Origin: an uncultured Crocinitomix sp.
Lineage (GTDB): Bacteria; Bacteroidota; Bacteroidia; Flavobacteriales_D; Crocinitomicaceae
Length of the DNA: 64,000 nucleotides
Reading direction: 5' to 3'
NCBI GenBank assembly: GCA_905478225.1
Contig: CAJQHR010000005.1
Location: forward strand, 1-64,000
Below are positions 1-64,000 of the stretch, piece after piece (position 1 is the stretch's first letter; each line of letters starts with the position of its first letter). The position numbers and the translations under genes are program-made. The notes under the pieces are model-generated. The model worked only from the letters and a program-made list of their open reading frames with translations. It had not been told where the DNA came from and ran no database searches.

Positions 1-11
1 TATCTTATTTT

Positions 12-821
12 TTAAGCCGAAAAGTTCAGTTTTATCTGACGACATACACTCCCATCAACTTTTAAATCCAATATCTTATTATCATAACGTTCTACCTTTT
101 CAAGTTTATCCTGCTTTTTATGATCATATCGATATAGCGTGTTCTCTAAAGTAAAATAGATAACTCCTTCGTGGTTAACAGCATTTGCAAATTGCACTCT
201 CAATCTAGGTTCTTCGAATTGAACCATTTTTCCATTAACTCTCAGGCCCTGCAAAGAATCTTTACTTTTTCCAAATATGAAAGTACCCGTTTCATTATCA
301 ATTATTTGGAAATCCCATTCCGTTTCCTTTTTTAATTGATTATGTTTGGTAAGCATCACATGCGGCATTGAGTATTCGTGATTATCGATAGCACTATATG
401 AAAAACCATACTCTGAAAAATCAAATGACAGCAGATTGGATTGATTGGATTGATTGGATTGATAAACTTTAAGATTATCATTGTATTTAAACGCGCGGAA
501 TCTATTCTCGCTTAAACACGAGATTTGTCCATCCATTCCATAGGCATATATGGTGCCATCAGGGACTTCATCTAAATGAAAAATGACGTTATTTGTCAAC
601 CCGTCTTGAACGGTAAAAGTTTTGAATTCGTAGCCATTATACCTAACCAATCCCCGATCCGTTCCAAACCAAACATACCTCTTAGCGTCTTGAATAATTT
701 CGTAAACCTGTGAACTCGGTAGCCCATCATTCACTCCATAGTTACGGTATTGGGGTTTTAAATCATAAGCCCAAGATTGTGAAGCAAGAATTAATAAGGA
801 ATAAAAAAGTATTTTGTGCAT
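12..821 (-). pseudogene. Propeller-sensor protein, truncated N-terminal part (probable frameshift)
   Basis: The product is 269 aa, with a signal peptide (MHKILFYSLLILASQSWA) and then the opening of a two-component-regulator propeller protein: DGLPSSQVYEIIQD, VWFGTDRGLVRYNG and QDGLTNNVI are typical blade motifs. Proteins of this family usually run to 700-1,300 residues and end in a membrane helix plus a kinase or DNA-binding part. This frame stops at 12-14, just after ILDLKVDGS, where the next blade should start. A second minus-strand frame stays open from about position 40 to the window edge and reads SSDKTELFGLKNK, which would continue a blade. I infer a frameshift near 40-48. The gene resembles the N-terminus of the kinase at 25673. 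The signal peptide places it in the envelope; its ligand is unknown. Confidence 0.55.
434..460. repeat. Three exact 9-bp tandem copies inside the propeller gene
   Basis: The unit GATTGGATT is repeated three times exactly and encodes an (S-N-Q)n run on the minus strand. A 9-bp unit keeps the reading frame when copies are gained or lost, so it would change the length of a surface loop and not switch the gene off. Confidence 0.85.
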
Positions 822-1201
822 TTTTCGGTTCAGTCGGTATTACAAATAGAACGAAAAAATATATAACCGGGTTTGTAAAATCATTATTTATTTTTTTATC
901 ATTTAAGGTCAATTCTCGTTTAATAGAAGTCCTAATTCTTCGTTAAAAAACTAAACCTCTGAAAAAGAGCCGATATCAGAAAGTTTCAATGGAATTATTC
1001 AAATGTTCTGTTTATCAAGTTCTTAAGTATACAAATAAAAAATACGACCCATACATGAACTTCATAAGTGGTCGCAATATTTCATAAGTGGTCGACTTGT
1101 AAACCTGAGTTCGATTATTCCAGCGGTAAAAATATACTTTACAAAAGAAATCCCGCCTTGAAAATATCAAAGCGGGATTCAAAATATTGTTTCAACTTAT
1201 T
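822..1201. other. Gene-free stretch with a 14-bp direct repeat
   Basis: I see no convincing gene in these 380 bases. TTCATAAGTGGTCG occurs exactly twice, at 1061-1074 and 1081-1094, with a 20-bp period. The right end holds the eno terminator. Confidence 0.7.
1148..1180 (-). terminator. Rho-independent terminator of eno
   Basis: AATCCCGC at 1149-1156 pairs with GCGGGATT at 1172-1179, and TTGA/TCAA extends the stem inward past single unpaired bases. On the minus strand the stem is followed by a T-rich run. It lies just downstream of the eno stop codon. Confidence 0.8.
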
Positions 1202-2491
<1,290 letters not shown>

Positions 2492-2512
2492 TCAATGTTC
2501 AATGTGCAATGC

Positions 2513-2540
2513 GCTGCCCTGAGTTTACCGAAGGGTGCAA
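2513..2540. repeat. Dispersed REP-like repeat, copy A
   Basis: The sequence GCTGCCCTGAG, a short variable centre, then CGAAGGGTGCAA. A second copy lies inverted at 50831-50860. CCCT and AGGG inside it can pair. It resembles the CCCTGAG...CGAAGGG repeats scattered between genes in many bacteria. It sits between carA and eno. Confidence 0.75.
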
Positions 2541-2603
2541 TTTTTCCAGCTTCAATGCTCAAATTAAAAAAATTATTATTACTAATTGATCATTGTTAAT
2601 CGT

Positions 2604-3692
2604 CTAATTCATGTTTTCAATAAACTGATCAAATAAATATCTTGAATCATGCGGTCCGGCAGAAGCTTCAGGGTGGTATTGTACTGAAAAGACTTTTCGA
2701 CCTTTTAATCGAATTCCGGCTACTGAATCATCATTTAAATGAATATGTGTAAGTTCTACGTTGTTTGATTTGTCGATTGAATCTTTTGAAACTACAAAAC
2801 CGTGGTTTTGAGATGTCACTTCTCCTTTACCCGTAATAAGGTTTTTTATAGGATGATTGATACCTCGGTGCCCGTTGTGCATTTTCTCAGTCGCTAATCC
2901 TTGACTTAATGCCAATACTTGATGGCCTAAACAGATTCCAAAAATTGGAATATTGCTGTCCACCATTTCTTTCACATTAGACACCACATTATTCATTGCT
3001 GAAGGATCTCCAGGTCCGTTTGATAACATTATACCATCTGGATTGAATGTTTTTAAATCAGCTAAACTTGAATCAACCGGAAAAACTTTTACTTGACATC
3101 CTCTCTCGACCAAACAATTTACGATATTCCTTTTCACCCCTAAATCTAACAGGGCAACTTTTTTTGCTGCACTATCTTCACCAACAACGTATGATTCTCT
3201 CGTACTCACTTTTGATGAAAGTTCAAGTCCTTCCATTGAAGGAACTGTTTTCAATTTTTCAGCAAGTACGGTGATGTCCAATTCATCTGAAGAAATAATA
3301 GCGTTCATAGCTCCTTTATCTCTGATATGACGAACTAAAGCACGTGTATCAACGTCCGAAATACCAACTACTCCGTCGTCTTCCATAAAATTCTGTAATG
3401 AATCTGTACCAGAGTCACGCGAATACATGGATGAAAACTTTTTAGTCACTAAACCAGCTATTTTGACTGAATCAGATTCAACTTCATCTTCATGCACACC
3501 GTAGTTTCCAATGTGTGCCGTAGTCATAATTAAAATTTGCTTACAATAAGAAGGATCAGTGAATACTTCTTGATACCCCGTCATACCTGTGTTGAATGCT
3601 ATTTCGCCAGATGTTGTACCGATTTTCCCGATTCCGCGTCCATGAAAAACTGTTCCATCTTCTAATAATAATACTGCTGGTTGGTGCTCCAT
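2604..3692 (-). CDS. carA: Carbamoyl-phosphate synthase, small (glutaminase) subunit
   Basis: CarA hydrolyses glutamine and passes ammonia to CarB, which makes carbamoyl phosphate for pyrimidine and arginine synthesis. The product is 362 aa, the usual length. The N-terminal CPSase small-chain domain includes GMTGYQEVFTDPSY. The C-terminal class I glutamine amidotransferase domain has the nucleophile Cys in IFGICLGHQVLAL and the His/Glu pair in VQYHPEASAGP. carB is not in the window. A TAnnTTTG promoter element lies about 50 bp upstream, so carA and possibly eno are probably transcribed apart from the ribosomal operon. Confidence 0.98.
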   Translation of the reverse strand: MEHQPAVLLLEDGTVFHGRGIGKIGTTSGEIAFNTGMTGYQEVFTDPSYCKQILIMTTAHIGNYGVHEDEVESDSVKIAGLVTKKFSSMYSRDSGTDSLQNFMEDDGVVGISDVDTRALVRHIRDKGAMNAIISSDELDITVLAEKLKTVPSMEGLELSSKVSTRESYVVGEDSAAKKVALLDLGVKRNIVNCLVERGCQVKVFPVDSSLADLKTFNPDGIMLSNGPGDPSAMNNVVSNVKEMVDSNIPIFGICLGHQVLALSQGLATEKMHNGHRGINHPIKNLITGKGEVTSQNHGFVVSKDSIDKSNNVELTHIHLNDDSVAGIRLKGRKVFSVQYHPEASAGPHDSRYLFDQFIENMN

Positions 3693-3739
3693 TTTTTATG
3701 TTTTACGCAAACGTTTGTTGCTTGATGATTATCGGAAAG

Positions 3740-3767
3740 CAAATTTAAGATTAATAAAAGCATCAAA
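3740..3767 (-). promoter_or_regulatory. Candidate carA promoter (Bacteroidetes type)
   Basis: On the minus strand TAAATTTG (3740-3747) fits the -7 consensus TAnnTTTG. TTTG (3764-3767) lies 16 bp upstream and could be the -33 element. The spacing is at the short end of the known range. Confidence 0.5.
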
Positions 3768-3840
3768 CTAACAATGTTTATAATTTGTTATAAACGTTAA
3801 CAAAATTTGATTGAATTGGCTAGAGTTTTTTATTTGATTA

Positions 3841-4992
3841 CTAAAACTTAATATCTAAATCTAATCGGATTCGATCACCATTCTCTTTGGAAATACCAGT
3901 AGCCACAAGTTGTTCAACTTTATAATAATTTAATTTTAAAACAAAGTTTTTTCGAATCGCATAACCTGCGGTAAAACGAATGCCTTGAAAGTTGGTTAAT
4001 CTTCCATCAGGAGAGCCATTACCTGAATAATCCCAACGTGCCCAGTCGTTTTGCGTAAAATAATCAACTGCGGCAAATGATTCCATTCGACCATACGTGG
4101 CCATTATTAACCAGTCATTGCGCTCTTTTAATCGTCCGTAAGAGACTGAAGTAGTATAACCAAAGCGCTCATTTTTCATGTTATTTGGAATATTCGCATC
4201 TTGCCCATAATCAAGTAGATTATTGTAATAATCGAAAGTGAACTTTAGTTTTTGATTCTTTAATAAAGCACCGTTCATACTTACATTCAAAATTCCGTAG
4301 TTCATTTCATAGGTTTGAAAACCATCTGGAATGTCACTTATTTTATTTAAATAATAAAATGCAGGATTTATATTTAGGCGTTTATTAAAGAATGAACTTG
4401 TAATTTGTACCCCTTGAAAATAGGAGTCCATATCCAAAGATCCGCCGCTTGCTCGGAGTACAAAATGACCGGCACTTACACCAAGGCTTGAGATAAATTC
4501 CGACTCAAAACTAAATTTTTTCTTCACAAAAATTCCTTCAGGACAAACGTGGTCACTCCAAAATAATTGGTTATTCTTTTTAAAAGGAAAATCGTCCTTA
4601 CCAAGCGTTAACCTAAAACCATTTTTCTCGATTTTAAAGTATAGCTTATAAATCCCAAACGGTAAAAGTCCATTATCAGCAAAACCATTCCCTAATGTTA
4701 ATTGCGGATCCTGTTGTTTATTTAATAATCCAGTTCGGATATTAACTCCGAAATAACTCCAAGAATTAATTTGATAGGCAAAGCCAGTTCTCAATCTGTA
4801 TCTTAAACGTGTTCGATCCGTTCTAAAACTGCCATCAGATTTTTGTGAATTCCAATCATGTTCGATTCTAAATCTGAAATCACCTGTAAAAGCTATTCTG
4901 CTTAGAATAGAGTCTTTTTTTGACGTTAAATTTTGGGCATAGCCAGCCGTCAAAAATGAAATAAAAAAGCATAGTACGGTAAACTGCTTCAT
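3841..4992 (-). CDS. Outer-membrane beta-barrel protein, porin-like
   Basis: The 383-aa product has a signal peptide (FFISFLTAGYAQ) and alternating aromatic/polar strands throughout, for example FTGDFRFRIEHDWN, RTRLRYRLRTGFAY, FRLTLGKDDFPF and VLKLNYYKVEQL. It ends IRLDLDIKF, a typical C-terminal barrel strand. This pattern fits the phosphate-selective or alginate-export-like porin group. The substrate cannot be read from sequence. It lies alone between rplQ and carA, which are usually close neighbours in Flavobacteriia, so it may be an insertion into a conserved order. Barrel assignment is fairly secure; the subfamily is not. Confidence 0.75.
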   Translation of the reverse strand: MKQFTVLCFFISFLTAGYAQNLTSKKDSILSRIAFTGDFRFRIEHDWNSQKSDGSFRTDRTRLRYRLRTGFAYQINSWSYFGVNIRTGLLNKQQDPQLTLGNGFADNGLLPFGIYKLYFKIEKNGFRLTLGKDDFPFKKNNQLFWSDHVCPEGIFVKKKFSFESEFISSLGVSAGHFVLRASGGSLDMDSYFQGVQITSSFFNKRLNINPAFYYLNKISDIPDGFQTYEMNYGILNVSMNGALLKNQKLKFTFDYYNNLLDYGQDANIPNNMKNERFGYTTSVSYGRLKERNDWLIMATYGRMESFAAVDYFTQNDWARWDYSGNGSPDGRLTNFQGIRFTAGYAIRKNFVLKLNYYKVEQLVATGISKENGDRIRLDLDIKF

Positions 4993-5155
4993 ATAAAAAT
5001 GATAGTTCCGTAAAAATACTCTACTTTATTGTAAACGAAATGATAAACATCATAATAAAAGATGTGATTATCAATCCGATTAAAATCCTAAAGATTTAAG
5101 AAGGTCTAAAAAATAGTGGTTTTGACTTATGAAATACTAGGTTGCTATGTTTTGA

Positions 5156-5320
5156 ATCTCATTTTTCCTTGGCGTTGAAAAGAAACTTCGAATCTTCAAT
5201 CAGTATTTCAAATATGGATTCTATTATGTTGGTCGGTTCAATGATGTCACCAATCCACAATTACGCTTCAAATTTGGGATAGACTTTTTGAATACGTTTA
5301 CTAATAAATGGAGTTGGTAG
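5156..5320 (+). pseudogene. C-terminal remnant of an outer-membrane protein (DUF5686-like)
   Basis: A 54-residue open stretch with no start codon reads GVEKKLRIFNQYFKYGFYYV, then a glycine/asparagine turn, LRFKFGIDFLNTFTNKW and a TAG stop. Alternating aromatics, FKYGFYYVG and a FKFGIDF final strand resemble the C-terminus of DUF5686/carboxypeptidase-regulatory-like outer-membrane proteins, recognised from memory only. It is on the opposite strand from its neighbours and nothing upstream continues the protein. I read it as the scar of a deleted gene. Confidence 0.45.
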
Positions 5321-5390
5321 CGGCTGAGGATTGAATTTCTAAATGCAAGTATGCGTTAATTACGCATTTGATTCTAGCGTTTATAAGCAT

Positions 5391-5428
5391 AAAAAAAGCC
5401 CTTTAGTAAATATACCAAAGGGCTTTTC
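5391..5428 (-). terminator. Terminator of the ribosomal-protein operon after rplQ
   Basis: GCCCTTT and AAAGGGC form a strong stem around a 12-nt loop. On the minus strand the stem runs straight into seven T residues. It lies 20 bp past the rplQ stop. Confidence 0.9.
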
Positions 5429-5448
5429 AAATATAATTGTAGTGTGAT

Positions 5449-5913
5449 TTACTCTTCTTCTTTCTTCGCTTCAACTGCTTTTGCAGCTCCACCAGATTTA
5501 CCACCTCTTCTAGATCTTCTAGTCGTTTTCTTCGTTGTTTCAGTTCCGTAGATTTCGTTGAAATCAACTAATTCGATCATACACATTTCGGCATTATCAC
5601 CTAAACGCTTTCCAGTTCTTATGATTCTTGTATAACCACCGGGGCGATCACCCACTTTAGGAGCAACTTCTCTGAATAATTCAGTTACCGCATACTTGTT
5701 TCCAAGCACTTTAAAAGCTAATCTTCTGTTGTGAGTAGAATCCGTTTTTGACTTCGTGATTAATGGCTCAACAACACTTCTTAAAGCTTTTGCTTTTGCA
5801 AGCGTTGTGTTAATTCTTTTGTGCTCGATTAATGAAGCTGACATGTTAGAAAGCATAGCTTTTCTGTGTGCCGTTTTTCTACCTAAGTGGTTGAATTTTT
5901 TACCGTGTCTCAT
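5449..5913 (-). CDS. rplQ: Large ribosomal subunit protein bL17
   Basis: L17 lies near the peptide exit tunnel of the 50S subunit. The product is 154 aa with the standard start [20 protein letters not shown]. The core, including [19 protein letters not shown], spans about 115 residues. A basic, low-complexity tail ([20 protein letters not shown], ending KKEEE) extends it, as in other Bacteroidetes L17. It is the last gene of the cluster but is separated from rpoA by 354 bp with a candidate promoter, so it may be transcribed partly on its own. Confidence 0.97.
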
Positions 5914-6161
5914 AATTTTAAGTTATTAGATGTAGATCACTCGCGGCGCTCGTTTTTAGATGTTAGACTCAACCTGCGTTTCATCTTCCCTCTATTTCTA
6001 TCATCTTCATCTGGACCTTTTTTAGTACCCAGACGTTGTTAATACTAACCTTAATTTTTGTTTTTACTTCCATCACAAGGATTTTTGGAAGTGAAAGCGA
6101 CCTTTGAATACCTCACGGTGCTTTCAATATTTTACTTTGATCCCAACATTTAAGCGGGGCA

Positions 6162-6169
6162 CAAAGATA
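6162..6169 (-). promoter_or_regulatory. Candidate rplQ promoter, -7 element
   Basis: The minus strand reads TATCTTTG, an exact TAnnTTTG match. No TTG sits at the ideal distance; the nearest is 25 bp upstream, so the call is tentative. It would give rplQ a leader of about 240 nt. Confidence 0.4.
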
Positions 6170-6185
6170 GTATTTTTTGTTAATT

Positions 6186-6221
6186 AAGAATCCCAACCAA
6201 AAAAATGATCGGGATTCTTAT
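6186..6221. other. Stem-loop downstream of rpoA
   Basis: TAAGAATCCC pairs exactly with GGGATTCTTA around a 16-nt loop. The T-rich run is on the plus-strand side, so it is not a canonical terminator for the minus-strand operon. It could stabilise or mark the 3' end of the rpoA transcript. Confidence 0.6.
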
Positions 6222-6267
6222 TATTTTTTCACCAGTCAATGAACCCAGAGGCGCTCAAAGGGTGGTT

Positions 6268-7260
6268 TTACTCTTTGTCTAATTTGTATTTAGAAACATT
6301 CATTCCAAAAGCTAAACCTTTAGCTTCAACTAAGTCTTCTAACTCAGTTAATGATTTCTTTCCGAAGTTTCTGAATTTCAATAAGTCATTTTTGTTATAA
6401 GAAACTAAATCACCTAATGTTTCAACGTCAGCTGCTTTTAAGCAGTTCAATGCTCTTACTGAAAGGTCCAAATCAACCAATTTAGATTTAAGCAATTGAC
6501 GCATGTGCAATGAAGTCTCATCAAACTCTTCTGTTTCAGATTTGATTTCAGTATCCAACGTAATTCGCTCATCAGAGAACAACATGAAGTGGTGAATTAA
6601 AATCTTTGCTGCTTCTTGTAAAGCATCCTTTGGAGTAATTGATCCATCAGATTGAATATCGAAAACTAATTTTTCGTAATCTGTTTTTTGCTCAACACGG
6701 TAATTTTCAACTGTGTATTTTACGTTTTTGATCGGTGTAAAGATTGAATCTATTGAGATAGTTCCAAAAGATGCGTTAGCACTTTTGTTTTCCTCAGCAG
6801 GTAAATAACCTCTTCCTTTAACGATCTCAATTTCCATGTTAAATTTCACACTTGGCTCCATTTTGCAAATCACCATATTTGGATTTAACACTTGGAATGC
6901 AGTTGTGAATTTCCCTATGTCACCAGCTGTTAAAGTATCTTGACCAGAAACTGATACAATTACTTTTTCAGAATCAGTTCCTTCGATTTGTTGTTTGAAA
7001 CGTACTTGTTTCAAGTTCAAAATAATCTCAGTTACGTCATCTACCACACCTTTGATTGTAGAGAATTCGTGATCAACACCTTCGATCTTTACAGATGCAA
7101 TTGCGAAACCTTCTAATGAAGAAAGTAAAATTCTTCTTAAAGCATTACCAATAGTTACACCATATCCTGGTTCTAAAGGTCTGAACTCGAATTGACCGTG
7201 AAAGTCATCCGATTCAATCATTATTACTTTATCCGGTTTCTGAAAATCTAGAATAGCCAT
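6268..7260 (-). CDS. rpoA: RNA polymerase alpha subunit
   Basis: RpoA nucleates RNA polymerase assembly and contacts upstream promoter DNA and activators. The product is 330 aa. The N-terminal domain holds [22 protein letters not shown], split here as [14 protein letters not shown] and ILLSSLEG. The C-terminal HhH domain has [19 protein letters not shown] and [18 protein letters not shown]. It follows rpsD on the same strand after 137 bp, as in the standard alpha operon. Confidence 0.99.
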
Positions 7261-7397
7261 GTTTTATCTTCTTTTTTAATTGAATTGAGGTTGCGCGGTT
7301 TACTTGCTTGAAGACGCGGTAAGTCCACCCTTTGGCCACAATCCAATGTGTTTATTTATTTAAATTCTTTAATCAGAGCCGTACCCTAATTCAATGA

Positions 7398-8003
7398 TTA
7401 TTTCGAGTAAAGCTCAACGATCAATTGTTCCTTGATGTTTTCAGGAATCATTTCTCTAGTTGGTTTGTTCACGAAACGACCTTCCATTGCTGATGGATTC
7501 CAATCTAACCAATCAAAGCTATTTGCGCTTGCTGCGATAGCAGAACTAATTGCTTCTAAAGATTTAGATTTTTCTCTTACCGCTACAACATCACCTTCTT
7601 TTAAAGTATAAGATGGGATATTTACGATTTCACCATTCACTGTAATGTGTCTGTGTCCAACTAATTGTCTAGCGCCTCTTCTTGTATTAGAAACTCCTAA
7701 ACGATAAACTGTGTTATCTAATCTAGACTCACAAAGGATTAACAAGTTTTCACCTGTAATACCTTTCATACGTGATGCTTTTTTGAACAAGTTAGAGAAT
7801 TGCTTTTCCAAAATACCATAAGTATATTTTGCTTTTTGCTTTTCCATCAACTGAACTGAATATTCAGATTGCTTACCTCTTCTTTTGTTCGGTCCGTGTT
7901 GTCCTGGTCCGTAATTTTTTCTTTCCAATGCTTTATCAGCTCCAAAAATTGGGTCTCTAAACCTTCTTGCAATTTTTGATGTTGGTCCTGTGTATCTTGC
8001 CAT
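7398..8003 (-). CDS. rpsD: Small ribosomal subunit protein uS4
   Basis: S4 is a primary 16S rRNA binder and starts 30S assembly. The product is 201 aa, starting [15 protein letters not shown]. The S4 RNA-binding domain shows [13 protein letters not shown] and [17 protein letters not shown]. The N-terminus has no zinc-type cysteine cluster, so it is the zinc-free form. It lies between rpsK and rpoA. In other bacteria S4 represses the alpha operon; I saw no binding site that could be identified by eye. Confidence 0.99.
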
Positions 8004-8083
8004 TTCTGTTTGTTTTCGATCTGTGGTTATAGGATTGTGCCTTTACTTTAAAGGTTGCCTTGTACCAATGGTCTTATTGTTAA

Positions 8084-8470
8084 TTAAACTCTTCTTCTTT
8101 TTGGTGGTCTACAACCGTTGTGCGGCATAGGTGTAACATCAATGATTTCAGTTACTTCAACACCACAATTATGTACTGCTCTAATCGCAGATTCTCTTCC
8201 AGAACCTGGTCCTTTTACGTATACTTTTACTTTTCTTAAACCGAGATCATGTGCTTCTCTTGCACAATCTTCAGCTGCAACTTGCGCTGCATAAGGAGTG
8301 TTCTTTTTAGAACCTCTAAATCCCATTTTACCTGCAGAAGACCAAGAAATAACTTGTCCTGCGTTGTTTGTCAATGAGATGATGATGTTATTGAATGAAG
8401 CTTGGATATGCGCTTGGCCTACTGCTTCAACTTTAACACTTTTCTTTTTTACTTTACCTGCTTTTGCCAT
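8084..8470 (-). CDS. rpsK: Small ribosomal subunit protein uS11
   Basis: S11 forms part of the 30S platform near the mRNA exit. The product is 128 aa. Conserved blocks are [37 protein letters not shown] and the C-terminal [18 protein letters not shown]. It is 157 bp downstream of rpsM and 81 bp upstream of rpsD. Confidence 0.99.
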
Positions 8471-8626
8471 AGTAATTTTTATTTGACCTTGTTGTCTTTA
8501 ATGGACATTAACTTAGTTATCTAGGATGTTGAGATTGCGAACAATTCGCGTTTTGAGAATCTTAATCCTCTCAATTTTTCTCTTTTTCCTGAGCTAAACG
8601 TCAATCCAGACTTACGGTCTGATCAA

Positions 8627-9001
8627 TTATTTAGTTGCTTTCTTTTTGTTTGCAACAGTTTTTCTTCGCCCTTTACGAGTTCTAGAGTTGTTTTTAGTAC
8701 GTTGACCTCTTAACGGAAGACCAGCTCTATGTCTGATTCCCCTGTTACAACCAATGTCCATCAAACGTTTAATGTTCAATTGTACTTCTGAACGAAGTGC
8801 TCCTTCAACTTTCATTTCAGCAACGGCAGCACGTATTGTACCAGCTTGCTCATCTGTCCAGTCTTGAACTTTAATGTTTGCGTCCACGCCACAGTCTTCT
8901 AAAACTTTAGCAGCAGTACTATTACCTATTCCGTAGATATAGGTTAAACTGATTACACCTCTTTTGTTCTTAGGTATATCTATTCCAGCGATTCTAGCCA
9001 T
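8627..9001 (-). CDS. rpsM: Small ribosomal subunit protein uS13
   Basis: S13 sits in the 30S head and contacts P-site tRNA and the 50S B1 bridges. The product is 124 aa, starting [19 protein letters not shown]. The helix-turn-helix-like core [12 protein letters not shown] and the basic tail [20 protein letters not shown] are present. It is encoded just after rpmJ. Confidence 0.99.
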
Positions 9002-9080
9002 AATTCTTTACAGTTTAGAGATTCGAGCAAGAGGACTGAGGTGATTTAGTCACACTCATTACTCCAAACTCAAACTCATT

Positions 9081-9197
9081 TTATCCTTGTCTTTGTTTAA
9101 ATTTCGGGTTCTTTTTGTTTATTACATAAACTTTCCCGTGTCTCTTAACGATCTTACAATCTGCTGATCGTTTCTTTACAGATGCTCTTACTTTCAT
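9081..9197 (-). CDS. rpmJ: Large ribosomal subunit protein bL36
   Basis: This is a 38-aa protein found by reading the gap between infA and rpsM. It starts [20 protein letters not shown] and ends NPKFKQRQG. The usual zinc site C-x2-C-x12-C-x4-H is reduced: only one Cys (in ADCKIV) and one His (in KRHGK) remain, so it is the zinc-independent C- form common in Bacteroidetes. Its order after infA and before rpsM is standard. Confidence 0.95.
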
Positions 9198-9205
9198 TTC
9201 TTTAC

Positions 9206-9424
9206 TTATTTATATCTGTATGTAATGCGTCCCTTTGATAAATCATAAGGAGACATTTCTAACTTTACTTTATCTCCAGGTAGAATTTTAATGTAGTGCA
9301 TTCTCATTTTACCTGAAATGTGAGCGGTAATGGTATGTCCATTTTCTAACTCAACTCTAAACATTGCATTTGACAATGCTTCTATTATTGTTCCGTCTTG
9401 TTCTATTGAAGCTTGTTTAGCCAT
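9206..9424 (-). CDS. infA: Translation initiation factor IF-1
   Basis: IF-1 binds the A site of the 30S subunit during initiation. The 72-aa product is a single S1/OB-fold domain with the standard start [19 protein letters not shown], then [20 protein letters not shown] and [20 protein letters not shown]. It starts 6 bp after the secY stop, so translation is probably coupled. Confidence 0.99.
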
Positions 9425-9430
9425 AATAAC

Positions 9431-10765
9431 TTATATCACGTTTCCAATTGGTTTCTCTCCTCTTCTTCCACGTATGGATCCACCTTCCATCAATCCGTCG
9501 TAATGTCTGTTTAACAAGTACGTTTCGATTTGCTGCAAAGTATCTAATACAACACCTACCATAATTAACATAGACGTTCCACCCATAAACATTGCAAATC
9601 CATCACCCACACCGAATAACATGGCAAAGGCAGGAATAATTGCAATTGCTGCTAACATTAATGAACCTGGCAAAGTAATTCTTGAAAGAATATTATCTAA
9701 GAAGTCTGCTGTTTCAGATCCTGGTTTAACACCTGGAACGAAACCACCGTTTCTTTTCAAGTCATCTGCAATTTGCTTTGGATTAATCGTGATTGCCGTA
9801 TAGAAATACGTAAAGATGATAATCATTAAAGCAAATACAAAGTTGTACCAAAATCCTTTAAAGTCGGCCAATACTCCAATGAAGGAATTTTCACCTAACA
9901 TAGCCGGAACGGTCATGATCGCTTGCGCAAAGATAATTGGCATTACACCAGAAGCATTTACCTTCAAAGGAATATAACTTCTTGATGATTGTTCCAATCC
10001 TTGTCCGCCTTGTCCAACTACTTTTTTAGCATAGTTAATTGGAACACGACGCACGCCCTGCACAATGAGCACGGTTATCATGATTATTGCAAAGAAGACC
10101 AGCATTTCCACGATAAACATGAAGATTGATCCTGATCCTTCCATTCTTTGAGTAAACTCAGAAAACACTGAACTAGGGAATCGAGCTAAGATTCCAACTG
10201 TAATTAATAGCGAAATTCCATTACCAATTCCTTTGTCTGTAATCCTTTCACCCAACCACATGGCAAACATAGTACCTGCAATTAATAAAGTAATACACGT
10301 TACCCACCACATAACACTATCTGGATCAACAGCACCACCTCTACTAATGACATACATGGAAATGTAAGACGGCGCTTGGAATGCACAAATTGCAATAGTC
10401 AAAAAACGAGTATACCCGTTAATCTTTCTTCTACCGCTTTCTCCTTCTTTCTGCATTTTCTGTACAACAGGAACTGCCATGCCTAATAACTGCATAATAA
10501 TTGATGCAGAGATATAAGGCATAATTCCTAAGGCCATAATAGATGCTTGCGAGAATGCTCCACCGGCAAATAAGTCTAGTAAACCAACTAGGCCTGCTTC
10601 ACCATCCCCACTACTTGCAACTGCTAAGGCTTTTTGATCCACCCCTGGAAGTACAATGAACGAACCTATTCGATAGATTAGGATTAACCCAAGAGCTATT
10701 CCTATTCTATTTCGAAGTTCTTCAACCTTCCAAATGTTTTTTATTGTTTCTATAAATTTTTTCAT
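9431..10765 (-). CDS. secY: Preprotein translocase subunit SecY
   Basis: SecY is the membrane channel of the Sec pathway, which every signal-peptide protein in this window needs. The product is 444 aa with ten hydrophobic segments. It has the plug-region motif GLLDLFAGGAFSQASIMALG, then MPYISASIIMQLL, and the cytoplasmic loop RRVPINYAKK and PLKVNASGVMPIIFA. The C-terminal RHYDGLMEGG is typical. It lies between rplO and infA. Confidence 0.99.
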   Translation of the reverse strand: MKKFIETIKNIWKVEELRNRIGIALGLILIYRIGSFIVLPGVDQKALAVASSGDGEAGLVGLLDLFAGGAFSQASIMALGIMPYISASIIMQLLGMAVPVVQKMQKEGESGRRKINGYTRFLTIAICAFQAPSYISMYVISRGGAVDPDSVMWWVTCITLLIAGTMFAMWLGERITDKGIGNGISLLITVGILARFPSSVFSEFTQRMEGSGSIFMFIVEMLVFFAIIMITVLIVQGVRRVPINYAKKVVGQGGQGLEQSSRSYIPLKVNASGVMPIIFAQAIMTVPAMLGENSFIGVLADFKGFWYNFVFALMIIIFTYFYTAITINPKQIADDLKRNGGFVPGVKPGSETADFLDNILSRITLPGSLMLAAIAIIPAFAMLFGVGDGFAMFMGGTSMLIMVGVVLDTLQQIETYLLNRHYDGLMEGGSIRGRRGEKPIGNVI

Positions 10766-10783
10766 TAGAGGTGTTTGTTAGGA

Positions 10784-11230
10784 TTAAACAGTTTCTACAC
10801 TACCGCCAGCAGCTTCAATTGCAGCTTTTGCTGATGCAGAAAAGCCATTTGCTGATACCTTAAGTGATGCTTTTAATTCTCCTCTTCCTAAAACTTTTAC
10901 CAAATCGTTTTTAGATGCTAATCCGTTTTCACGAATCACTTCTAAATTAACCTCAGAGATTTTCAATTTGTCAACAAGCGTTTGCAATGTATCTAAGTTG
11001 ATTCCTTTATACTCAACACGATTCATGTTGGTAAAACCAAATTTAGGTACACGTCTTTGAAGTGGCATTTGTCCCCCTTCGAATCCAACCTTACGGCTAT
11101 ATCCAGAACGTGACTTTTGACCTTTGTGTCCTCTTGTTGCAGTACCACCGTGACCAGAACCTTGACCTCTACCGATTCGCTTAACGCTTTTCGTTGATCC
11201 GTCTGCCGGTGTAATATTATTTAAATTCAT
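10784..11230 (-). CDS. rplO: Large ribosomal subunit protein uL15
   Basis: L15 is a late-assembly 50S protein. I chose the ATG at 11230, which gives 148 aa starting MNLNNITPADGSTKSVKRIG. The frame is open to a TTG at 11260, but that would overlap the end of rpmD and add ten residues not seen in homologues. The glycine-rich N-terminus GRGQGSGHGGTATRGHKGQ and PLQRRVPKFGF are typical. It lies between rpmD and secY. Confidence 0.97.
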   Translation of the reverse strand: MNLNNITPADGSTKSVKRIGRGQGSGHGGTATRGHKGQKSRSGYSRKVGFEGGQMPLQRRVPKFGFTNMNRVEYKGINLDTLQTLVDKLKISEVNLEVIRENGLASKNDLVKVLGRGELKASLKVSANGFSASAKAAIEAAGGSVETV

Positions 11231-11252
11231 TTTGCTAATGATTATATAATTC

Positions 11253-11429
11253 TTACTCAATTATTTCTAACATGTGAGAAACTTTTCTTACCATCCCCAT
11301 AACTTGCGGAGTAGCTTCTTTCTCAATGATTTGGTTTAATTTTCTAAACCCTAATGCTTCAATCGTTGCCTTTTGATCTTTTGGACGATTAATCGCACTT
11401 TTTACTTGCTTAATTTTAATAGTAGCCAT
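11253..11429 (-). CDS. rpmD: Large ribosomal subunit protein uL30
   Basis: This is a 58-aa protein read from the gap between rpsE and rplO. It starts MATIKIKQVKSAINRPKDQK and ends VRKVSHMLEIIE. ALGFRKLNQ matches the L30 core. It is on the same strand as its neighbours, with 22-bp and 11-bp gaps, in the usual spc-operon position. Confidence 0.96.
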   Translation of the reverse strand: MATIKIKQVKSAINRPKDQKATIEALGFRKLNQIIEKEATPQVMGMVRKVSHMLEIIE

Positions 11430-11440
11430 AATGCAATTTA

Positions 11441-11950
11441 TTAACCGTTAAAAACTTTATCCAATGAAACTCCTCGATCGTGAGCAACTTGAACAGCATC
11501 TCTCATATGAACTAATGCGTCAATTGTTGCTTTTACAACATTGTGAGGGTTCGAAGAACCTTGTGATTTTGCCAAAATATCTGTAATACCTGCACTTTCA
11601 AGAACCGCACGCATTGCACCACCTGCAATAACACCTGTACCATTAGAAGCTGGTCTTAAGAAAACACGAGCGCCTGAATACTTTCCTTTTTGAACATGAG
11701 GAACTGTACCATTAATAATTGGCACACGAATCAAGTTTTTCTTTGCATCATCCACACCTTTAGAAATTGCTTCCACAACTTCTTTCGCTTTTCCAAGCCC
11801 GTGACCAACAACACCTTCTTCGTTGCCTACTACAACCACAGCTGAGAAAGTAAAATTACGTCCACCTTTAGTAACTTTTGTTACACGGTTTAACGCAACT
11901 AACTTATCTTTTAATTCTAGATCAGTTGATCTAACTATCTTTGCTTTCAT
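11441..11950 (-). CDS. rpsE: Small ribosomal subunit protein uS5
   Basis: S5 supports decoding fidelity and lines the mRNA entry channel. The product is 169 aa. The double-stranded RNA-binding-like N-terminus has [20 protein letters not shown] and [10 protein letters not shown]. The C-terminal domain has [20 protein letters not shown]. It is five bases downstream of rplR. Confidence 0.99.
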
Positions 11951-11955
11951 CTTTC

Positions 11956-12309
11956 TTAAAATTTTAGTCCACCTTCTCTAGCACCGTCAGCAAGTGACTT
12001 TACTCTTCCGTGATATTGGTAACCATTTCTGTCAAATACAACTGCAGATACGCCTGCTTTCACTGCTTTTTCAGCAAGATCTTTTCCAATGATCGCTGCT
12101 ACTTCGGATTTTGATTTTCCATCTGTAGCAGTGTTCTTGTATGAAGATGCTGAAGCCAAAGTGATCCCTTGGATATCATCAATTACCTGCGCATAGATTT
12201 GCTTGTTTGATCTAAACACGCTCAATCTAGGTTGTTCTGAAGTTCCGAAAACATTTTTTCGAATTCTTCTTTTTATTTTTGCTCTTTTTGCAACTTTATC
12301 TAAAGCCAT
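11956..12309 (-). CDS. rplR: Large ribosomal subunit protein uL18
   Basis: L18 carries 5S rRNA into the central protuberance with L5. The product is 117 aa with a basic N-terminus ([15 protein letters not shown]), then [19 protein letters not shown] and the C-terminal [19 protein letters not shown]. It starts 8 bp after rplF ends. Confidence 0.99.
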
Positions 12310-12317
12310 AATATCAA

Positions 12318-12869
12318 TTATTTCGCAGCTGATTTACCAGCTTTTCTTCTAATAAACTCATCAGAGTATCTAATTCCTTTTCCTTTATAAGGTTCTGGCT
12401 TTCTTAAAGATCTAATCTTTGCAGCCACCTGACCCAACAATTGCTTGTCGTGAGACTCTAATGTTACAATTGGTGCTTTACCCTTTTGAGTATCCGCAAT
12501 CAATTTAATTTCGGTAGGTAATTCGATAACTACTGGGTGAGAAAAGCCAATAACCATTTCTAGTTTTTGACCATTAGCCACCGCTCTATAACCGACACCA
12601 TGGAATTCTAATTTCTTAGACCATCCTTTTGAAACACCTTCAATCATATTAGAAACAAGTGCGCGGTATAAACCGTGCTTAGCTCTTGTATCTTTGTGAT
12701 CAGAAGAACGCTCAAAAGTTAGCGTATTTCCATCTTGTTTAATTGTAACACTCGGGTCTATATCTTGTGTCAATTCCCCCTTTGATCCTTTTACAGTAAT
12801 TGAGTTTGCTTCAATTTTGATTACAACTCCGTCTGTAACAGTAACCGGTGCATTTCCAATTCTAGACAT
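12318..12869 (-). CDS. rplF: Large ribosomal subunit protein uL6
   Basis: L6 lies near the factor-binding site of the 50S subunit. The product is 183 aa with two L6 domains. It starts [15 protein letters not shown]. The C-terminal signature is [20 protein letters not shown]. Neighbours are rpsH and rplR. Confidence 0.99.
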
Positions 12870-12891
12870 AACTTAAATTTCTTTACTTTTT

Positions 12892-13284
12892 TTAATAAAC
12901 GTAACAAAGTACTTCGCCGCCAATTTTTTCTTTTCTCGCTTCTTTGTCAGAGATAACTCCTTTAGAAGTAGAAAGAATTGCGATTCCTAAACCATTTAAT
13001 ACACGTGGCAATTCGTTAGCACCAGCATATTTTCTTAAACCTGGAGAACTAATTCTTTCGATTTTTTTGATTGCTGGAGAATCGTTTACGTATTTCAAAG
13101 CGATTTTGATGATACCTTGTTTACCATCTTCTTCGAATTTGTGACTAAGGATATAGCCTTTATCTTCTAAAATCTTAGTGATTTCTTTTTTAATTCCTGA
13201 AGAAGGAATTTCGACAACCTTGTGTCGTGCTGCTTGCGCATTTCTAACTCTCGTTAAAAAATCTGCTATTGGATCTGTATACAT
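12892..13284 (-). CDS. rpsH: Small ribosomal subunit protein uS8
   Basis: S8 binds the central domain of 16S rRNA and in other bacteria represses the spc operon. The product is 130 aa: [19 protein letters not shown], then [12 protein letters not shown] and the C-terminal [20 protein letters not shown], ending GGEVLCYVY. All are standard. Position between rpsN and rplF is normal. Confidence 0.99.
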
Positions 13285-13351
13285 TATTTATTTGTTAAGA
13301 CTTGAGACCACACTATATGCGCAATCTTAGTTTCTATTTAAAAATTCTTTT

Positions 13352-13639
13352 TTACCAGCTCGCTTTTCTGATTCCTGGTATTTTACCAGACAATGCCATT
13401 TCTCTGAACGTTACCCTAGAAATTCCAAATTGTCTCATATAACCCCTTGGACGTCCAGTCAAACCACATCTGTTATGAACTCTAATTTGCATTGAGTTCT
13501 TTGGTAATTTTTGTAATGCCATCATAGCATCCCAATCACCTTCATTTGCAGCTGTTCTAAGCTCAGCTCTTTTGTCAGCATATTTTGCAGCCATTCTGAT
13601 TTTCTTGCGCTGCTTCGCTTTCATTGATTCTTTAGCCAT
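13352..13639 (-). CDS. rpsN: Small ribosomal subunit protein uS14, zinc-free type
   Basis: S14 is in the 30S head. The 95-aa product is intermediate between the 61-aa zinc form and the 101-aa E. coli form. It lacks the C-x2-C...C-x2-C zinc ligands. The C-terminal half [20 protein letters not shown] and the end GIRKASW are diagnostic. It lies between rplE and rpsH. Confidence 0.98.
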
Positions 13640-13645
13640 CTTCTC

Positions 13646-14197
13646 TTAGTTTTTTACGAATGGAAAACCAAACTCTTTCAATAACGCTTTACCTTCCTCA
13701 TCAGAAGATGTGCTGGTTACGAAAGTGATATCCATACCAAATATTTTGTTCACTTTATCAATATCAATTTCAGGGAAAATGATGTGTTCTTTGATACCCA
13801 TGTTGAAATTACCGGTACCGTCAAAACCACTTGCTTTCACTCCTCTAAAATCTCTAGTTCTTGGTAAAGCAATATTGATAAGACGGTCTAAAAATTCATA
13901 CATTTTATAACCTCTCAACGTTACCTTCACTCCTACAGGCATCCCTTTTCTCAATTTGAAATTTGAGATATCCTTTTTAGAGTTTCTAGATATTGCTTTT
14001 TGACCAGCGATCAATGACATATCACTCATTGCTGATTCGATCAATTTTTTGTCTGAAATTGCATCACCAACTCCCTGGCTTAATACAATCTTTTCGAGTT
14101 TAGGCACTCTCATTACCGATTTAAAACCAAACTGTTCTTGCAAACTTTTGGAAATCTCGTTAGCGTACTGTACTCTTAGTCTTGGTGTATAGCTCAT
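13646..14197 (-). CDS. rplE: Large ribosomal subunit protein uL5
   Basis: L5 binds 5S rRNA and contacts P-site tRNA. The product is 183 aa. Conserved blocks are [31 protein letters not shown] and [16 protein letters not shown]. The first base of its start codon lies at the last base of rplX, so the two genes overlap by one base and are probably coupled. Confidence 0.99.
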
Positions 14198-14514
14198 TAT
14201 TTAACTACCTCCCCGTTCTTTTTTAAAAATCTTACTAATTTACCATTTTCGTCGGTTTTTCTTCCAACTCGGGAAGCAACACCATTAACGACAAGCATTA
14301 CGTTGGAAATATGAATTCCAGCTTCTGCTTCTTCAATACCACCTTGTGGATTAGCTGCACTTGGCTTAACATGTTTTTTCACCATGTTAGCACCCTCAAC
14401 AATCACACGATTTTTCTTTCTATCGACTAGAAGGATCTTACCCTCTACCCCTTTAGACGTGCCGCTAAGGACTTTTACAATGTCATCCTTTTTGACGTGT
14501 AGTTTCTTTTGCAT
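14197..14514 (-). CDS. rplX: Large ribosomal subunit protein uL24
   Basis: L24 is an assembly initiator at the tunnel exit. The 105-aa product has a KOW motif in [20 protein letters not shown] and continues [20 protein letters not shown]. It overlaps rplE by one base and lies 11 bp after rplN. Confidence 0.99.
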
Positions 14515-14525
14515 TTTCTTAATTT

Positions 14526-14894
14526 TTAAAGTACCTCAGGTGCTAATGACACAACTTTCATGTACTGCTTATCTCTTAACTCACGAGCGACAGGTCCAAA
14601 AATACGTGTACCTCTCATCTCACCAGCTTCGTTTAACAACACCACTGCATTGTCATCAAATCTTACATACGAACCGTCCGCACGTCTGATTTCTTTCTTT
14701 ACTCTGACGATAACTGCTTTAGCAACTTGTCCTTTTTTTACGCCACCCGCTGGGATTGCGCTTTTAACAGTTACAACAATTTTATCACCAACTGAAGCGT
14801 ATCTACGTTTGGTACCTCCTAAAACTCGGATACACAAAACTTCTTTTGCTCCACTGTTGTCAGCTACTGATAATCTACTTTCTGCCTGAATCAT
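14526..14894 (-). CDS. rplN: Large ribosomal subunit protein uL14
   Basis: L14 takes part in inter-subunit bridges. The product is 122 aa, the invariant family length. It starts [20 protein letters not shown] and ends [11 protein letters not shown]. The internal signature [20 protein letters not shown] is present. It sits between rpsQ and rplX. Confidence 0.99.
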
Positions 14895-14900
14895 TGTGTC

Positions 14901-15161
14901 CTATTTAGCTCTTTCGATAATTTCTACTAATCTCCAACACTTATTTTTACTAAGTGGTCGTGTCTCCATGATACGAATAGTATCACCTTCGTTACACTCA
15001 TTTTTTTCGTCGTGGGCGACAAATTTAGTAGTTTTTTTTACGAACTTACCATATTTCTCGTGTTTTACTTTACGCTCAACAGAAACAACAACAGATTTCT
15101 CCATTTTACTGCTGGTTACCACACCAATACGTTCTTTTCTTAAATTTCTTTTTTCTTCCAT
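14901..15161 (-). CDS. rpsQ: Small ribosomal subunit protein uS17
   Basis: S17 is a primary 16S rRNA binder with an OB fold. The product is 86 aa: [20 protein letters not shown], then [19 protein letters not shown] and [20 protein letters not shown]. It lies between rpmC and rplN. Confidence 0.99.
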
Positions 15162-15190
15162 TATAGAAAGTCTTTATTAAATAAAAAGCA

Positions 15191-15385
15191 TTAAGCGCTA
15201 AGCTCTCTACTTTTTAGTTCAGTTTTTAAACGAGCGATTGTTTTACGCCCCTCTCTAATTTGAATTGGATTTTCCAATTGCGAAACGGCGTGCGAAAGTA
15301 ACAATTTTTCGTGTTGTTCCGTTGCATTTGCGAATTTCTCTTTAAGATCTTCCAAAGACAGTTCTCTTATTTCCGTAGCTTTCAT
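15191..15385 (-). CDS. rpmC: Large ribosomal subunit protein uL29
   Basis: L29 is a small helical protein at the polypeptide exit, close to the signal-recognition-particle docking site. The product is 64 aa: MKATEIRELSLEDLKEKFAN, then NPIQIREGRKTIARLKTEL. Order rplP-rpmC-rpsQ is standard. Confidence 0.98.
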   Translation of the reverse strand: MKATEIRELSLEDLKEKFANATEQHEKLLLSHAVSQLENPIQIREGRKTIARLKTELKSRELSA

Positions 15386-15421
15386 CTAATTATATTATTT
15401 GTTTATGACCAAGATGAATGA

Positions 15422-15838
15422 TTATACGTAATCTTTTCTGACTACGAACTTGCATTTTAACGGAAGTTTTTGAGCAGCTAGACGCATTGCTTCACGCGCT
15501 GTCTCTAAATCAACTCCTTCTGCTTCAAACAAGATTCTACCTGGTCGAACCACTGCTACCCAATGGCTAGGTGCACCTTTACCTTTTCCCATCCGTACCT
15601 CAGCTGGCTTAGCTGTAATTGGTTTGTCTGGAAAAACGCGAATCCAAACTTTACCTTCTCTCTTCATGTATCGAGTAACGGCAATACGTGAAGCTTCGAT
15701 TTGTCTAGATGTAAGCCATCCTGGCTCAAGCGACTTTAATCCAAAAGATCCGAATGCAATCTGGCTTCCTCTTTGAGCAAGGCCAGTGTTTCTTCCTTTT
15801 TGAGCTTTTCTAAATTTTGTTCTTTTCGGTTGTAACAT
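15422..15838 (-). CDS. rplP: Large ribosomal subunit protein uL16
   Basis: L16 shapes the A site of the 50S subunit. The product is 138 aa, starting [59 protein letters not shown] and [18 protein letters not shown] are diagnostic. It lies between rpsC and rpmC. Confidence 0.99.
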
Positions 15839-15857
15839 TCTATAATGCTTTAACTAA

Positions 15858-16565
15858 TTATTTTCTTCTGTTCTGAAACTTAGGACTTCTCTTTCCGCCT
15901 TTTTTCTGTTGTAGTCCAACATTTGGAGAAAGATCTCTTTTACCATAAACTTCACCTTTACAAATCCATACTTTGATTCCGATACGACCGTAAGTTGTGT
16001 GAGCCTCAGCTAACGCATAGTCAATATCTGCTCTGAAAGTATGTAATGGGGTTCTTCCATCTTTGTACATTTCATTTCTTGCCATCTCAGCACCGTTTAA
16101 ACGACCACTGATTTTAACTTTGATTCCTTCAGCACCCATTCTCATAGTTGACTGAATTGACATTTTAATTGCACGACGGAAAGAGATTCTTCCTTCAATT
16201 TGTCTTGCAATACTGTCAGCAACCAATTTCGCATCCAATTCAGGTCTTTTAATTTCAAAGATGTTAATTTGAACCTCTTTACCTGTAATCTTCTTCAACT
16301 CTTCTTTTAGTTTGTCAACTTCTTGACCACCTTTTCCGATAATTACTCCCGGACGAGCCGTGTTGATAGTTACTGTAACAAGTTTAATTGTACGTTCGAT
16401 AATAATTTTAGAGATGCTCGCTTTTGCAAGACGCGCATTTAAGTATTCTCTAATTTTATGATCTTCAACAATTTTAGCAGAATAGTCATTTCCACCAAAC
16501 CAGTTTGATTCCCATCCTTGGATGAATCCCAATCTATTTCCTATTGGATTAGTCTTTTGTCCCAT
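15858..16565 (-). CDS. rpsC: Small ribosomal subunit protein uS3
   Basis: S3 lines the mRNA entry tunnel and helps unwind mRNA. The product is 235 aa. It starts [18 protein letters not shown]. The KH domain has [20 protein letters not shown]. The C-terminal domain has [20 protein letters not shown] and [20 protein letters not shown]. It begins 2 bp after the rplV stop. Confidence 0.99.
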
Positions 16566-16567
16566 TC

Positions 16568-16969
16568 TTAATTTGTTTTTACACTATCAACAACGATAGT
16601 AGTGTGATTTGATCTTTTTCTAATTCTGTGTGCGCGACCTTGAGGTGCAGGTTGAATTCTTTTCAACATTCCAGCAACATCAACTCTTACTTCTGAAACG
16701 ATTAACGTTTCATCTTCCAAGTTTTTGTCTTCGTTCTTTTGTTCCCAGTTCGCGATAGCTGAACGTAACAATTTTTCTAAACGACCTGCTGCTTCTTTTG
16801 AATTGTGTGATAAAATATTCAACGCTTTATTCACTTCAACTCCTCTTACGAGGTCAGCCACTAAACGCATTTTGCGTGCAGTAATTGGACAGTCATTCAA
16901 CTTTGCGATAGCAATTTTTGATTTTGCTTCTTTAAGTTGTTCTGCTTTTAATCTTTTTCTAGCTCCCAT
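16568..16969 (-). CDS. rplV: Large ribosomal subunit protein uL22
   Basis: L22 lines the peptide exit tunnel. The product is 133 aa with [39 protein letters not shown] and the C-terminal hairpin end [20 protein letters not shown]. Its N-terminal leader of about 25 residues is slightly longer than in E. coli. It lies between rpsS and rpsC. Confidence 0.99.
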
Positions 16970-16988
16970 TGTATCCTATGTTAGACTA

Positions 16989-17261
16989 TTATTTTTTCTT
17001 CTTTTTGTCCGCGTGACCTCTAAAGGTTCTAGTCGGAGCAAATTCACCTAATTTATGACCAACCATATTTTCAGTTACATAAACCGGAATAAATTTGTTC
17101 CCGTTGTGAACTGCGATAGTTAATCCAACAAAGTCAGGCGTGATTGTTGAAGGTCTTGACCAAGTTTTAATCACAGCTTTCTTTTGTGACTCTTGTGCTT
17201 CTTCTACTCTTTGCATTAACTTGTAATGAACAAAAGGTGGTTTTTTTAATGATCTACTCAT
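16989..17261 (-). CDS. rpsS: Small ribosomal subunit protein uS19
   Basis: S19 forms a 30S head complex with S13. The product is 90 aa, starting [20 protein letters not shown]. The signature [20 protein letters not shown] is complete. It follows rplB after 7 bp. Confidence 0.99.
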
Positions 17262-17268
17262 GCCTTAA

Positions 17269-18093
17269 TTATTTCTTACGCTTTTCAATTATATACTTCG
17301 AAGAGTACTTTTTCTTAGATCTAGTCTTGTATCCTTTAGCCGGCATACCGTTTCTTGATCTAGGGTGTCCTCCAGATGATTTACCTTCACCACCGCCCAT
17401 TGGGTGATCCACAGGGTTCATTACAACACCTCTTACTCTAGGTCTTCTTCCTTTCCATCTTGAACGTCCAGCTTTACCAGACCTTGTTAACATGTGCTCT
17501 GCATTAGAGACAGTTCCGATCGTTGCTAAGCAAGTTGTAAGGATCATTCTAGTTTCTCCTGAAGGTAATTTAACCGTTGCGTATTTTCCTTCACGTGCTT
17601 GAAGCTGAGCATAAGAACCAGCACTTCTTGCGATTGCTGCACCTCTACCTGGCTTTAATTCAATGTTGTGAATGATTGTACCCAATGGAATATCACTCAA
17701 GTATAAAGTATTACCAATTTCTGGCTCTATATCTTTTCCTGAACTGATAATCGCTCCAACAGCCAATCCTTCTGGATGAATGATGTAACGTTTTTCTCCA
17801 TCAGCATAAAACAATAATGCGATTCGAGCAGATCTATTTGGATCATATTCAACAGCCTTTACCGTAGCAGGGATGCCAAATTTTTCTCTTTTAAAATCTA
17901 CAATTCTATATTTCTTTTTGTGACCACCACCTAAATATCTCATGGTCATCTTTCCGGTGTTATTTCTACCGCCGGATCTGCTTTTCGTTGCCAATAATGA
18001 TTTCTCTGGCGAAGACTTTGTGATTTCTGCGAAATCATTCGCAATCTTATGTCTTTGCCCTGGTGTAATCGGCTTTAATTTTCTAACTCCCAT
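17269..18093 (-). CDS. rplB: Large ribosomal subunit protein uL2
   Basis: L2 is needed for subunit association and peptidyl transfer. I start it at the ATG at 18093 (274 aa, [20 protein letters not shown]). The frame is open to a TTG at 18120, but that would overlap rplW and add nine residues that homologues lack. The conserved C-terminal [20 protein letters not shown] contains the functional His. It lies between rplW and rpsS. Confidence 0.98.
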
Positions 18094-18097
18094 TTTC

Positions 18098-18394
18098 TTA
18101 AATGTCTTTGTACAAGTCAATACTTTCTCCTGAAGCTACTGAAACTACCGCCTTTTTCCAGATCGGCTTAGTTTGTTCAGCAACACCTCTTGAAGTATAT
18201 TTTCTTTTAGGTTTACCTCCACCATAAGTCATGGTACGAACGTTTTCTACTGTGACACCATAAATCTTCTCAATAGCGTCTTTAATTTCCAATTTGTTAG
18301 CTCTTCTGTCAACTACGAAAGAATATCTGTTGTTTAGTTCACTATCCAACGTTGCTTTCTCTGTTAGCAAAGGCTTTTTTATCATACTGTTCAT
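18098..18394 (-). CDS. rplW: Large ribosomal subunit protein uL23
   Basis: L23 is the main docking point for trigger factor and SRP at the tunnel exit. The product is 98 aa: [20 protein letters not shown], then [17 protein letters not shown] and [20 protein letters not shown]. It lies between rplD and rplB, with four bases before the chosen rplB start. Confidence 0.98.
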
Positions 18395-18405
18395 CTCTTC
18401 TGCTA

Positions 18406-19032
18406 TTAATTTAGTATGGTTTCAATTTTTGCAACAGCACCTTCAACAATAACTACTTTATTAGCATTTAATATTTCGTATGTGTTTAAGCTATCCGCGG
18501 TAACAACATTTGCACCTTGAATATTACGAGCTGATAGGTATACGTTTTTATTGTTTTCAGGCAATACAAACAATACTTTCTCATATGCAATACTCATGTC
18601 TGACATGATGTTCATGAAATTCTTAGTTTTCACGTCACTCAAGTCCATGTTGTTTACAACGATAATGTTGTTCTCTTTTGCTTTATAAGTCAAGGCAGAC
18701 TTTCTAGCCAAACGCTTCAATTTCACATTTAATTTGAAATCGTAGTTTCTTGGTCTAGGTCCAAATACACGACCACCGCCTCTAAAGACTGGTGATTTAA
18801 TGCTTCCTGCACGTGCAGTACCTGTTCCTTTTTGCTTTTTGATCTTACGCGTACTTCCAGCGATATCGGCTCTTTCTTTTGATTTGTGCGTTCCTTGTCT
18901 TTGCGCAGCTAAATATTGCTTTACATCCAAGTAGATCGCATGATCATTAGGTTCGATACCATAGATAGAATCAGTCAGCGTAACCTTCGCGGCAGTTTCC
19001 TTACCTTTAATGTCTACAACTTTAATATCCAT
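18406..19032 (-). CDS. rplD: Large ribosomal subunit protein uL4
   Basis: L4 reaches into the exit tunnel; in E. coli it also regulates the S10 operon. The product is 208 aa. The tunnel-loop signature [20 protein letters not shown] is present, followed by [19 protein letters not shown]. It starts one base after the rplC stop. Confidence 0.99.
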
Positions 19033-19033
19033 C

Positions 19034-19648
19034 TTATTTCTTAATTATTACGTAAGAACCTTTAGCACCAGGAACGGATCCTTTTACTATAATTAAATTC
19101 TTATCAGTTAAAACTTTTAATATTTGAAGGTTTGGTTGAGTTACGCGAACGTTACCCATTTGGCCTCCCATTCTCATTCCTTTGAATACTCTCGCAGGAT
19201 AAGAAGCTGCACCAATTGATCCTGGCGCTCTTAATCTGTTATGTTGACCGTGAGTTGCTTGACCAACACCACCAAATCCGTGACGTTTTACAACCCCTTG
19301 AAATCCTTTACCTTTTGATGTGCCAACTACATCTACAAAAGTATTTTCCTCAAAAATATCAACATTGACAACATCTCCTAAGCTCAAATCGCTAAAGCCA
19401 TCAAACTCAACCATTTTTGACTTTGGTGTAGTTTTAGCTTTTTTGAAATGTCCTTGAAGACCGGCTGATGTGTTCTTTTCACGTTTGTCTCCAAACGCTA
19501 ACTGAACAGCACTATAGCCGTCTTTTTCTTCGGTTTTCACTTGTGTTACTACACAAGGACCAGCCTCTAACACTGTGCATGGCGTTGCCTTGCCCTCGGC
19601 ACTGTAGATGCTAGTCATTCCGATTTTCTTTCCAATAATCCCTGGCAT
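19034..19648 (-). CDS. rplC: Large ribosomal subunit protein uL3
   Basis: L3 is an early 50S assembly protein. The product is 204 aa: [20 protein letters not shown], then [19 protein letters not shown] and [20 protein letters not shown]. The glutamine in GGQMGN, a methylation target in E. coli, is conserved. It lies between rpsJ and rplD. Confidence 0.99.
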
Positions 19649-19665
19649 ACTTAATTTATTACTTG

Positions 19666-19971
19666 TTAAACTTTAATTTCAACGTTAACTCCACTTGGCA
19701 ATTCTAATTTCATTAGTGCATCAACTGTTTTAGATGAAGAGCTATAAATGTCTATCAATCTTTTATAAGCTGACAATTGAAATTGTTCTCTTGCCTTTTT
19801 ATTTACGTGTGGTGATTTTAACACCGTGTAAATTCTTTTGTGCGTAGGTAAAGGAATTGGTCCGCTTACTACAGCGCCAGTCGCTTTAACCGCTTTTACA
19901 ATCTTTTCAGCAGACTTGTCTACTAAGTTGTGATCGTAAGACTTTAATTTTATTCTAATTTTTTGGCTCAT
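19666..19971 (-). CDS. rpsJ: Small ribosomal subunit protein uS10
   Basis: S10 is in the 30S head and doubles as the antitermination factor NusE. The 101-aa product has [40 protein letters not shown] and [20 protein letters not shown]. It follows fusA after 15 bp; no tuf gene lies between them, unlike in E. coli. Confidence 0.99.
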
Positions 19972-19986
19972 TTTTCTGGCTCTTTA

Positions 19987-22125
19987 TTATGCTTCAACTT
20001 TACCTTTAACTTTCTTAATCACTGCTTCAGCAATGTTCTTCGGAGTAGTTGCGTAATGCGAAAACTCCATTGTAGATGTTGCTCTACCCGAAGACAATGT
20101 TCTTAGTGTAGTTACATATCCAAACATTTCTGAAAGTGGAACATCAGCTTTTACGATTTTTGCTCCAGAGCGATCGTCCATTCCGTTGATCTGACCTCTA
20201 CGCTTATTTAAATCTCCAACGATATCTCCCATGTTTTCTTCAGGTGTTACTACCTCAATCTTCATGATTGGCTCTAATAGCTCAGGAGATGCATTTTTCA
20301 ATCCATTTCTATAAGCCATCTTCGCACAAATCTCGAAAGACAATGCATCTGAATCTACATCATGGTAAGAACCATCTAACAATTCAACTTTAAGAGTATC
20401 AATAGGGAAACCAGCTAAAACACCGTTCTTCATTGAATCTTTGAATCCTTTTTCAACTGAAGGGATAAATTCTCTAGGAATGTTACCACCTTTAATTTTG
20501 TTTACAAATTCAAGACCCATTTTCTCTGCGTCATCTTGAGGAGAGATAATGATACTAATGTCAGCAAATTTACCACGACCACCAGATTGTTTCTTATAAA
20601 CTTCTCTGTGTTCAACAGTTGCGTTAATTTTCTCTTTGTATGCTACTTGAGGAGCACCTTCGTTTACCTCAACCCCAAACTCTCTTTTCAAACGATCAAC
20701 CAAAACCTCTAGGTGAAGCTCTCCCATTCCTGAGATTACAGTTTGACCTGAATCTTCGTTTGTTGAAATTTGGAAAGTTGGATCTTCTTCAGATAACTTG
20801 TTTAATCCCATTCCTAATTTATCAACATCAGCTTGAGTTTTAGGCTCAATAGCAATACCGATAACCGGATCAGGGAAATCCATAGATTCCAATACAATTG
20901 GATGAGCAGGATCACATAATGTATCACCTGTACGGATATCTTTAAATCCAACACCTGCTCCAATATCTCCAGCTTCGATCATATCGATAGCTTGTTGTTT
21001 ATTAGAGTGCATTTGGAAGATACGTGAAATACGTTCTTTCTTATCTGTTCTTGTGTTGTGAATATAAGAACCAGCATCAATTTTACCAGAATACATTCTG
21101 AAGAAACAAAGTCTTCCTACAAATGGATCCGTTGCAATTTTAAATGCTAAAGCTGCAGTTGGTTCATCAATACTTGGTTTTCTGAAAGCAGGCTCATCAG
21201 TTTTTGGATTAATTCCTTCAACACCTTCTTTATCCATTGGAGAAGGTAAGAATGCCATTACTGCATCCAACATTGTTTGAACTCCTTTGTTTTTAAAGGC
21301 AGATCCACACATGATTGGCTGAATAGACATATTGATTGTAGATTTACGGATAGCCGCAAACATTTCTTCTTTTGTAATTGAATCAGAATCTTCAAAGAAT
21401 TTCTCCATTAAATCTTCATCAGACTCAGCTACTGCTTCAATCAATTTATCTCTCCACTCTTGTGCTTCTTCACGTAAATCTTCAGGGATTTCAATTTCAT
21501 CCCATTTTGCTCCGTATCCTTCTTCATGCCAAACGATTCCTTTCATTGTGATCAAATCAACCACACCTTTAAAATCATCTTCAGCTCCGATAGGAATTTG
21601 CAATGGTAAAGGATTACCTCCTAGACGCTCACGTACTTCAGTTACACACTTCATGAAGTCTGCACCAGCACGGTCCATTTTGTTTACAAAACAAATTCTT
21701 GGAACACCATACTTATCTGCCTGTCGCCAAACCGTTTCAGATTGTGGCTCAACACCAGAAGCAGCACAAATTAATGCAACAGCCCCATCCAATACACGCA
21801 ATGAACGCTCTACTTCGACAGTAAAGTCAACGTGACCAGGTGTGTCAATAATGTTTATTCTATAATCTTTAGTGACATCAATAGCTTCACCTTGAACAGT
21901 TGGATATTTCCAGAAACAAGTAGTTGCAGCAGAAGTAATAGTAATACCTCTTTCTTGCTCTTGTTCCATCCAGTCCATCGTTGCAGCACCATCATGTACT
22001 TCACCAATTTTATGACTTACCCCAGTATAAAAAAGGATACGCTCAGTTGTTGTTGTTTTACCAGCATCAACATGGGCCATAATCCCAATGTTTCTTGTAT
22101 ACGTTAAATCTCTTTTCTTAGCCAT
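19987..22125 (-). CDS. fusA: Elongation factor G
   Basis: EF-G is the GTPase that drives ribosomal translocation. The product is 712 aa. GTPase motifs are [15 protein letters not shown] (G1), RGITITSAA (switch I), DTPGHVDF (G3) and [10 protein letters not shown] (G4). Domains II to V follow, including [20 protein letters not shown] and [20 protein letters not shown]. It starts two bases after the rpsG stop, which suggests coupling. Its context and length make it the housekeeping copy. Confidence 0.99.
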
Positions 22126-22127
22126 GA

Positions 22128-22601
22128 TTAAAATCTGTTGAAATGAGAGAATGCTTTATTCGCTTCTGCCATTCTGTGCATATCTTCTTTCTTCTTATAA
22201 GCTGCGCCTTCTTCTTTCGCTGCTGCCATCACTTCAAAAGCTAATTTTTGAGCCATAGTCTTCTCGTTTCTCTTTCTAGAAAAACCAATCAACCATTTCA
22301 TAGCTAAAGATTGTTTTCTGTTATCACGAACAGGAGTTGGAATTTGGAACGTTGCTCCGCCTACTCTTCTCGATCTAACTTCTACATTAGGCGTAATATT
22401 TGTCAATGCTCTTTTCCAAACGTCAACTGGGTTTTCTTCTTCATTTTTTGAAGCTATGATATCCATAGCATCATAAAAAATCTTGAAAGAAACTGATTTC
22501 TTCCCATGAATCATTAAGTTGTTAACGAACTTAGTTACCAAGATATCCTTGAACTTAGGATCAGGTAGTATAACATGTTTTTTTGCTTGTCTTCTTCTCA
22601 T
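22128..22601 (-). CDS. rpsG: Small ribosomal subunit protein uS7
   Basis: S7 initiates 30S head assembly. The product is 157 aa: [19 protein letters not shown], then [20 protein letters not shown] and the loop [19 protein letters not shown]. It lies 8 bp after rpsL and 2 bp before fusA. Confidence 0.99.
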
Positions 22602-22609
22602 GATTCAAC

Positions 22610-22984
22610 TTATTTCTTAGGACGTTTAGCACCGTATTTTGATCTTCTTTGTAGTCTTCCTTCAACACCGGCAGTATCTAATGCACCACGAACTATGTGG
22701 TAACGAACTCCTGGTAAATCTTTAACTCTACCACCTCTTACCAACACAATAGAGTGCTCTTGTAAGTTATGTCCTTCTCCTCCGATATAGGCATTCACCT
22801 CTTTACCGTTAGTAAGTCTTACCCTTGCTACTTTTCTCATAGCAGAGTTTGGTTTCTTAGGCGTGGTTGTGTAAACTCTTACACAAACTCCTCTTCGCTG
22901 CGGGCAAGAATCAAGTGCTGCTGACTTGCTTGTCTTTACCTGAGCTACTCTACCTTTTCTAATTAATTGTTGTATAGTTGGCAT
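22610..22984 (-). CDS. rpsL: Small ribosomal subunit protein uS12
   Basis: S12 sits at the decoding centre and controls accuracy. The product is 124 aa: [20 protein letters not shown], then [20 protein letters not shown] and [20 protein letters not shown]. The lysines equivalent to E. coli K43 and K88, which contact the decoding site, are both the usual residue. It is the first gene of the 17-kb operon. Confidence 0.99.
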
Positions 22985-23055
22985 AGTACCTTGTTGTTGT
23001 TTTTATCTATTTATTTCACAATATAATGCGTCCAAATTCGTCAAAATTCGGAGTG

Positions 23056-23085
23056 CAAAGGTATTAAGTTTTTTTTATTAAACAA
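23056..23085 (-). promoter_or_regulatory. Promoter of the rpsL ribosomal-protein operon
   Basis: On the minus strand TTG (23083-23085) and TACCTTTG (23056-23063) are 19 bp apart, matching the Bacteroidetes primary-sigma consensus (-33 TTG/TTTG, -7 TAnnTTTG). It leaves a leader of about 65 nt before the rpsL ATG, which could hold a control site; no structure is obvious by eye. Confidence 0.75.
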
Positions 23086-23238
23086 CTTTTGTTAAACTAT
23101 TTTTGACATTTTTCACAAAATGATGTTGAAAATCTATTTTCAGCAATAAAAGTGCTTATTTAACGGGCTGATTTACAGTAAGTTTTTTTAAAACAAAAAA
23201 TATCTAATTGAGACATTAGACGGTGATTATATAATCTC

Positions 23239-23246
23239 TATTTTTG
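23239..23246 (+). promoter_or_regulatory. Candidate uvrD -7 element, almost touching the ATG
   Basis: TATTTTTG fits TAnnTTTG and ends four bases before the ATG. If used, the mRNA would be leaderless or nearly so. No TTG lies at the usual 19-bp distance, so this is only a candidate. Confidence 0.3.
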
Positions 23247-23250
23247 TTCT

Positions 23251-25530
23251 ATGGATTATTTAGAATCATTAAACCCTGAGCAAAAAGCTGCTGTTTTAAG
23301 CACTGAGGGTGCAACCATGGTTATTGCGGGAGCAGGATCTGGTAAAACAAGAGTTTTAACCTATCGAATTGCGCACATGATAAAAAAGGGGGTTGATCCA
23401 TTTAACATATTGGCTTTGACATTTACGAATAAGGCTGCGCGTGAAATGAAAAACCGGATCGCGGAAATCATTGGGGGGTCTGAGGCAAAGAATTTATCAA
23501 TGGGAACATTCCACTCCGTATTTGCCCGAATTCTAAGACACCATGCCGACAAATTAGGATATCCATCAAACTTTACGATTTACGATACGCAAGATTCGCG
23601 CAGTTTAATAAAAGCCATTGTAAAGGAATTGCGATTAGATGACAAGACCTATAAACCAAATTTAGTGCTGAGTAGAATCTCATCCGCTAAGAACAATTTA
23701 ATATCTGCGGCAGCCTATGAAGCTAATTCGGATGTTACTTCAGAAGATAGAATGAGCGGCAAACCAAGATTGTTTGAAGTTTATAAAGCCTACGAAAAAA
23801 GATGCTTTATGGCAGGCGCAATGGATTTTGATGACCTGTTATATAAGACAAACGTTCTTTTAAGAGATCATCCAGCTGTTTTGCATTACTATCAGCATAA
23901 ATTTAAATACGTATTGGTAGATGAGTATCAGGATACAAATTACTCTCAATATTTAATCGTTAAAAAATTGGCCGCTGCTTATACCAATATATGCGTTGTG
24001 GGAGATGATGCACAAAGTATCTACTCTTTCCGTGGCGCGAATATTGAAAATATTCTGAATTTCAAAAACGATTATAAGGACCATAAGGTTTTTAAGTTGG
24101 AGCAAAATTACCGAAGTACTCAAACTATTGTAAACGCAGCCAATAGTGTAATTGCAAAAAACAAAGATCAAATTCAAAAAACAGTTTGGACTGCTAATAC
24201 CGAAGGAAGCAAAATTAAAGTACTCCGCTCACTCACGGACAATGAAGAAGGAAAAGCAATAAGCAATATGATTTTTGAAACCAAGAATCATGAAGGTGCT
24301 GCAAATTCAGACTTTACTATTCTGTACCGAACCAATGCACAATCGCGTTCGTTTGAGGAATCTTTGCGAAAACTGAATTTACCTTATAAGATATATGGAG
24401 GTTTATCCTTCTACCAGCGCAAAGAAATTAAAGACTTGTTGGCTTATTTTAGATTAACAGCAAATCCATTTGATGAAGAAGCTTTGAAGCGGGTAATTAA
24501 TTACCCGAAAAGGGGAATTGGAAAAACTACGATTGAAAAAATTATCATTACGGCCTCGCAACATGGTGTTAGCTTATGGGAGGTAATTTCGCAACCGCAA
24601 AAATATCCAGCAGGGATCCCAACTGGATCAATGACAAAAATAAACAGCTTCGTAACCTCTATCAACAGTTATGCAGTTCAACTTGAAAAAATTGACGGTT
24701 ATTCTTTAGCCGAATCAATTGCGAAAAGCTCTGGAATTTTAAAGGACTTATACGACGACAAATCACCAGAAGGGGTTTCTCGACATGAAAACATTCAGGC
24801 CTTGCTATCTGGTATCAAAGAATTTACTGAAACGGTGAGCGGGGGTGAAACGGCATTTTTAAGTGATTTCATGGTTGATGTCGCCTTATTAACAGATGTC
24901 GATCAAGAAAAAGAAGAAGATAAGGACAAAATCACCCTTATGACAATACACGCATCAAAAGGGCTAGAATTTCCATACGTATATGTAGTAGGGTTAGAAG
25001 AGAATCTATTTCCATCACAATTAGCTTTGAATTCAAGATCAGAATTAGAAGAAGAACGCCGCTTATTTTATGTGGCGCTGACGCGTGCAGAAAAACAAGC
25101 CACCCTTTCATACGCTTCTAGCAGATTTAGATGGGGGAACATTGTGACAAGCGAACCAAGTCGATTCATAGAAGAAATTGATCCGGATCATTTAGAAATG
25201 ATGAATCAACCCCGCATGAATAACATGGGAGGCGGCAGATCAATGAACCAATTTAACATGGAGCGTAAATTAGGCAGTAAAAAGCCTTTATTTTCAGACC
25301 GCAGAAGATTGACTCCCGTTAATGAAGCTAAACCTAAAAAGCCCGCAAAAGGTACAACCGCTCTAGAGTTGGATTTGAAAGTTGGTTATAATGTTATTCA
25401 TGAGCGCTTTGGAAAAGGAAAGGTTGTTGGATTGGAGGGGACACCCCCAACAAAGGCGACTGTATTTTTTCCAAAGGCGGGGAATAAACAGTTGTTGCTG
25501 AAGTTTGCAAAGTTGGAGATAGTTGAATAG
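23251..25530 (+). CDS. uvrD: UvrD/PcrA-type 3'-5' DNA helicase
   Basis: This superfamily 1A helicase unwinds DNA in nucleotide-excision and mismatch repair. The product is 759 aa, slightly above the usual 720. Motifs in order: Q-motif NPEQKAAV (Q11), Walker A GAGSGKT (27-33), TFTNKAAREMKNRI, Walker B DEYQDTN (from D224), GDDAQSIYSFRGA, QNYRST, TIHASKGLEFPYV and EEERRLFYVALTRA. The C-terminal 50 residues (YNVIHERFGKGKVVGLEG) are the PcrA/UvrD Tudor-like tail that binds RNA polymerase in other species. The start is set by alignment with homologues. It is alone on its strand. Confidence 0.97.
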   Translation: MDYLESLNPEQKAAVLSTEGATMVIAGAGSGKTRVLTYRIAHMIKKGVDPFNILALTFTNKAAREMKNRIAEIIGGSEAKNLSMGTFHSVFARILRHHADKLGYPSNFTIYDTQDSRSLIKAIVKELRLDDKTYKPNLVLSRISSAKNNLISAAAYEANSDVTSEDRMSGKPRLFEVYKAYEKRCFMAGAMDFDDLLYKTNVLLRDHPAVLHYYQHKFKYVLVDEYQDTNYSQYLIVKKLAAAYTNICVVGDDAQSIYSFRGANIENILNFKNDYKDHKVFKLEQNYRSTQTIVNAANSVIAKNKDQIQKTVWTANTEGSKIKVLRSLTDNEEGKAISNMIFETKNHEGAANSDFTILYRTNAQSRSFEESLRKLNLPYKIYGGLSFYQRKEIKDLLAYFRLTANPFDEEALKRVINYPKRGIGKTTIEKIIITASQHGVSLWEVISQPQKYPAGIPTGSMTKINSFVTSINSYAVQLEKIDGYSLAESIAKSSGILKDLYDDKSPEGVSRHENIQALLSGIKEFTETVSGGETAFLSDFMVDVALLTDVDQEKEEDKDKITLMTIHASKGLEFPYVYVVGLEENLFPSQLALNSRSELEEERRLFYVALTRAEKQATLSYASSRFRWGNIVTSEPSRFIEEIDPDHLEMMNQPRMNNMGGGRSMNQFNMERKLGSKKPLFSDRRRLTPVNEAKPKKPAKGTTALELDLKVGYNVIHERFGKGKVVGLEGTPPTKATVFFPKAGNKQLLLKFAKLEIVE

Positions 25531-25672
25531 CTTCTCAATACTATTTTTACTGCGTAAAAATCACTCAAAGGGACAGGTTTAGTGATGCTTTTAATGTGTG
25601 AAATCATTTAATGGGGCAGGGTTGTGGATTGTACTCTTTGATTATTCGACAACTGGATGATCTACTGTCAAT

Positions 25673-28600
25673 TTAGACCAAAATTCTGATAATCACCTTT
25701 GTTCCTGCAGGTTGGCCTTTTCCATCTTTAAGATCCAAAATCTCAAAAGGAATGAAGGATGTTTCTTGATTAAGATTTGCCAATCTTTCTTGTGCAACTT
25801 TGAGCGCAGTGGATTTATGATACGTGGCTTGTTGGGCTTTTATCTCATTTGCTTTTTTACGACCAATGCCATTGTCGCTTATGGCGCACTCCAAAATGTT
25901 TTCGCCAATCCATTTAAAGGATACCAAAATTTCACCTTTTCGATCGGCGCCTTTTAAACCGTGAACGATTGCATTTTCAACAAACGGTTGAATCATTAAT
26001 GGCGGCAATACTTCCTCGGCGGTATCCATATCATCCGCAAAATCAAAATTCAAGTCAATATTTGCGTTTGCAGTTAACCGCTCTAATTGCACGTAATTCT
26101 GTAATGTTTCGACTTCGTCATCAATTGAAATAAATTTCTCCCGCGAATTTTCCAAAACTTGGCGCATGAGTTTTGAGAATTTAGACAAGGCATAACGGGC
26201 CTTGTCGGAATCGTTTAGTATGATCAGATTATGAATAGAGTTTAGCACGTTAAAAATGAAATGCGGATTCATTTGTAATCGCAAGGCTTTTTGTTCTAAT
26301 TCCAAGAGATTCTTTTCCAATTTTAATTTTTCATTAAGTGCCTTACTCTTGCGCCTTTGTCTCACCAAAATAACAAGGACGATAATAATGAGTATCAATA
26401 CGGCTAAGGCATAATAAGCAAACTTGAACCAAAATTTTTCCCAATAAGGCTGATCAATGGAGAATTTGATTTGAATAGGGTCCTGCTCCCAAAGTTCGTC
26501 AATTGCAGTTTGCACGTTAAAGACATAATCACCTGGCAATAAATTGGGATAAGTAGCTACGTTAATTTTAGTACTTGGCGTCCAATCAGGATCAACACCT
26601 TCCAATTTCCACCTGTACCTTATATTATTCGCAAAAGAATAATGAATGGCTTTAAATTGAAAACTGATGTGATTTTGATCATAAGGCAACATTAAGTCCG
26701 AAATTATTTCTCCATCCTGAAAACAATCGGCGTATTTCGTGTTTTCAATCGATTCGAAAACAATTTGAAAATCGTTTAATTTTAGTACCGGCGGTTTTCG
26801 TTGCGATTGATTTGGGTCACGCCCTTTATAAACATACAACCCATCAACGGTACCGAACCATAAATTACCGTCCCGATCAACATTGCCCGCGTTGATATTT
26901 GTTTCAACTCCTTCAAAACCTTCTTCATAACCAAAATGCTCATAGCTTGCAAGGCGATTATTCGAATCTAAATCAAGCCGATCTAAGCCTTTTTCTGTTC
27001 CAATCCACAATTGATTATTATGATAAATGAGCTGATAAATATTGTTTGATTGGATTCCAGTTCCTGGACTTGAATTCAACCAATCCTTAGAGAGAATAGA
27101 GTCTTTATCGACTTCCAAACCCAAAATTCCGTTGTCCTTTGATCCAATCCAGATGTTTTTGTTATGTGAGACAATATTTCTGAAACTTTTTCCTGCTTCA
27201 TAAAAAACGGTTAAATTTTTATCTTCTACAAAGCCGAATTTACCATTGTCGTTTGCAAACCATAGTTGGTCGTTTTTATAATGCAAGGCTGTGATGTGAT
27301 TTGGAACTTGCAAATTTTCAATCGTAATTAATTTAAAAGAATGCACAGGATTTGGTCCTTGCCCTCGGCTCACATAATATATACCGCCATCACTTGTCCC
27401 CAGATAAACCTGTCCAGTTGATGGATCTTCCGTAAAACACTTTACCCAATTCCCTTTTAGACCGTTGGTGTTGTAAAATGAATAAATCGTGTCTTTGCCA
27501 TCATAAGGATTATATACTCCTACTCCTTTGCCCTCGGTTCCAAACCAAACATATCCTTTAGAATCTTCAAAAATACTTTTTACTTTTTCGGAATAAAATC
27601 CTGCCTCTTCATCAAACAACACTTTAGAGGTATCATTAATTCGCATAACTCCCATACCTTCTGTCCCCAACCACAAGTTCTCTCGCGAATCATTCAATAC
27701 TGAAAACACATAATCGCCATTTAAACCAGATGCACTATTATACTTAATAAACGGACTATTCTGAAAAACCGAGACTCCCCCGCCACTGGTTCCAATCCAT
27801 ATATTATCCCAATAATCTGCCACAATGGTCTTAATGTGATTACCAGATAAACCGTTTGTTGTTCTAAAATTCTTAAGTACGCCATCTTTTGAATTATAAA
27901 CGTAGACCCCATTATTCATGGTGCCAATCCATAATTCGTTTTCGCCAGAGACGAAGAGACTGAGAATTATTTTATCATCCAGTTCAGAAAAAACTTCCTT
28001 TTGATAAATACTCGTTCTATTATAAAAATTAAGCCCTCCTTCATACGTCCCCAAAACCCATTCATCTTTAAATTCAACAGCACATTCAACATGAGCTGCA
28101 CTTAATCCTTTTGCGGTAGATAGTTTCCCAAAAACATCCTCAAAACTTAATAAACCAGCATTGGTGCAGAGCCAAAGTTCATTATCATTGGTCAGAAAAA
28201 AACTAAAAACATTAGCACCGTTTATTGATGGGTTATCCCTTATAATTTCCAACACCTCATTCTGCAGTTGATAAACTCCATTATTCGTGGCAAAAAGATG
28301 CATTCCTTTATAGAAGATAATATCCTGAACATAAATTGAATTTCTTTCCAATCGATAGTTTTTTTGAAACGTCCCTTTATCGTCAAGTCGAGTTACGCCC
28401 CCTTTTTGACCGATCCAAATACTTCCATCAGATTGTGTGGTTTTAAAAATGCGATTAGAAATTAAAGAATCACTCTTAGTATAATACGTATAATTCTCAC
28501 CATCATAACGGCATAGACCGCCGCCTTGCGTCCCAATCCACACATATTGATCAGAATCAAACATAAGACTAAAAGCCTGTGATTGCGGTAATCCTTTTTG

Positions 28601-28711
28601 AATGGACAAATAATCAAAATTATATGCCTGACTAAAACCAAGACTGCCTTGCAACACAATGCTGCAAATGATGAGGATTGATAATCTGATTCTACAAGTA
28701 ATCTGTCGCAT
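25673..28711 (-). CDS. Propeller-sensor histidine kinase (LytS-like)
   Basis: The product is 1,012 aa. After a signal peptide (ending GSLGFSQ) come about 14 two-component-regulator propeller repeats with VWIGTQGGGLCRYDG, LWLGTEGMGVMRIN and VWFGTEGKGVGVYN. A Y_Y_Y domain follows (RYRWKLEGVDPDW ... LLPGDYVFNVQ), then one membrane helix at about 764-783, a coiled-coil linker, and a His_kinase domain with LQMNPHFIFNVLNSIHNLI (phospho-acceptor His about 817). The ATPase part has PPLMIQPFVENAIVHGLKG and DNGIGRK. The periplasmic propeller probably senses an envelope signal and the kinase a LytTR-type regulator, but no regulator gene is adjacent. The signal is unknown. Confidence 0.93.
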   Translation of the reverse strand: MRQITCRIRLSILIICSIVLQGSLGFSQAYNFDYLSIQKGLPQSQAFSLMFDSDQYVWIGTQGGGLCRYDGENYTYYTKSDSLISNRIFKTTQSDGSIWIGQKGGVTRLDDKGTFQKNYRLERNSIYVQDIIFYKGMHLFATNNGVYQLQNEVLEIIRDNPSINGANVFSFFLTNDNELWLCTNAGLLSFEDVFGKLSTAKGLSAAHVECAVEFKDEWVLGTYEGGLNFYNRTSIYQKEVFSELDDKIILSLFVSGENELWIGTMNNGVYVYNSKDGVLKNFRTTNGLSGNHIKTIVADYWDNIWIGTSGGGVSVFQNSPFIKYNSASGLNGDYVFSVLNDSRENLWLGTEGMGVMRINDTSKVLFDEEAGFYSEKVKSIFEDSKGYVWFGTEGKGVGVYNPYDGKDTIYSFYNTNGLKGNWVKCFTEDPSTGQVYLGTSDGGIYYVSRGQGPNPVHSFKLITIENLQVPNHITALHYKNDQLWFANDNGKFGFVEDKNLTVFYEAGKSFRNIVSHNKNIWIGSKDNGILGLEVDKDSILSKDWLNSSPGTGIQSNNIYQLIYHNNQLWIGTEKGLDRLDLDSNNRLASYEHFGYEEGFEGVETNINAGNVDRDGNLWFGTVDGLYVYKGRDPNQSQRKPPVLKLNDFQIVFESIENTKYADCFQDGEIISDLMLPYDQNHISFQFKAIHYSFANNIRYRWKLEGVDPDWTPSTKINVATYPNLLPGDYVFNVQTAIDELWEQDPIQIKFSIDQPYWEKFWFKFAYYALAVLILIIIVLVILVRQRRKSKALNEKLKLEKNLLELEQKALRLQMNPHFIFNVLNSIHNLIILNDSDKARYALSKFSKLMRQVLENSREKFISIDDEVETLQNYVQLERLTANANIDLNFDFADDMDTAEEVLPPLMIQPFVENAIVHGLKGADRKGEILVSFKWIGENILECAISDNGIGRKKANEIKAQQATYHKSTALKVAQERLANLNQETSFIPFEILDLKDGKGQPAGTKVIIRILV

Positions 28712-28781
28712 AAATGCTAAGGCAAAGCGGATAATAAATGTTGCTTTATTATTGAATTAAATTTAACTAGTTTAGCTATTC

Positions 28782-28800
28782 CATTCATAAATTATGAATG
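28782..28800. promoter_or_regulatory. 19-bp palindrome between divergent kinase and pbpC genes
   Basis: CATTCATAA and TTATGAATG form a perfect inverted repeat around a single A. Its size and place between two divergent genes fit a dimeric repressor site, but nothing else supports a role. Confidence 0.4.
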
Positions 28801-28861
28801 AATTAATGTGCGCTTTTATGTTCAGACATGAAAGCACATCAAACTTTTATAAAGATAAGAT

Positions 28862-31231
28862 TTGAAACGGATAAAAAAAATAGGAAAACGGATTTGGCGC
28901 TTTATGAAAGCGAATAAATATATCCTATCTACATTATTCATTACACTCTTTTTAATCTGGTTTTTTTGTTTGCCAAAGGTTCTTTTTGAAGACCCGACAA
29001 GCACGGTACTCTTAGACAAAGAGGGGAATCTATTAGGCGCTTCAATTGCGGATGATGGTCAATGGCGATTCCCTTATAATTCAGAAGTACCCGAAAAGTT
29101 TGAAAAAGCAATTATACAATTTGAAGATCGCGGTTTTCAATCGCATTGGGGAGTGAGTATAAAAGGATTGACGCGAGCCCTCTATCAAAACATTACATCA
29201 GGAGAAAAAGTAAGCGGCGGAAGCACAATTACAATGCAACTGATGCGCATGAGCAGGAAAGGAAAATCACGGACGATATGGCAAAAAGTAATTGAGATAT
29301 TTTGGGCCACACGTGCTGAATGGCGTTATGATAAAAGTGAAATTTTAGCTCTGTACGCATCAAACGCTCCTATGGGAGGAAACGTGGTAGGATTAGACGC
29401 AGCCGCTTGGCGTTATTTCGGAAGGCCAGCAGACCAACTTTCATGGGCAGAAACTGCAACTTTGGCAGTTTTACCGAACGCCCCTTCACTCATGCACCCT
29501 GGAAAAAACAGGGATCTCTTAATGGCGAAACGTAACCGTTTATTGGATCGCCTTTATGAAGTAGAAGAAATAGATTCAATGACATGGGTGTTATCAAAAC
29601 TTGAAGAACTTCCAGAAAAACCACATCCAATTCCCAGAATAGCACCCCATTTATTAACACGTGCCATAAAAGATGGATTAAAAGGCCAACTTGTACAATC
29701 ATCCATTGATATAGCGATTCAAGAACGGACGAATAACATTCTACAATTTCACCATGAAAAACTCCGCGAAAACGAAATAAACAATGCCGCCGTGCTTGTT
29801 ATGGAAGTGGAAAGCGGAAAAATTGTCGCCTATACCGGAAACGTACCCAACCTTGCTGCGGAACATAGTAATGATGTAGATATTATCACCGCCCCGCGAA
29901 GCACGGGGAGCATTTTAAAGCCTTTCTTATACGCCTCCATGCTGGAAAACGGCAGTGTAACACCGGAAATGGTGGTGCAAGATATACCTACAGTTATGTC
30001 AGGCTATTCGCCAAAAAACTATAATTTAAAGTATGACGGAATTGTAGAAATTGATGATGCCTTGTCTCGTTCACTAAATGTACCTATGGTGCGACTGCTT
30101 ACAAAATTCGGCGTAGAAAAATTTCACTATTCTTTACAAAAGTTGGGCTTTACAACGATTAAAAACACGCCTCAACATTACGGGCTTTCATTAATACTCG
30201 GCGGTGCTGAGACGAACCTTTGGGATTTAGTATCAGCATATGGATTGATGGCGCGCAGTTTGAATCGTTACCCCGAAGTTGGAACAGGCGTAAATAAACG
30301 CGCCAGTTATCTATTAGAAGAAACAGAATTTGAAGAAGAAGCTCCGATATTCAGCGCTGCAACTAGTTGGTTTACTTTTCAAGCCATGCGTGAAGTGCAA
30401 CGACCAGAAGATGACATTAATTGGGAACTCTTTGAAACTTCGCAGCAAATTGCATGGAAAACAGGCACCAGCTTTGGATTTAGAGATGCTTGGACGGTTG
30501 GCACAAACTCCAAATATGTAGTAGGTGTGTGGGTAGGAAATGCGGATGGAGAAGGAAGGCCCGGTTTGATAGGCCGTGAGGCGGCAGCTCCAATTTTATT
30601 CGACGTATTTTCTGCATTACCGCAAGCAGATTGGTTCTATCAACCTTATGATGAAATGGCATTGGTAGAAATATGCACAAAATCGGGCTACAGAGCTAAC
30701 GAGGCTTGTGATGACACGAAAGAGAAGTACATTCCAAAACAAGCATTAAACACACCGCCGTGCCATTATCATCAGTTCTTGTTTTTAGACAGTTCTAGTA
30801 CATATCAAGTGAACTCCTCGTGTTATAACATGGCGGTTTCTAAAAAGGAGTCGTGGTTTATGTTGCCTGCAGTAGCGGAGTATTTTTACAAGAACCATGA
30901 TCCGAATTATATAAAACCACCAGCGTTTTTAGAGGGATGTGATAATGCAGTTGGACGAAAGAACTTGGCGATTATTTATCCAAAGTCAAATAGTCAGATT
31001 TTTATTCCTTTGAATTTTGAAGAGGTGAACGAGGCTGTGTTTTTTGAAGCAACGCATGTCGACGAAAAAATAGACCTGTATTGGCATTTAGACAACAATT
31101 TTATTGGCACAACAAAAGGAATTCATCAACTTAAATATATGCCATCTACCGGCAAACATACCGTAACGGTTATTGACGAAAATGGGAAAAGTGAAATGGT
31201 GGTATTCGAAGTCACCGTGAGCGGCAACTAG
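28862..31231 (+). CDS. pbpC: Penicillin-binding protein 1C
   Basis: PbpC is a bifunctional class A peptidoglycan synthase anchored in the inner membrane. The product is 789 aa from a TTG start; an ATG at 28904 would remove 14 basic residues and is possible. In order: membrane helix ILSTLFITLFLIWFFCL, transglycosylase motifs QFEDRGFQSHWGVS and GGSTITMQLMRM, transpeptidase SxxK in STGSILKP (S350, K353), SxN as SLN, and KTGT (533-536). A C-terminal BiPBP_C domain follows from about residue 700. The alpha-2-macroglobulin gene that often accompanies pbpC is absent here. It is divergent from the sensor kinase. Confidence 0.95.
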   Translation: MKRIKKIGKRIWRFMKANKYILSTLFITLFLIWFFCLPKVLFEDPTSTVLLDKEGNLLGASIADDGQWRFPYNSEVPEKFEKAIIQFEDRGFQSHWGVSIKGLTRALYQNITSGEKVSGGSTITMQLMRMSRKGKSRTIWQKVIEIFWATRAEWRYDKSEILALYASNAPMGGNVVGLDAAAWRYFGRPADQLSWAETATLAVLPNAPSLMHPGKNRDLLMAKRNRLLDRLYEVEEIDSMTWVLSKLEELPEKPHPIPRIAPHLLTRAIKDGLKGQLVQSSIDIAIQERTNNILQFHHEKLRENEINNAAVLVMEVESGKIVAYTGNVPNLAAEHSNDVDIITAPRSTGSILKPFLYASMLENGSVTPEMVVQDIPTVMSGYSPKNYNLKYDGIVEIDDALSRSLNVPMVRLLTKFGVEKFHYSLQKLGFTTIKNTPQHYGLSLILGGAETNLWDLVSAYGLMARSLNRYPEVGTGVNKRASYLLEETEFEEEAPIFSAATSWFTFQAMREVQRPEDDINWELFETSQQIAWKTGTSFGFRDAWTVGTNSKYVVGVWVGNADGEGRPGLIGREAAAPILFDVFSALPQADWFYQPYDEMALVEICTKSGYRANEACDDTKEKYIPKQALNTPPCHYHQFLFLDSSSTYQVNSSCYNMAVSKKESWFMLPAVAEYFYKNHDPNYIKPPAFLEGCDNAVGRKNLAIIYPKSNSQIFIPLNFEEVNEAVFFEATHVDEKIDLYWHLDNNFIGTTKGIHQLKYMPSTGKHTVTVIDENGKSEMVVFEVTVSGN

Positions 31232-31388
31232 CAATTTAAAGCCCTGGTTCAAATTAAATCGAAAAATTTAGTGAAAAACGCAGCGTATTATTTCAGGTTA
31301 TGCAATGATTGCCGACTTGAAGATACCAAGATATTCATCCGGTAGGTTAATCCAAGGTTACGATTATACCTTAGTGAAACCTTAGTAA

Positions 31389-31428
31389 ACAAACTAGCAC
31401 CCACCAATTAAGATGAGTGCTAGTTTGT
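31389..31428. terminator. Stem-loop downstream of pbpC and the lipoprotein gene
   Basis: ACAAACTAGCAC and GTGCTAGTTTGT pair perfectly over 12 bp around a 16-nt loop. It lies between convergent genes, so a two-way terminator is plausible, although no long T-run follows on either side. Confidence 0.6.
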
Positions 31429-31497
31429 AGATTGTGTCTACGACATGGGGGCATTATTAGAGAGTTTTCAAAGTCCTTAATTAAGACAGAGCCTTTC

Positions 31498-32301
31498 TTA
31501 CTTAACGATAGATAAAATCCATGTTGCTTCAGATGTATAGACATCATTATCAATTGTAGTAGTAGTTCCACCAGAAGTGAAGCTAAAAGTACCAGAATTA
31601 GATTCGCTAGTTTTCCAAATCATTTCTTTACCTTTTAACTGATCAATATCAAAAGTTTGAGAAGCCTCGCCACTTAAGTAGTTGTCCGTTGAAGAATAGG
31701 ATTCTGAAGGATTGGTAATCGTAGTATTAGCATTAATATTAAATAGAACAATAGTTTCAGTTGATGCAGAATTAGATGTTAACGTATTAAGAACAACCCT
31801 TTCTTTATTTTTGTAAGTATCTTCTACTTTCCCTAAGAATGACCAGTTTCCTGTTTCAGTAGTTACTTCTACAGTACTAGTAGTTCTAGCGATTTCTGTA
31901 ACGATTGGTTCACCCCACATATCAAAAGAAACATCATAGACGGTATCTATAAAAACAGTAGTTGTATTCCATTCTTGTGTCCAAGAACCATCTTTTTCAA
32001 TTACAATCTGGGCTTTATTCAAGGTAACATTTGAGCTGTTAGTTGTTGTTGTTGACAAATCAGCGTCATAGTAGGAATAAGAATTCGTAATGATGTTTTC
32101 AGCTAAAGTTGAAGTTGAAGATTGGTAATCACCATTAAATTCAGTGTTAATAGAAGTAGCTGAATAACCTGTAACATCCCATGTTCCAGAAAACCTTGCA
32201 GTTCTAGAAATTAAGCTTAAAGCGGGATCATTTTCTCCTTTTTTACAAGAAGGTGTTAGCAACAAAGTAGCTGCGACGAAAGTTAAAAGTGTTTTTTTTA
32301 T
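31498..32301 (-). CDS. Lipoprotein, lipocalin-like, with no normal start codon
   Basis: The mature part starts at a lipobox Cys (LLTPSC) and reads KKGENDPALSLISRTARFSG then TWDVTGY. It is rich in Ser/Thr and beta-strand patterns, similar to small lipocalin-like lipoproteins of Bacteroidetes. The only standard start, a TTG at 32265, gives a six-residue pre-Cys segment, too short for a signal peptide. Reading further back in frame gives I-KKTLLTFVAATLLLTPSC, a perfect lipoprotein signal, but its first codon is ATA (32299-32301), with ATT at 32311-32313 four codons earlier. Either a rare start is used or the start was lost. Function unknown. It follows the broken third porV copy. Confidence 0.6.
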   Translation of the reverse strand: MKKTLLTFVAATLLLTPSCKKGENDPALSLISRTARFSGTWDVTGYSATSINTEFNGDYQSSTSTLAENIITNSYSYYDADLSTTTTNSSNVTLNKAQIVIEKDGSWTQEWNTTTVFIDTVYDVSFDMWGEPIVTEIARTTSTVEVTTETGNWSFLGKVEDTYKNKERVVLNTLTSNSASTETIVLFNINANTTITNPSESYSSTDNYLSGEASQTFDIDQLKGKEMIWKTSESNSGTFSFTSGGTTTTIDNDVYTSEATWILSIVK

Positions 32302-32308
32302 ATTTTTA

Positions 32309-33009
32309 TTAATTTGTTCCTACAAAAATAAAACAAAATCCCGAGATTAAAAAATCTCGATTAAATTCTGAAGCATACGATATTTTGTTTCTAAGATTAG
32401 ATGCTGTTATTCCCAAAGACCATGATGCATCATATCCTTTTAGGGTCATGTCGCTGTTCAAATACGAATATGAGATATCAGAAGCTATTGCTCGCCCAGG
32501 CTTGGTTAAAACATTTCCCAAATAAATGCCTCCCGTTAAATTGGAATGAATGTATTTTGCGTTTATCCCGAGTGCACTTCGCTCTGAAAGTTTAAACCCA
32601 TATGCCCCAACAAATTCAAATTCATTTGGACTAAATTCGCGAATTAAATTCCCTTGTTCATCAGTAATACTAATGTAGCCGATATCAAAATAAGTTATCG
32701 ATCCACCAAGCGCATGACGGTTACCTAATTTTGCATATCCGCTCCAATTCCAAAAATGAATGTCGTCAATTAACTCATCCAACCATGGCGAATAGTTAAT
32801 GCTAATTTCTGCCTTCTTTTGAGAAAAGGCCAATTTTGATGTGTTCCAATGCAGTGCGTTAGCATCAGGACTTGTTGCTGCACCAGCATCCCCCATTCCA
32901 GATGACCTTGCGTCTGGAGCAATTGTAAGAAAAGGAACTGCTGTACTAATTTGGGCTTTTAATTCTGGAAAGGTTAAAACGCAAATGCAGAAAAAAGAAT
33001 GAATTTCAT
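32309..33009 (-). pseudogene. Third porV copy: N-terminal half only, frameshifted signal peptide
   Basis: MGDAGAATSPDANALHWN, YSPWLDELIDDIHFW and NLIREFSPNEFEFVGAYGF match the intact PorV at 34973. Translation from the ATG at 33009 hits a stop after 11 codons. Adding one T to the six-T run at 32991-32996 restores a full signal peptide (MKFILFFCICVLTFPELKAQ) in frame with the rest. The 3' end is also lost: similarity stops at NRDFL, about halfway through the barrel, and a short unrelated tail ends GTN. Divergence from the other two copies is larger, so this is the oldest paralogue. Sequencing error could explain the frameshift but not the missing half. Confidence 0.8.
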
Positions 33010-33068
33010 AGTGAGTTAATTAGTTGATATATAAATAATTATGAATTACATATTGTGAAAATACGCGA

Positions 33069-34297
33069 TTAATTAGTCAGACTTGAAATCTTATTGTTAC
33101 CGAATTTGAATTTAAGTGAAAAACGAATAGTATTGGCCAATGGATTTGTTCTTTTTAGCGCAGCTAAATAAGACACATCAATACCAAAAACACTGTAGTA
33201 AATTCCAGCACCAAACGTAAAGTATTTTCGATCCCCTTTAGCTCTGTGCTCATAGAAGTATCCTCCATGAATTGCTAAAACATCACTATACCAATACTCT
33301 AATCCACCACCAATATTAATTTCGTTTAATTCTTCTCTGAACTTACTGCCATTTTCAACAATTGCGCTTCCATCCTCGGCTACAAGAACATTTCCTGGTG
33401 CATCATAAAAAGACTGAATCATACCTTTAGTAACACCTAAATCATTTTCTTTACCCTACAATATTTCACCATCACCATTTCTTACAGGCAAGGTTGGTAC
33501 TAATAATTTATTAAAATCAAAAGTAGTTGTTAATGAGTTATAATCATCAAATTTAACATATAGAGCCGTTCCAAAACGCAAGTTTGCCCGCAAGAAGTCA
33601 CGATCCGCTTCAAATGTATAGGCCATTTTATTCCCGATATTAGAAATGCTTGTTCCAATAGAAAAGGTTGCATCTCTACCTCCTATATCTAAGTCCTCGT
33701 TAAAATAAGAGTAAGACAGATCAACCGCACCAGCAACGCCTGCTTTTGAACTTGTTGTGCCAACATCAGCACCACCAGTTAAATTTGAATAAACAAACTT
33801 ACCATTGAAGCCTATTGCACCCGATCAGATAATTTAAAAGCATATCCGCCTAACAACTCAAACTCATTGGGATTAAAATCCCGAATTAAACCTCCGTTTG
33901 CGTCTGTAAATGTGATATTACCTAATGAAAAATAACGCATTGAGCCTCCAATGGTATGATTTTTACCAATTTTAGTATAACCACTTAAGTAGGATAAGTG
34001 AATGTCATCCACCAATTGTTTTAACCATGGAGAGTAGGGCACTGAAAACTCAGAATATTCCTTAGAAAAAGCCAATTTTGACGTATTCCAATGAAAAGAA
34101 TTTGGACCAGGAGATGTGGCAGCACCAGCCTCTCCCATTGCACTTGCCCTGGAATCTGGAACAATTATTAAAAAGGGAACTGCAGTTGTAATCGTGTTTA
34201 ACTGAATTGTAAATTCAGTGTCATCATTCGAAATAACTTGGGAAAACCCAGAAACTGTAATAAATAACGAGGAGATATAAGCGATACTTTTTTTCAT
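33069..34297 (-). pseudogene. Second porV copy, inactivated by a frameshift and a stop
   Basis: This is a near full-length relative of the intact porV at 34973. The N-terminal part (33812-34297, MKKSIAYISSLFITVSGFSQ) and the C-terminal part (33069-33422, ending KFGNNKISSLTN) are almost identical to it. Against the intact copy one base is missing at 33821-33825, where GCACTTCTGTCAG became GCACCCGATCAG. An in-frame TAG at 33456-33458 replaces the serine in EILSG. Two independent lesions make a sequencing artefact unlikely. It cannot produce a full PorV. Confidence 0.88.
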
Positions 34298-34485
34298 TTG
34301 TCGAGATTGTTTTAAAATCTATCCACTGTTCCATCAACGCTTATACGCATTTTATCCCCTCTCTTTTTAAGAGATAATTCAAAAATAAAAACGGTTATAA
34401 AAAGTGAATTTTATAATAAGTTCATAGGTTAATCTATAAACTGATTATTGACATATTTATTGCCATACTCAGCAATAAAATCGAT

Positions 34486-34986
34486 TTAAACTTTGTAAAT
34501 CAAGACGGTTGCAAACGCCTGAATTCCCAAACCTTTGCCAACGAAGCCCATTTTCTCTCCACGGGTTGCTTTAATTGAGATTTGATCAACCTTTGCTTGA
34601 AGAATTTCGGCAATAATTTCCTGCATTTTTGGAATATGCGGATTCACTTTTGGATTTTCAAGAAGTACTGTGCAATCTAAATTGCCTAGCGCATACCCTT
34701 TTTCTTGAATTAGTACGAAGGTATCTTTTAACAGTAATTTGCTGTCGGCATCTTTATAACGTGGATCTGTGTCAGGAAAATGAAATCCGATATCTCTTAG
34801 ATTGGCTGCTCCTAATAATCCGTCACAAATGGCATGCAATAATACGTCTGCATCTGAATGGCCAAGCGCGCCGAATGAAGACGGAATGTATACGCCACCA
34901 ATAATTAGTTGACGTCCTTCAGTAAGTTGATGAATATCTACTCCGGAACCGATTCTAAAATTAGGAAGTGGATTACTCGCCGCCAC
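34486..34986 (-). CDS. ispF: 2-C-methyl-D-erythritol 2,4-cyclodiphosphate synthase
   Basis: IspF forms the cyclic diphosphate of the non-mevalonate isoprenoid pathway. The product is 166 aa, close to the usual 157-165. Zinc ligands lie in GSGVDIHQL and the conserved GALGHSDADVLLHAICDGLLGA, read as LGHSDADVLLHAICDGL. The C-terminal KATRGEKMGFVGKGLGIQAF is standard. No ATG fits, so the GTG at 34986 is the likely start. It overlaps the porV stop by 14 bases, implying coupled translation of porV and ispF. A metabolic gene among T9SS genes is odd but the overlap looks genuine. Confidence 0.95.
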   Translation of the reverse strand: MAASNPLPNFRIGSGVDIHQLTEGRQLIIGGVYIPSSFGALGHSDADVLLHAICDGLLGAANLRDIGFHFPDTDPRYKDADSKLLLKDTFVLIQEKGYALGNLDCTVLLENPKVNPHIPKMQEIIAEILQAKVDQISIKATRGEKMGFVGKGLGIQAFATVLIYKV

Positions 34987-36202
34987 CCGAAACTTTATTG
35001 TTACCGAATTTGAATTTAAGTGAAAAACGAATGGTGTTGGCTAATGGATTTGTTCTTTTCAGCGCAGCTAAATAAGATACATCAATACCGAACACACTGT
35101 AGTAAATTCCAGCACCAAACGTAAAGTATTTTCGATCCCCTTTAGCTCTGTGCTCATAGAAGTATCCTCCATGAATTGCTAAAACATCACTATACCAATA
35201 CTCTAATCCGCCGCCAATATTAATTTCGTTCAATTCTTCTCTGAACTTACTGCCATTTTCTAAAATTGCAGATCCATCTTCGGCAACTTCAACATTGCCT
35301 GGGGCATCATAGAAAGACTGAATCATTCCTTTTGTAACACCAACGTTGTTTTCCAAGCCAGATAATATTTCATCATCTCCGTTTCTTACAGGCAAGGTTG
35401 GTACTAATAATTTATTAAAATCAACTGTAGTTGTTAATGAGTTATAATCATCAAAATCAACTTTCAAAGCCGTACCAAAACGCAAGTTTGTTGGCAAGAA
35501 ATCACGATCAGCCTCAACCGTGTAGGCCATTTTATTTCCGATATTTGAAATACTTGTTCCGAAAGATAAAGTTGCATCATTCTCACCTAAGCTAAGATCT
35601 TCATTAAAGTAAGAATATGATAAATCAACCGCACCAGCCAGACCCGGCTTGGTAGTTGTTGTTCCAGCGTTGATTCCACCAGTTAAATTTGAATAAACAA
35701 ATTTACCGTTAAAGCCAATTGCACTTCTGTCAGACAATTTAAAAGCATACCCGCCTAATAATTCAAATTCATTGGGACTGAATTCACGAATTAAATTCCC
35801 TTGATCATCTGTAAAGGTGATGTTACCCAACGAAAAATAACGCATTGAACCACCAATTGTATGGTTTTTCCCGAATTTTGTATAACCACTCAAATAAGAT
35901 AAATGAATGTCATCTACCAATTGCTTCAGCCAAGGTGAATATGAAACTCCAAACTCAGATTTCTCTTCGGAAAAAGCCAATTTTGACGTATTCCAATGAA
36001 AAGAATTTGGGCCTGGAGAGGTAGCCGCACCAGCGTCCCCCATTGCACTTGCTCTAGAATCTGGAGCAATAATCAAGAAAGGAACTGCAGTTGTAATAGT
36101 GTTTAACTGAATTGTAAATTCAGTTTCATCTTTCGACACCGATTGAGAAAACCCCGAAACTGTGATGAATAATGATGCGATATAAGCAATACTTTTTTTC
36201 AT
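34973..36202 (-). CDS. porV: T9SS outer-membrane shuttle protein PorV (intact copy)
   Basis: PorV is a 14-strand FadL-like barrel that binds C-terminal-domain cargo at the secretion channel and delivers it to PorU. The product is 409 aa with a signal peptide ending SGFSQ. Family blocks are TTAVPFLIIAPDSRASAMGD, GAATSPGPNSFHWNTSKLAF, SPWLKQLVDDIHLSYLSGY and FSPNEFELLGGYAFKLSDRS, and the C-terminus NTIRFSLKFKFGN is a barrel strand. It lies downstream of the porU genes, as porU-porV do in other Flavobacteriia, and overlaps ispF. Two broken paralogues follow. Confidence 0.93.
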   Translation of the reverse strand: MKKSIAYIASLFITVSGFSQSVSKDETEFTIQLNTITTAVPFLIIAPDSRASAMGDAGAATSPGPNSFHWNTSKLAFSEEKSEFGVSYSPWLKQLVDDIHLSYLSGYTKFGKNHTIGGSMRYFSLGNITFTDDQGNLIREFSPNEFELLGGYAFKLSDRSAIGFNGKFVYSNLTGGINAGTTTTKPGLAGAVDLSYSYFNEDLSLGENDATLSFGTSISNIGNKMAYTVEADRDFLPTNLRFGTALKVDFDDYNSLTTTVDFNKLLVPTLPVRNGDDEILSGLENNVGVTKGMIQSFYDAPGNVEVAEDGSAILENGSKFREELNEINIGGGLEYWYSDVLAIHGGYFYEHRAKGDRKYFTFGAGIYYSVFGIDVSYLAALKRTNPLANTIRFSLKFKFGNNKVSGGGE

Positions 36203-36387
36203 TTATCTAAGCTGTTTTTTAAAGTCAATTCTCTGTTTTATCTAAACCTTTTTGAGCTTTTAATGCCTCACCATTTATGAAAACATAACTCGCCTTAACT
36301 CTAAACTTGATCCAAATATACGTATTAATCAAAAGTTTATTGTGCGTGTGCAAAAAATTATCTTCAAATAATTCTTAACCTCCGTTT

Positions 36388-38462
36388 TTAGAGAATAACT
36401 AGTTTCTCAATTTTCTCGGCTTTATTCCCTTGCTCCGTTTCTATAGAGAGTCGATAAACATATACACCTCGACCTAATTTATCTCCGTAATCATCTATAC
36501 CATTCCAATTTATCCCTTCACTTCGAAAACCTTTAGAATGAACCGTTTCAATAATTGTTTTTACTAATTTCCCAGAAACAGTAAAAATTTCCACCTTAAC
36601 GTCTAAGGAATTACAGACTTGATTATGTTCAAAATAAAAGTCTGTATTTGTTGTGAAAGGATTTGGATAGTTTAGCAAATGTGAAATCCCAATTTCTTCC
36701 TCGTACACAACAATAAAGTCCAAGGATTGTTCTGATGAATTATTATTGACATCCCATACTTTAAATACGATTTGATGTGGGCCTTCTTCCAATTCTGACA
36801 ATAAATAAGAAACCTTACCACTTTGATATGTATCTAAATCGGCTTCATAAAAATTATTTAGAATAATTGCGTCTGCGGTATTGTTATCAATAATCATGGT
36901 GATATCGTGTCCAATGCCGTTCCCCGTTGTATTGACTCCATTTTCATCACTAATATTTGCAAGAAAGGTTGGATTAGCATTCGTTAATCCGCCGTTTACA
37001 AAATTCTCATCATTCATAAAAAGTTCGATTAATGGCCCAATATCATCATCAATTCCACCTGGGGTGACACCACCTACAACGACCGTTGTATCAAATCCAT
37101 AATTATGCCCTATTTCCGTGTTACTATAATAGCTTAATTTTCCTTTTCCAATCACATAATCAATGTCTTTAGGAACAACAAAAGTATATGTAAATAAGCC
37201 ATTTTTAAGCGTTGACTTACCTTTATATACAATATTATTTTGCTCTGAAAATTCTTGGATAATCCCAGCCGAATTTTGACCAAGCGTTTTCTTGTCTTTC
37301 CATTTATCAAAAACAGTTGGATAGACAATTCCATTATAACCTGTCAGCACATTTCCAAAATCATCTTCTACATGACCTTTAACTGTAATTTTTGAAAGGG
37401 CTTTTAAAGTGTCAACTCCCGATTCAATTGCTACCCCATTTATTTCATCCGTTATAATTCTTGGGTTTGCTTTACCCAGTTTGAGCGCAGGATCCCCCAT
37501 CAGTGCAAAGTGACGCATATGATTATCCCCCAGTGTTATATTTTTAGTTCTACGGATGATTTCTCCGAGGCCTAAAGGTTCGCCATCTTCTTCCTCAAAA
37601 ATTACGCGATATAAGTTACGTACTAATATTCCGTTCACCGTTATAGAAACTGTCCGTGTTGTGGTGAGCAAACCTACTGCCCCACCATAAGGCGTTGTTA
37701 ATGTAATTTCACCTGCCGAAATTCTCCCAGGATCATCAAATCGACTAAATTCACAAGTGGCGGAAATGAAAATTGGCATATTATTGATGTTTAACCAATT
37801 TTGAATCATGGGAATGGAAACTACGCGCTCAAGTGCCAGTCCAGTTTCTCCACCATGTCCCACATAATTAAAAAAGGAAGGTACCTTTATTGATGTTCTG
37901 GTTAATTGCATCTTCTACATCTGGATATCTTTCACCTCCAGAAGTCGCAATTTGTTTATAAGCCCCTAAATATATTTTAACCATATTAATTTCGGGGTGA
38001 TTCTCGGTTACGATATCACTAATATCTTCGCAATCACCAATAAAACCATTATCAGACCCGACATCATCAATATCATCAGCCATTAAAACCACACGATTTC
38101 TCCAATCACCAAAAGTTGAGGCATATCCATCTGTATCACACTGAACCCCAAAAGCATTGCTGTATAAGGATGATCCGTAATTCATATAGTGTTCAATTTT
38201 ATTTACAACATCTTCGGCTGTTTCAATGTCTGATACAGGAATCCTTCCAATACCGATATCTAACATTTCTGTTGGTTTCATTTCCTCATCATCATCTAAC
38301 AGGCCGAAAAAATCATCAGAAGAAAAGGACTGTGTATAACTTTCAACTGCTGGAAATCTTGGTGGGCTATTGTAAGTTGGTAATAAATAATTATTATTTG
38401 CAATTCGATTTAGAGGGTCATAAGTTCCATCACCAAACAGACACAGATATTTTAATGTATTA
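36388..38462 (-). pseudogene. Second porU copy, C-terminal half, frameshifted
   Basis: Read from 38462 downwards, this piece begins at NTLKYLCLFGDGTYDPL and continues to the end of PorU (KAEKIEKLVIL). It matches the intact PorU at 41795 throughout, including the catalytic-site segments NYVGHGGETG and ISATCEFSRFDDPGR. One extra base in the A-run at 37870-37875 breaks the frame after INKGTFL. Without it the two open parts (37868-38462 and 36388-37911) join. It also lacks a start codon of its own because the gene is interrupted at 38462. The C-terminal sorting-type domain is nearly identical to that of the intact copy. Confidence 0.88.
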
Positions 38463-38628
38463 GGTGATTAAAGAAGCTATTCCTCCAACGCTTTCAAAGC
38501 CATCAAGACGTTCAAAATATGGTTTGATTTTGCTCCCGTCAAGGTCACTCGTATCCTTCACCTTCAGGCTGTGTCCATATATAAGATTCACCATCAATAT
38601 CAATCCAAATTTTTAAAGAATCAATCAT
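38460..38628 (-). pseudogene. Small unrecognised gene fragment inside the porU insertion
   Basis: An ATG at 38628 reads MIDSLKIWIDIDGESYIWTQ and stops after GEGYE. A one-base shift continues with DLDGSKIKPYFERLDGFE and ends GGIASLIT at 38460. Together they look like one 55-residue protein broken by a frameshift. I do not recognise the family. It fills the left edge of the insertion. Confidence 0.4.
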
Positions 38629-38737
38629 ATTATTAATTTTTATTTACTACGCTTAGCATAAAAATAATAATAAAAAGCTTTAAATAGTTTTCTAAATAAG
38701 GATTATACTTGTAAATTGCATCCAGTAAAAACAAATA

Positions 38738-39424
38738 ATGAAAAAAATTCTACTCTCTTTAGTTATTGCTTTAGGTCTAACTCATTCAACACAAGCGCAA
38801 GTTGGTTGCGACATGATGAACTTAGTAGTTAATGTGTCTGATACTGCCTTGGTTAAATTATATCATCCCGGCCACTATTTAACTTGGCCACAAAATGAAA
38901 ATATTATTGTTTGGGAGATTACAGATTCTGAAGGTATTATTATTGCTGACGACACATTAATTGATAACAGTGATTTTTTGTTTTATCATAATATTCCTTT
39001 TACAGATACAATGAATGTTACTGCACTTTTAACAAATGACTCAGCTGGAGTTGCATGTTTAATAGAAGACCAATTATATTGGGAGGTAACAGAACTTTTT
39101 CCAGGTGTTTTTACTGGAAGGTGGGAATTTGTTCATGGTAATGTAGGTGCAGATGTAACAAATACAACAGGTTTTGATGATATCGAACCTACCACTGCAA
39201 GTGTATTTCCAAATCCATCAAGTGATGTAATAAATATAAGCTTAGCTAAAGGTCAACTTCAGGCAATCGAAATATATGATTTGACAGGAAGTCTTGTTTT
39301 TAAAACAAATTTAAATTCAAATAACTTCAAACTGAAAATTGACAACTATGTATCTGGAACATATTTGCTTAGAATTATTGATGAAAAAAATGAGGTCACT
39401 AATTCAATTATTATAAAAGACTAA
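38738..39424 (+). CDS. T9SS-secreted protein with C-terminal sorting domain, inside the porU insertion
   Basis: The product is 228 aa with a signal peptide (LVIALGLTHSTQAQ) and a middle part of about 120 residues with no recognised domain (YHPGHYLTWPQNENIIVWE). The C-terminal 75 residues are a T9SS type A sorting domain: SVFPNPSSDVINISL, IEIYDLTGSLVFKT, SGTYLLRII and NSIIIKD. It would therefore be cargo for the PorU/PorV machinery encoded beside it. It is on the opposite strand from the porU halves. Its stop codon lies within an attC-like palindrome, as in integron cassettes. Function unknown. Confidence 0.85.
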   Translation: MKKILLSLVIALGLTHSTQAQVGCDMMNLVVNVSDTALVKLYHPGHYLTWPQNENIIVWEITDSEGIIIADDTLIDNSDFLFYHNIPFTDTMNVTALLTNDSAGVACLIEDQLYWEVTELFPGVFTGRWEFVHGNVGADVTNTTGFDDIEPTTASVFPNPSSDVINISLAKGQLQAIEIYDLTGSLVFKTNLNSNNFKLKIDNYVSGTYLLRIIDEKNEVTNSIIIKD

Positions 39425-39480
39425 CGTTTGCTAACAAAACCTAAACTGCATAAGAACGCAGTTTAGCGTAAACGTTATGC
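39422..39480 (+). repeat. attC-like palindrome at the end of the cargo gene
   Basis: TAACGTTT (39422-39429) pairs with AAACGTTA (39470-39477). GCTAA (39430-39434) then pairs with TTAGC (39463-39467), leaving GT bulged. An alternative inner stem, CTAAACTGC/GCAGTTTAG (39441-39466), is also perfect. AAC near one end, GTTA at the other, bulged bases and a length of about 60 bp fit integron attC sites, and the site begins in the stop codon. Only one such site was found and no integrase, so the identification is tentative. Confidence 0.4.
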
Positions 39481-39660
39481 ACAATAGAAGGTTTGGGTGT
39501 GCTATGCTCGAGAGATTCCCAGAATAGGTAACACCCAAACATGCCCGGCAATATATAAAAGTTTATCAATGAGCTGATCTCTTTCTTGAGTTGAATTAGT
39601 ATAAAAACCAAGCTCAAAATATGGCCGCTGTTTAATTTTCTCAATCTGTAGGGCTTATCC

Positions 39661-39894
39661 CTAAGATATTCTATGAGCTCTGCTGTATTTTTTATGAGGC
39701 TTACACATTTTCATAATGGGGTGTTTGGTGTTTTTACGCTGTCTAATGCCATTGTCAACTTGATAATAAATGGTCTTACTGTTAATTTCAAGATTTTTAA
39801 AATGAAGCAGTAACCACAAGTTTCTGATGGTGTCAACATGTAATCTAAAGCTTTTATGGTCTGAGTAGAGTTTAATGCTATTTATTAAATAGGA
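39661..39894 (-). pseudogene. Unrecognised open remnant at the right edge of the porU insertion
   Basis: A 77-codon frame without a start codon reads SIKLYSDHKSFRLHVDTIRN, LWLLLHFKNLEINSKTIYYQ and MKMCKPHKKYSRAHRIS before a TAG. It is basic and low in repeats, so it could be the end of a DNA-acting protein such as a transposase, but I do not recognise it. The rest of 39481-39660 shows nothing. Confidence 0.3.
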
Positions 39895-41702
39895 TCATAT
39901 AAAAAGTAATTAAAAAATAAAAATTCTGGATCAACTGCAGCACGATCATAAAACATTTTAGCAATCCATCTCACTGCAACAGGGTCAGCAGCTCCTCCGC
40001 CAAACTCATTATACACCAATTGAATATCGACAACATAGACAGTGAGTCCTTTATTCCGGTGTAAACTTGCTAAGCGATCAGCTTGCGGGCGAAGGGACTC
40101 ATGTGTCAAAATCAAATAATCCGCTTGTGCAAAACCATGCAGATTTTGATTCGCAATCTTACCCAAATAAGTGCCATTTAAGACAGGACTTTTGCATTGA
40201 TTTTTATTAAAGGCAACATAAGTTCGCACTGTATCTGTTTCATGTATAAATGCGTAATTCGAACCCGTTAATGTTCCGCTGACCTTTTTCGTATTGTATG
40301 GGTCGGTTACCTCCCAAACCAGCGTTGCTGAATTTGCGTTTGAAATGGTATAGCGATTAACATTTCCAAGTCCATCACTTTTGACATCTCGAACCACAAG
40401 AGGATTCACCCCCATGCGCAAATTCTTCACATAATTAAATAACATATAATCTAACCAACCCTCAGATGCCGGAGAGGTGCGTTCAAATGTTAGTTGAATG
40501 TTGAAATTCTCTGTTGCCGAAGAGAAGGTTGACTCCGATTTTTTAACTGTTGCGGCGGTATAGGCTCCGCCAAAATTCTCCGCTACTATGGTATCCACAT
40601 GTAGGCCATTTATATCGATTTTCAGTTGTGAAACTCCGGAGCGGCTTTCTGAAACTAACTGTGTCTTTAAATGAACAGGTTCAGTGATTACGCGGTTTTC
40701 AGAATTAATTATGATGGATTTTGTTAATTGACTTCCTTGAAAGTATTCGCCATACCACCTGTCGCCAGATTTCAACAAGTTTTCTTCATTAAGTTCATGC
40801 AAGGTATAAGCGCTAAATGAACTTATATCATTTGTAAATGGAGCTGTGGAATTTTCAATATTCCCAATTCGCTTAGGTGCATCTGAATTATCAATGTGAA
40901 TGAAGAAATAAGCTAAGGAATCAATTTTATTTCTGCTTGCATTAAAATCTGACGAATTGGCAATTAGGTTCTCAGTGCCTTTTGCGTAAAACATAATGTA
41001 ATCTTCTGAATCAAATGACAAATCATCCTCTCCAACAATCACAATCGAATTTTTGATTAAATCATCTGGTCGATAATCAGAATTGTTATGGGATATTTCT
41101 GGAATATGATTTCCATAGATGTTGATGCTTTTTGGATTAATTGAATTTACAGCAATTCCAAGTTCTGAAAGGTCACTATAATTTAGCGTATAAATTCCCT
41201 CTGATTGCACACCAATTTTGTACCAATCTCCAGAAGCTAAAACAGAAACAGAAGCAAACTCTGCGTCTCGATCTTGTTTTCCAGGAAGCATAGCTCCAGA
41301 TACAGACACTTTAATTGTTTTTAAGATTTCTACGTTTCCTCCACGATAGACAATCGGGTTATACTTGGCGGTGATATAATTTTCATTTTGAGTAGTACCA
41401 AACGAAATTTCAACATTTGTAGCGTTTGGCAACACACTCTTATCATAATGCGACGGAAAATCAATTTTTTCGTAAACTAGTGACTCAACTTCGTAAGAGA
41501 AATCGAATTTACCCCGTAATTTGATTTGTTTTGTTGTGTTAGAGAAAATCTCTCCTGTAAATCCATCATAAGCACATGGAAAACAACGATTATCTTCTTC
41601 AACCCAATCACAATCAAACTGAAAGTTAAAATTCTGAGACCAACTCAAGCCAGAAAAAAATGGCAAAAGAAGTAAAATAAGTAGTTGCTTTTTAGCTGAC
41701 AT
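39885..41702 (-). pseudogene. Second porU copy, N-terminal half, cut by an insertion
   Basis: The frame encodes 605 aa with a signal peptide (LLLLPFFSGLSWSQ) and matches the N-terminal part of intact PorU: DREAEFASV-like RDAEFASVSVLASGDWYK, YRPDDLIKNSIVI, YFIHIDNSDAPKRIG and AVRWIAKMFYDRAAVDP. Similarity ends at 39925; the last 13 residues come from the inserted DNA and a TAA follows. The catalytic C25 region lies in the detached half at 36388-38462. A secreted N-terminal fragment could still be made, but it could not act as a sortase. Confidence 0.88.
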
Positions 41703-41794
41703 TTGGCAATTCGTTATTATGGGAATCCGTATTCAACTCGTAAACGAAACTAATCCCCCGTTATTGTCAAAATTATAAGAAAACTTCCAGAAAT

Positions 41795-44700
41795 TTATAA
41801 GATGACCAATTTCTCTATTTTCTCTGCCTTGTTACCTTGTTCAGTTTCAATAGATAGACGATAAACATATACGCCGCGTCCTAATTTATCGCCATACTCA
41901 TCTCTTCCGTTCCAGTTAATTCCATCACTGCGGAAACCAGCCGTATGCACTGTTTCTATAATTGTTTTTACTAATTTACCAGAAACTGTGAAAATTTCAA
42001 CTTTAACATCCAGTGAATTACACACCTGATTATGCTCAAAATAAAAATCAGTATTGGTGGTGAAAGGGTTTGGATAATTCAACAAATGTGAAATGCCAAT
42101 CTCTTCCTCAGCCACGACTATAAAATCGAGAATAGACTCAGATGAATTATTGTTAACATCCCAAACTTTGAACACCAACTGATGCGGACCTTCTTCCAAT
42201 TCTGACAATCGATAGGAAACTTTACCACTTTGATAAGTATCCAAATCAGCTTCGTAAAAGTTATTCAAAATAATTGGTGCCGCCGTGTTTCCATCAATAA
42301 TTAAGGTGATGTTATGTCCGATTCCATTCCCAGTTGTATTAATTCCGTTTTCATCATTGATATTTGCTAAAAACAAAGGATTAGAGTCAGTCAATCCGCC
42401 ATTCACAAAGTTTTCGTCATTCATATACAAGTCTACTTCTGGACCAATATCATCCGCAATTCCATCTGGATTTACACCGCCAACAACAATTGATGTATCA
42501 AAACCATAATAATGCGCATTTGTAGTATTTCCGTAATAGCTGATTTTACCTTTACCGAATGAATAATCAATATCTTTAGGCACAACAAAAGAAAAAGTGA
42601 ATTGACCATTATTAACTGTTGACTTACCTTTATAAACAATATTGTTTTGTGTATCAAACGGTTTGACGGGAGAGGCAATATCTTGTCCGAGAGTATAACG
42701 CGTTTTTCGTTTATCGAAAACGGTAGGATAGACCAAACCGTTATAATTCGTCAATAATGCGCCAGATGAATTTTCAACGTGACCAGTTACTGTGATTTTC
42801 GATAAAGCTTTTAGGGTATCGGTAACCATTGATACGTTAACCCCATTAATTTCATCTGTAATAACTCGCGGGCCGGGTTTCCCTAATTTTAGCGCAGGAT
42901 CACCTAACAATGCAAAATTTCGCATATTATTACTTCCTAAGGTGAGGTTTTTTGTGCGTCGAATAATTTCACCTAATCCAAGGGGTTCACCATCTAACTC
43001 ACTAAATAATTCCGTGTATAAATTTTGAACCAAAATTGTATTGACCGTAATGTATACTAAGCGCGTAGTAGTTAATAGGCCAACTGCACCACCATAAGGT
43101 GTCGTTAATGTCGTTTCTCCAGCAGACACTCGCCCAGGATCATCAAAACGACTAAATTCACAGGTAGCTGAAATAAACACGGGCATATTATTAATATTTG
43201 ACCAATTTTGAATCATTGGTATTGAAACAACGCGTTCTAAAGAAAGCCCCGTTTCTCCGCCGTGCCCAACATAATTAAAAACTAAGGCGCCCTTGTTCAT
43301 ATTTTGATTTATAGCTTCCTCAACATCAGGATATCTTTGACCGCCTGAAGTCACCGTTTGTTTGTATGCGTCTAAATAAATCTTCACAATATTGACCTCA
43401 GGATGATACTTTTCAGTCGTGTCGCTTAACGATTCACAATCAGAAACAAATTGACCGTTGTTCTCATCATCTGCCATGAGCACAATTCTATTTCTCCAAT
43501 CTCCAAAGGTGGAAGCATAGCCATCCGAATCACATTGGATTCCTGATGTATTGCTATATAAGGTAGAGCCATAGTTCATGTAATGCTCAATTTTATCAAC
43601 AACCTGTTCAGCAACCACAAGGTCCGACACAGGAATTCTTCCAATACCAATATCAAGCATATCTGTGGGCTGCATAGCCTCAATATCATCTAATAGGCCA
43701 AAGAAATCATCCGCCGTAAATGAGGATATAAAATCTACTGGACCAGCTTCGGGACTATTATAAGTTGGCAATAAGTAATTATTATTTGGAATTCGGTTAA
43801 GCGGGTCATACGTTCCATCACCAAATAAACAGAGATATTTCAGCGTATTATCTGGATCCACGGCTGCTCTATCATAAAACATTTTTGCAAACCATCTTAC
43901 CGCAGCGGGATCAGATGCACCACCACTAAATTCATTGTACACAGGTTGAATATCAATAACGTGAACGGAAAGTCCGTTGTTACGGTGCAAATTTGCCAAA
44001 CGCTCTGCTTGCGGCCGAAGAGATTCGTGCGTAACAATGACGTAGTCTACTTGCGGCAAACCGTGTAAGTTCTGGGTGGATGTTTTACCAAGATAATTTC
44101 CTGAAATAATTACGCTTTTAGATTGATTCACGTTAAATGCAGCAAATGTTCTAAGCGAATCCGCGTCCATTGTATAGGTATAATTAGCCCCACTCAATGT
44201 GCCGTTTACTTTATTTACGTTGGAAGGATCTGTTACCTCCCAAACTATTGAACTGCTATTGGCATTTGCCAATGTATAACGATTTACAGTTCCAGGACCA
44301 ACTGCACGCAAGTCACGTACCAACAATTGGTTGATTCCCATGCGCAATTTTTGAATATAGTTGAATTCCATATAGTCTAACCAAGCTTCAGCAGCAGCCG
44401 AAGTTCTGTAAAATATCAAATCAACAGCCAGGTTTTCAGTTCCAGATGTGAAACTTACAGAATTGCCTTCGTTCGTTGCTACTGTATAACTTCCGCCTGC
44501 AGTCCCCGCCTCAATATCATCCACTTCAATACCATTTACCCTAACAATTAAACCAGAAGTTCCTGACTTGCTATTAGAAACGTACTTTGTTTCTAAATTT
44601 ATGGGTTGTGAGACATCTCTATTTTCAGCATTAATTGAATAACTAGCTGTTAATGTCGATCCTTGAAAATGTTCTCCGTACCAGCCATCCCCAGATTTTA

Positions 44701-45616
44701 AAAGATTGACATCATTGTTCTCGTGTAAGGCGAACGTAGTAAAAGACGTAACCTCGTTTGAAACCGGGTTGGCTGAATTATTCAATGTACCTATCCGTTT
44801 TGGTGCATCAGAATTATCTATGTGAATGAAGTAATAACTCAATGAATCAATTTTGTTTTTTCTTGGATAAAAATCAGCAATATTGGTTGTTAACTTTTCT
44901 GGTCCCTTGGCATAAAACAAAATATAATCATCACTATCAAAACTTCCGTCCCCATCTCCAGGAATTGAAATGGCATTTTTAATCAGGTCATCTGGTCGAT
45001 ACTCCCAATTGGAGTGTGACAGCTCAGGAAGGTGATTACCATAAACATTTATTGAATTTGGATTTAATGAACCTACAGCAACCCCCATATCAGCTAAATC
45101 ACTGTAATCTATTTTATGCACGCCGTCTGAAGATACGCCAACTTTATACCAATCGCCAGATGCCAATACAGAAACAGATGCAAATTCGGCATCCCTATTT
45201 TGTTGATCAAAAATTGGCGATCCACTTATAGAAACTTCGATCTCCTTTAAGAGCTCAATTTTTCCATTTCTATTAACAATTGGATTATAAACTAGCGTGA
45301 TAAAATTTTCTTGGCGAGACTCTCCAAAAGTCACACTCATTTCAGATTCAGAAGGCAATGCATTTTTATCGAAATATGTTGGAAGTTCAATCGTTTCATA
45401 TTTAACATTTTCGATTGAATATGTGAACTCATAATGCCCGCGAACTTTGATTTGTTTTGTAATCGTTGAAATTACTTCTCCGTTCACCTCATTATAATCA
45501 CATGGAATGCAACGATTCTTGCCAGAAACCCATTCAGTTTGAAAAGCAAAATCAAACGATTGAGACCAGCCCGCGCCCGCGCAGAGAAGCACAACTAAGA
45601 GAATAGAATTTTTCAT
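41795..45616 (-). CDS. porU: T9SS sortase PorU, C25 gingipain-like (intact copy)
   Basis: PorU cleaves the C-terminal sorting domain of T9SS cargo at the cell surface and attaches the protein to the envelope. I use the ATG at 45616 (MKNSILLVVLLCAGAGWSQ), which gives a clean signal peptide and 1,273 aa; the frame is open to 45658. The C25 domain carries the His of NYVGHGGETG (about H785) and the Cys of ISATCEFSRFDD (about C819). The C-terminus (LLNYPNPFTTNTDFYFEHNQ ... GRGVYVYRLSIE) is a sorting-type domain, as in known PorU. It is divergent from a PorP/SprF-like gene and gldJ and followed by its broken paralogue. Confidence 0.95.
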   Translation of the reverse strand: MKNSILLVVLLCAGAGWSQSFDFAFQTEWVSGKNRCIPCDYNEVNGEVISTITKQIKVRGHYEFTYSIENVKYETIELPTYFDKNALPSESEMSVTFGESRQENFITLVYNPIVNRNGKIELLKEIEVSISGSPIFDQQNRDAEFASVSVLASGDWYKVGVSSDGVHKIDYSDLADMGVAVGSLNPNSINVYGNHLPELSHSNWEYRPDDLIKNAISIPGDGDGSFDSDDYILFYAKGPEKLTTNIADFYPRKNKIDSLSYYFIHIDNSDAPKRIGTLNNSANPVSNEVTSFTTFALHENNDVNLLKSGDGWYGEHFQGSTLTASYSINAENRDVSQPINLETKYVSNSKSGTSGLIVRVNGIEVDDIEAGTAGGSYTVATNEGNSVSFTSGTENLAVDLIFYRTSAAAEAWLDYMEFNYIQKLRMGINQLLVRDLRAVGPGTVNRYTLANANSSSIVWEVTDPSNVNKVNGTLSGANYTYTMDADSLRTFAAFNVNQSKSVIISGNYLGKTSTQNLHGLPQVDYVIVTHESLRPQAERLANLHRNNGLSVHVIDIQPVYNEFSGGASDPAAVRWFAKMFYDRAAVDPDNTLKYLCLFGDGTYDPLNRIPNNNYLLPTYNSPEAGPVDFISSFTADDFFGLLDDIEAMQPTDMLDIGIGRIPVSDLVVAEQVVDKIEHYMNYGSTLYSNTSGIQCDSDGYASTFGDWRNRIVLMADDENNGQFVSDCESLSDTTEKYHPEVNIVKIYLDAYKQTVTSGGQRYPDVEEAINQNMNKGALVFNYVGHGGETGLSLERVVSIPMIQNWSNINNMPVFISATCEFSRFDDPGRVSAGETTLTTPYGGAVGLLTTTRLVYITVNTILVQNLYTELFSELDGEPLGLGEIIRRTKNLTLGSNNMRNFALLGDPALKLGKPGPRVITDEINGVNVSMVTDTLKALSKITVTGHVENSSGALLTNYNGLVYPTVFDKRKTRYTLGQDIASPVKPFDTQNNIVYKGKSTVNNGQFTFSFVVPKDIDYSFGKGKISYYGNTTNAHYYGFDTSIVVGGVNPDGIADDIGPEVDLYMNDENFVNGGLTDSNPLFLANINDENGINTTGNGIGHNITLIIDGNTAAPIILNNFYEADLDTYQSGKVSYRLSELEEGPHQLVFKVWDVNNNSSESILDFIVVAEEEIGISHLLNYPNPFTTNTDFYFEHNQVCNSLDVKVEIFTVSGKLVKTIIETVHTAGFRSDGINWNGRDEYGDKLGRGVYVYRLSIETEQGNKAEKIEKLVIL

Positions 45617-45794
45617 TTTCAAAGGTGTAAATATTATATTTCTAAAATGTGATGCCAAATTTGTTTTAAAAACGAACTAAATTAATTATTATTGCAAATC
45701 TTGCGAAAGATTTTGATATATGTAACTTTATTTATTTCAACGCGTATTGTAAGGCTAAGTTGAATTAGATTATGGATCAAATGCCATATTTAAC
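45617..45794. promoter_or_regulatory. Shared upstream region of porU and the PorP/SprF-like gene
   Basis: These 178 bases separate two divergent T9SS genes, so promoters for both must lie here or nearby. TAACTTTA on the plus strand is one base from TAnnTTTG. No clear minus-strand match was found. Confidence 0.35.
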
Positions 45795-46787
45795 ATGAAA
45801 AAAATTATTATTGGGTTTCTTTTAATATTTGTTAACGCTACGTCGTTTGCACAGGATCCCGAATTTACACAATTTTACGCCAATCCGATTTATTTAAATC
45901 CGGCAATGGCAGGGACTCATGGTTGTCCGCGATTAAATTTAAACTACCGTAACCAATGGCCGTCTATTTCTGGCGCATTTGTGACCAATAGTGTTTCGTA
46001 CGATCAATTTGTGAATGTTTTACAAGGTGGTGTAGCATTAATGGTTACCAATGACATGGCAGGAAAGAACACGCTGAACTGGTCTACGATTAATTTAGCG
46101 TATTCTTATCACCTACAAGTTTCGCGTAAGTTCACTTTATTATTTGGTGCGCAAGCAGGATGGAATCAGAAATTTTTAGACTGGAGTAAATTAACCTTCG
46201 GAGATCAAATTGATCCAAGAAGAGGATTTATTTATCAAACTGGAGATTTACCACGGGGTAATTTTTGGGGTGACGGAGGAGATTGGGGAACCAAAGGATT
46301 TTTCGATCTATCTGCAGGGATTGTAGGTTACTCTGAAAACTTCTATTTTGGATTTGCGGCAAAACACTTAAACACACCCGAAGAAAGTTTAATCCTAAAC
46401 CCTGATGGTCAAAGTAATTTACCAATGCGATTTACTGGACATGTTGGAGCCAACATTGAATTCGGAAAAGGATCACAATACGCAAATGTTACTTCTATCT
46501 CTCCAAATGTTATATATACCTACCAAGACGGCTTTATGCAGTTAAATGTTGGTACTTATATTAAATATGGTGCCTTTACAGCAGGTGCATGGTGGAGAGC
46601 AAGAGACGCATTTATTTTATCAATTGGAATTGATGCTGGTGCATTTAGATTTGGATATAGCTATGATATCACAATCTCGCCATTAACGAACGCTTCTGGA
46701 GGTTCTCACGAATTATCTTTAGGCTTTAATTTTAGTTGTAAAGACAAACCAAAACGCTTTAGAACAATATCATGTCCATCTTTCTAA
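45795..46787 (+). CDS. PorP/SprF family T9SS outer-membrane protein
   Basis: PorP/SprF proteins are outer-membrane barrels that partner T9SS components or anchor large secreted adhesins. The product is 330 aa with a signal peptide ending ATSFAQ. The family hallmark DPEFTQFYANPIYLNPAMAG follows, then CPRLNLNYRNQWPSISGAFV. Beta-strands continue to a C-terminal GGSHELSLGFNFSCKDKP. It lies 82 bp upstream of the gldJ start and divergent from porU. Genomes usually hold many paralogues of this family, so I do not assign porP or sprF. Confidence 0.92.
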   Translation: MKKIIIGFLLIFVNATSFAQDPEFTQFYANPIYLNPAMAGTHGCPRLNLNYRNQWPSISGAFVTNSVSYDQFVNVLQGGVALMVTNDMAGKNTLNWSTINLAYSYHLQVSRKFTLLFGAQAGWNQKFLDWSKLTFGDQIDPRRGFIYQTGDLPRGNFWGDGGDWGTKGFFDLSAGIVGYSENFYFGFAAKHLNTPEESLILNPDGQSNLPMRFTGHVGANIEFGKGSQYANVTSISPNVIYTYQDGFMQLNVGTYIKYGAFTAGAWWRARDAFILSIGIDAGAFRFGYSYDITISPLTNASGGSHELSLGFNFSCKDKPKRFRTISCPSF

Positions 46788-46869
46788 AAAAAAGATTGTA
46801 ACCATTGTTTTGAGTTTTGTTATAGCATAAAGGATTAAGAAAATGAATACACGAATTAAATCATATAAC

Positions 46870-48897
46870 ATGAAGGTGAATAAACTTTTAATAGTTCTGT
46901 TGGCTTGCGCTGCTGCAATATCTTGTGCGCGTGAAAGATCAAATACAACAGGTTGGGAGTATAACAATCCTGCAAATGGTGGATTCCAAAAGGTACCCTA
47001 TTTTGATCAGGAAACTGGTCCAGGTTTAATTTTGGTTGAAGGTGGAACTTTTACAATGGGTAGATCTGAGCAAGATGTGACTTACGAATGGAACAACATT
47101 CCAAGGCGTGTAACGGTTTCTTCTTTTTATATCGACCAATTTGAGGTAACTAACTTTAACTGGTTAGAATACTTATATTGGATTAAGCGTACTTATGAAG
47201 AATATCCAATGATTCATAAAAATGCTTTGCCTGATACACTTTGTTGGAGATCTCCAATGGCTTATAACGAGCCTTATGTAGAGTATTACCTGCGTCACCC
47301 ATCTTACCAAAACTATCCAGTGGTTGGTGTTAGTTGGGCACAAGCAAATGATTTCTGTAAATGGAGAACTGACCGTGTAAATGAGTTTATCTTAATTCGT
47401 GAAGGAGTGCTTACTTTAAATCCTGATCAATCTGGAGAGCCATTTACAACGGATGCTTATTTAGCAAACCAATATCACCCACAAGAAGAGAAATATCTTC
47501 GTGATTTAGATCCGAAGCAAGGCTGGAGTGGAAAACGAAAAGATTTAGGACAACGTATTGTTCGTATGGAAGATGGAATTCTTTTACCGCGATACCGTCT
47601 ACCAACTGAAGCTGAGTGGGAATTTGCTTACTATGGTTTAATTGGAAGTATGACAAACCCTGAAGATCCAGGAGTTGTTGAAAACAGAAGAACTTATCCT
47701 TGGACTGGACACTGGGTTCGTCAAGATGACAAAGAGTTTCAAGGAGAGATCCGCGCAAACTTTGTAAGAGGACGTGGTGATTATATGGGAGCCGCTGGCG
47801 CATTGAATGATGCTGCTGATATTACTGCTCCTGTTGATTCATACTGGCCAAATGACTACGGTCTTTACCACATGGCGGGTAACGTTTCTGAGTGGGTAAT
47901 GGATGTTTACAGACCTTTATCACATGAAGATTTTGATGAGTTCCGTCCTTTTAGAGGAAATGTATTCAAAACTAAAGTATTAGGTAACGACGGTGTGATT
48001 GATGAGAAAACAACTCAAATCATTTATGATCCGCACGGAATTAAAGAATACTTACACGAATTTGAGAGTAAAAGATACCAACGTATTTCTGCTCAAGAGC
48101 ATATTCCAGATAATACCGATTCAACGTCAATCATGTTTAACGGAATGTCAGGAAATATTAAATCAAGAAATGACATTGATTACTATAACAACCCACCTGA
48201 GCAGGTATACTTATCAAGAAACAAAGTAAAAGATTCAATGGAATTACTTTTATTAGATGAGTTGAACAGAGTGATTGATCAAGCGATAACAATGGCTGAT
48301 GATGAATTCTATATGGAAGCGTCTGAAACGATTCAAACAAACATCTTTGATGGTTTATTTGATGGTGTTGATCCGCGATTTATCCGTTCAGATGGAATTG
48401 GAAATGAGTATCCTTTAGAAATCATTCCAATCTTAAGACAGGGTATTTCTGAATATATTGTAAATACACCAGGTCGATTAAAATGGAGAACGGTAGTTGC
48501 TGAGGAAAACATTGATCGTAGAAACTATAGAAACTCTGATTATAGAGATGAGTTAGATGGTGACTTCGAATCTTCAAACCAATATGGAGATGATCAAAGA
48601 AGATTAGAAATTAATGGTGGAATTAGAGATCAATCATTAGTGATGTATCAAAATGATCATGAGGAATTTGACTTAACTGGTGGTGGAATTAAACCAAATG
48701 ACAGAACAAGTTGGCCTACAACATTAATCTCTGACAATGCACGTGTGTATAAAGGAGGATCATGGAGAGACAGAGCTTACTGGATTGTTGGTTCGAACAG
48801 AAGATTCTTAGATGAAGAATTATCATCTGCGACAATCGGATTCAGATGTGCTATGGATCGAATGGGAAGCCCAAGAGGTTTAGGTCGATACAGATAG
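46870..48897 (+). CDS. gldJ: Gliding-motility/T9SS lipoprotein GldJ
   Basis: GldJ is an outer-membrane-associated lipoprotein needed for gliding and for GldK stability. I start it at the ATG at 46870, giving a lipoprotein signal with Cys19 (LACAAAISC); an upstream ATG at 46843 would add nine residues. The product is 675 aa, longer than the 561 of F. johnsoniae. It has a formylglycine-generating-enzyme-like fold: ILVEGGTFTMGRSEQD, FYIDQFEVTNFNWLEYLYW, YRLPTEAEWEFAYYGL, MAGNVSEWVMDVYRP and RVYKGGSWRDRAYWI ... TIGFRCAMDRMGS. The catalytic cysteines of true FGE enzymes are not in the expected place. The extra length is an acidic linker between about 380 and 590. Confidence 0.95.
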   Translation: MKVNKLLIVLLACAAAISCARERSNTTGWEYNNPANGGFQKVPYFDQETGPGLILVEGGTFTMGRSEQDVTYEWNNIPRRVTVSSFYIDQFEVTNFNWLEYLYWIKRTYEEYPMIHKNALPDTLCWRSPMAYNEPYVEYYLRHPSYQNYPVVGVSWAQANDFCKWRTDRVNEFILIREGVLTLNPDQSGEPFTTDAYLANQYHPQEEKYLRDLDPKQGWSGKRKDLGQRIVRMEDGILLPRYRLPTEAEWEFAYYGLIGSMTNPEDPGVVENRRTYPWTGHWVRQDDKEFQGEIRANFVRGRGDYMGAAGALNDAADITAPVDSYWPNDYGLYHMAGNVSEWVMDVYRPLSHEDFDEFRPFRGNVFKTKVLGNDGVIDEKTTQIIYDPHGIKEYLHEFESKRYQRISAQEHIPDNTDSTSIMFNGMSGNIKSRNDIDYYNNPPEQVYLSRNKVKDSMELLLLDELNRVIDQAITMADDEFYMEASETIQTNIFDGLFDGVDPRFIRSDGIGNEYPLEIIPILRQGISEYIVNTPGRLKWRTVVAEENIDRRNYRNSDYRDELDGDFESSNQYGDDQRRLEINGGIRDQSLVMYQNDHEEFDLTGGGIKPNDRTSWPTTLISDNARVYKGGSWRDRAYWIVGSNRRFLDEELSSATIGFRCAMDRMGSPRGLGRYR

Positions 48898-48920
48898 TAT
48901 TACATTAAAAAACATCTTTA

Positions 48921-48957
48921 AAAACGTCTCGGCAGAATTGTCGGGACGTTTTTTTTT
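48921..48957 (+). terminator. Terminator of gldJ
   Basis: AAAACGTCTCG pairs with CGGGACGTTTT (one G-T wobble) around a 10-nt loop and runs into nine or more T residues. Confidence 0.9.
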
Positions 48958-49006
48958 GAACCTATGTGAAAGTCGACTGTACAGGGTCAAAAATTAAACA
49001 ATTCAT

Positions 49007-50707
49007 ATGAAGTCAATAATTATACTCTTTACCTGTTTATTCGGCATGCAAGCTTATACTGCAGAACAATTCAAAGTTAAATCCAAAATTAAAAGCGTGG
49101 TTGTCTACCAACAAGGCGCACAAATTCATAGACAAGGTAATTATACTGTTAAAAAAGGTATTACTGAAATTAGATTTAGCGGTGTAAGTCCACAAATAGA
49201 TGCCAATACTTTGCAGATAAAAGCAACTGGATCGGTTGTTATTTTAGATTCAAAACACACCATCACCTACCCTGAACCCGTTAAACAAAATCCGCTTTCT
49301 AATGAAATACCACCAAAAATTAAAAAAGAAATTAATTTATTGCAGGATTCACTTTTTAATTTGTCCTACACGCAATCCGCAATGCAAAATAAAACGGATG
49401 TGCTGATGAGTCAAAAACGAATTATTGAGAATAACGGAACCATTAAGGGCCAAGGAAAAGTTAACGATTCAATTCCATTATTAAAAAATGTGTTAAGATT
49501 TTACCAAGAAGAAATGAATCGCATTAACGCAGAGTTATTAAAGCTTAATCGCGAGAAAACCGTATTAGGAAAACTTCAAAACCGAATGAACACGAGATTA
49601 AACGAATTGAACAACTACAATAAAAACAATCAATTTGTTGCGCCGCAAAACCCACAACCGATTCATGAAATTGTGGTCACCGTTTCAGCGAAAGAAACTG
49701 CTTCCGGGCGAATGAACGTAACTTACCTGGTGAAACAAGCAGGATGGATTCCTTTGTACGATTTAAGAAGCTCGAATGATGCTAAAACGATCGAGTTAAC
49801 CTACAAGGCTCAAGTTTATCAAAACACGGGAATAGATTGGGAAAACACCCGATTAAATCTATCCACCAACAATCCATATGCTAACAAAACGAAACCAACA
49901 TTAAACCCATGGTTTTTGGATTATTACACCGCGACATACGAAGACAACAATAAAGACTATCAAAAATCAAAAAGAGCGAATGCAGCTGCAAGTCCCGGAT
50001 CACTTTACTATGCTGATGATAAGTCGTTGGAAGAATCAAATGAACTTGACTTTGCCGCAACAGCCGACCAATTTGTAACTACTGTAGAACAACTCATCTC
50101 GGTAGAATATGCAATTGATCTCCCCTACACCGTTAAGTCGGACAACCAAAAGAATATGGTTCTGGTAAAAACATCCTCACTAAAAACGGAATACCTCTAC
50201 TACACTGTGCCGAAACTAGACCAAGGGGTGTACCTAATCGCTCAAATAACAGATTTAGATGAATTAAACTTGATTCCTGGCAATGCGACCATCTTCCATG
50301 GTGGATCTTACTTAGGTAACACTTATATTAATCCAAATTCATTGCGCGACACAATGGACCTAAGTCTGGGTAAAACAAACAACATTACTGTTAAAAGACA
50401 TTTGATAAAAAATGCCACCAAAGAGAAAGTAGTTGGCGATAAAATTATAAAGACTTTCGCTTATCAAATTGAAGTAAGAAACCTGTCCCGTTCAACAATT
50501 GAATTAATAGTTGAAGATCAAGTACCCGTCTCTAGAAACCCAGAAATTGAAATAGAAATAGAATCAATTGACAAAGGAAAACTGGATGAAATAAATGGAT
50601 TTGTGACCTGGAAGGACAAAATAAAAGCAAGTGGTTTGAATAAGTATGAGTTAATTTACACGGTGAAGTATGCGAAGACGAAACCTATAAACTTGGCCGG
50701 ACTTTAA
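49007..50707 (+). CDS. DUF4139/DUF4140 domain protein (MuiA-like)
   Basis: The product is 566 aa with a signal peptide (IILFTCLFGMQAYTAEQ). The N-terminal DUF4140 part has SVVVYQQGAQIHRQGNYTV and GVSPQIDANTLQIKA. A coiled-coil middle (about 100-200) follows, then DUF4139 with VTYLVKQAGWIPLYDLRSS, YKAQVYQNTGIDWENTRLNL and ARNLSRSTIEL-like VRNLSRSTIELIVEDQVPVS. Related proteins are called mucoidy inhibitor A, but their biochemical role is not known. It is probably periplasmic or surface-exposed. It stands alone between gldJ and an acyltransferase on the other strand. Confidence 0.88.
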   Translation: MKSIIILFTCLFGMQAYTAEQFKVKSKIKSVVVYQQGAQIHRQGNYTVKKGITEIRFSGVSPQIDANTLQIKATGSVVILDSKHTITYPEPVKQNPLSNEIPPKIKKEINLLQDSLFNLSYTQSAMQNKTDVLMSQKRIIENNGTIKGQGKVNDSIPLLKNVLRFYQEEMNRINAELLKLNREKTVLGKLQNRMNTRLNELNNYNKNNQFVAPQNPQPIHEIVVTVSAKETASGRMNVTYLVKQAGWIPLYDLRSSNDAKTIELTYKAQVYQNTGIDWENTRLNLSTNNPYANKTKPTLNPWFLDYYTATYEDNNKDYQKSKRANAAASPGSLYYADDKSLEESNELDFAATADQFVTTVEQLISVEYAIDLPYTVKSDNQKNMVLVKTSSLKTEYLYYTVPKLDQGVYLIAQITDLDELNLIPGNATIFHGGSYLGNTYINPNSLRDTMDLSLGKTNNITVKRHLIKNATKEKVVGDKIIKTFAYQIEVRNLSRSTIELIVEDQVPVSRNPEIEIEIESIDKGKLDEINGFVTWKDKIKASGLNKYELIYTVKYAKTKPINLAGL

Positions 50708-50750
50708 CAACTACCAAGGCGCAATGGGCAAGGGTTTGTTGATTTGGTGG

Positions 50751-50782
50751 TTTGATGATTTGATGATTTGATGATTTGATGG
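50751..50782. repeat. 8-bp tandem repeat, four copies
   Basis: TTTGATGA occurs three times exactly and once with one change (TTTGATGG). It is intergenic, downstream of the DUF4139 gene. A likely slippage product with no visible role. Confidence 0.85.
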
Positions 50783-50830
50783 ATATATTTTAAATACGTT
50801 AGTACCTTCAATCAAAATTGATCATTGTCT

Positions 50831-50860
50831 TTGCACCCTTCGACAAATGCTCAGGGCAGC
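50831..50860. repeat. Dispersed REP-like repeat, copy B (inverted)
   Basis: The reverse complement reads GCTGCCCTGAG, a short centre, then CGAAGGGTGCAA, matching copy A at 2513-2540. It lies between convergent genes. Confidence 0.75.
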
Positions 50861-50873
50861 GTATTGAAAATTG

Positions 50874-51644
50874 TCACTCCACAACGGGTTGCTTTTTTAT
50901 TTTTTCGATATAATCGAAATCAGGGGTTTGTTCAATGGCTTCCATAACTTGCGCCATAATCTCTTCAACGGTTTTAGAATAGTCGATATCCAATGCTGGT
51001 TTCACGGTCATTCTAAGCTCTGAGCTTTTCTTTTTATTCTTCAAGCCTTTTTTATCGAAAGCTCGACGGAATCCATCAATGACAACAGGTACAACAATAG
51101 GTTGATGCTTTTTAATCAAAATTGCGGTTCCTTTTCTTCCTGGAGAAAACGGTTTAGTTGTTCCCTGCGGAAAAGTAATTACCCAACCGTCATTTAAAGC
51201 TTTATCAATATTTTCAGTTTCAGATCGATCAACGGCTCGTCTTACGTTTTCGCCATTTGCTCGCCAAGTTCTATTCACCGTCACTGCGCCAGATAGTGCC
51301 AACAGTTTTGGTAAAAAACCTGACTTCATAGTTTCCTCTGCGGCAACATAATATATATTGTGCTTTTTACAGCTGAGATAACCGGGATAATTTATGCGAT
51401 TCGGTCGCCCAGAGATTGCGGCATGAATCACGTGAAAGAAAAATGAAACATCCGCAAAATAAGTTTGATGGTTTGAAACAATCAACACATTTTCATCTGG
51501 CAAATATTGAAATTGCTCGGCACCTGTAATTTTAGGAGTATGCACCCAATTAAAGCGACCATACACGATTGTTCCGAATAATCGAATAATCATTTTCTTT
51601 ACGAAAATTAACTGTCCAAATGTATTTCTTTTAAATAGTGGCAT
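50874..51644 (-). CDS. 1-acyl-sn-glycerol-3-phosphate acyltransferase family protein (PlsC-like)
   Basis: Members transfer an acyl chain to lysophosphatidic acid or a related lipid at the inner membrane. I use the ATG at 51644 (256 aa, MPLFKRNTFGQ); a TTG at 51683 is less likely. The acyl-acceptor motif reads SNHQTYFADVSFFF, with five residues between His and Asp in place of the usual four, a spacing I recall from flavobacterial relatives. The later blocks FPQGTTKPFSPGRKGTAILI and QPIVVPVVIDGFRRAFDKKG are conserved. The exact lipid substrate cannot be told. No functionally related neighbour. Confidence 0.88.
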   Translation of the reverse strand: MPLFKRNTFGQLIFVKKMIIRLFGTIVYGRFNWVHTPKITGAEQFQYLPDENVLIVSNHQTYFADVSFFFHVIHAAISGRPNRINYPGYLSCKKHNIYYVAAEETMKSGFLPKLLALSGAVTVNRTWRANGENVRRAVDRSETENIDKALNDGWVITFPQGTTKPFSPGRKGTAILIKKHQPIVVPVVIDGFRRAFDKKGLKNKKKSSELRMTVKPALDIDYSKTVEEIMAQVMEAIEQTPDFDYIEKIKKQPVVE

Positions 51645-51800
51645 TGTTTCAATTCTATGAGCGAAGATAATAATTGATTGCAATAAAATTTAATGTCAAC
51701 GGTCGAATTTTAAACTTTGAGTTTGGGTTTGTAAGAATGTCTCATCTAAGACTAATTTAATCTCCTATTTTTTGTAACTTGCAAGTATAGAATTATAACC

Positions 51801-53645
51801 ATGAAAAAAACACTTATATCGGCAGTTATATGTTTGGCGACATTTACTGTAATAGCACAAGAAGAAACAAGTCCTGCAAACAGTTCAGAAACAACGTACG
51901 AGCAGTGCAAGTCTTTTGTAAAAACTCCCCCACTTAGAGAAATGCTGGAGTATCTTGAGCCGGTTGACGATTATGCATTCTCAATGGAAGCTGGTTCAAA
52001 GCCAATGAATCCAATGCGACATGCCGATTTGAGCGAAGTGAGTTCGGTAATGGAACCTGATGGTGCTATGCAAGATGCCCACGGAACTAATGAAAAAGGC
52101 GGATTTAGATTAGCGTTGAATTTTGATGGACAATATGGAGCTTTTCCTCCAGATCCGTCTGGAGCCGTTGGACCAAATTACTACGTACAGGCTGTTAACA
52201 GTACTTGGCGGATTTGGGACAAAACAGGAGATCCTGAAACGCCTCCCTATTCTTTAAACACACTTTGGGACAGACCAGGTTCAGGTGACCCAATTATAAT
52301 GTACGACCGCTTTGCTGAACGTTGGTTCATTAGCCAATTTTATGGTTCTCCAGGAGGAGGAGATGTTGGAGTTTTGATTGCAGTCTCTGAAACTTCTGAT
52401 CCGTTAGGCGCCTATTATGCCTACGAGTATGATTTTACATTATTCCCTGATTACCCAAAGTTTTCGGTTTGGTCAAACGCATACTATATGTCGGCGAATA
52501 GTTCTTCGGCAGATTGCTGCGCATTTGATCGTCAAAAAATGCTAATCGGTGATCCGACAGCGGGAGTTATTAAAATGTCATTTCCACCTATCTATCAATT
52601 ATTTAACAGTGTAGCTCCGGCTTATGCTGAAGGACCAGAAGAGCCAGATATGGATGAACCATGCTACTTTTTTGCTGTTCAAGATAACGGTTATCCCGGA
52701 GTTTCTTTTGATCATATTTTGGTTTTAAAAGCGGAAATTGATTGGGATAGTCCAGGAAGCTCATCTATAACTGAGCATCAAGAAATTAGTACAGCTTCGT
52801 TTAACGCTAATTTATCAGGTGGTTGGACAGAGAATGTAGCTCAAAAGGGAACATTACAGCGTTTAGATGGAATACCAGGGATTTTCATGTATCGTGCTCA
52901 ATACAGACGTTTTGGTGACTATAATACAATTGTTCTTTGCCACAACGTTAGTGTAGGTGCCTATAAAGTTGGTCAACGTTGGTATGAGTTAAGAGATAAT
53001 GATGATGGTAACTGGGAAATGCATCAACAAAGCACATACTCTCCTGATACAGATGTAAGTCGTTGGTTAGGCAACTTATCAATGGATGCACAAGGAAATA
53101 TAGCCATGGCTTATTCATATACAGGATCAGATGATTACCCAGGTCTTCGATATACGGGCAGATTTTGGGATGACCCATTAAATGTGATGACTGTCCCTGA
53201 ACTGACGGCGGTTGAAGGTGAAGGTGCTCAAACTGCTGCAGGGCGTTATGGAGATTACTCTCAAATGTCAATGGATCCAACTGATGATATGACTTTTTGG
53301 TTCACAGGTGAGTATTTAGGAGCGGGTGGTGCACGTAAGACTAGGATCTTTTCGTTCTCATCTTGGCACATTGCTGGAACCGAAGAACATCATAAAGCTG
53401 TTCCTCAATTCAACGCATATCAACCTAACACCTCTGAGTTAAAACTAACTTGGAATGACTTAGCACAAGAATCAATTATGATTAATGTTGTTGATATTTC
53501 TGGAAGACATATTCTACAAACTCCACTTAACAATGGAACAACTGAACAAATTGTTGAAATCCCAGGCGCAGCAAGTGGCATCTTTATTGTAACACTATCT
53601 GGTGAAACGACAAATTTGAGTCAAAAAATTTATATTGGTAGATAA
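51801..53645 (+). CDS. Large T9SS-secreted protein of unknown function
   Basis: The product is 614 aa with a signal peptide ending FTVIAQ. The main part (about 100-520) is rich in Asp, Gly and aromatic residues with YGAFPPDPSGAVGPNYYVQA, MYDRFAERWFISQFYG and GRYGDYSQMSMDPTDDMTFW. The pattern suggests a beta-propeller-like fold seen in many secreted Bacteroidetes proteins. The C-terminal 75 residues (MINVVDISGRHILQT, GIFIVTLSG, SQKIYIGR) are a T9SS type A sorting domain. It is therefore cargo for PorU/PorV. The stop codon TAA is followed directly by the ATG of a lipoprotein gene, so the two are co-transcribed. No enzyme motif recognised. Confidence 0.88.
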   Translation: MKKTLISAVICLATFTVIAQEETSPANSSETTYEQCKSFVKTPPLREMLEYLEPVDDYAFSMEAGSKPMNPMRHADLSEVSSVMEPDGAMQDAHGTNEKGGFRLALNFDGQYGAFPPDPSGAVGPNYYVQAVNSTWRIWDKTGDPETPPYSLNTLWDRPGSGDPIIMYDRFAERWFISQFYGSPGGGDVGVLIAVSETSDPLGAYYAYEYDFTLFPDYPKFSVWSNAYYMSANSSSADCCAFDRQKMLIGDPTAGVIKMSFPPIYQLFNSVAPAYAEGPEEPDMDEPCYFFAVQDNGYPGVSFDHILVLKAEIDWDSPGSSSITEHQEISTASFNANLSGGWTENVAQKGTLQRLDGIPGIFMYRAQYRRFGDYNTIVLCHNVSVGAYKVGQRWYELRDNDDGNWEMHQQSTYSPDTDVSRWLGNLSMDAQGNIAMAYSYTGSDDYPGLRYTGRFWDDPLNVMTVPELTAVEGEGAQTAAGRYGDYSQMSMDPTDDMTFWFTGEYLGAGGARKTRIFSFSSWHIAGTEEHHKAVPQFNAYQPNTSELKLTWNDLAQESIMINVVDISGRHILQTPLNNGTTEQIVEIPGAASGIFIVTLSGETTNLSQKIYIGR

Positions 53646-54023
53646 ATGAAGAAATTATATATAATAGCCTGTGTGCTATTTTTGAGTGTAAGTTGTGGAA
53701 CTGAGAAAGAAGCAACTTCTACGACCACAATAACAGGGCAAAGAACATCAAAAGAAACACCCGAAATTTTTGAAGATCAACTTGAAGGTGAATCTTTCAA
53801 TATGAACGGTGTCGTACGTGACAAATCCGCTGAAGGTTGTGGATTTGTAATCGAAGTTATGGTGAGTAACGCCCCCATAAATACGAAATTATACAACCCA
53901 CTAGAATTACCACGTGAATATCAAGTTGACGGAATGGAAATTCGGATTGAAGCCAGGTATTCAAGAAGACCCTCAACTTGCGAAATTTCAACACCTATTA
54001 TTATAGATAAGATCTTGGACTAG
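53646..54023 (+). CDS. Small lipoprotein of unknown function
   Basis: The product is 125 aa. MKKLYIIACVLFLSVSC is a lipoprotein signal with lipobox SVSC; a Thr/Ser-rich linker follows and then a compact domain of about 80 residues with GVVRDKSAEGCGFVIEV, YNPLELPREYQVDGMEIRI and STPIIIDKIL. This resembles small Bacteroidetes lipoproteins with one OB-like fold, but I cannot name the family. It starts immediately after the stop of the secreted protein upstream and is followed by a terminator, so the two form an operon. Confidence 0.85.
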   Translation: MKKLYIIACVLFLSVSCGTEKEATSTTTITGQRTSKETPEIFEDQLEGESFNMNGVVRDKSAEGCGFVIEVMVSNAPINTKLYNPLELPREYQVDGMEIRIEARYSRRPSTCEISTPIIIDKILD

Positions 54024-54044
54024 AAACTATTATAAAAATTTATT

Positions 54045-54077
54045 AAGCCCTCTTAGACCCTCTAAGAAGGCTTTTTT
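54045..54077 (+). terminator. Terminator after the lipoprotein gene
   Basis: AAGCC-TCTTAGA pairs with TCTAAGA-GGCTT, with one unpaired base on each side, and the stem continues into six T residues. The moaA GTG starts 12 bp later. Confidence 0.88.
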
Positions 54078-54088
54078 ATATAAAAAAA

Positions 54089-55087
54089 GTGAAGCAACAA
54101 CTGAAAGATTCTTTTGGACGAACCCATGATTACTTGCGCATCTCACTAATAGAGCGGTGTAACTTGCGTTGCACTTATTGCATGCCTGAGGAAGGACTTG
54201 TATTAAGAGAAAAGGCTGAATTCATGACACAAGAAGAATTGCTTTTAATAACCCATCAATTTGTTTCAATGGGCGTTAAAAAGATTCGTCTCACTGGAGG
54301 CGAACCGCTTATTAAGAGAAATTTTCGTTCAATAATTAAAGAACTATCTGCCCTACCCGTTGAGTTAACACTCACCACAAACGCGGTCATACTCGACCGT
54401 TTCATTGATGATTTAAAAGCTGCAAAAATTAAAAAGTTAAATATTAGTTTAGACTCGCTAAACGAGGAGCGTTTTAATGAAATATCGAGACGCAAGTCAT
54501 TTAAACCGATAATCGACAATATTTACTTGGCGGTTAAGGAAGAGTTTGACGTGAAGCTTAACGTGGTATTGATGAAGGGTGTAAATGATGATGAAATTAT
54601 AGACTTCATTGAACTTTCAAAAATCGATAAGATAAACATTCGGTTTATTGAATTTATGCCTTTTAATGGCAACGATTGGGATTGGTCACAGACGATATCT
54701 CATCAAACCATCTTTGATCGAGTAGTAAAACATTATGGAAAAGGTAAAGTACAAACAGAACCGGAGATGCCCAATAGCACCTCGAAGAATTTTAAGATTA
54801 AAAATTATAGTGGAAACTTTGGAATGATAAGTACGCTCACAAATCCTTTTTGCGATACTTGTAATAGAATTCGATTAACTGCAGATGGCCGCATTAAGAA
54901 CTGTTTATTTTCTTCAAATGAAACGGATCTTTTAACGACACTTCGTCAAGGAAAAAACATAGCTCCACTGATTCAACAAAGCCTTACTAAAAAGCACGAA
55001 AAACGCGCAGGAATTGTCTCTTTTGATAGTGAAGAAGGAAAAAAAATCTTCAGTCAAAACAGATCAATGACTACAATTGGTGGTTAA
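54089..55087 (+). CDS. moaA: GTP 3',8-cyclase (molybdenum cofactor biosynthesis)
   Basis: MoaA is a radical-SAM enzyme that starts molybdenum-cofactor synthesis by cyclising GTP. The product is 332 aa from a GTG start. The radical-SAM cluster is RCNLRCTYC (C24, C28, C31); SAM-binding residues lie in RLTGGEPL. The second cluster is in NPFCDTCNRIRLTADGRIKN with a third Cys in CLF. The protein ends TTIGG, with the double glycine needed for activity. No other moa or moe gene is in the window, so it is isolated. It starts just after a terminator, so its promoter must overlap that hairpin or lie in the gene before. Confidence 0.97.
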   Translation: MKQQLKDSFGRTHDYLRISLIERCNLRCTYCMPEEGLVLREKAEFMTQEELLLITHQFVSMGVKKIRLTGGEPLIKRNFRSIIKELSALPVELTLTTNAVILDRFIDDLKAAKIKKLNISLDSLNEERFNEISRRKSFKPIIDNIYLAVKEEFDVKLNVVLMKGVNDDEIIDFIELSKIDKINIRFIEFMPFNGNDWDWSQTISHQTIFDRVVKHYGKGKVQTEPEMPNSTSKNFKIKNYSGNFGMISTLTNPFCDTCNRIRLTADGRIKNCLFSSNETDLLTTLRQGKNIAPLIQQSLTKKHEKRAGIVSFDSEEGKKIFSQNRSMTTIGG

Positions 55088-55301
55088 TCTTCACATTTTT
55101 TATACGCTTAATTGCCTTCAGAATCACATTTATCTGCTCTTCAGTTAAGTAATTAACCTCCAATTTTTCAGACCAATTACTCTTTAATGAAATTACTTGG
55201 AATTAATTTGTCTTTCCGAAATCTTCAATCTGCTCAAAATTCTTAGGATCTTTTTGAATGACACCCAGAATAATATCACTGCCTTTATCATGCAAAAGTC
55301 T
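55088..55301. other. Gene debris after moaA
   Basis: No intact gene is visible. On the minus strand two short frames read RLLHDKGSDIILGVIQKDPK ... FGKTN and then, after a frame change, NWSEKLEVNYLTEEQINVIL ... VKIN. They look like the end of a small protein that has lost its start and frame. Family not recognised. The first frame continues upstream through the left arm of the inverted repeat. Confidence 0.4.
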
Positions 55302-55407
55302 GGTTCTGTCCTTTAGATTAGATCCATGATAATCACTGTGGATATTTTAAGTGAAGTTTAGAATAATTCAAAGTGATTATCATGGATCTAATCTAAAGGA
55401 CAGAACC
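55302..55407. repeat. Perfect 36-bp inverted repeat
   Basis: The left arm at 55302-55337 starts GGTTCTGTCCTTTAG. The right arm at 55372-55407 is its exact reverse complement. The spacer is 34 bp. No target-site duplication is visible. It may be a MITE, the collapsed ends of a lost insertion element, or an inverted duplication of a gene end. Confidence 0.9.
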
Positions 55408-55410
55408 CGG

Positions 55411-55701
55411 AATTAGAGGGTATACTTTCCACTAAAACATTTACGGAGGATGACTTTCAAAAGTATCTAAACAAAGGGCTCGGAGTTTTGAAAAACCTCG
55501 ATAACATATACACTAACAGCGACTTAAAAGGAAAACACAATCTTCTTGGTTCGACTTTCGTTGAAAAACTAATTTTTGACGGAAAAAATTGTCGAACCGG
55601 AAAAATCAATGGAGCTGTTTCTCTGATTCTCAATATTGAAAAGGCTTTAGAAGGTAATAAAAAAAGACAAGACGATAAAAAAATCGACTTGTCTCGTATT
55701 G
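55411..55701 (+). pseudogene. C-terminal remnant of a serine recombinase
   Basis: An open frame without start reads GILSTKTFTEDDFQKYLNKG, LGVLKNLDNIYTNSDLKGKH, LLGSTFVEKLIFDGKNCRTG and KINGAVSLILNIEKALEGNK. The pattern of a 'NLDN(I/F)Y' helix, 'LLGS.F.EKL.FD', 'RT.KIN.AV.LI' is that of the C-terminus of Bacteroidetes resolvase-type recombinases, recognised from memory. The frame then runs antisense through the tRNA terminator. The catalytic N-terminal domain is missing. It probably marks a former mobile element beside the tRNA gene. Confidence 0.6.
55657..55694 (-). terminator. Terminator of tRNA-Val
   Basis: AGACAAG-CGAT pairs with ATCG-CTTGTCT, with one A-A mismatch, around a 7-nt loop. 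The minus strand continues into T residues. It is 8 bp past the tRNA 3' end. Confidence 0.85.
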
Positions 55702-55776
55702 TGGGCAATGAGGGATTCGAACCCCCGACCCTCTGGGTGTAAACCAGATGCTCTGAACCAACTGAGCTAATTGCCC
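55702..55776 (-). tRNA. tRNA-Val (anticodon UAC)
   Basis: The minus strand folds as a complete 75-nt tRNA. The acceptor stem is GGGCAAT/ATTGCCC with discriminator A; the D-arm is AGCTCAGTTGGTTCAGAGC; the anticodon stem is TCTGG/CCAGA with loop TTTACAC, anticodon UAC; the T-arm is GGGGGTTCGAATCCC. The 3' CCA is not encoded. It has its own promoter and terminator, so it is a single-gene unit. Confidence 0.97.
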
Positions 55777-55817
55777 TATTACATTTTTTGAATGCCGCTG
55801 CATCCACAATGCGGGTG

Positions 55818-55847
55818 CAAATATAGCTAGCATTTATATTAAAACAA
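55818..55847 (-). promoter_or_regulatory. Promoter of tRNA-Val
   Basis: The minus strand shows TTG (55845-55847), 19 bp, then TATATTTG (55818-55825): a full match to the Bacteroidetes consensus with the same spacing as the rpsL promoter. Confidence 0.75.
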
Positions 55848-55866
55848 TGTTTTTTTTGAAAAAAAA

Positions 55867-57081
55867 TTAAATTATTTTTTCCATCAAATAGAAACTCCCA
55901 CATACTAGAATCAGATCATCCATTCGAGCGTCTGATTTGCATTTATTTAGGGCTGTTAAGGGGGCGTCAAATAGTTGATAGTGTAGCTGTGAATTTTCCA
56001 ATTCGCATTTTAACATTTGAAGACTTACTGCCCGTTTAGAATCGAAAGTGGTGAAATAATAACTGTGTTCATAAGAGAATTGCCCTAAAATAGCCTGCCA
56101 TTCTTTGTCGTTTGATGCGCCATACACTATTCTTAAGTGTTTATATTGCAATTGTTGCACCTCTTTTAACACGCCTTCAATTCCATCTTTGTTATGCGCC
56201 GCATCAAGGATTACCCTTGGTTGATCTGAAATTTGTTGCATTCGTCCCCAAAAGTTGGACGTGCTTATAATGCTTTTAAGGCTCTCTCTTATAATAGCTT
56301 TACTAAGCTTCCAGCTTTCATTTAACAGGTTCGTTGCGGCAACAGCCGTATGAATATTTCTTTGTTGAAATACTCCAATTAAATCGGTTTTGTAATGGGG
56401 TGACTTTGTGCCATTTGTAAAATAAATTGGTGCGTCCTTTTCTTTCGCAACCTCAATAAAAACTGAATTGAGTTTTGGATCACAATCACCAATCACAACC
56501 GGTGTATTTGATTTTATAATTCCGGCCTTTTCCCCTGCAATTTTTTCCAAGGTATCTCCCAAGAATGACACATGATCCATTGCAATATTCGTGATAACGG
56601 ATAGTTCCGGTTGAATAACGTTAGTAGAATCTAGGCGCCCACCTAACCCCGTTTCAATGATACAAATATCGCACTGCTTGTGCGCGAATGCCTCGAAAGC
56701 TAGTGCAGTTGTGATTTCGAAAAACGAGGCGTCTAAATCAACAATAATTGCTTTATTACGTTTGAAGTAATCAACAATAAAATCGGCTTCGATTAATTGC
56801 CCGTTTATTTTAATACGCTCACGAAAGTCTTTGATGTGCGGACTGGTATATAGCCCTACACGATAACCGTGCGCTTGAAAAATAGCCGATAAAATATGTG
56901 AAACAGATCCTTTCCCATTGGTACCAGCAATATGAATCGTTTTGAGTTTACGAAATGGATTATTCGTTTTCGTCAATAAATTATTGATTCCATCTAAGCC
57001 CGGTTTATAAGCCGAATCGCCTTGTTTTTGGTAATTTGGAATTTGTTGAAATAACCAATCGACTATTTCTTGATAGGTCAT
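55867..57081 (-). CDS. folC: Folylpolyglutamate/dihydrofolate synthase
   Basis: FolC joins glutamate to dihydropteroate and extends the folate polyglutamate tail. The product is 404 aa, slightly short of the usual 420-440. The ATP-binding loop is HIAGTNGKGSVSHILSAIFQ, then GLYTSPHIKDFRERIKING, ETGLGGRLDSTNVIQPELSV and the C-terminal WGRMQQISDQPRVILDAAHN. Its ATG overlaps the last base of tonB, so translation is coupled with the tonB-exbD-exbB genes, an arrangement often seen in Flavobacteriia. Confidence 0.96.
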   Translation of the reverse strand: MTYQEIVDWLFQQIPNYQKQGDSAYKPGLDGINNLLTKTNNPFRKLKTIHIAGTNGKGSVSHILSAIFQAHGYRVGLYTSPHIKDFRERIKINGQLIEADFIVDYFKRNKAIIVDLDASFFEITTALAFEAFAHKQCDICIIETGLGGRLDSTNVIQPELSVITNIAMDHVSFLGDTLEKIAGEKAGIIKSNTPVVIGDCDPKLNSVFIEVAKEKDAPIYFTNGTKSPHYKTDLIGVFQQRNIHTAVAATNLLNESWKLSKAIIRESLKSIISTSNFWGRMQQISDQPRVILDAAHNKDGIEGVLKEVQQLQYKHLRIVYGASNDKEWQAILGQFSYEHSYYFTTFDSKRAVSLQMLKCELENSQLHYQLFDAPLTALNKCKSDARMDDLILVCGSFYLMEKII

Positions 57082-57806
57082 TATGTTTTAGTAAACTTAA
57101 ACCTTTTATACCCCACTTTTTCTGAAGGAACACCTGGCTTTTTATTGTACTTCATTGTCTTAGCCGCTTTCTCTGCCAATCGAATTAAATATTGGTTACC
57201 AGTTGTTGATTTAGATTCGTTAAACCGTGTTTTAATCACATTTCCGTTCGCATCAACCCAAATGTCTAAGGCCACAATTCCTTCTTCCTGTGCATTCGCG
57301 TTAAAAGATGGTTCTGTGGTTACCTTGCGATCTGGGTTAAAATTTCCGTCACCTGGCGTGTTGCCGTTTCCGTTCCCTCCTACTCCATCTCCATTCCCAA
57401 ATGCAGTTCCACTTCCATCTCCTTGACCAGCTCCACCACCAAAAGTAAAGTCACTATCTGGTTCTGGTTCGCTGTCTGCAGTATTGTCGTTTTGCGCATT
57501 TCCATTTCCGCTTGGCACATAAGTCGATTCATCTTCTTGCTGTGCTAAATCTTGTGTAGATTCTTGCACATCATTTGGATTTGGTTCAGCAGCATCCTGC
57601 GCGTTATCATTACCCCCAGCAGCTTGTGAACCTTGCTCAATTTCAATTTCTGGCAAATCCATTTCAATAACGTCTGGCGGAATTGGTGGATCAGGTTCTT
57701 CTAAGCTCACCAAAAGGAAAAACAATACCATAAGCATTATAAAGATCAAAGACGCATAAAGTGCCTTACGGTGATCCTCTTCTTTCATATAATCTAACAC
57801 CTTCAT
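57081..57806 (-). CDS. tonB: Energy transducer TonB
   Basis: TonB passes proton-motive force from ExbB/ExbD to outer-membrane transporters. The product is 241 aa: a short cytoplasmic start, one helix (YASLIFIMLMVLFFLLVSL), a proline/acidic stretch EEPDPPIPPDVIEMDLPEIE, a Gly/Asn/Asp-rich spacer (about 60-150) and a C-terminal TonB-like domain with EEGIVALDIWVDANGNVIKT and KTMKYNKKPGVPSEKVGYKR. Position after exbB and exbD confirms the role. It overlaps folC by one base. Confidence 0.92.
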   Translation of the reverse strand: MKVLDYMKEEDHRKALYASLIFIMLMVLFFLLVSLEEPDPPIPPDVIEMDLPEIEIEQGSQAAGGNDNAQDAAEPNPNDVQESTQDLAQQEDESTYVPSGNGNAQNDNTADSEPEPDSDFTFGGGAGQGDGSGTAFGNGDGVGGNGNGNTPGDGNFNPDRKVTTEPSFNANAQEEGIVALDIWVDANGNVIKTRFNESKSTTGNQYLIRLAEKAAKTMKYNKKPGVPSEKVGYKRFKFTKT

Positions 57807-57821
57807 TCCGCTTCCCTTTCG

Positions 57822-58232
57822 TTAGTTATTCTTAAATACCAAAACTGGATTCCATTCGTTCTTTTTAGCCAATGCAATCACTTTAAATACATATTGATAA
57901 TCCGCATCTTGATCTCCTGATATTTTAATTTTATTATTCCCTTGCAAATCTTCATCCATTTTTTGTATGATCAAGGGTTCTATTTCCTCGAACGTGTACA
58001 AAACTTCTTGTGCTTCTTGGAAATTATAAAGGTTATTTGGTGTTATTCCAACATGGACTTCAGGTTGAGAATTTTCCACCGCAATACTGTCTGAATTCGG
58101 CAAATTCACATTAATACCAGGAGAAGTCATTGTACTCATGATGATGAAAAAGATCAGCATTAAGAATACAAGGTCAGTCATTGAAGACATTCCTCCTTCA
58201 GCTTTTACTCTATTTCTTCTTCCTAAATTCAT
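57822..58232 (-). CDS. exbD: Biopolymer transporter ExbD/TolR
   Basis: ExbD is the proton-channel partner of ExbB. The product is 136 aa: basic N-terminus MNLGRRNRVKAEGGMSSMTD, one helix LVFLMLIFFIIMSTM whose preceding Asp is the proton-carrying residue, then a periplasmic domain with NLPNSDSIAVENSQPEVHVG and KIKISGDQDADYQYVFKVIA. It lies between exbB and tonB with 20-bp and 15-bp gaps. Confidence 0.94.
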   Translation of the reverse strand: MNLGRRNRVKAEGGMSSMTDLVFLMLIFFIIMSTMTSPGINVNLPNSDSIAVENSQPEVHVGITPNNLYNFQEAQEVLYTFEEIEPLIIQKMDEDLQGNNKIKISGDQDADYQYVFKVIALAKKNEWNPVLVFKNN

Positions 58233-58252
58233 CTTTCTAATTTACGGTACAA

Positions 58253-58960
58253 CTATTTACCCGGTTCGTTCAATAAATCTAAAAATTCAATTGAAGCACC
58301 TTCCATTGTGTGGATTACTTTATCCACTTTAGCCACTAAATAATTGTAAGCACTATAAGCAATAATACCCACAACCAAACCAGCAACGGTAGTTACCATA
58401 GCCTCCATAATACCTCCTGAAATAGTTGAAATTTCTAAGGTTTTTTCAAATTTCAAAGCGTGGAATGTTTTTACCATACCCAATGTTGTTCCTAAGAACC
58501 CTATCATTGGAGCAACACCTGCAGCAGTAGCCAAGAAACTCAATCTTTTTTCCAACTGATAAATTTCTAATTTACCAACGTTCTCAATTGAACTAACGAT
58601 ATCACGCATTGGTTTCCCAATTCTTGAGATTCCTTTTTCTACCATTCTAGCAGCAGGGTTATTTGTTTGCGCACATAAAGCACGGGCTGCATCTACTTTA
58701 CCTTCCATCAAATAACTTTTCACTTGTACCATGAAATCTCTTTCATCTTTCAGTGATTTATTGACAGACAATAGACGCTCAACAAAAATATAGATGGTGA
58801 GAACAGACAAAATAGCCAATGGAATCATAGCCCAACCACCGTCCATCACTAATTCCCAAACAGGAATTTCCTTTGTTCCCTCTTGGATGCCTGCAGCAAC
58901 CTGTGTGCTATCTGCAACACCTAAATCCGTCGCTTGAAGTAATAAAGCTAATGCGCTCAT
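58253..58960 (-). CDS. exbB: MotA/TolQ/ExbB proton channel protein
   Basis: ExbB forms the pentameric inner-membrane channel that powers TonB. The product is 235 aa with three helices: WAMIPLAILSVLTIYIFVER, LSFLATAAGVAPMIGFLGTT, and MEAMVTTVAGLVVGIIAYSA. The motif APMIGFLGTTLGMVKTF is diagnostic. It is the first gene of exbB-exbD-tonB-folC. Unusually it has an N-terminal stretch of about 30 residues before the first helix. Confidence 0.95.
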   Translation of the reverse strand: MSALALLLQATDLGVADSTQVAAGIQEGTKEIPVWELVMDGGWAMIPLAILSVLTIYIFVERLLSVNKSLKDERDFMVQVKSYLMEGKVDAARALCAQTNNPAARMVEKGISRIGKPMRDIVSSIENVGKLEIYQLEKRLSFLATAAGVAPMIGFLGTTLGMVKTFHALKFEKTLEISTISGGIMEAMVTTVAGLVVGIIAYSAYNYLVAKVDKVIHTMEGASIEFLDLLNEPGK

Positions 58961-59006
58961 ATTCTGTTTCTTTTTAAGTTATATTAACGAGACAAATCGT
59001 TTTTTG

Positions 59007-60497
59007 TTACACCGAAAACATTAAGTAGTAGGTGATTGCTCCAGCAAAATACCCTACAATTGCATACAGTGAAATCTTTTTAATGTACCATCCAAAACTT
59101 ATTTTCTCTAATCCCATTACTGCAACACCTGCCGCAGAACCAATGATTAAAGCACTACCACCAGTTCCAGCACAGTAGGCCAAGAACTGCCAAAACATTC
59201 CGTTTGCAGCAAAGTCACCAGTCCCTGTAATCGGATACATACCTTGTGCCGCAGCAACCAAAGGAACGTTATCCACAATTGCTGACAATAATCCAATCGA
59301 AACATTGATTGAATAGATGTTTTGGTTAAACGTATTATCCAAGAAATGTGCCACTTGCACCAAATGCCCTACTTCTTGCAGCGCAGCTACAGCCATTAAA
59401 ATTCCTAAAAAGAATAATACACTCGCCGTATCAATTTTTTGAAGTACCGAAACCACTGTTAATCCTTTTTTGCTTGCGCTATCCTTTTTAGAGATCAATA
59501 TTTCAGTAATCAACCATAAGACCCCTAAACTTAGCATCATACCTGTAAATGGAGGTAAATGAGTAACCGTTTTAAATACCGGAACAAACAAAAGCCCACA
59601 AAGTCCTAGAATGAATACAAACGTCTTTTCCCAATTTTCAGGAGTAGAGTTCTCATGACCGAAAGAAATTACTTTTTCGGGTCTTTTAACACTTCCCTTT
59701 ACAAAGAAAGAAGCCAAAACAAGTGGCACGATCATAGCCACTAAAGAAGGGATGATTAGATTTACGATAATTATACCTGTACTTGGGATTTGCCCATTGT
59801 TCCATAACATAGTTGTGGTAACATCTCCTATTGGAGACCAAGCGCCCCCTGCATTGGCAGCAATAATTATGAAACCGCCAAAGAGCCATTTCACTTTCTT
59901 GTCATCTATCAGCTTCCTGATCACCGATATCATTACAATCGAAGTCGTTAAATTGTCCAGGGCGGCGGACATGAAAAAGGTGAGCACACAAATGACCCAG
60001 AGTAGTTTAACTTTATTTGTAGTTGTTATTCGATTCGTTATGACGGAAAATCCATCATAGGCATCAATCAGCTCTACAATTGTCATTGCTCCGAGTAGGA
60101 AGAACAAGATCCCCGCAATATCGAATAAATGATGTGTTAAACCATGCTCCACAAAGTGGTGCACATATTCATCAGTTTCTTCAACAGGAATTCTCTCTCT
60201 TCCCTCATACTGCTCAGGGTGTTTAAACACTTCTTCTCTGTATTCCTCTTCTTCATGCTCCAAATAATCTACAAAGGCTTCGTTCCTATCTTTGAGTTCC
60301 TTATCCTTCATTAATTGATTTACAGATTGCTCGGTATCAACTTTTAGATGCTCTGCCGGCCAGATTGCATACAATCCCCAACAAACCATTCCAATTACTA
60401 AGGCCGAAGCTGCTTTATCAACTTTAATATTATGTTCTAAGGCAATTGCTAAATATCCAACAATGAATATTATTACCATTAAATACTCTATTCCCAT
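59007..60497 (-). CDS. nhaD: Na+/H+ antiporter NhaD
   Basis: NhaD exports sodium in exchange for protons across the inner membrane and suits a marine or saline life. The product is 496 aa with about 12 helices. Diagnostic blocks are GILFFLLGAMTIVELIDAYD, AALDNLTTSIVMISVIRKL, ANAGGAWSPIGDVTTTMLW and SAIVDNVPLVAAAQGMYP. A strongly charged stretch at about 50-125 (KDKELKDRNEAFVDYLEHEE, EEYREEVFKHPEQYEGRER) lies between the second and third helices and seems longer than in NhaD proteins I recall. It lies between exbB and a dehydrogenase gene. Confidence 0.95.
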   Translation of the reverse strand: MGIEYLMVIIFIVGYLAIALEHNIKVDKAASALVIGMVCWGLYAIWPAEHLKVDTEQSVNQLMKDKELKDRNEAFVDYLEHEEEEYREEVFKHPEQYEGRERIPVEETDEYVHHFVEHGLTHHLFDIAGILFFLLGAMTIVELIDAYDGFSVITNRITTTNKVKLLWVICVLTFFMSAALDNLTTSIVMISVIRKLIDDKKVKWLFGGFIIIAANAGGAWSPIGDVTTTMLWNNGQIPSTGIIIVNLIIPSLVAMIVPLVLASFFVKGSVKRPEKVISFGHENSTPENWEKTFVFILGLCGLLFVPVFKTVTHLPPFTGMMLSLGVLWLITEILISKKDSASKKGLTVVSVLQKIDTASVLFFLGILMAVAALQEVGHLVQVAHFLDNTFNQNIYSINVSIGLLSAIVDNVPLVAAAQGMYPITGTGDFAANGMFWQFLAYCAGTGGSALIIGSAAGVAVMGLEKISFGWYIKKISLYAIVGYFAGAITYYLMFSV

Positions 60498-60500
60498 AAC

Positions 60501-61730
60501 TTAGACTAATTTGTTTAATGCAGTTTCAAATGCAGTTTTCGCAATATTTACTTTACTTGGGTTTACTTTATTCGCAGCAATTAGTGACTCTTTAATCGTA
60601 TTCGAAGTATCCTCGAATATATTTTTATCTGTTAACTCATCGAGATCGCTACTCATGAGGTATGCGAAAACTCTTGCCATTCCACAGTTTGAAATAAAAT
60701 CAGGAATTACTGAAATTTTTTCATCTGTATAATCAGCAATTGGTCCAAAGAAAATTTCTTTGTCTGCAAAAGGAACATTTGCTCCTGACGAAATTACTTC
60801 CACACCTCCACTGATCATTCTTTCGACTTGATCTTGAGTGATCATTCGAGAACCAGCACATGGAATAAATACATCAGCAGGAACATCCCAAATTTTAGCA
60901 TTTACTTCATCATATGAAAGCATATTTGGAGCGTTCAATTGGTTTCCATTTTTGTTTAAAAATAGTTCACGAATTTCTTCCAATGAAAAGCCCTCGGCAT
61001 TAATTAAACCACCAACACGGTCAATTATACCAACAATTTTTGCTCCATGCTTCGCTAGATAATAAGCCCCAGCTGAACCAACATTCCCCCAACCTTGAAC
61101 AATTACTTTTTTTCCAACAATAGATTCGTTCCAGATATTGTAATGGTGAAAAATAGATTCACTTACACCGTAACCTGTAATCATATCAGCAATTACATAT
61201 TTACGCGCAACGCTTGGTGAGAATTTATCATCCTCTATTACTTTTAATACACCTTGGCGCAATTGTCCAATTCTATTAATTTTTTGAGCTTCTCTCGGTT
61301 GAAAATGTCCGTTAAAAACACCTTCTTGCGGATGCCAGACTCCACAATCTTCAGTAATTGGAATTACTTCATGAATTTCATCTACGTTTAAATCACCACC
61401 CGTTCCGTAATAATGTTTTAACAATGGAGTTACGGCAGCATACCAACGTCTTAGAACGCCCTCTTTTCTTGAATCCAATGGGTCGAAATTAATTCCCGAT
61501 TTTGCACCACCGATTTGTGGTCCTGCAACAGTAAATTTCACCTCCATGGTTTTAGCCAAAGATTCGACTTCGCGTTTATCTAAACCCTTTCTCATTCTGG
61601 TTCCACCGCCAGCGGCTCCACCTCTTAAAGAATTTATAACAACCCAGCCCTCTGCTTCGGTTTCTGCGTCCATCCATTCGAAAACAATTTCTGGTCGCTT
61701 GTTCTCAAACTTCTCTAATAGTTCAATCAT
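60501..61730 (-). CDS. Glu/Leu/Phe/Val dehydrogenase family enzyme
   Basis: The enzyme deaminates an amino acid to its 2-oxo acid with NAD(P). The product is 409 aa. The dimerisation/substrate domain has RGGAAGGGTRMRKGLDKREV, MEVKFTVAGPQIGGAKSGIN (with the catalytic lysine region) and GTGGDLNVDEIHEV. The Rossmann part has VIVQGWGNVGSAGAYYLAKHG, read as VQGWGNVGSAGAYYLAKHG. A start at the ATG at 61730 is well supported. Whether glutamate or a branched-chain amino acid is the substrate is not decided by sequence alone. nhaD starts 4 bp after its stop, so both are probably co-transcribed. Confidence 0.93.
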   Translation of the reverse strand: MIELLEKFENKRPEIVFEWMDAETEAEGWVVINSLRGGAAGGGTRMRKGLDKREVESLAKTMEVKFTVAGPQIGGAKSGINFDPLDSRKEGVLRRWYAAVTPLLKHYYGTGGDLNVDEIHEVIPITEDCGVWHPQEGVFNGHFQPREAQKINRIGQLRQGVLKVIEDDKFSPSVARKYVIADMITGYGVSESIFHHYNIWNESIVGKKVIVQGWGNVGSAGAYYLAKHGAKIVGIIDRVGGLINAEGFSLEEIRELFLNKNGNQLNAPNMLSYDEVNAKIWDVPADVFIPCAGSRMITQDQVERMISGGVEVISSGANVPFADKEIFFGPIADYTDEKISVIPDFISNCGMARVFAYLMSSDLDELTDKNIFEDTSNTIKESLIAANKVNPSKVNIAKTAFETALNKLV

Positions 61731-61819
61731 GAAAAAGACTTTTTTAAAACCGCAAAATTAATAAAGATTTTCACTTTTAGATTTGAATGCAAGAAAGATT
61801 TAGAAGAGTTATAAACGTT

Positions 61820-62914
61820 CTACGGATAAGTTATAAATCCGCCAGTAGAATCGCAAGCAGCACCAGTCACAGATTTAAACGTATTTACTTCACCTAGAAC
61901 GTTTAGCAATCCAAGGAATGCGAAAATTAAAGCTTCTTTAAAATCTATAATTTCAGCAGTTGGAATAATTATTTCAGCATTTGTTCGCGCATGAATGGAA
62001 TCAATCAAAAATGAGTTGTAAGTTCCTCCTCCAGTTACTAAAACTGTTTTAATTTTATTTTGATTCAAAACGGTAGCAATTTGATTTGCTTCATGCTGCA
62101 CAATTGTGTGCAAAATATCCGGTAATTCATGCTGATCACTTAAAAAGGAATAAACAATCGGATAAAACTTCTCATTCAACCATTCTACTGCTAGGGATTT
62201 TGGAGGATTAATAGAATAATAATCTAAGAGATCAAGTTGTGCTAATAGATCAGGGATAGGTTTTCCAGATTTTGCAAGAACGCCACTTTCATCATATTCT
62301 TTCTGATAACTCTGGCGCATTATTTTATTCAGAGGTAAATTACAAGGTGCAATGTCAAATGCAATTCTTTTCGTATTGATTTGATAACTGATATTTGCAA
62401 TGCCGCCCATATTCAAACAAGCGTCAAACTCTGAAAACAGAAAAGCATCTCCAACAGGCACTAGTGGAGCGCCTTGACCACCCAATTGCACATCTTTAAT
62501 TCTAAAATTATTGACAACTGGCTTTTTGGTAAGTTTCGCAATTGCATCTCCATCTCCAATTTGAACCGTTATACCTTTTTCTGGTTCGTGAAAGACAGTA
62601 TGGCCGTGAGAAGCAATTAAATCTACCTCATCAAAAATTCCATTTTCCTCCATAAAAATAAAAGCCTCGTTCCCCAAAAAAGAACCATAATCAACCTCTA
62701 ATTGCTGTAATTTATCTTGACTTATTAAGAACGCACCATTTAACCGATCGCGCCAATCAGCCGAATATGCTAGACCTTTGGTTGCTTTTATAAGAAAATT
62801 CCACGCTCCGTTATTCTGATCAAATTCCACAAAACACAAATCCAAACCGTCTAGCGAAGTTCCTGACATTAAGCCAATCACCCTTACCTTTTTCAAACTT
62901 TTAAAAGACGCCAT
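61820..62914 (-). CDS. anmK: Anhydro-N-acetylmuramic acid kinase
   Basis: AnmK phosphorylates and opens 1,6-anhydroMurNAc, recycling cell-wall fragments. The product is 364 aa, the family length. Motifs: VIGLMSGTSLDGLDLCFVEF, LIASHGHTVFHEPEKGITVQ, NLGGIAN-like CLNMGGIANISY, then FDIAPCNLPLNKI in place of the usual FDTGPGN, and VLVTGGGTYNSFLID. It lies between the dehydrogenase (same strand) and an acyl-CoA dehydrogenase (divergent). Confidence 0.95.
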   Translation of the reverse strand: MASFKSLKKVRVIGLMSGTSLDGLDLCFVEFDQNNGAWNFLIKATKGLAYSADWRDRLNGAFLISQDKLQQLEVDYGSFLGNEAFIFMEENGIFDEVDLIASHGHTVFHEPEKGITVQIGDGDAIAKLTKKPVVNNFRIKDVQLGGQGAPLVPVGDAFLFSEFDACLNMGGIANISYQINTKRIAFDIAPCNLPLNKIMRQSYQKEYDESGVLAKSGKPIPDLLAQLDLLDYYSINPPKSLAVEWLNEKFYPIVYSFLSDQHELPDILHTIVQHEANQIATVLNQNKIKTVLVTGGGTYNSFLIDSIHARTNAEIIIPTAEIIDFKEALIFAFLGLLNVLGEVNTFKSVTGAACDSTGGFITYP

Positions 62915-63024
62915 AGTAATGCTAAATTATTGCTAAATTTGTACCCGATTTCAAATCTATTTGGTGAAAACGATCTAGAATGAAATCTTGAACAAGATAA
63001 ATATTTATTTCAAAGTTAAACGTA

Positions 63025-64000
63025 ATGGATTTTAGATATACGGAAGAGCAAATGGCGGTGAGAGATGCTGCAAGAGATTTCGCACGTAACGTGCTTAAAC
63101 CTGGTGTAATCGATAGAGATATACATGCTAAATTTCCTGTGGAGGAAGCAAAACAATTAGGTGAGCTAGGATTTTTAGGAATGATGGTTGACCCAAAATA
63201 CGGCGGGGGTGGAATGGATTCTGTATCCTACGTATTGGCAGTGGAAGAAATTTCCAAGATAGATGCATCCATGGCGGTATGTATGTCAGTTTGTAATTCA
63301 CTTGTATGTTGGGGATTGGAAACTTTTGGAACGGAAGAACAGAAACAAAAATATTTAACACCAATTGCACGCGGAGAAAAAATTGGAGCGTTCTGTCTTT
63401 CTGAGCCAGAAGCTGGGTCTGATGCAACTTCTCAGCAAACTTCGGCAATTGATCAAGGCGACCATTACTTATTAAACGGAACAAAAAACTGGATTACGAA
63501 TGGTAGCTCAGCTTCTATTTATATTGTTATTGCACAAACGGATAGAGAAAAAGGACATAGAGGAATCAATGCTTTAATCATTGAGCGTGGAATGGATGGT
63601 TTTATCGTTGGTGAAAAAGAGGATAAAATGGGAATCAGAGGATCTGATACGCACACCTTAATCTTTAATGACGTTAAAGTACCAAAGGAAAATAGAATTG
63701 GTGATGAAGGTTTCGGGTTTAAATTCGCTATGAAAACACTAGGCGGTGGAAGAATTGGAATTGCATCACAAGCTATGGGAATTGCTGCAGGAGCTTTAGA
63801 GTTAGCAATAGCATACTCTAAAGAGCGTAAAACATTTGGGAAAGAAATTTACAAACACCAAGGCATTGCCTTTAAATTAGCCGACATGGCCACACAAGTT
63901 CACGCTGCACGATTAATGTGTTTAAATGCTGCTTCGCTTAAGGATCAGGGTGAAGAATACACAGAAGAAGCTGCAATGGCAAAACTGTATGCTTCGGAAA
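63025..64000 (+). CDS. Acyl-CoA dehydrogenase (partial at right edge)
   Basis: These flavoenzymes oxidise acyl-CoA at the alpha-beta bond in fatty-acid or amino-acid breakdown. I start at the ATG at 63025 (MDFRYTEEQMAVRDAARDFA); 325 codons are in the window and the family is about 380 aa long. The signature GAFCLSEPEAGSDATSQQTS (FAD/substrate loop) and NGTKNWITNGSSASIYIVIA are present, then GIRGSDTHTLIFNDVKVPKE and GGGRIGIASQAMGIAAGALE. The catalytic Glu expected near residue 365 lies outside the window. The sequence fits short-chain (butyryl-type) members. Divergent from anmK. Confidence 0.95.
   Translation, partial: MDFRYTEEQMAVRDAARDFARNVLKPGVIDRDIHAKFPVEEAKQLGELGFLGMMVDPKYGGGGMDSVSYVLAVEEISKIDASMAVCMSVCNSLVCWGLETFGTEEQKQKYLTPIARGEKIGAFCLSEPEAGSDATSQQTSAIDQGDHYLLNGTKNWITNGSSASIYIVIAQTDREKGHRGINALIIERGMDGFIVGEKEDKMGIRGSDTHTLIFNDVKVPKENRIGDEGFGFKFAMKTLGGGRIGIASQAMGIAAGALELAIAYSKERKTFGKEIYKHQGIAFKLADMATQVHAARLMCLNAASLKDQGEEYTEEAAMAKLYASE

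Follow-up and report, generated by a model that had tools for sequence, protein, structure and literature searches.

An old tandem paralogue of the PorU sortase, probably kept by selection and now broken by a cassette-like insert in an uncultured Crocinitomix

Introduction

PorU is a T9SS sortase by which secreted proteins are trimmed and anchored; enzymes of this kind cleave the sorting domain of their cargo and attach the cargo to lipopolysaccharide. The stretch of DNA analysed here (the window, 64,000 nucleotides) comes from an uncultured Crocinitomix, and a sequence-only reading of it had reported two porU genes in tandem, the second split by an insertion. Where such a second porU came from, whether it served its host and what broke it are the questions raised by this locus. 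No description of tandem porU was found in a literature search that covered few subscription papers. We consider it highly probable that the second copy is an old tandem paralogue of PorU, kept by selection and now pseudogenised in this genome by a lateral, cassette-like insert together with the gain of one base.

Genomes and search criteria

The window lies on contig C5 (157,753 bp) of its own draft Crocinitomix genome, G000 (3.52 Mb, 75 contigs), which was compared with the same-genus genomes G001, G004 and G006. PorU was compared across 59 relatives first and then across 245 genomes of the order, and the surveys of NF052324 and of integron integrases covered 150 Crocinitomicaceae genomes. 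The curated cut-off of NF033707 is 420 bits and the cut-off of NF052324 is 450 bits. Here porU2 denotes the tandem second copy of canonical porU, which is distinct from the NCBIfam family NF052324, named 'PorU2'.

Two tandem porU copies and the lesions in the second

Both copies are identified as PorU by Pfam (PF01364) and NCBIfam (NF033707). The first, porU1 (41795..45616, minus strand), encodes an intact canonical sortase of 1,273 aa with a full C25 domain, for which the closest solved structure is 6za2; base-by-base alignment shows an ATG start and no internal stop. The second, porU2, spans 41702-36388 on the minus strand and is a pseudogene in two parts, an N-half (39925..41702; 57% amino acid identity to PorU1 residues 5-612) ending at GATCCAGA and a frameshifted C-half (36388..38462; 81% identity to PorU1 778-1273) restarting at TAATAC. 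When the halves are joined at GATCCAGA|TAATAC, they match porU1 base by base with nothing lost or duplicated, and because of this seamless alignment the insert is exactly 38463-39924, or 1,462 bp. The tandem arrangement, the split and the size of a loss-free insertion, all put forward from the sequence alone, were thus borne out by alignment, as was an extra base in the C-half. This base lies in a run of six A on the plus strand (37870..37875), one base above what the porU2 frame allows, and shifts the frame ahead of NYVGHGG. The open reading frame 37911-36388 starts at an internal ATG in another frame, so the true homologous frame begins inside the A-run. A homopolymer lesion of this kind could be a sequencing error, and the insertion by itself still breaks porU2: it falls at codon 593, upstream of both catalytic residues, and the N-half reads 13 foreign codons into the insert before stopping at 39885.

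Compared with the usual PorU locus, this one thus has two tandem copies, the second without a continuous reading frame. Whole-protein matches to NF033707 above the cut-off were found for porU1 (1227 bits) and for the intact PorU2 of G004 (1231 bits), which, as in the PorU of P. gingivalis (PDB 6za2), keep the Cys/His motifs and match the whole model, whereas the two main pieces of porU2 in the window score 363 and 623 bits. When aligned to 6za2, PorU1 and PorU2 show the same catalytic His and Cys motifs, NYVGHGG and SATCEF, in every genome, and both motifs are still present in the C-half in the window. The death of porU2 was recent, since the window copy has lost no more invariant columns than the intact relatives have (5 versus 6). 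The window copy is a recent pseudogene, and the locus clearly exemplifies how a gene is born and dies rather than presenting a new system.

The order gldJ-porP-porU-porV-ispF is conserved across genomes. In the window, the conserved neighbours porP/sprF (45795..46787, plus strand; PF11751) and gldJ (46843..48897, plus strand; TIGR03524), both also supported by synteny, diverge from porU1 and porU2, and porV and then ispF come after porU2. The PorV shuttle encoded by porV1 (34973..36202, minus strand; PF19572, 5e-58; NF033710, 414 bits) is intact. A second porV beyond ispF is intact in G001, G004 and G006 and dead in G000, where its remnant (32309..32950, minus strand) has a damaged start and ends at about residue 242. 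Between ispF and this remnant lies a young extra copy of porV1 (33084..34297, minus strand; 89% amino acid identity) with a single frameshift near 33819. Across 31498-32950, the end of the second porV has been replaced by DNA with an unrelated 255-aa gene that has no NCBIfam match.

Origin and maintenance of porU2

Canonical PorU is a single copy in most genomes of both comparison sets. Within the genus, G004 carries an intact porU2 (an ORF of 1,289 aa, with its NF033707 match extending over the whole model) immediately after porU1. In G006, porU2 is uninterrupted at the insertion site and in the C-half, and its halves are separated only by a contig end; the idea that this break reflects a shared insertion was rejected, as the G006 sequence reads through the site, and porU2 is very likely intact there. 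In G001, porV directly follows porU and porU2 is absent. Related genomes therefore do hold an uninterrupted second copy, as had been proposed for checking, and the halves in the window are parts of one gene rather than unrelated genes. A tree of four neighbour proteins places G000 and G001 as sisters (100/99), so that porU2 is broken or lost in this pair and kept in the pair G004/G006. This provides a natural series for one sortase paralogue, from intact (G004, and very likely G006) through broken (G000) to gone (G001), ending with a single-sortase genome.

In both the N-half and C-half trees, a single clade with 100/100 support unites the PorU2 sequences of G000, G004 and G006. In the N-half tree it pairs as sister with the PorU1 clade of these genomes, with a support of 80/91, on which the placement of the duplication relative to single-porU Crocinitomix rests; the C-half tree leaves the exact position of the PorU2 clade unsettled. 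Synonymous differences between porU1 and porU2 are saturated in every segment of the alignment, and this extends to the final 200 codons, over which protein identity reaches 88-95%. The sequence-only reading had hinted at gene conversion, which was rejected on two grounds: each half gives a monophyletic PorU2, and saturation of synonymous sites holds throughout, even at 95% protein identity. One old duplication followed by purifying selection explains both the saturation and the monophyly, and the tandem duplication that gave rise to porU2 would have occurred in the ancestor of a Crocinitomix subclade.

Purifying selection on porU2 is indicated by the low dN/dS between the G004 and G006 copies (0.059 in the N-half and 0.025 in the C-half), and values among PorU2 copies range from 0.03 to 0.14. 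Saturated synonymous sites together with dN/dS this low mean that PorU2 was long maintained by selection, and in one sister lineage it remains intact. Among 500 generally conserved positions, 13 are altered in every PorU2 copy readable there, a pattern compatible with an altered role.

A rather unlikely alternative is that porU2 never had a specialised role and was redundant from the start, a near-neutral duplicate in the course of being lost. It would fit the absence or breakage of porU2 in the sister genomes G001 and G000, the substitution rate of PorU2, about 1.5-2 times that of PorU1 between the same genomes, and the tandem copy with two stops in G172. Against it stand the saturated synonymous sites combined with low dN/dS, and the 13 conserved positions altered in every readable PorU2 copy. 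The past specialisation suggested from the sequence alone is plausible because porU2 was long under selection, and the second copy did once have some use, as shown by its whole frame and purifying selection among sister genomes. The intact paralogue may be an active peptidase/transpeptidase that handles part of the type A cargo together with PorV; in relatives it might supply extra capacity, serve a subset of cargo or use a different anchoring chemistry.

Tandem porU birth and death occurred more than once, as indicated by two cases outside the genus. In G172, a member of another genus, the first of two tandem porU copies at the same locus is the one with the two stops, and G057, from another family, has two intact PorU genes with 66% identity, of which one occupies the standard locus and the other lies elsewhere.

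Composition and source of the insert

The insert (38463..39924) occurs as one full copy in the genome. Its cargo gene (38738..39424, plus strand) is intact, lies on the strand opposite to porU2 and encodes a secreted 228-aa protein carrying a T9SS sorting domain of type A (PF18962, 2.4e-14; TIGR04183, 46 bits). Just past its stop codon lies an attC-like hairpin site (39423..39480, plus strand; z = -4.0), followed by the leader of a next cassette (39470..39541, plus strand), which is common to L163, L164 and L167 with identities of 90%, 81% and 83%, and by a degenerate remnant of a second gene (39541..39882, minus strand) that is 46% identical to a portion of a 219-aa ORF from G137. At the other end, the left 84-87 bp match genome G148 starting at the insert border (38463..38546; 97-98% identical to G148:C2, L162:6649-6735). 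Protein family searches with the end fragments of the insert returned nothing significant. The block 38771-39436 is 93-94% identical in DNA to G115 and G148, although PorU identity to this genus is only 47-48%, which argues that the cargo block moved laterally.

Given a draft assembly and a cargo block this close to that of another genus, the interruption could be taken for an assembly artefact in which foreign sequence was misjoined into porU2, and the G006 contig also breaks inside the gene. We regard this as very unlikely. Both misjoins would have had to fall at the same porU2 base with every base kept, the insert has porU2 sequence on both sides, it combines remnants not found together elsewhere, and both ends of contig C5 are over 38 kb away from it.

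Several known kinds of mobile DNA were considered as the source of the interruption. The flanks show no target-site duplication, and the insert has no terminal inverted repeats, the longest terminal inverted match being 6 nt, a length equalled by 58.6% of shuffles. It contains no transposase or recombinase, and an insertion sequence was rejected on these grounds. It has no phage or plasmid match and no intron or other RNA family at the Rfam gathering threshold, by which an intron and a piece of a prophage or plasmid were likewise rejected. A single cassette cut by an integrase at its attC was also rejected, as the junctions do not fit: the attC-like site is located inside the insert and not at either border. 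The simplest reading is that integron-cassette-like DNA was brought in by illegitimate joining, with no dedicated transposase. About 1.46 kb of laterally acquired DNA, comprising the cargo gene, the attC-like site and gene remnants, would have entered porU2 at codon 593, and one base would have been gained further down the gene.

The same negative results bear on whether porU2 retains activity, either because its pieces are made as separate proteins and come together again or because the insert is excised. Such activity would account for the preservation of the catalytic motifs and of most of the sequence, and for invariant columns no more broken than in intact relatives. Against it, the N-half is without the catalytic dyad, the C-half is without a signal peptide and is itself frameshifted, and neither an intron nor a recombinase that could remove the insert was found; we think it scarcely credible, and keep to pseudogenisation by the insert.

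attC-like sites in relatives

The core of the insert's hairpin was found again in about thirty Crocinitomicaceae genomes. Sites in relatives have the same outer boxes and different stems, and individual contigs carry several of them, separated by single genes (L164, L167 and L170), against 0-0.2 expected from shuffles. Conserved outer boxes, non-conserved stems and repetition between single genes, the features that define attC sites, are therefore all seen in relatives; the insert holds one site. Arrays of sites without a recognised integrase occur in L164 (a G016 contig, 3.9 kb), in L167 (at 5465, 6155 and 8719) and in L170 (at 3538 and 5124). Elsewhere in G000 the hairpin core was found at just one place (C6, L007:1501-1538), where its outer box is damaged and an IS-type transposase is nearby.

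The insert and its relatives resemble integron cassettes and CALIN in their single genes between hairpins, YAAC ... GTTR boxes and variable stems, and the insert also in its movement across genera. CALIN are attC sites without an integrase, and here no match to the integron integrase model TIGR02249 exceeded the cut-off in the 150 family genomes; G000 has just two Phage_integrase matches, in ORFs of about 310-330 aa, and no integron integrase. Recombinases of about 380 aa in the family genomes match TIGR02249 in part. Unlike integron cassettes, the insert has borders that fall away from the attC-like cut point. Integrons were very scarce in this phylum in a large survey (PMC9024848), and the present sites point to attC-like cassettes carrying secretion cargo there. 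As a tentative possibility, T9SS cargo genes might travel from one Crocinitomicaceae genus to another in integron-like cassettes, moved by a recombinase that escapes recognition as IntI, and one such block might have broken an accessory sortase here. In G143 (L160:7508-12068), several T9SS cargo genes follow one another, and two of them have a terminal TAACGTT(T/C)GC almost identical to that of the window's cargo gene.

Accessory sortases in Crocinitomicaceae

The premise of a single porU, from which the sequence-only reading had started, does not hold for this family. NF052324 exceeds its cut-off in 118 of the 150 Crocinitomicaceae genomes, so two PorU-type sortases are the rule, and a second one is normal, in Crocinitomicaceae. 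As at the tandem locus, the NF052324 gene encodes an additional sortase related to PorU and adjoins a gene resembling porV, here NF052325 ('PorV2'). The NF052324 protein is about 1,700 aa long; tandem porU2 is instead a close relative of canonical PorU, and its membership in NF052324 was rejected at 103 bits (N-half in the window) and 152 bits (intact G004 copy) against 450.

In relatives the NF052324 gene is full length (about 1,730 aa). In G000 it is a stub of the first 94 residues (L204:5639-5920, contig C53) in a syntenic neighbourhood, adjoining an intact NF052325 'PorV2'. With this stub and a dead tandem porU2, G000 keeps one complete PorU-family sortase, the canonical PorU. Other accessory copies are thus also gone in G000, namely the NF052324 gene and the truncated second porV, and the loss of porU2 may belong to a broader reduction of accessory sortases in G000. 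With the series described above, the reason why certain T9SS bacteria hold on to two or three PorU-type sortases becomes testable through a comparison of cargo sets.

Another duplicated sortase was seen in G122, where contig C42 carries two tandem intact NF052324 copies (92174-94888 and 97417-100131). In G000, contig C7 encodes a C25-type protease of 751 aa that bears a type A sorting domain (L205:3822-6077) and is probably secreted cargo, not a sortase.
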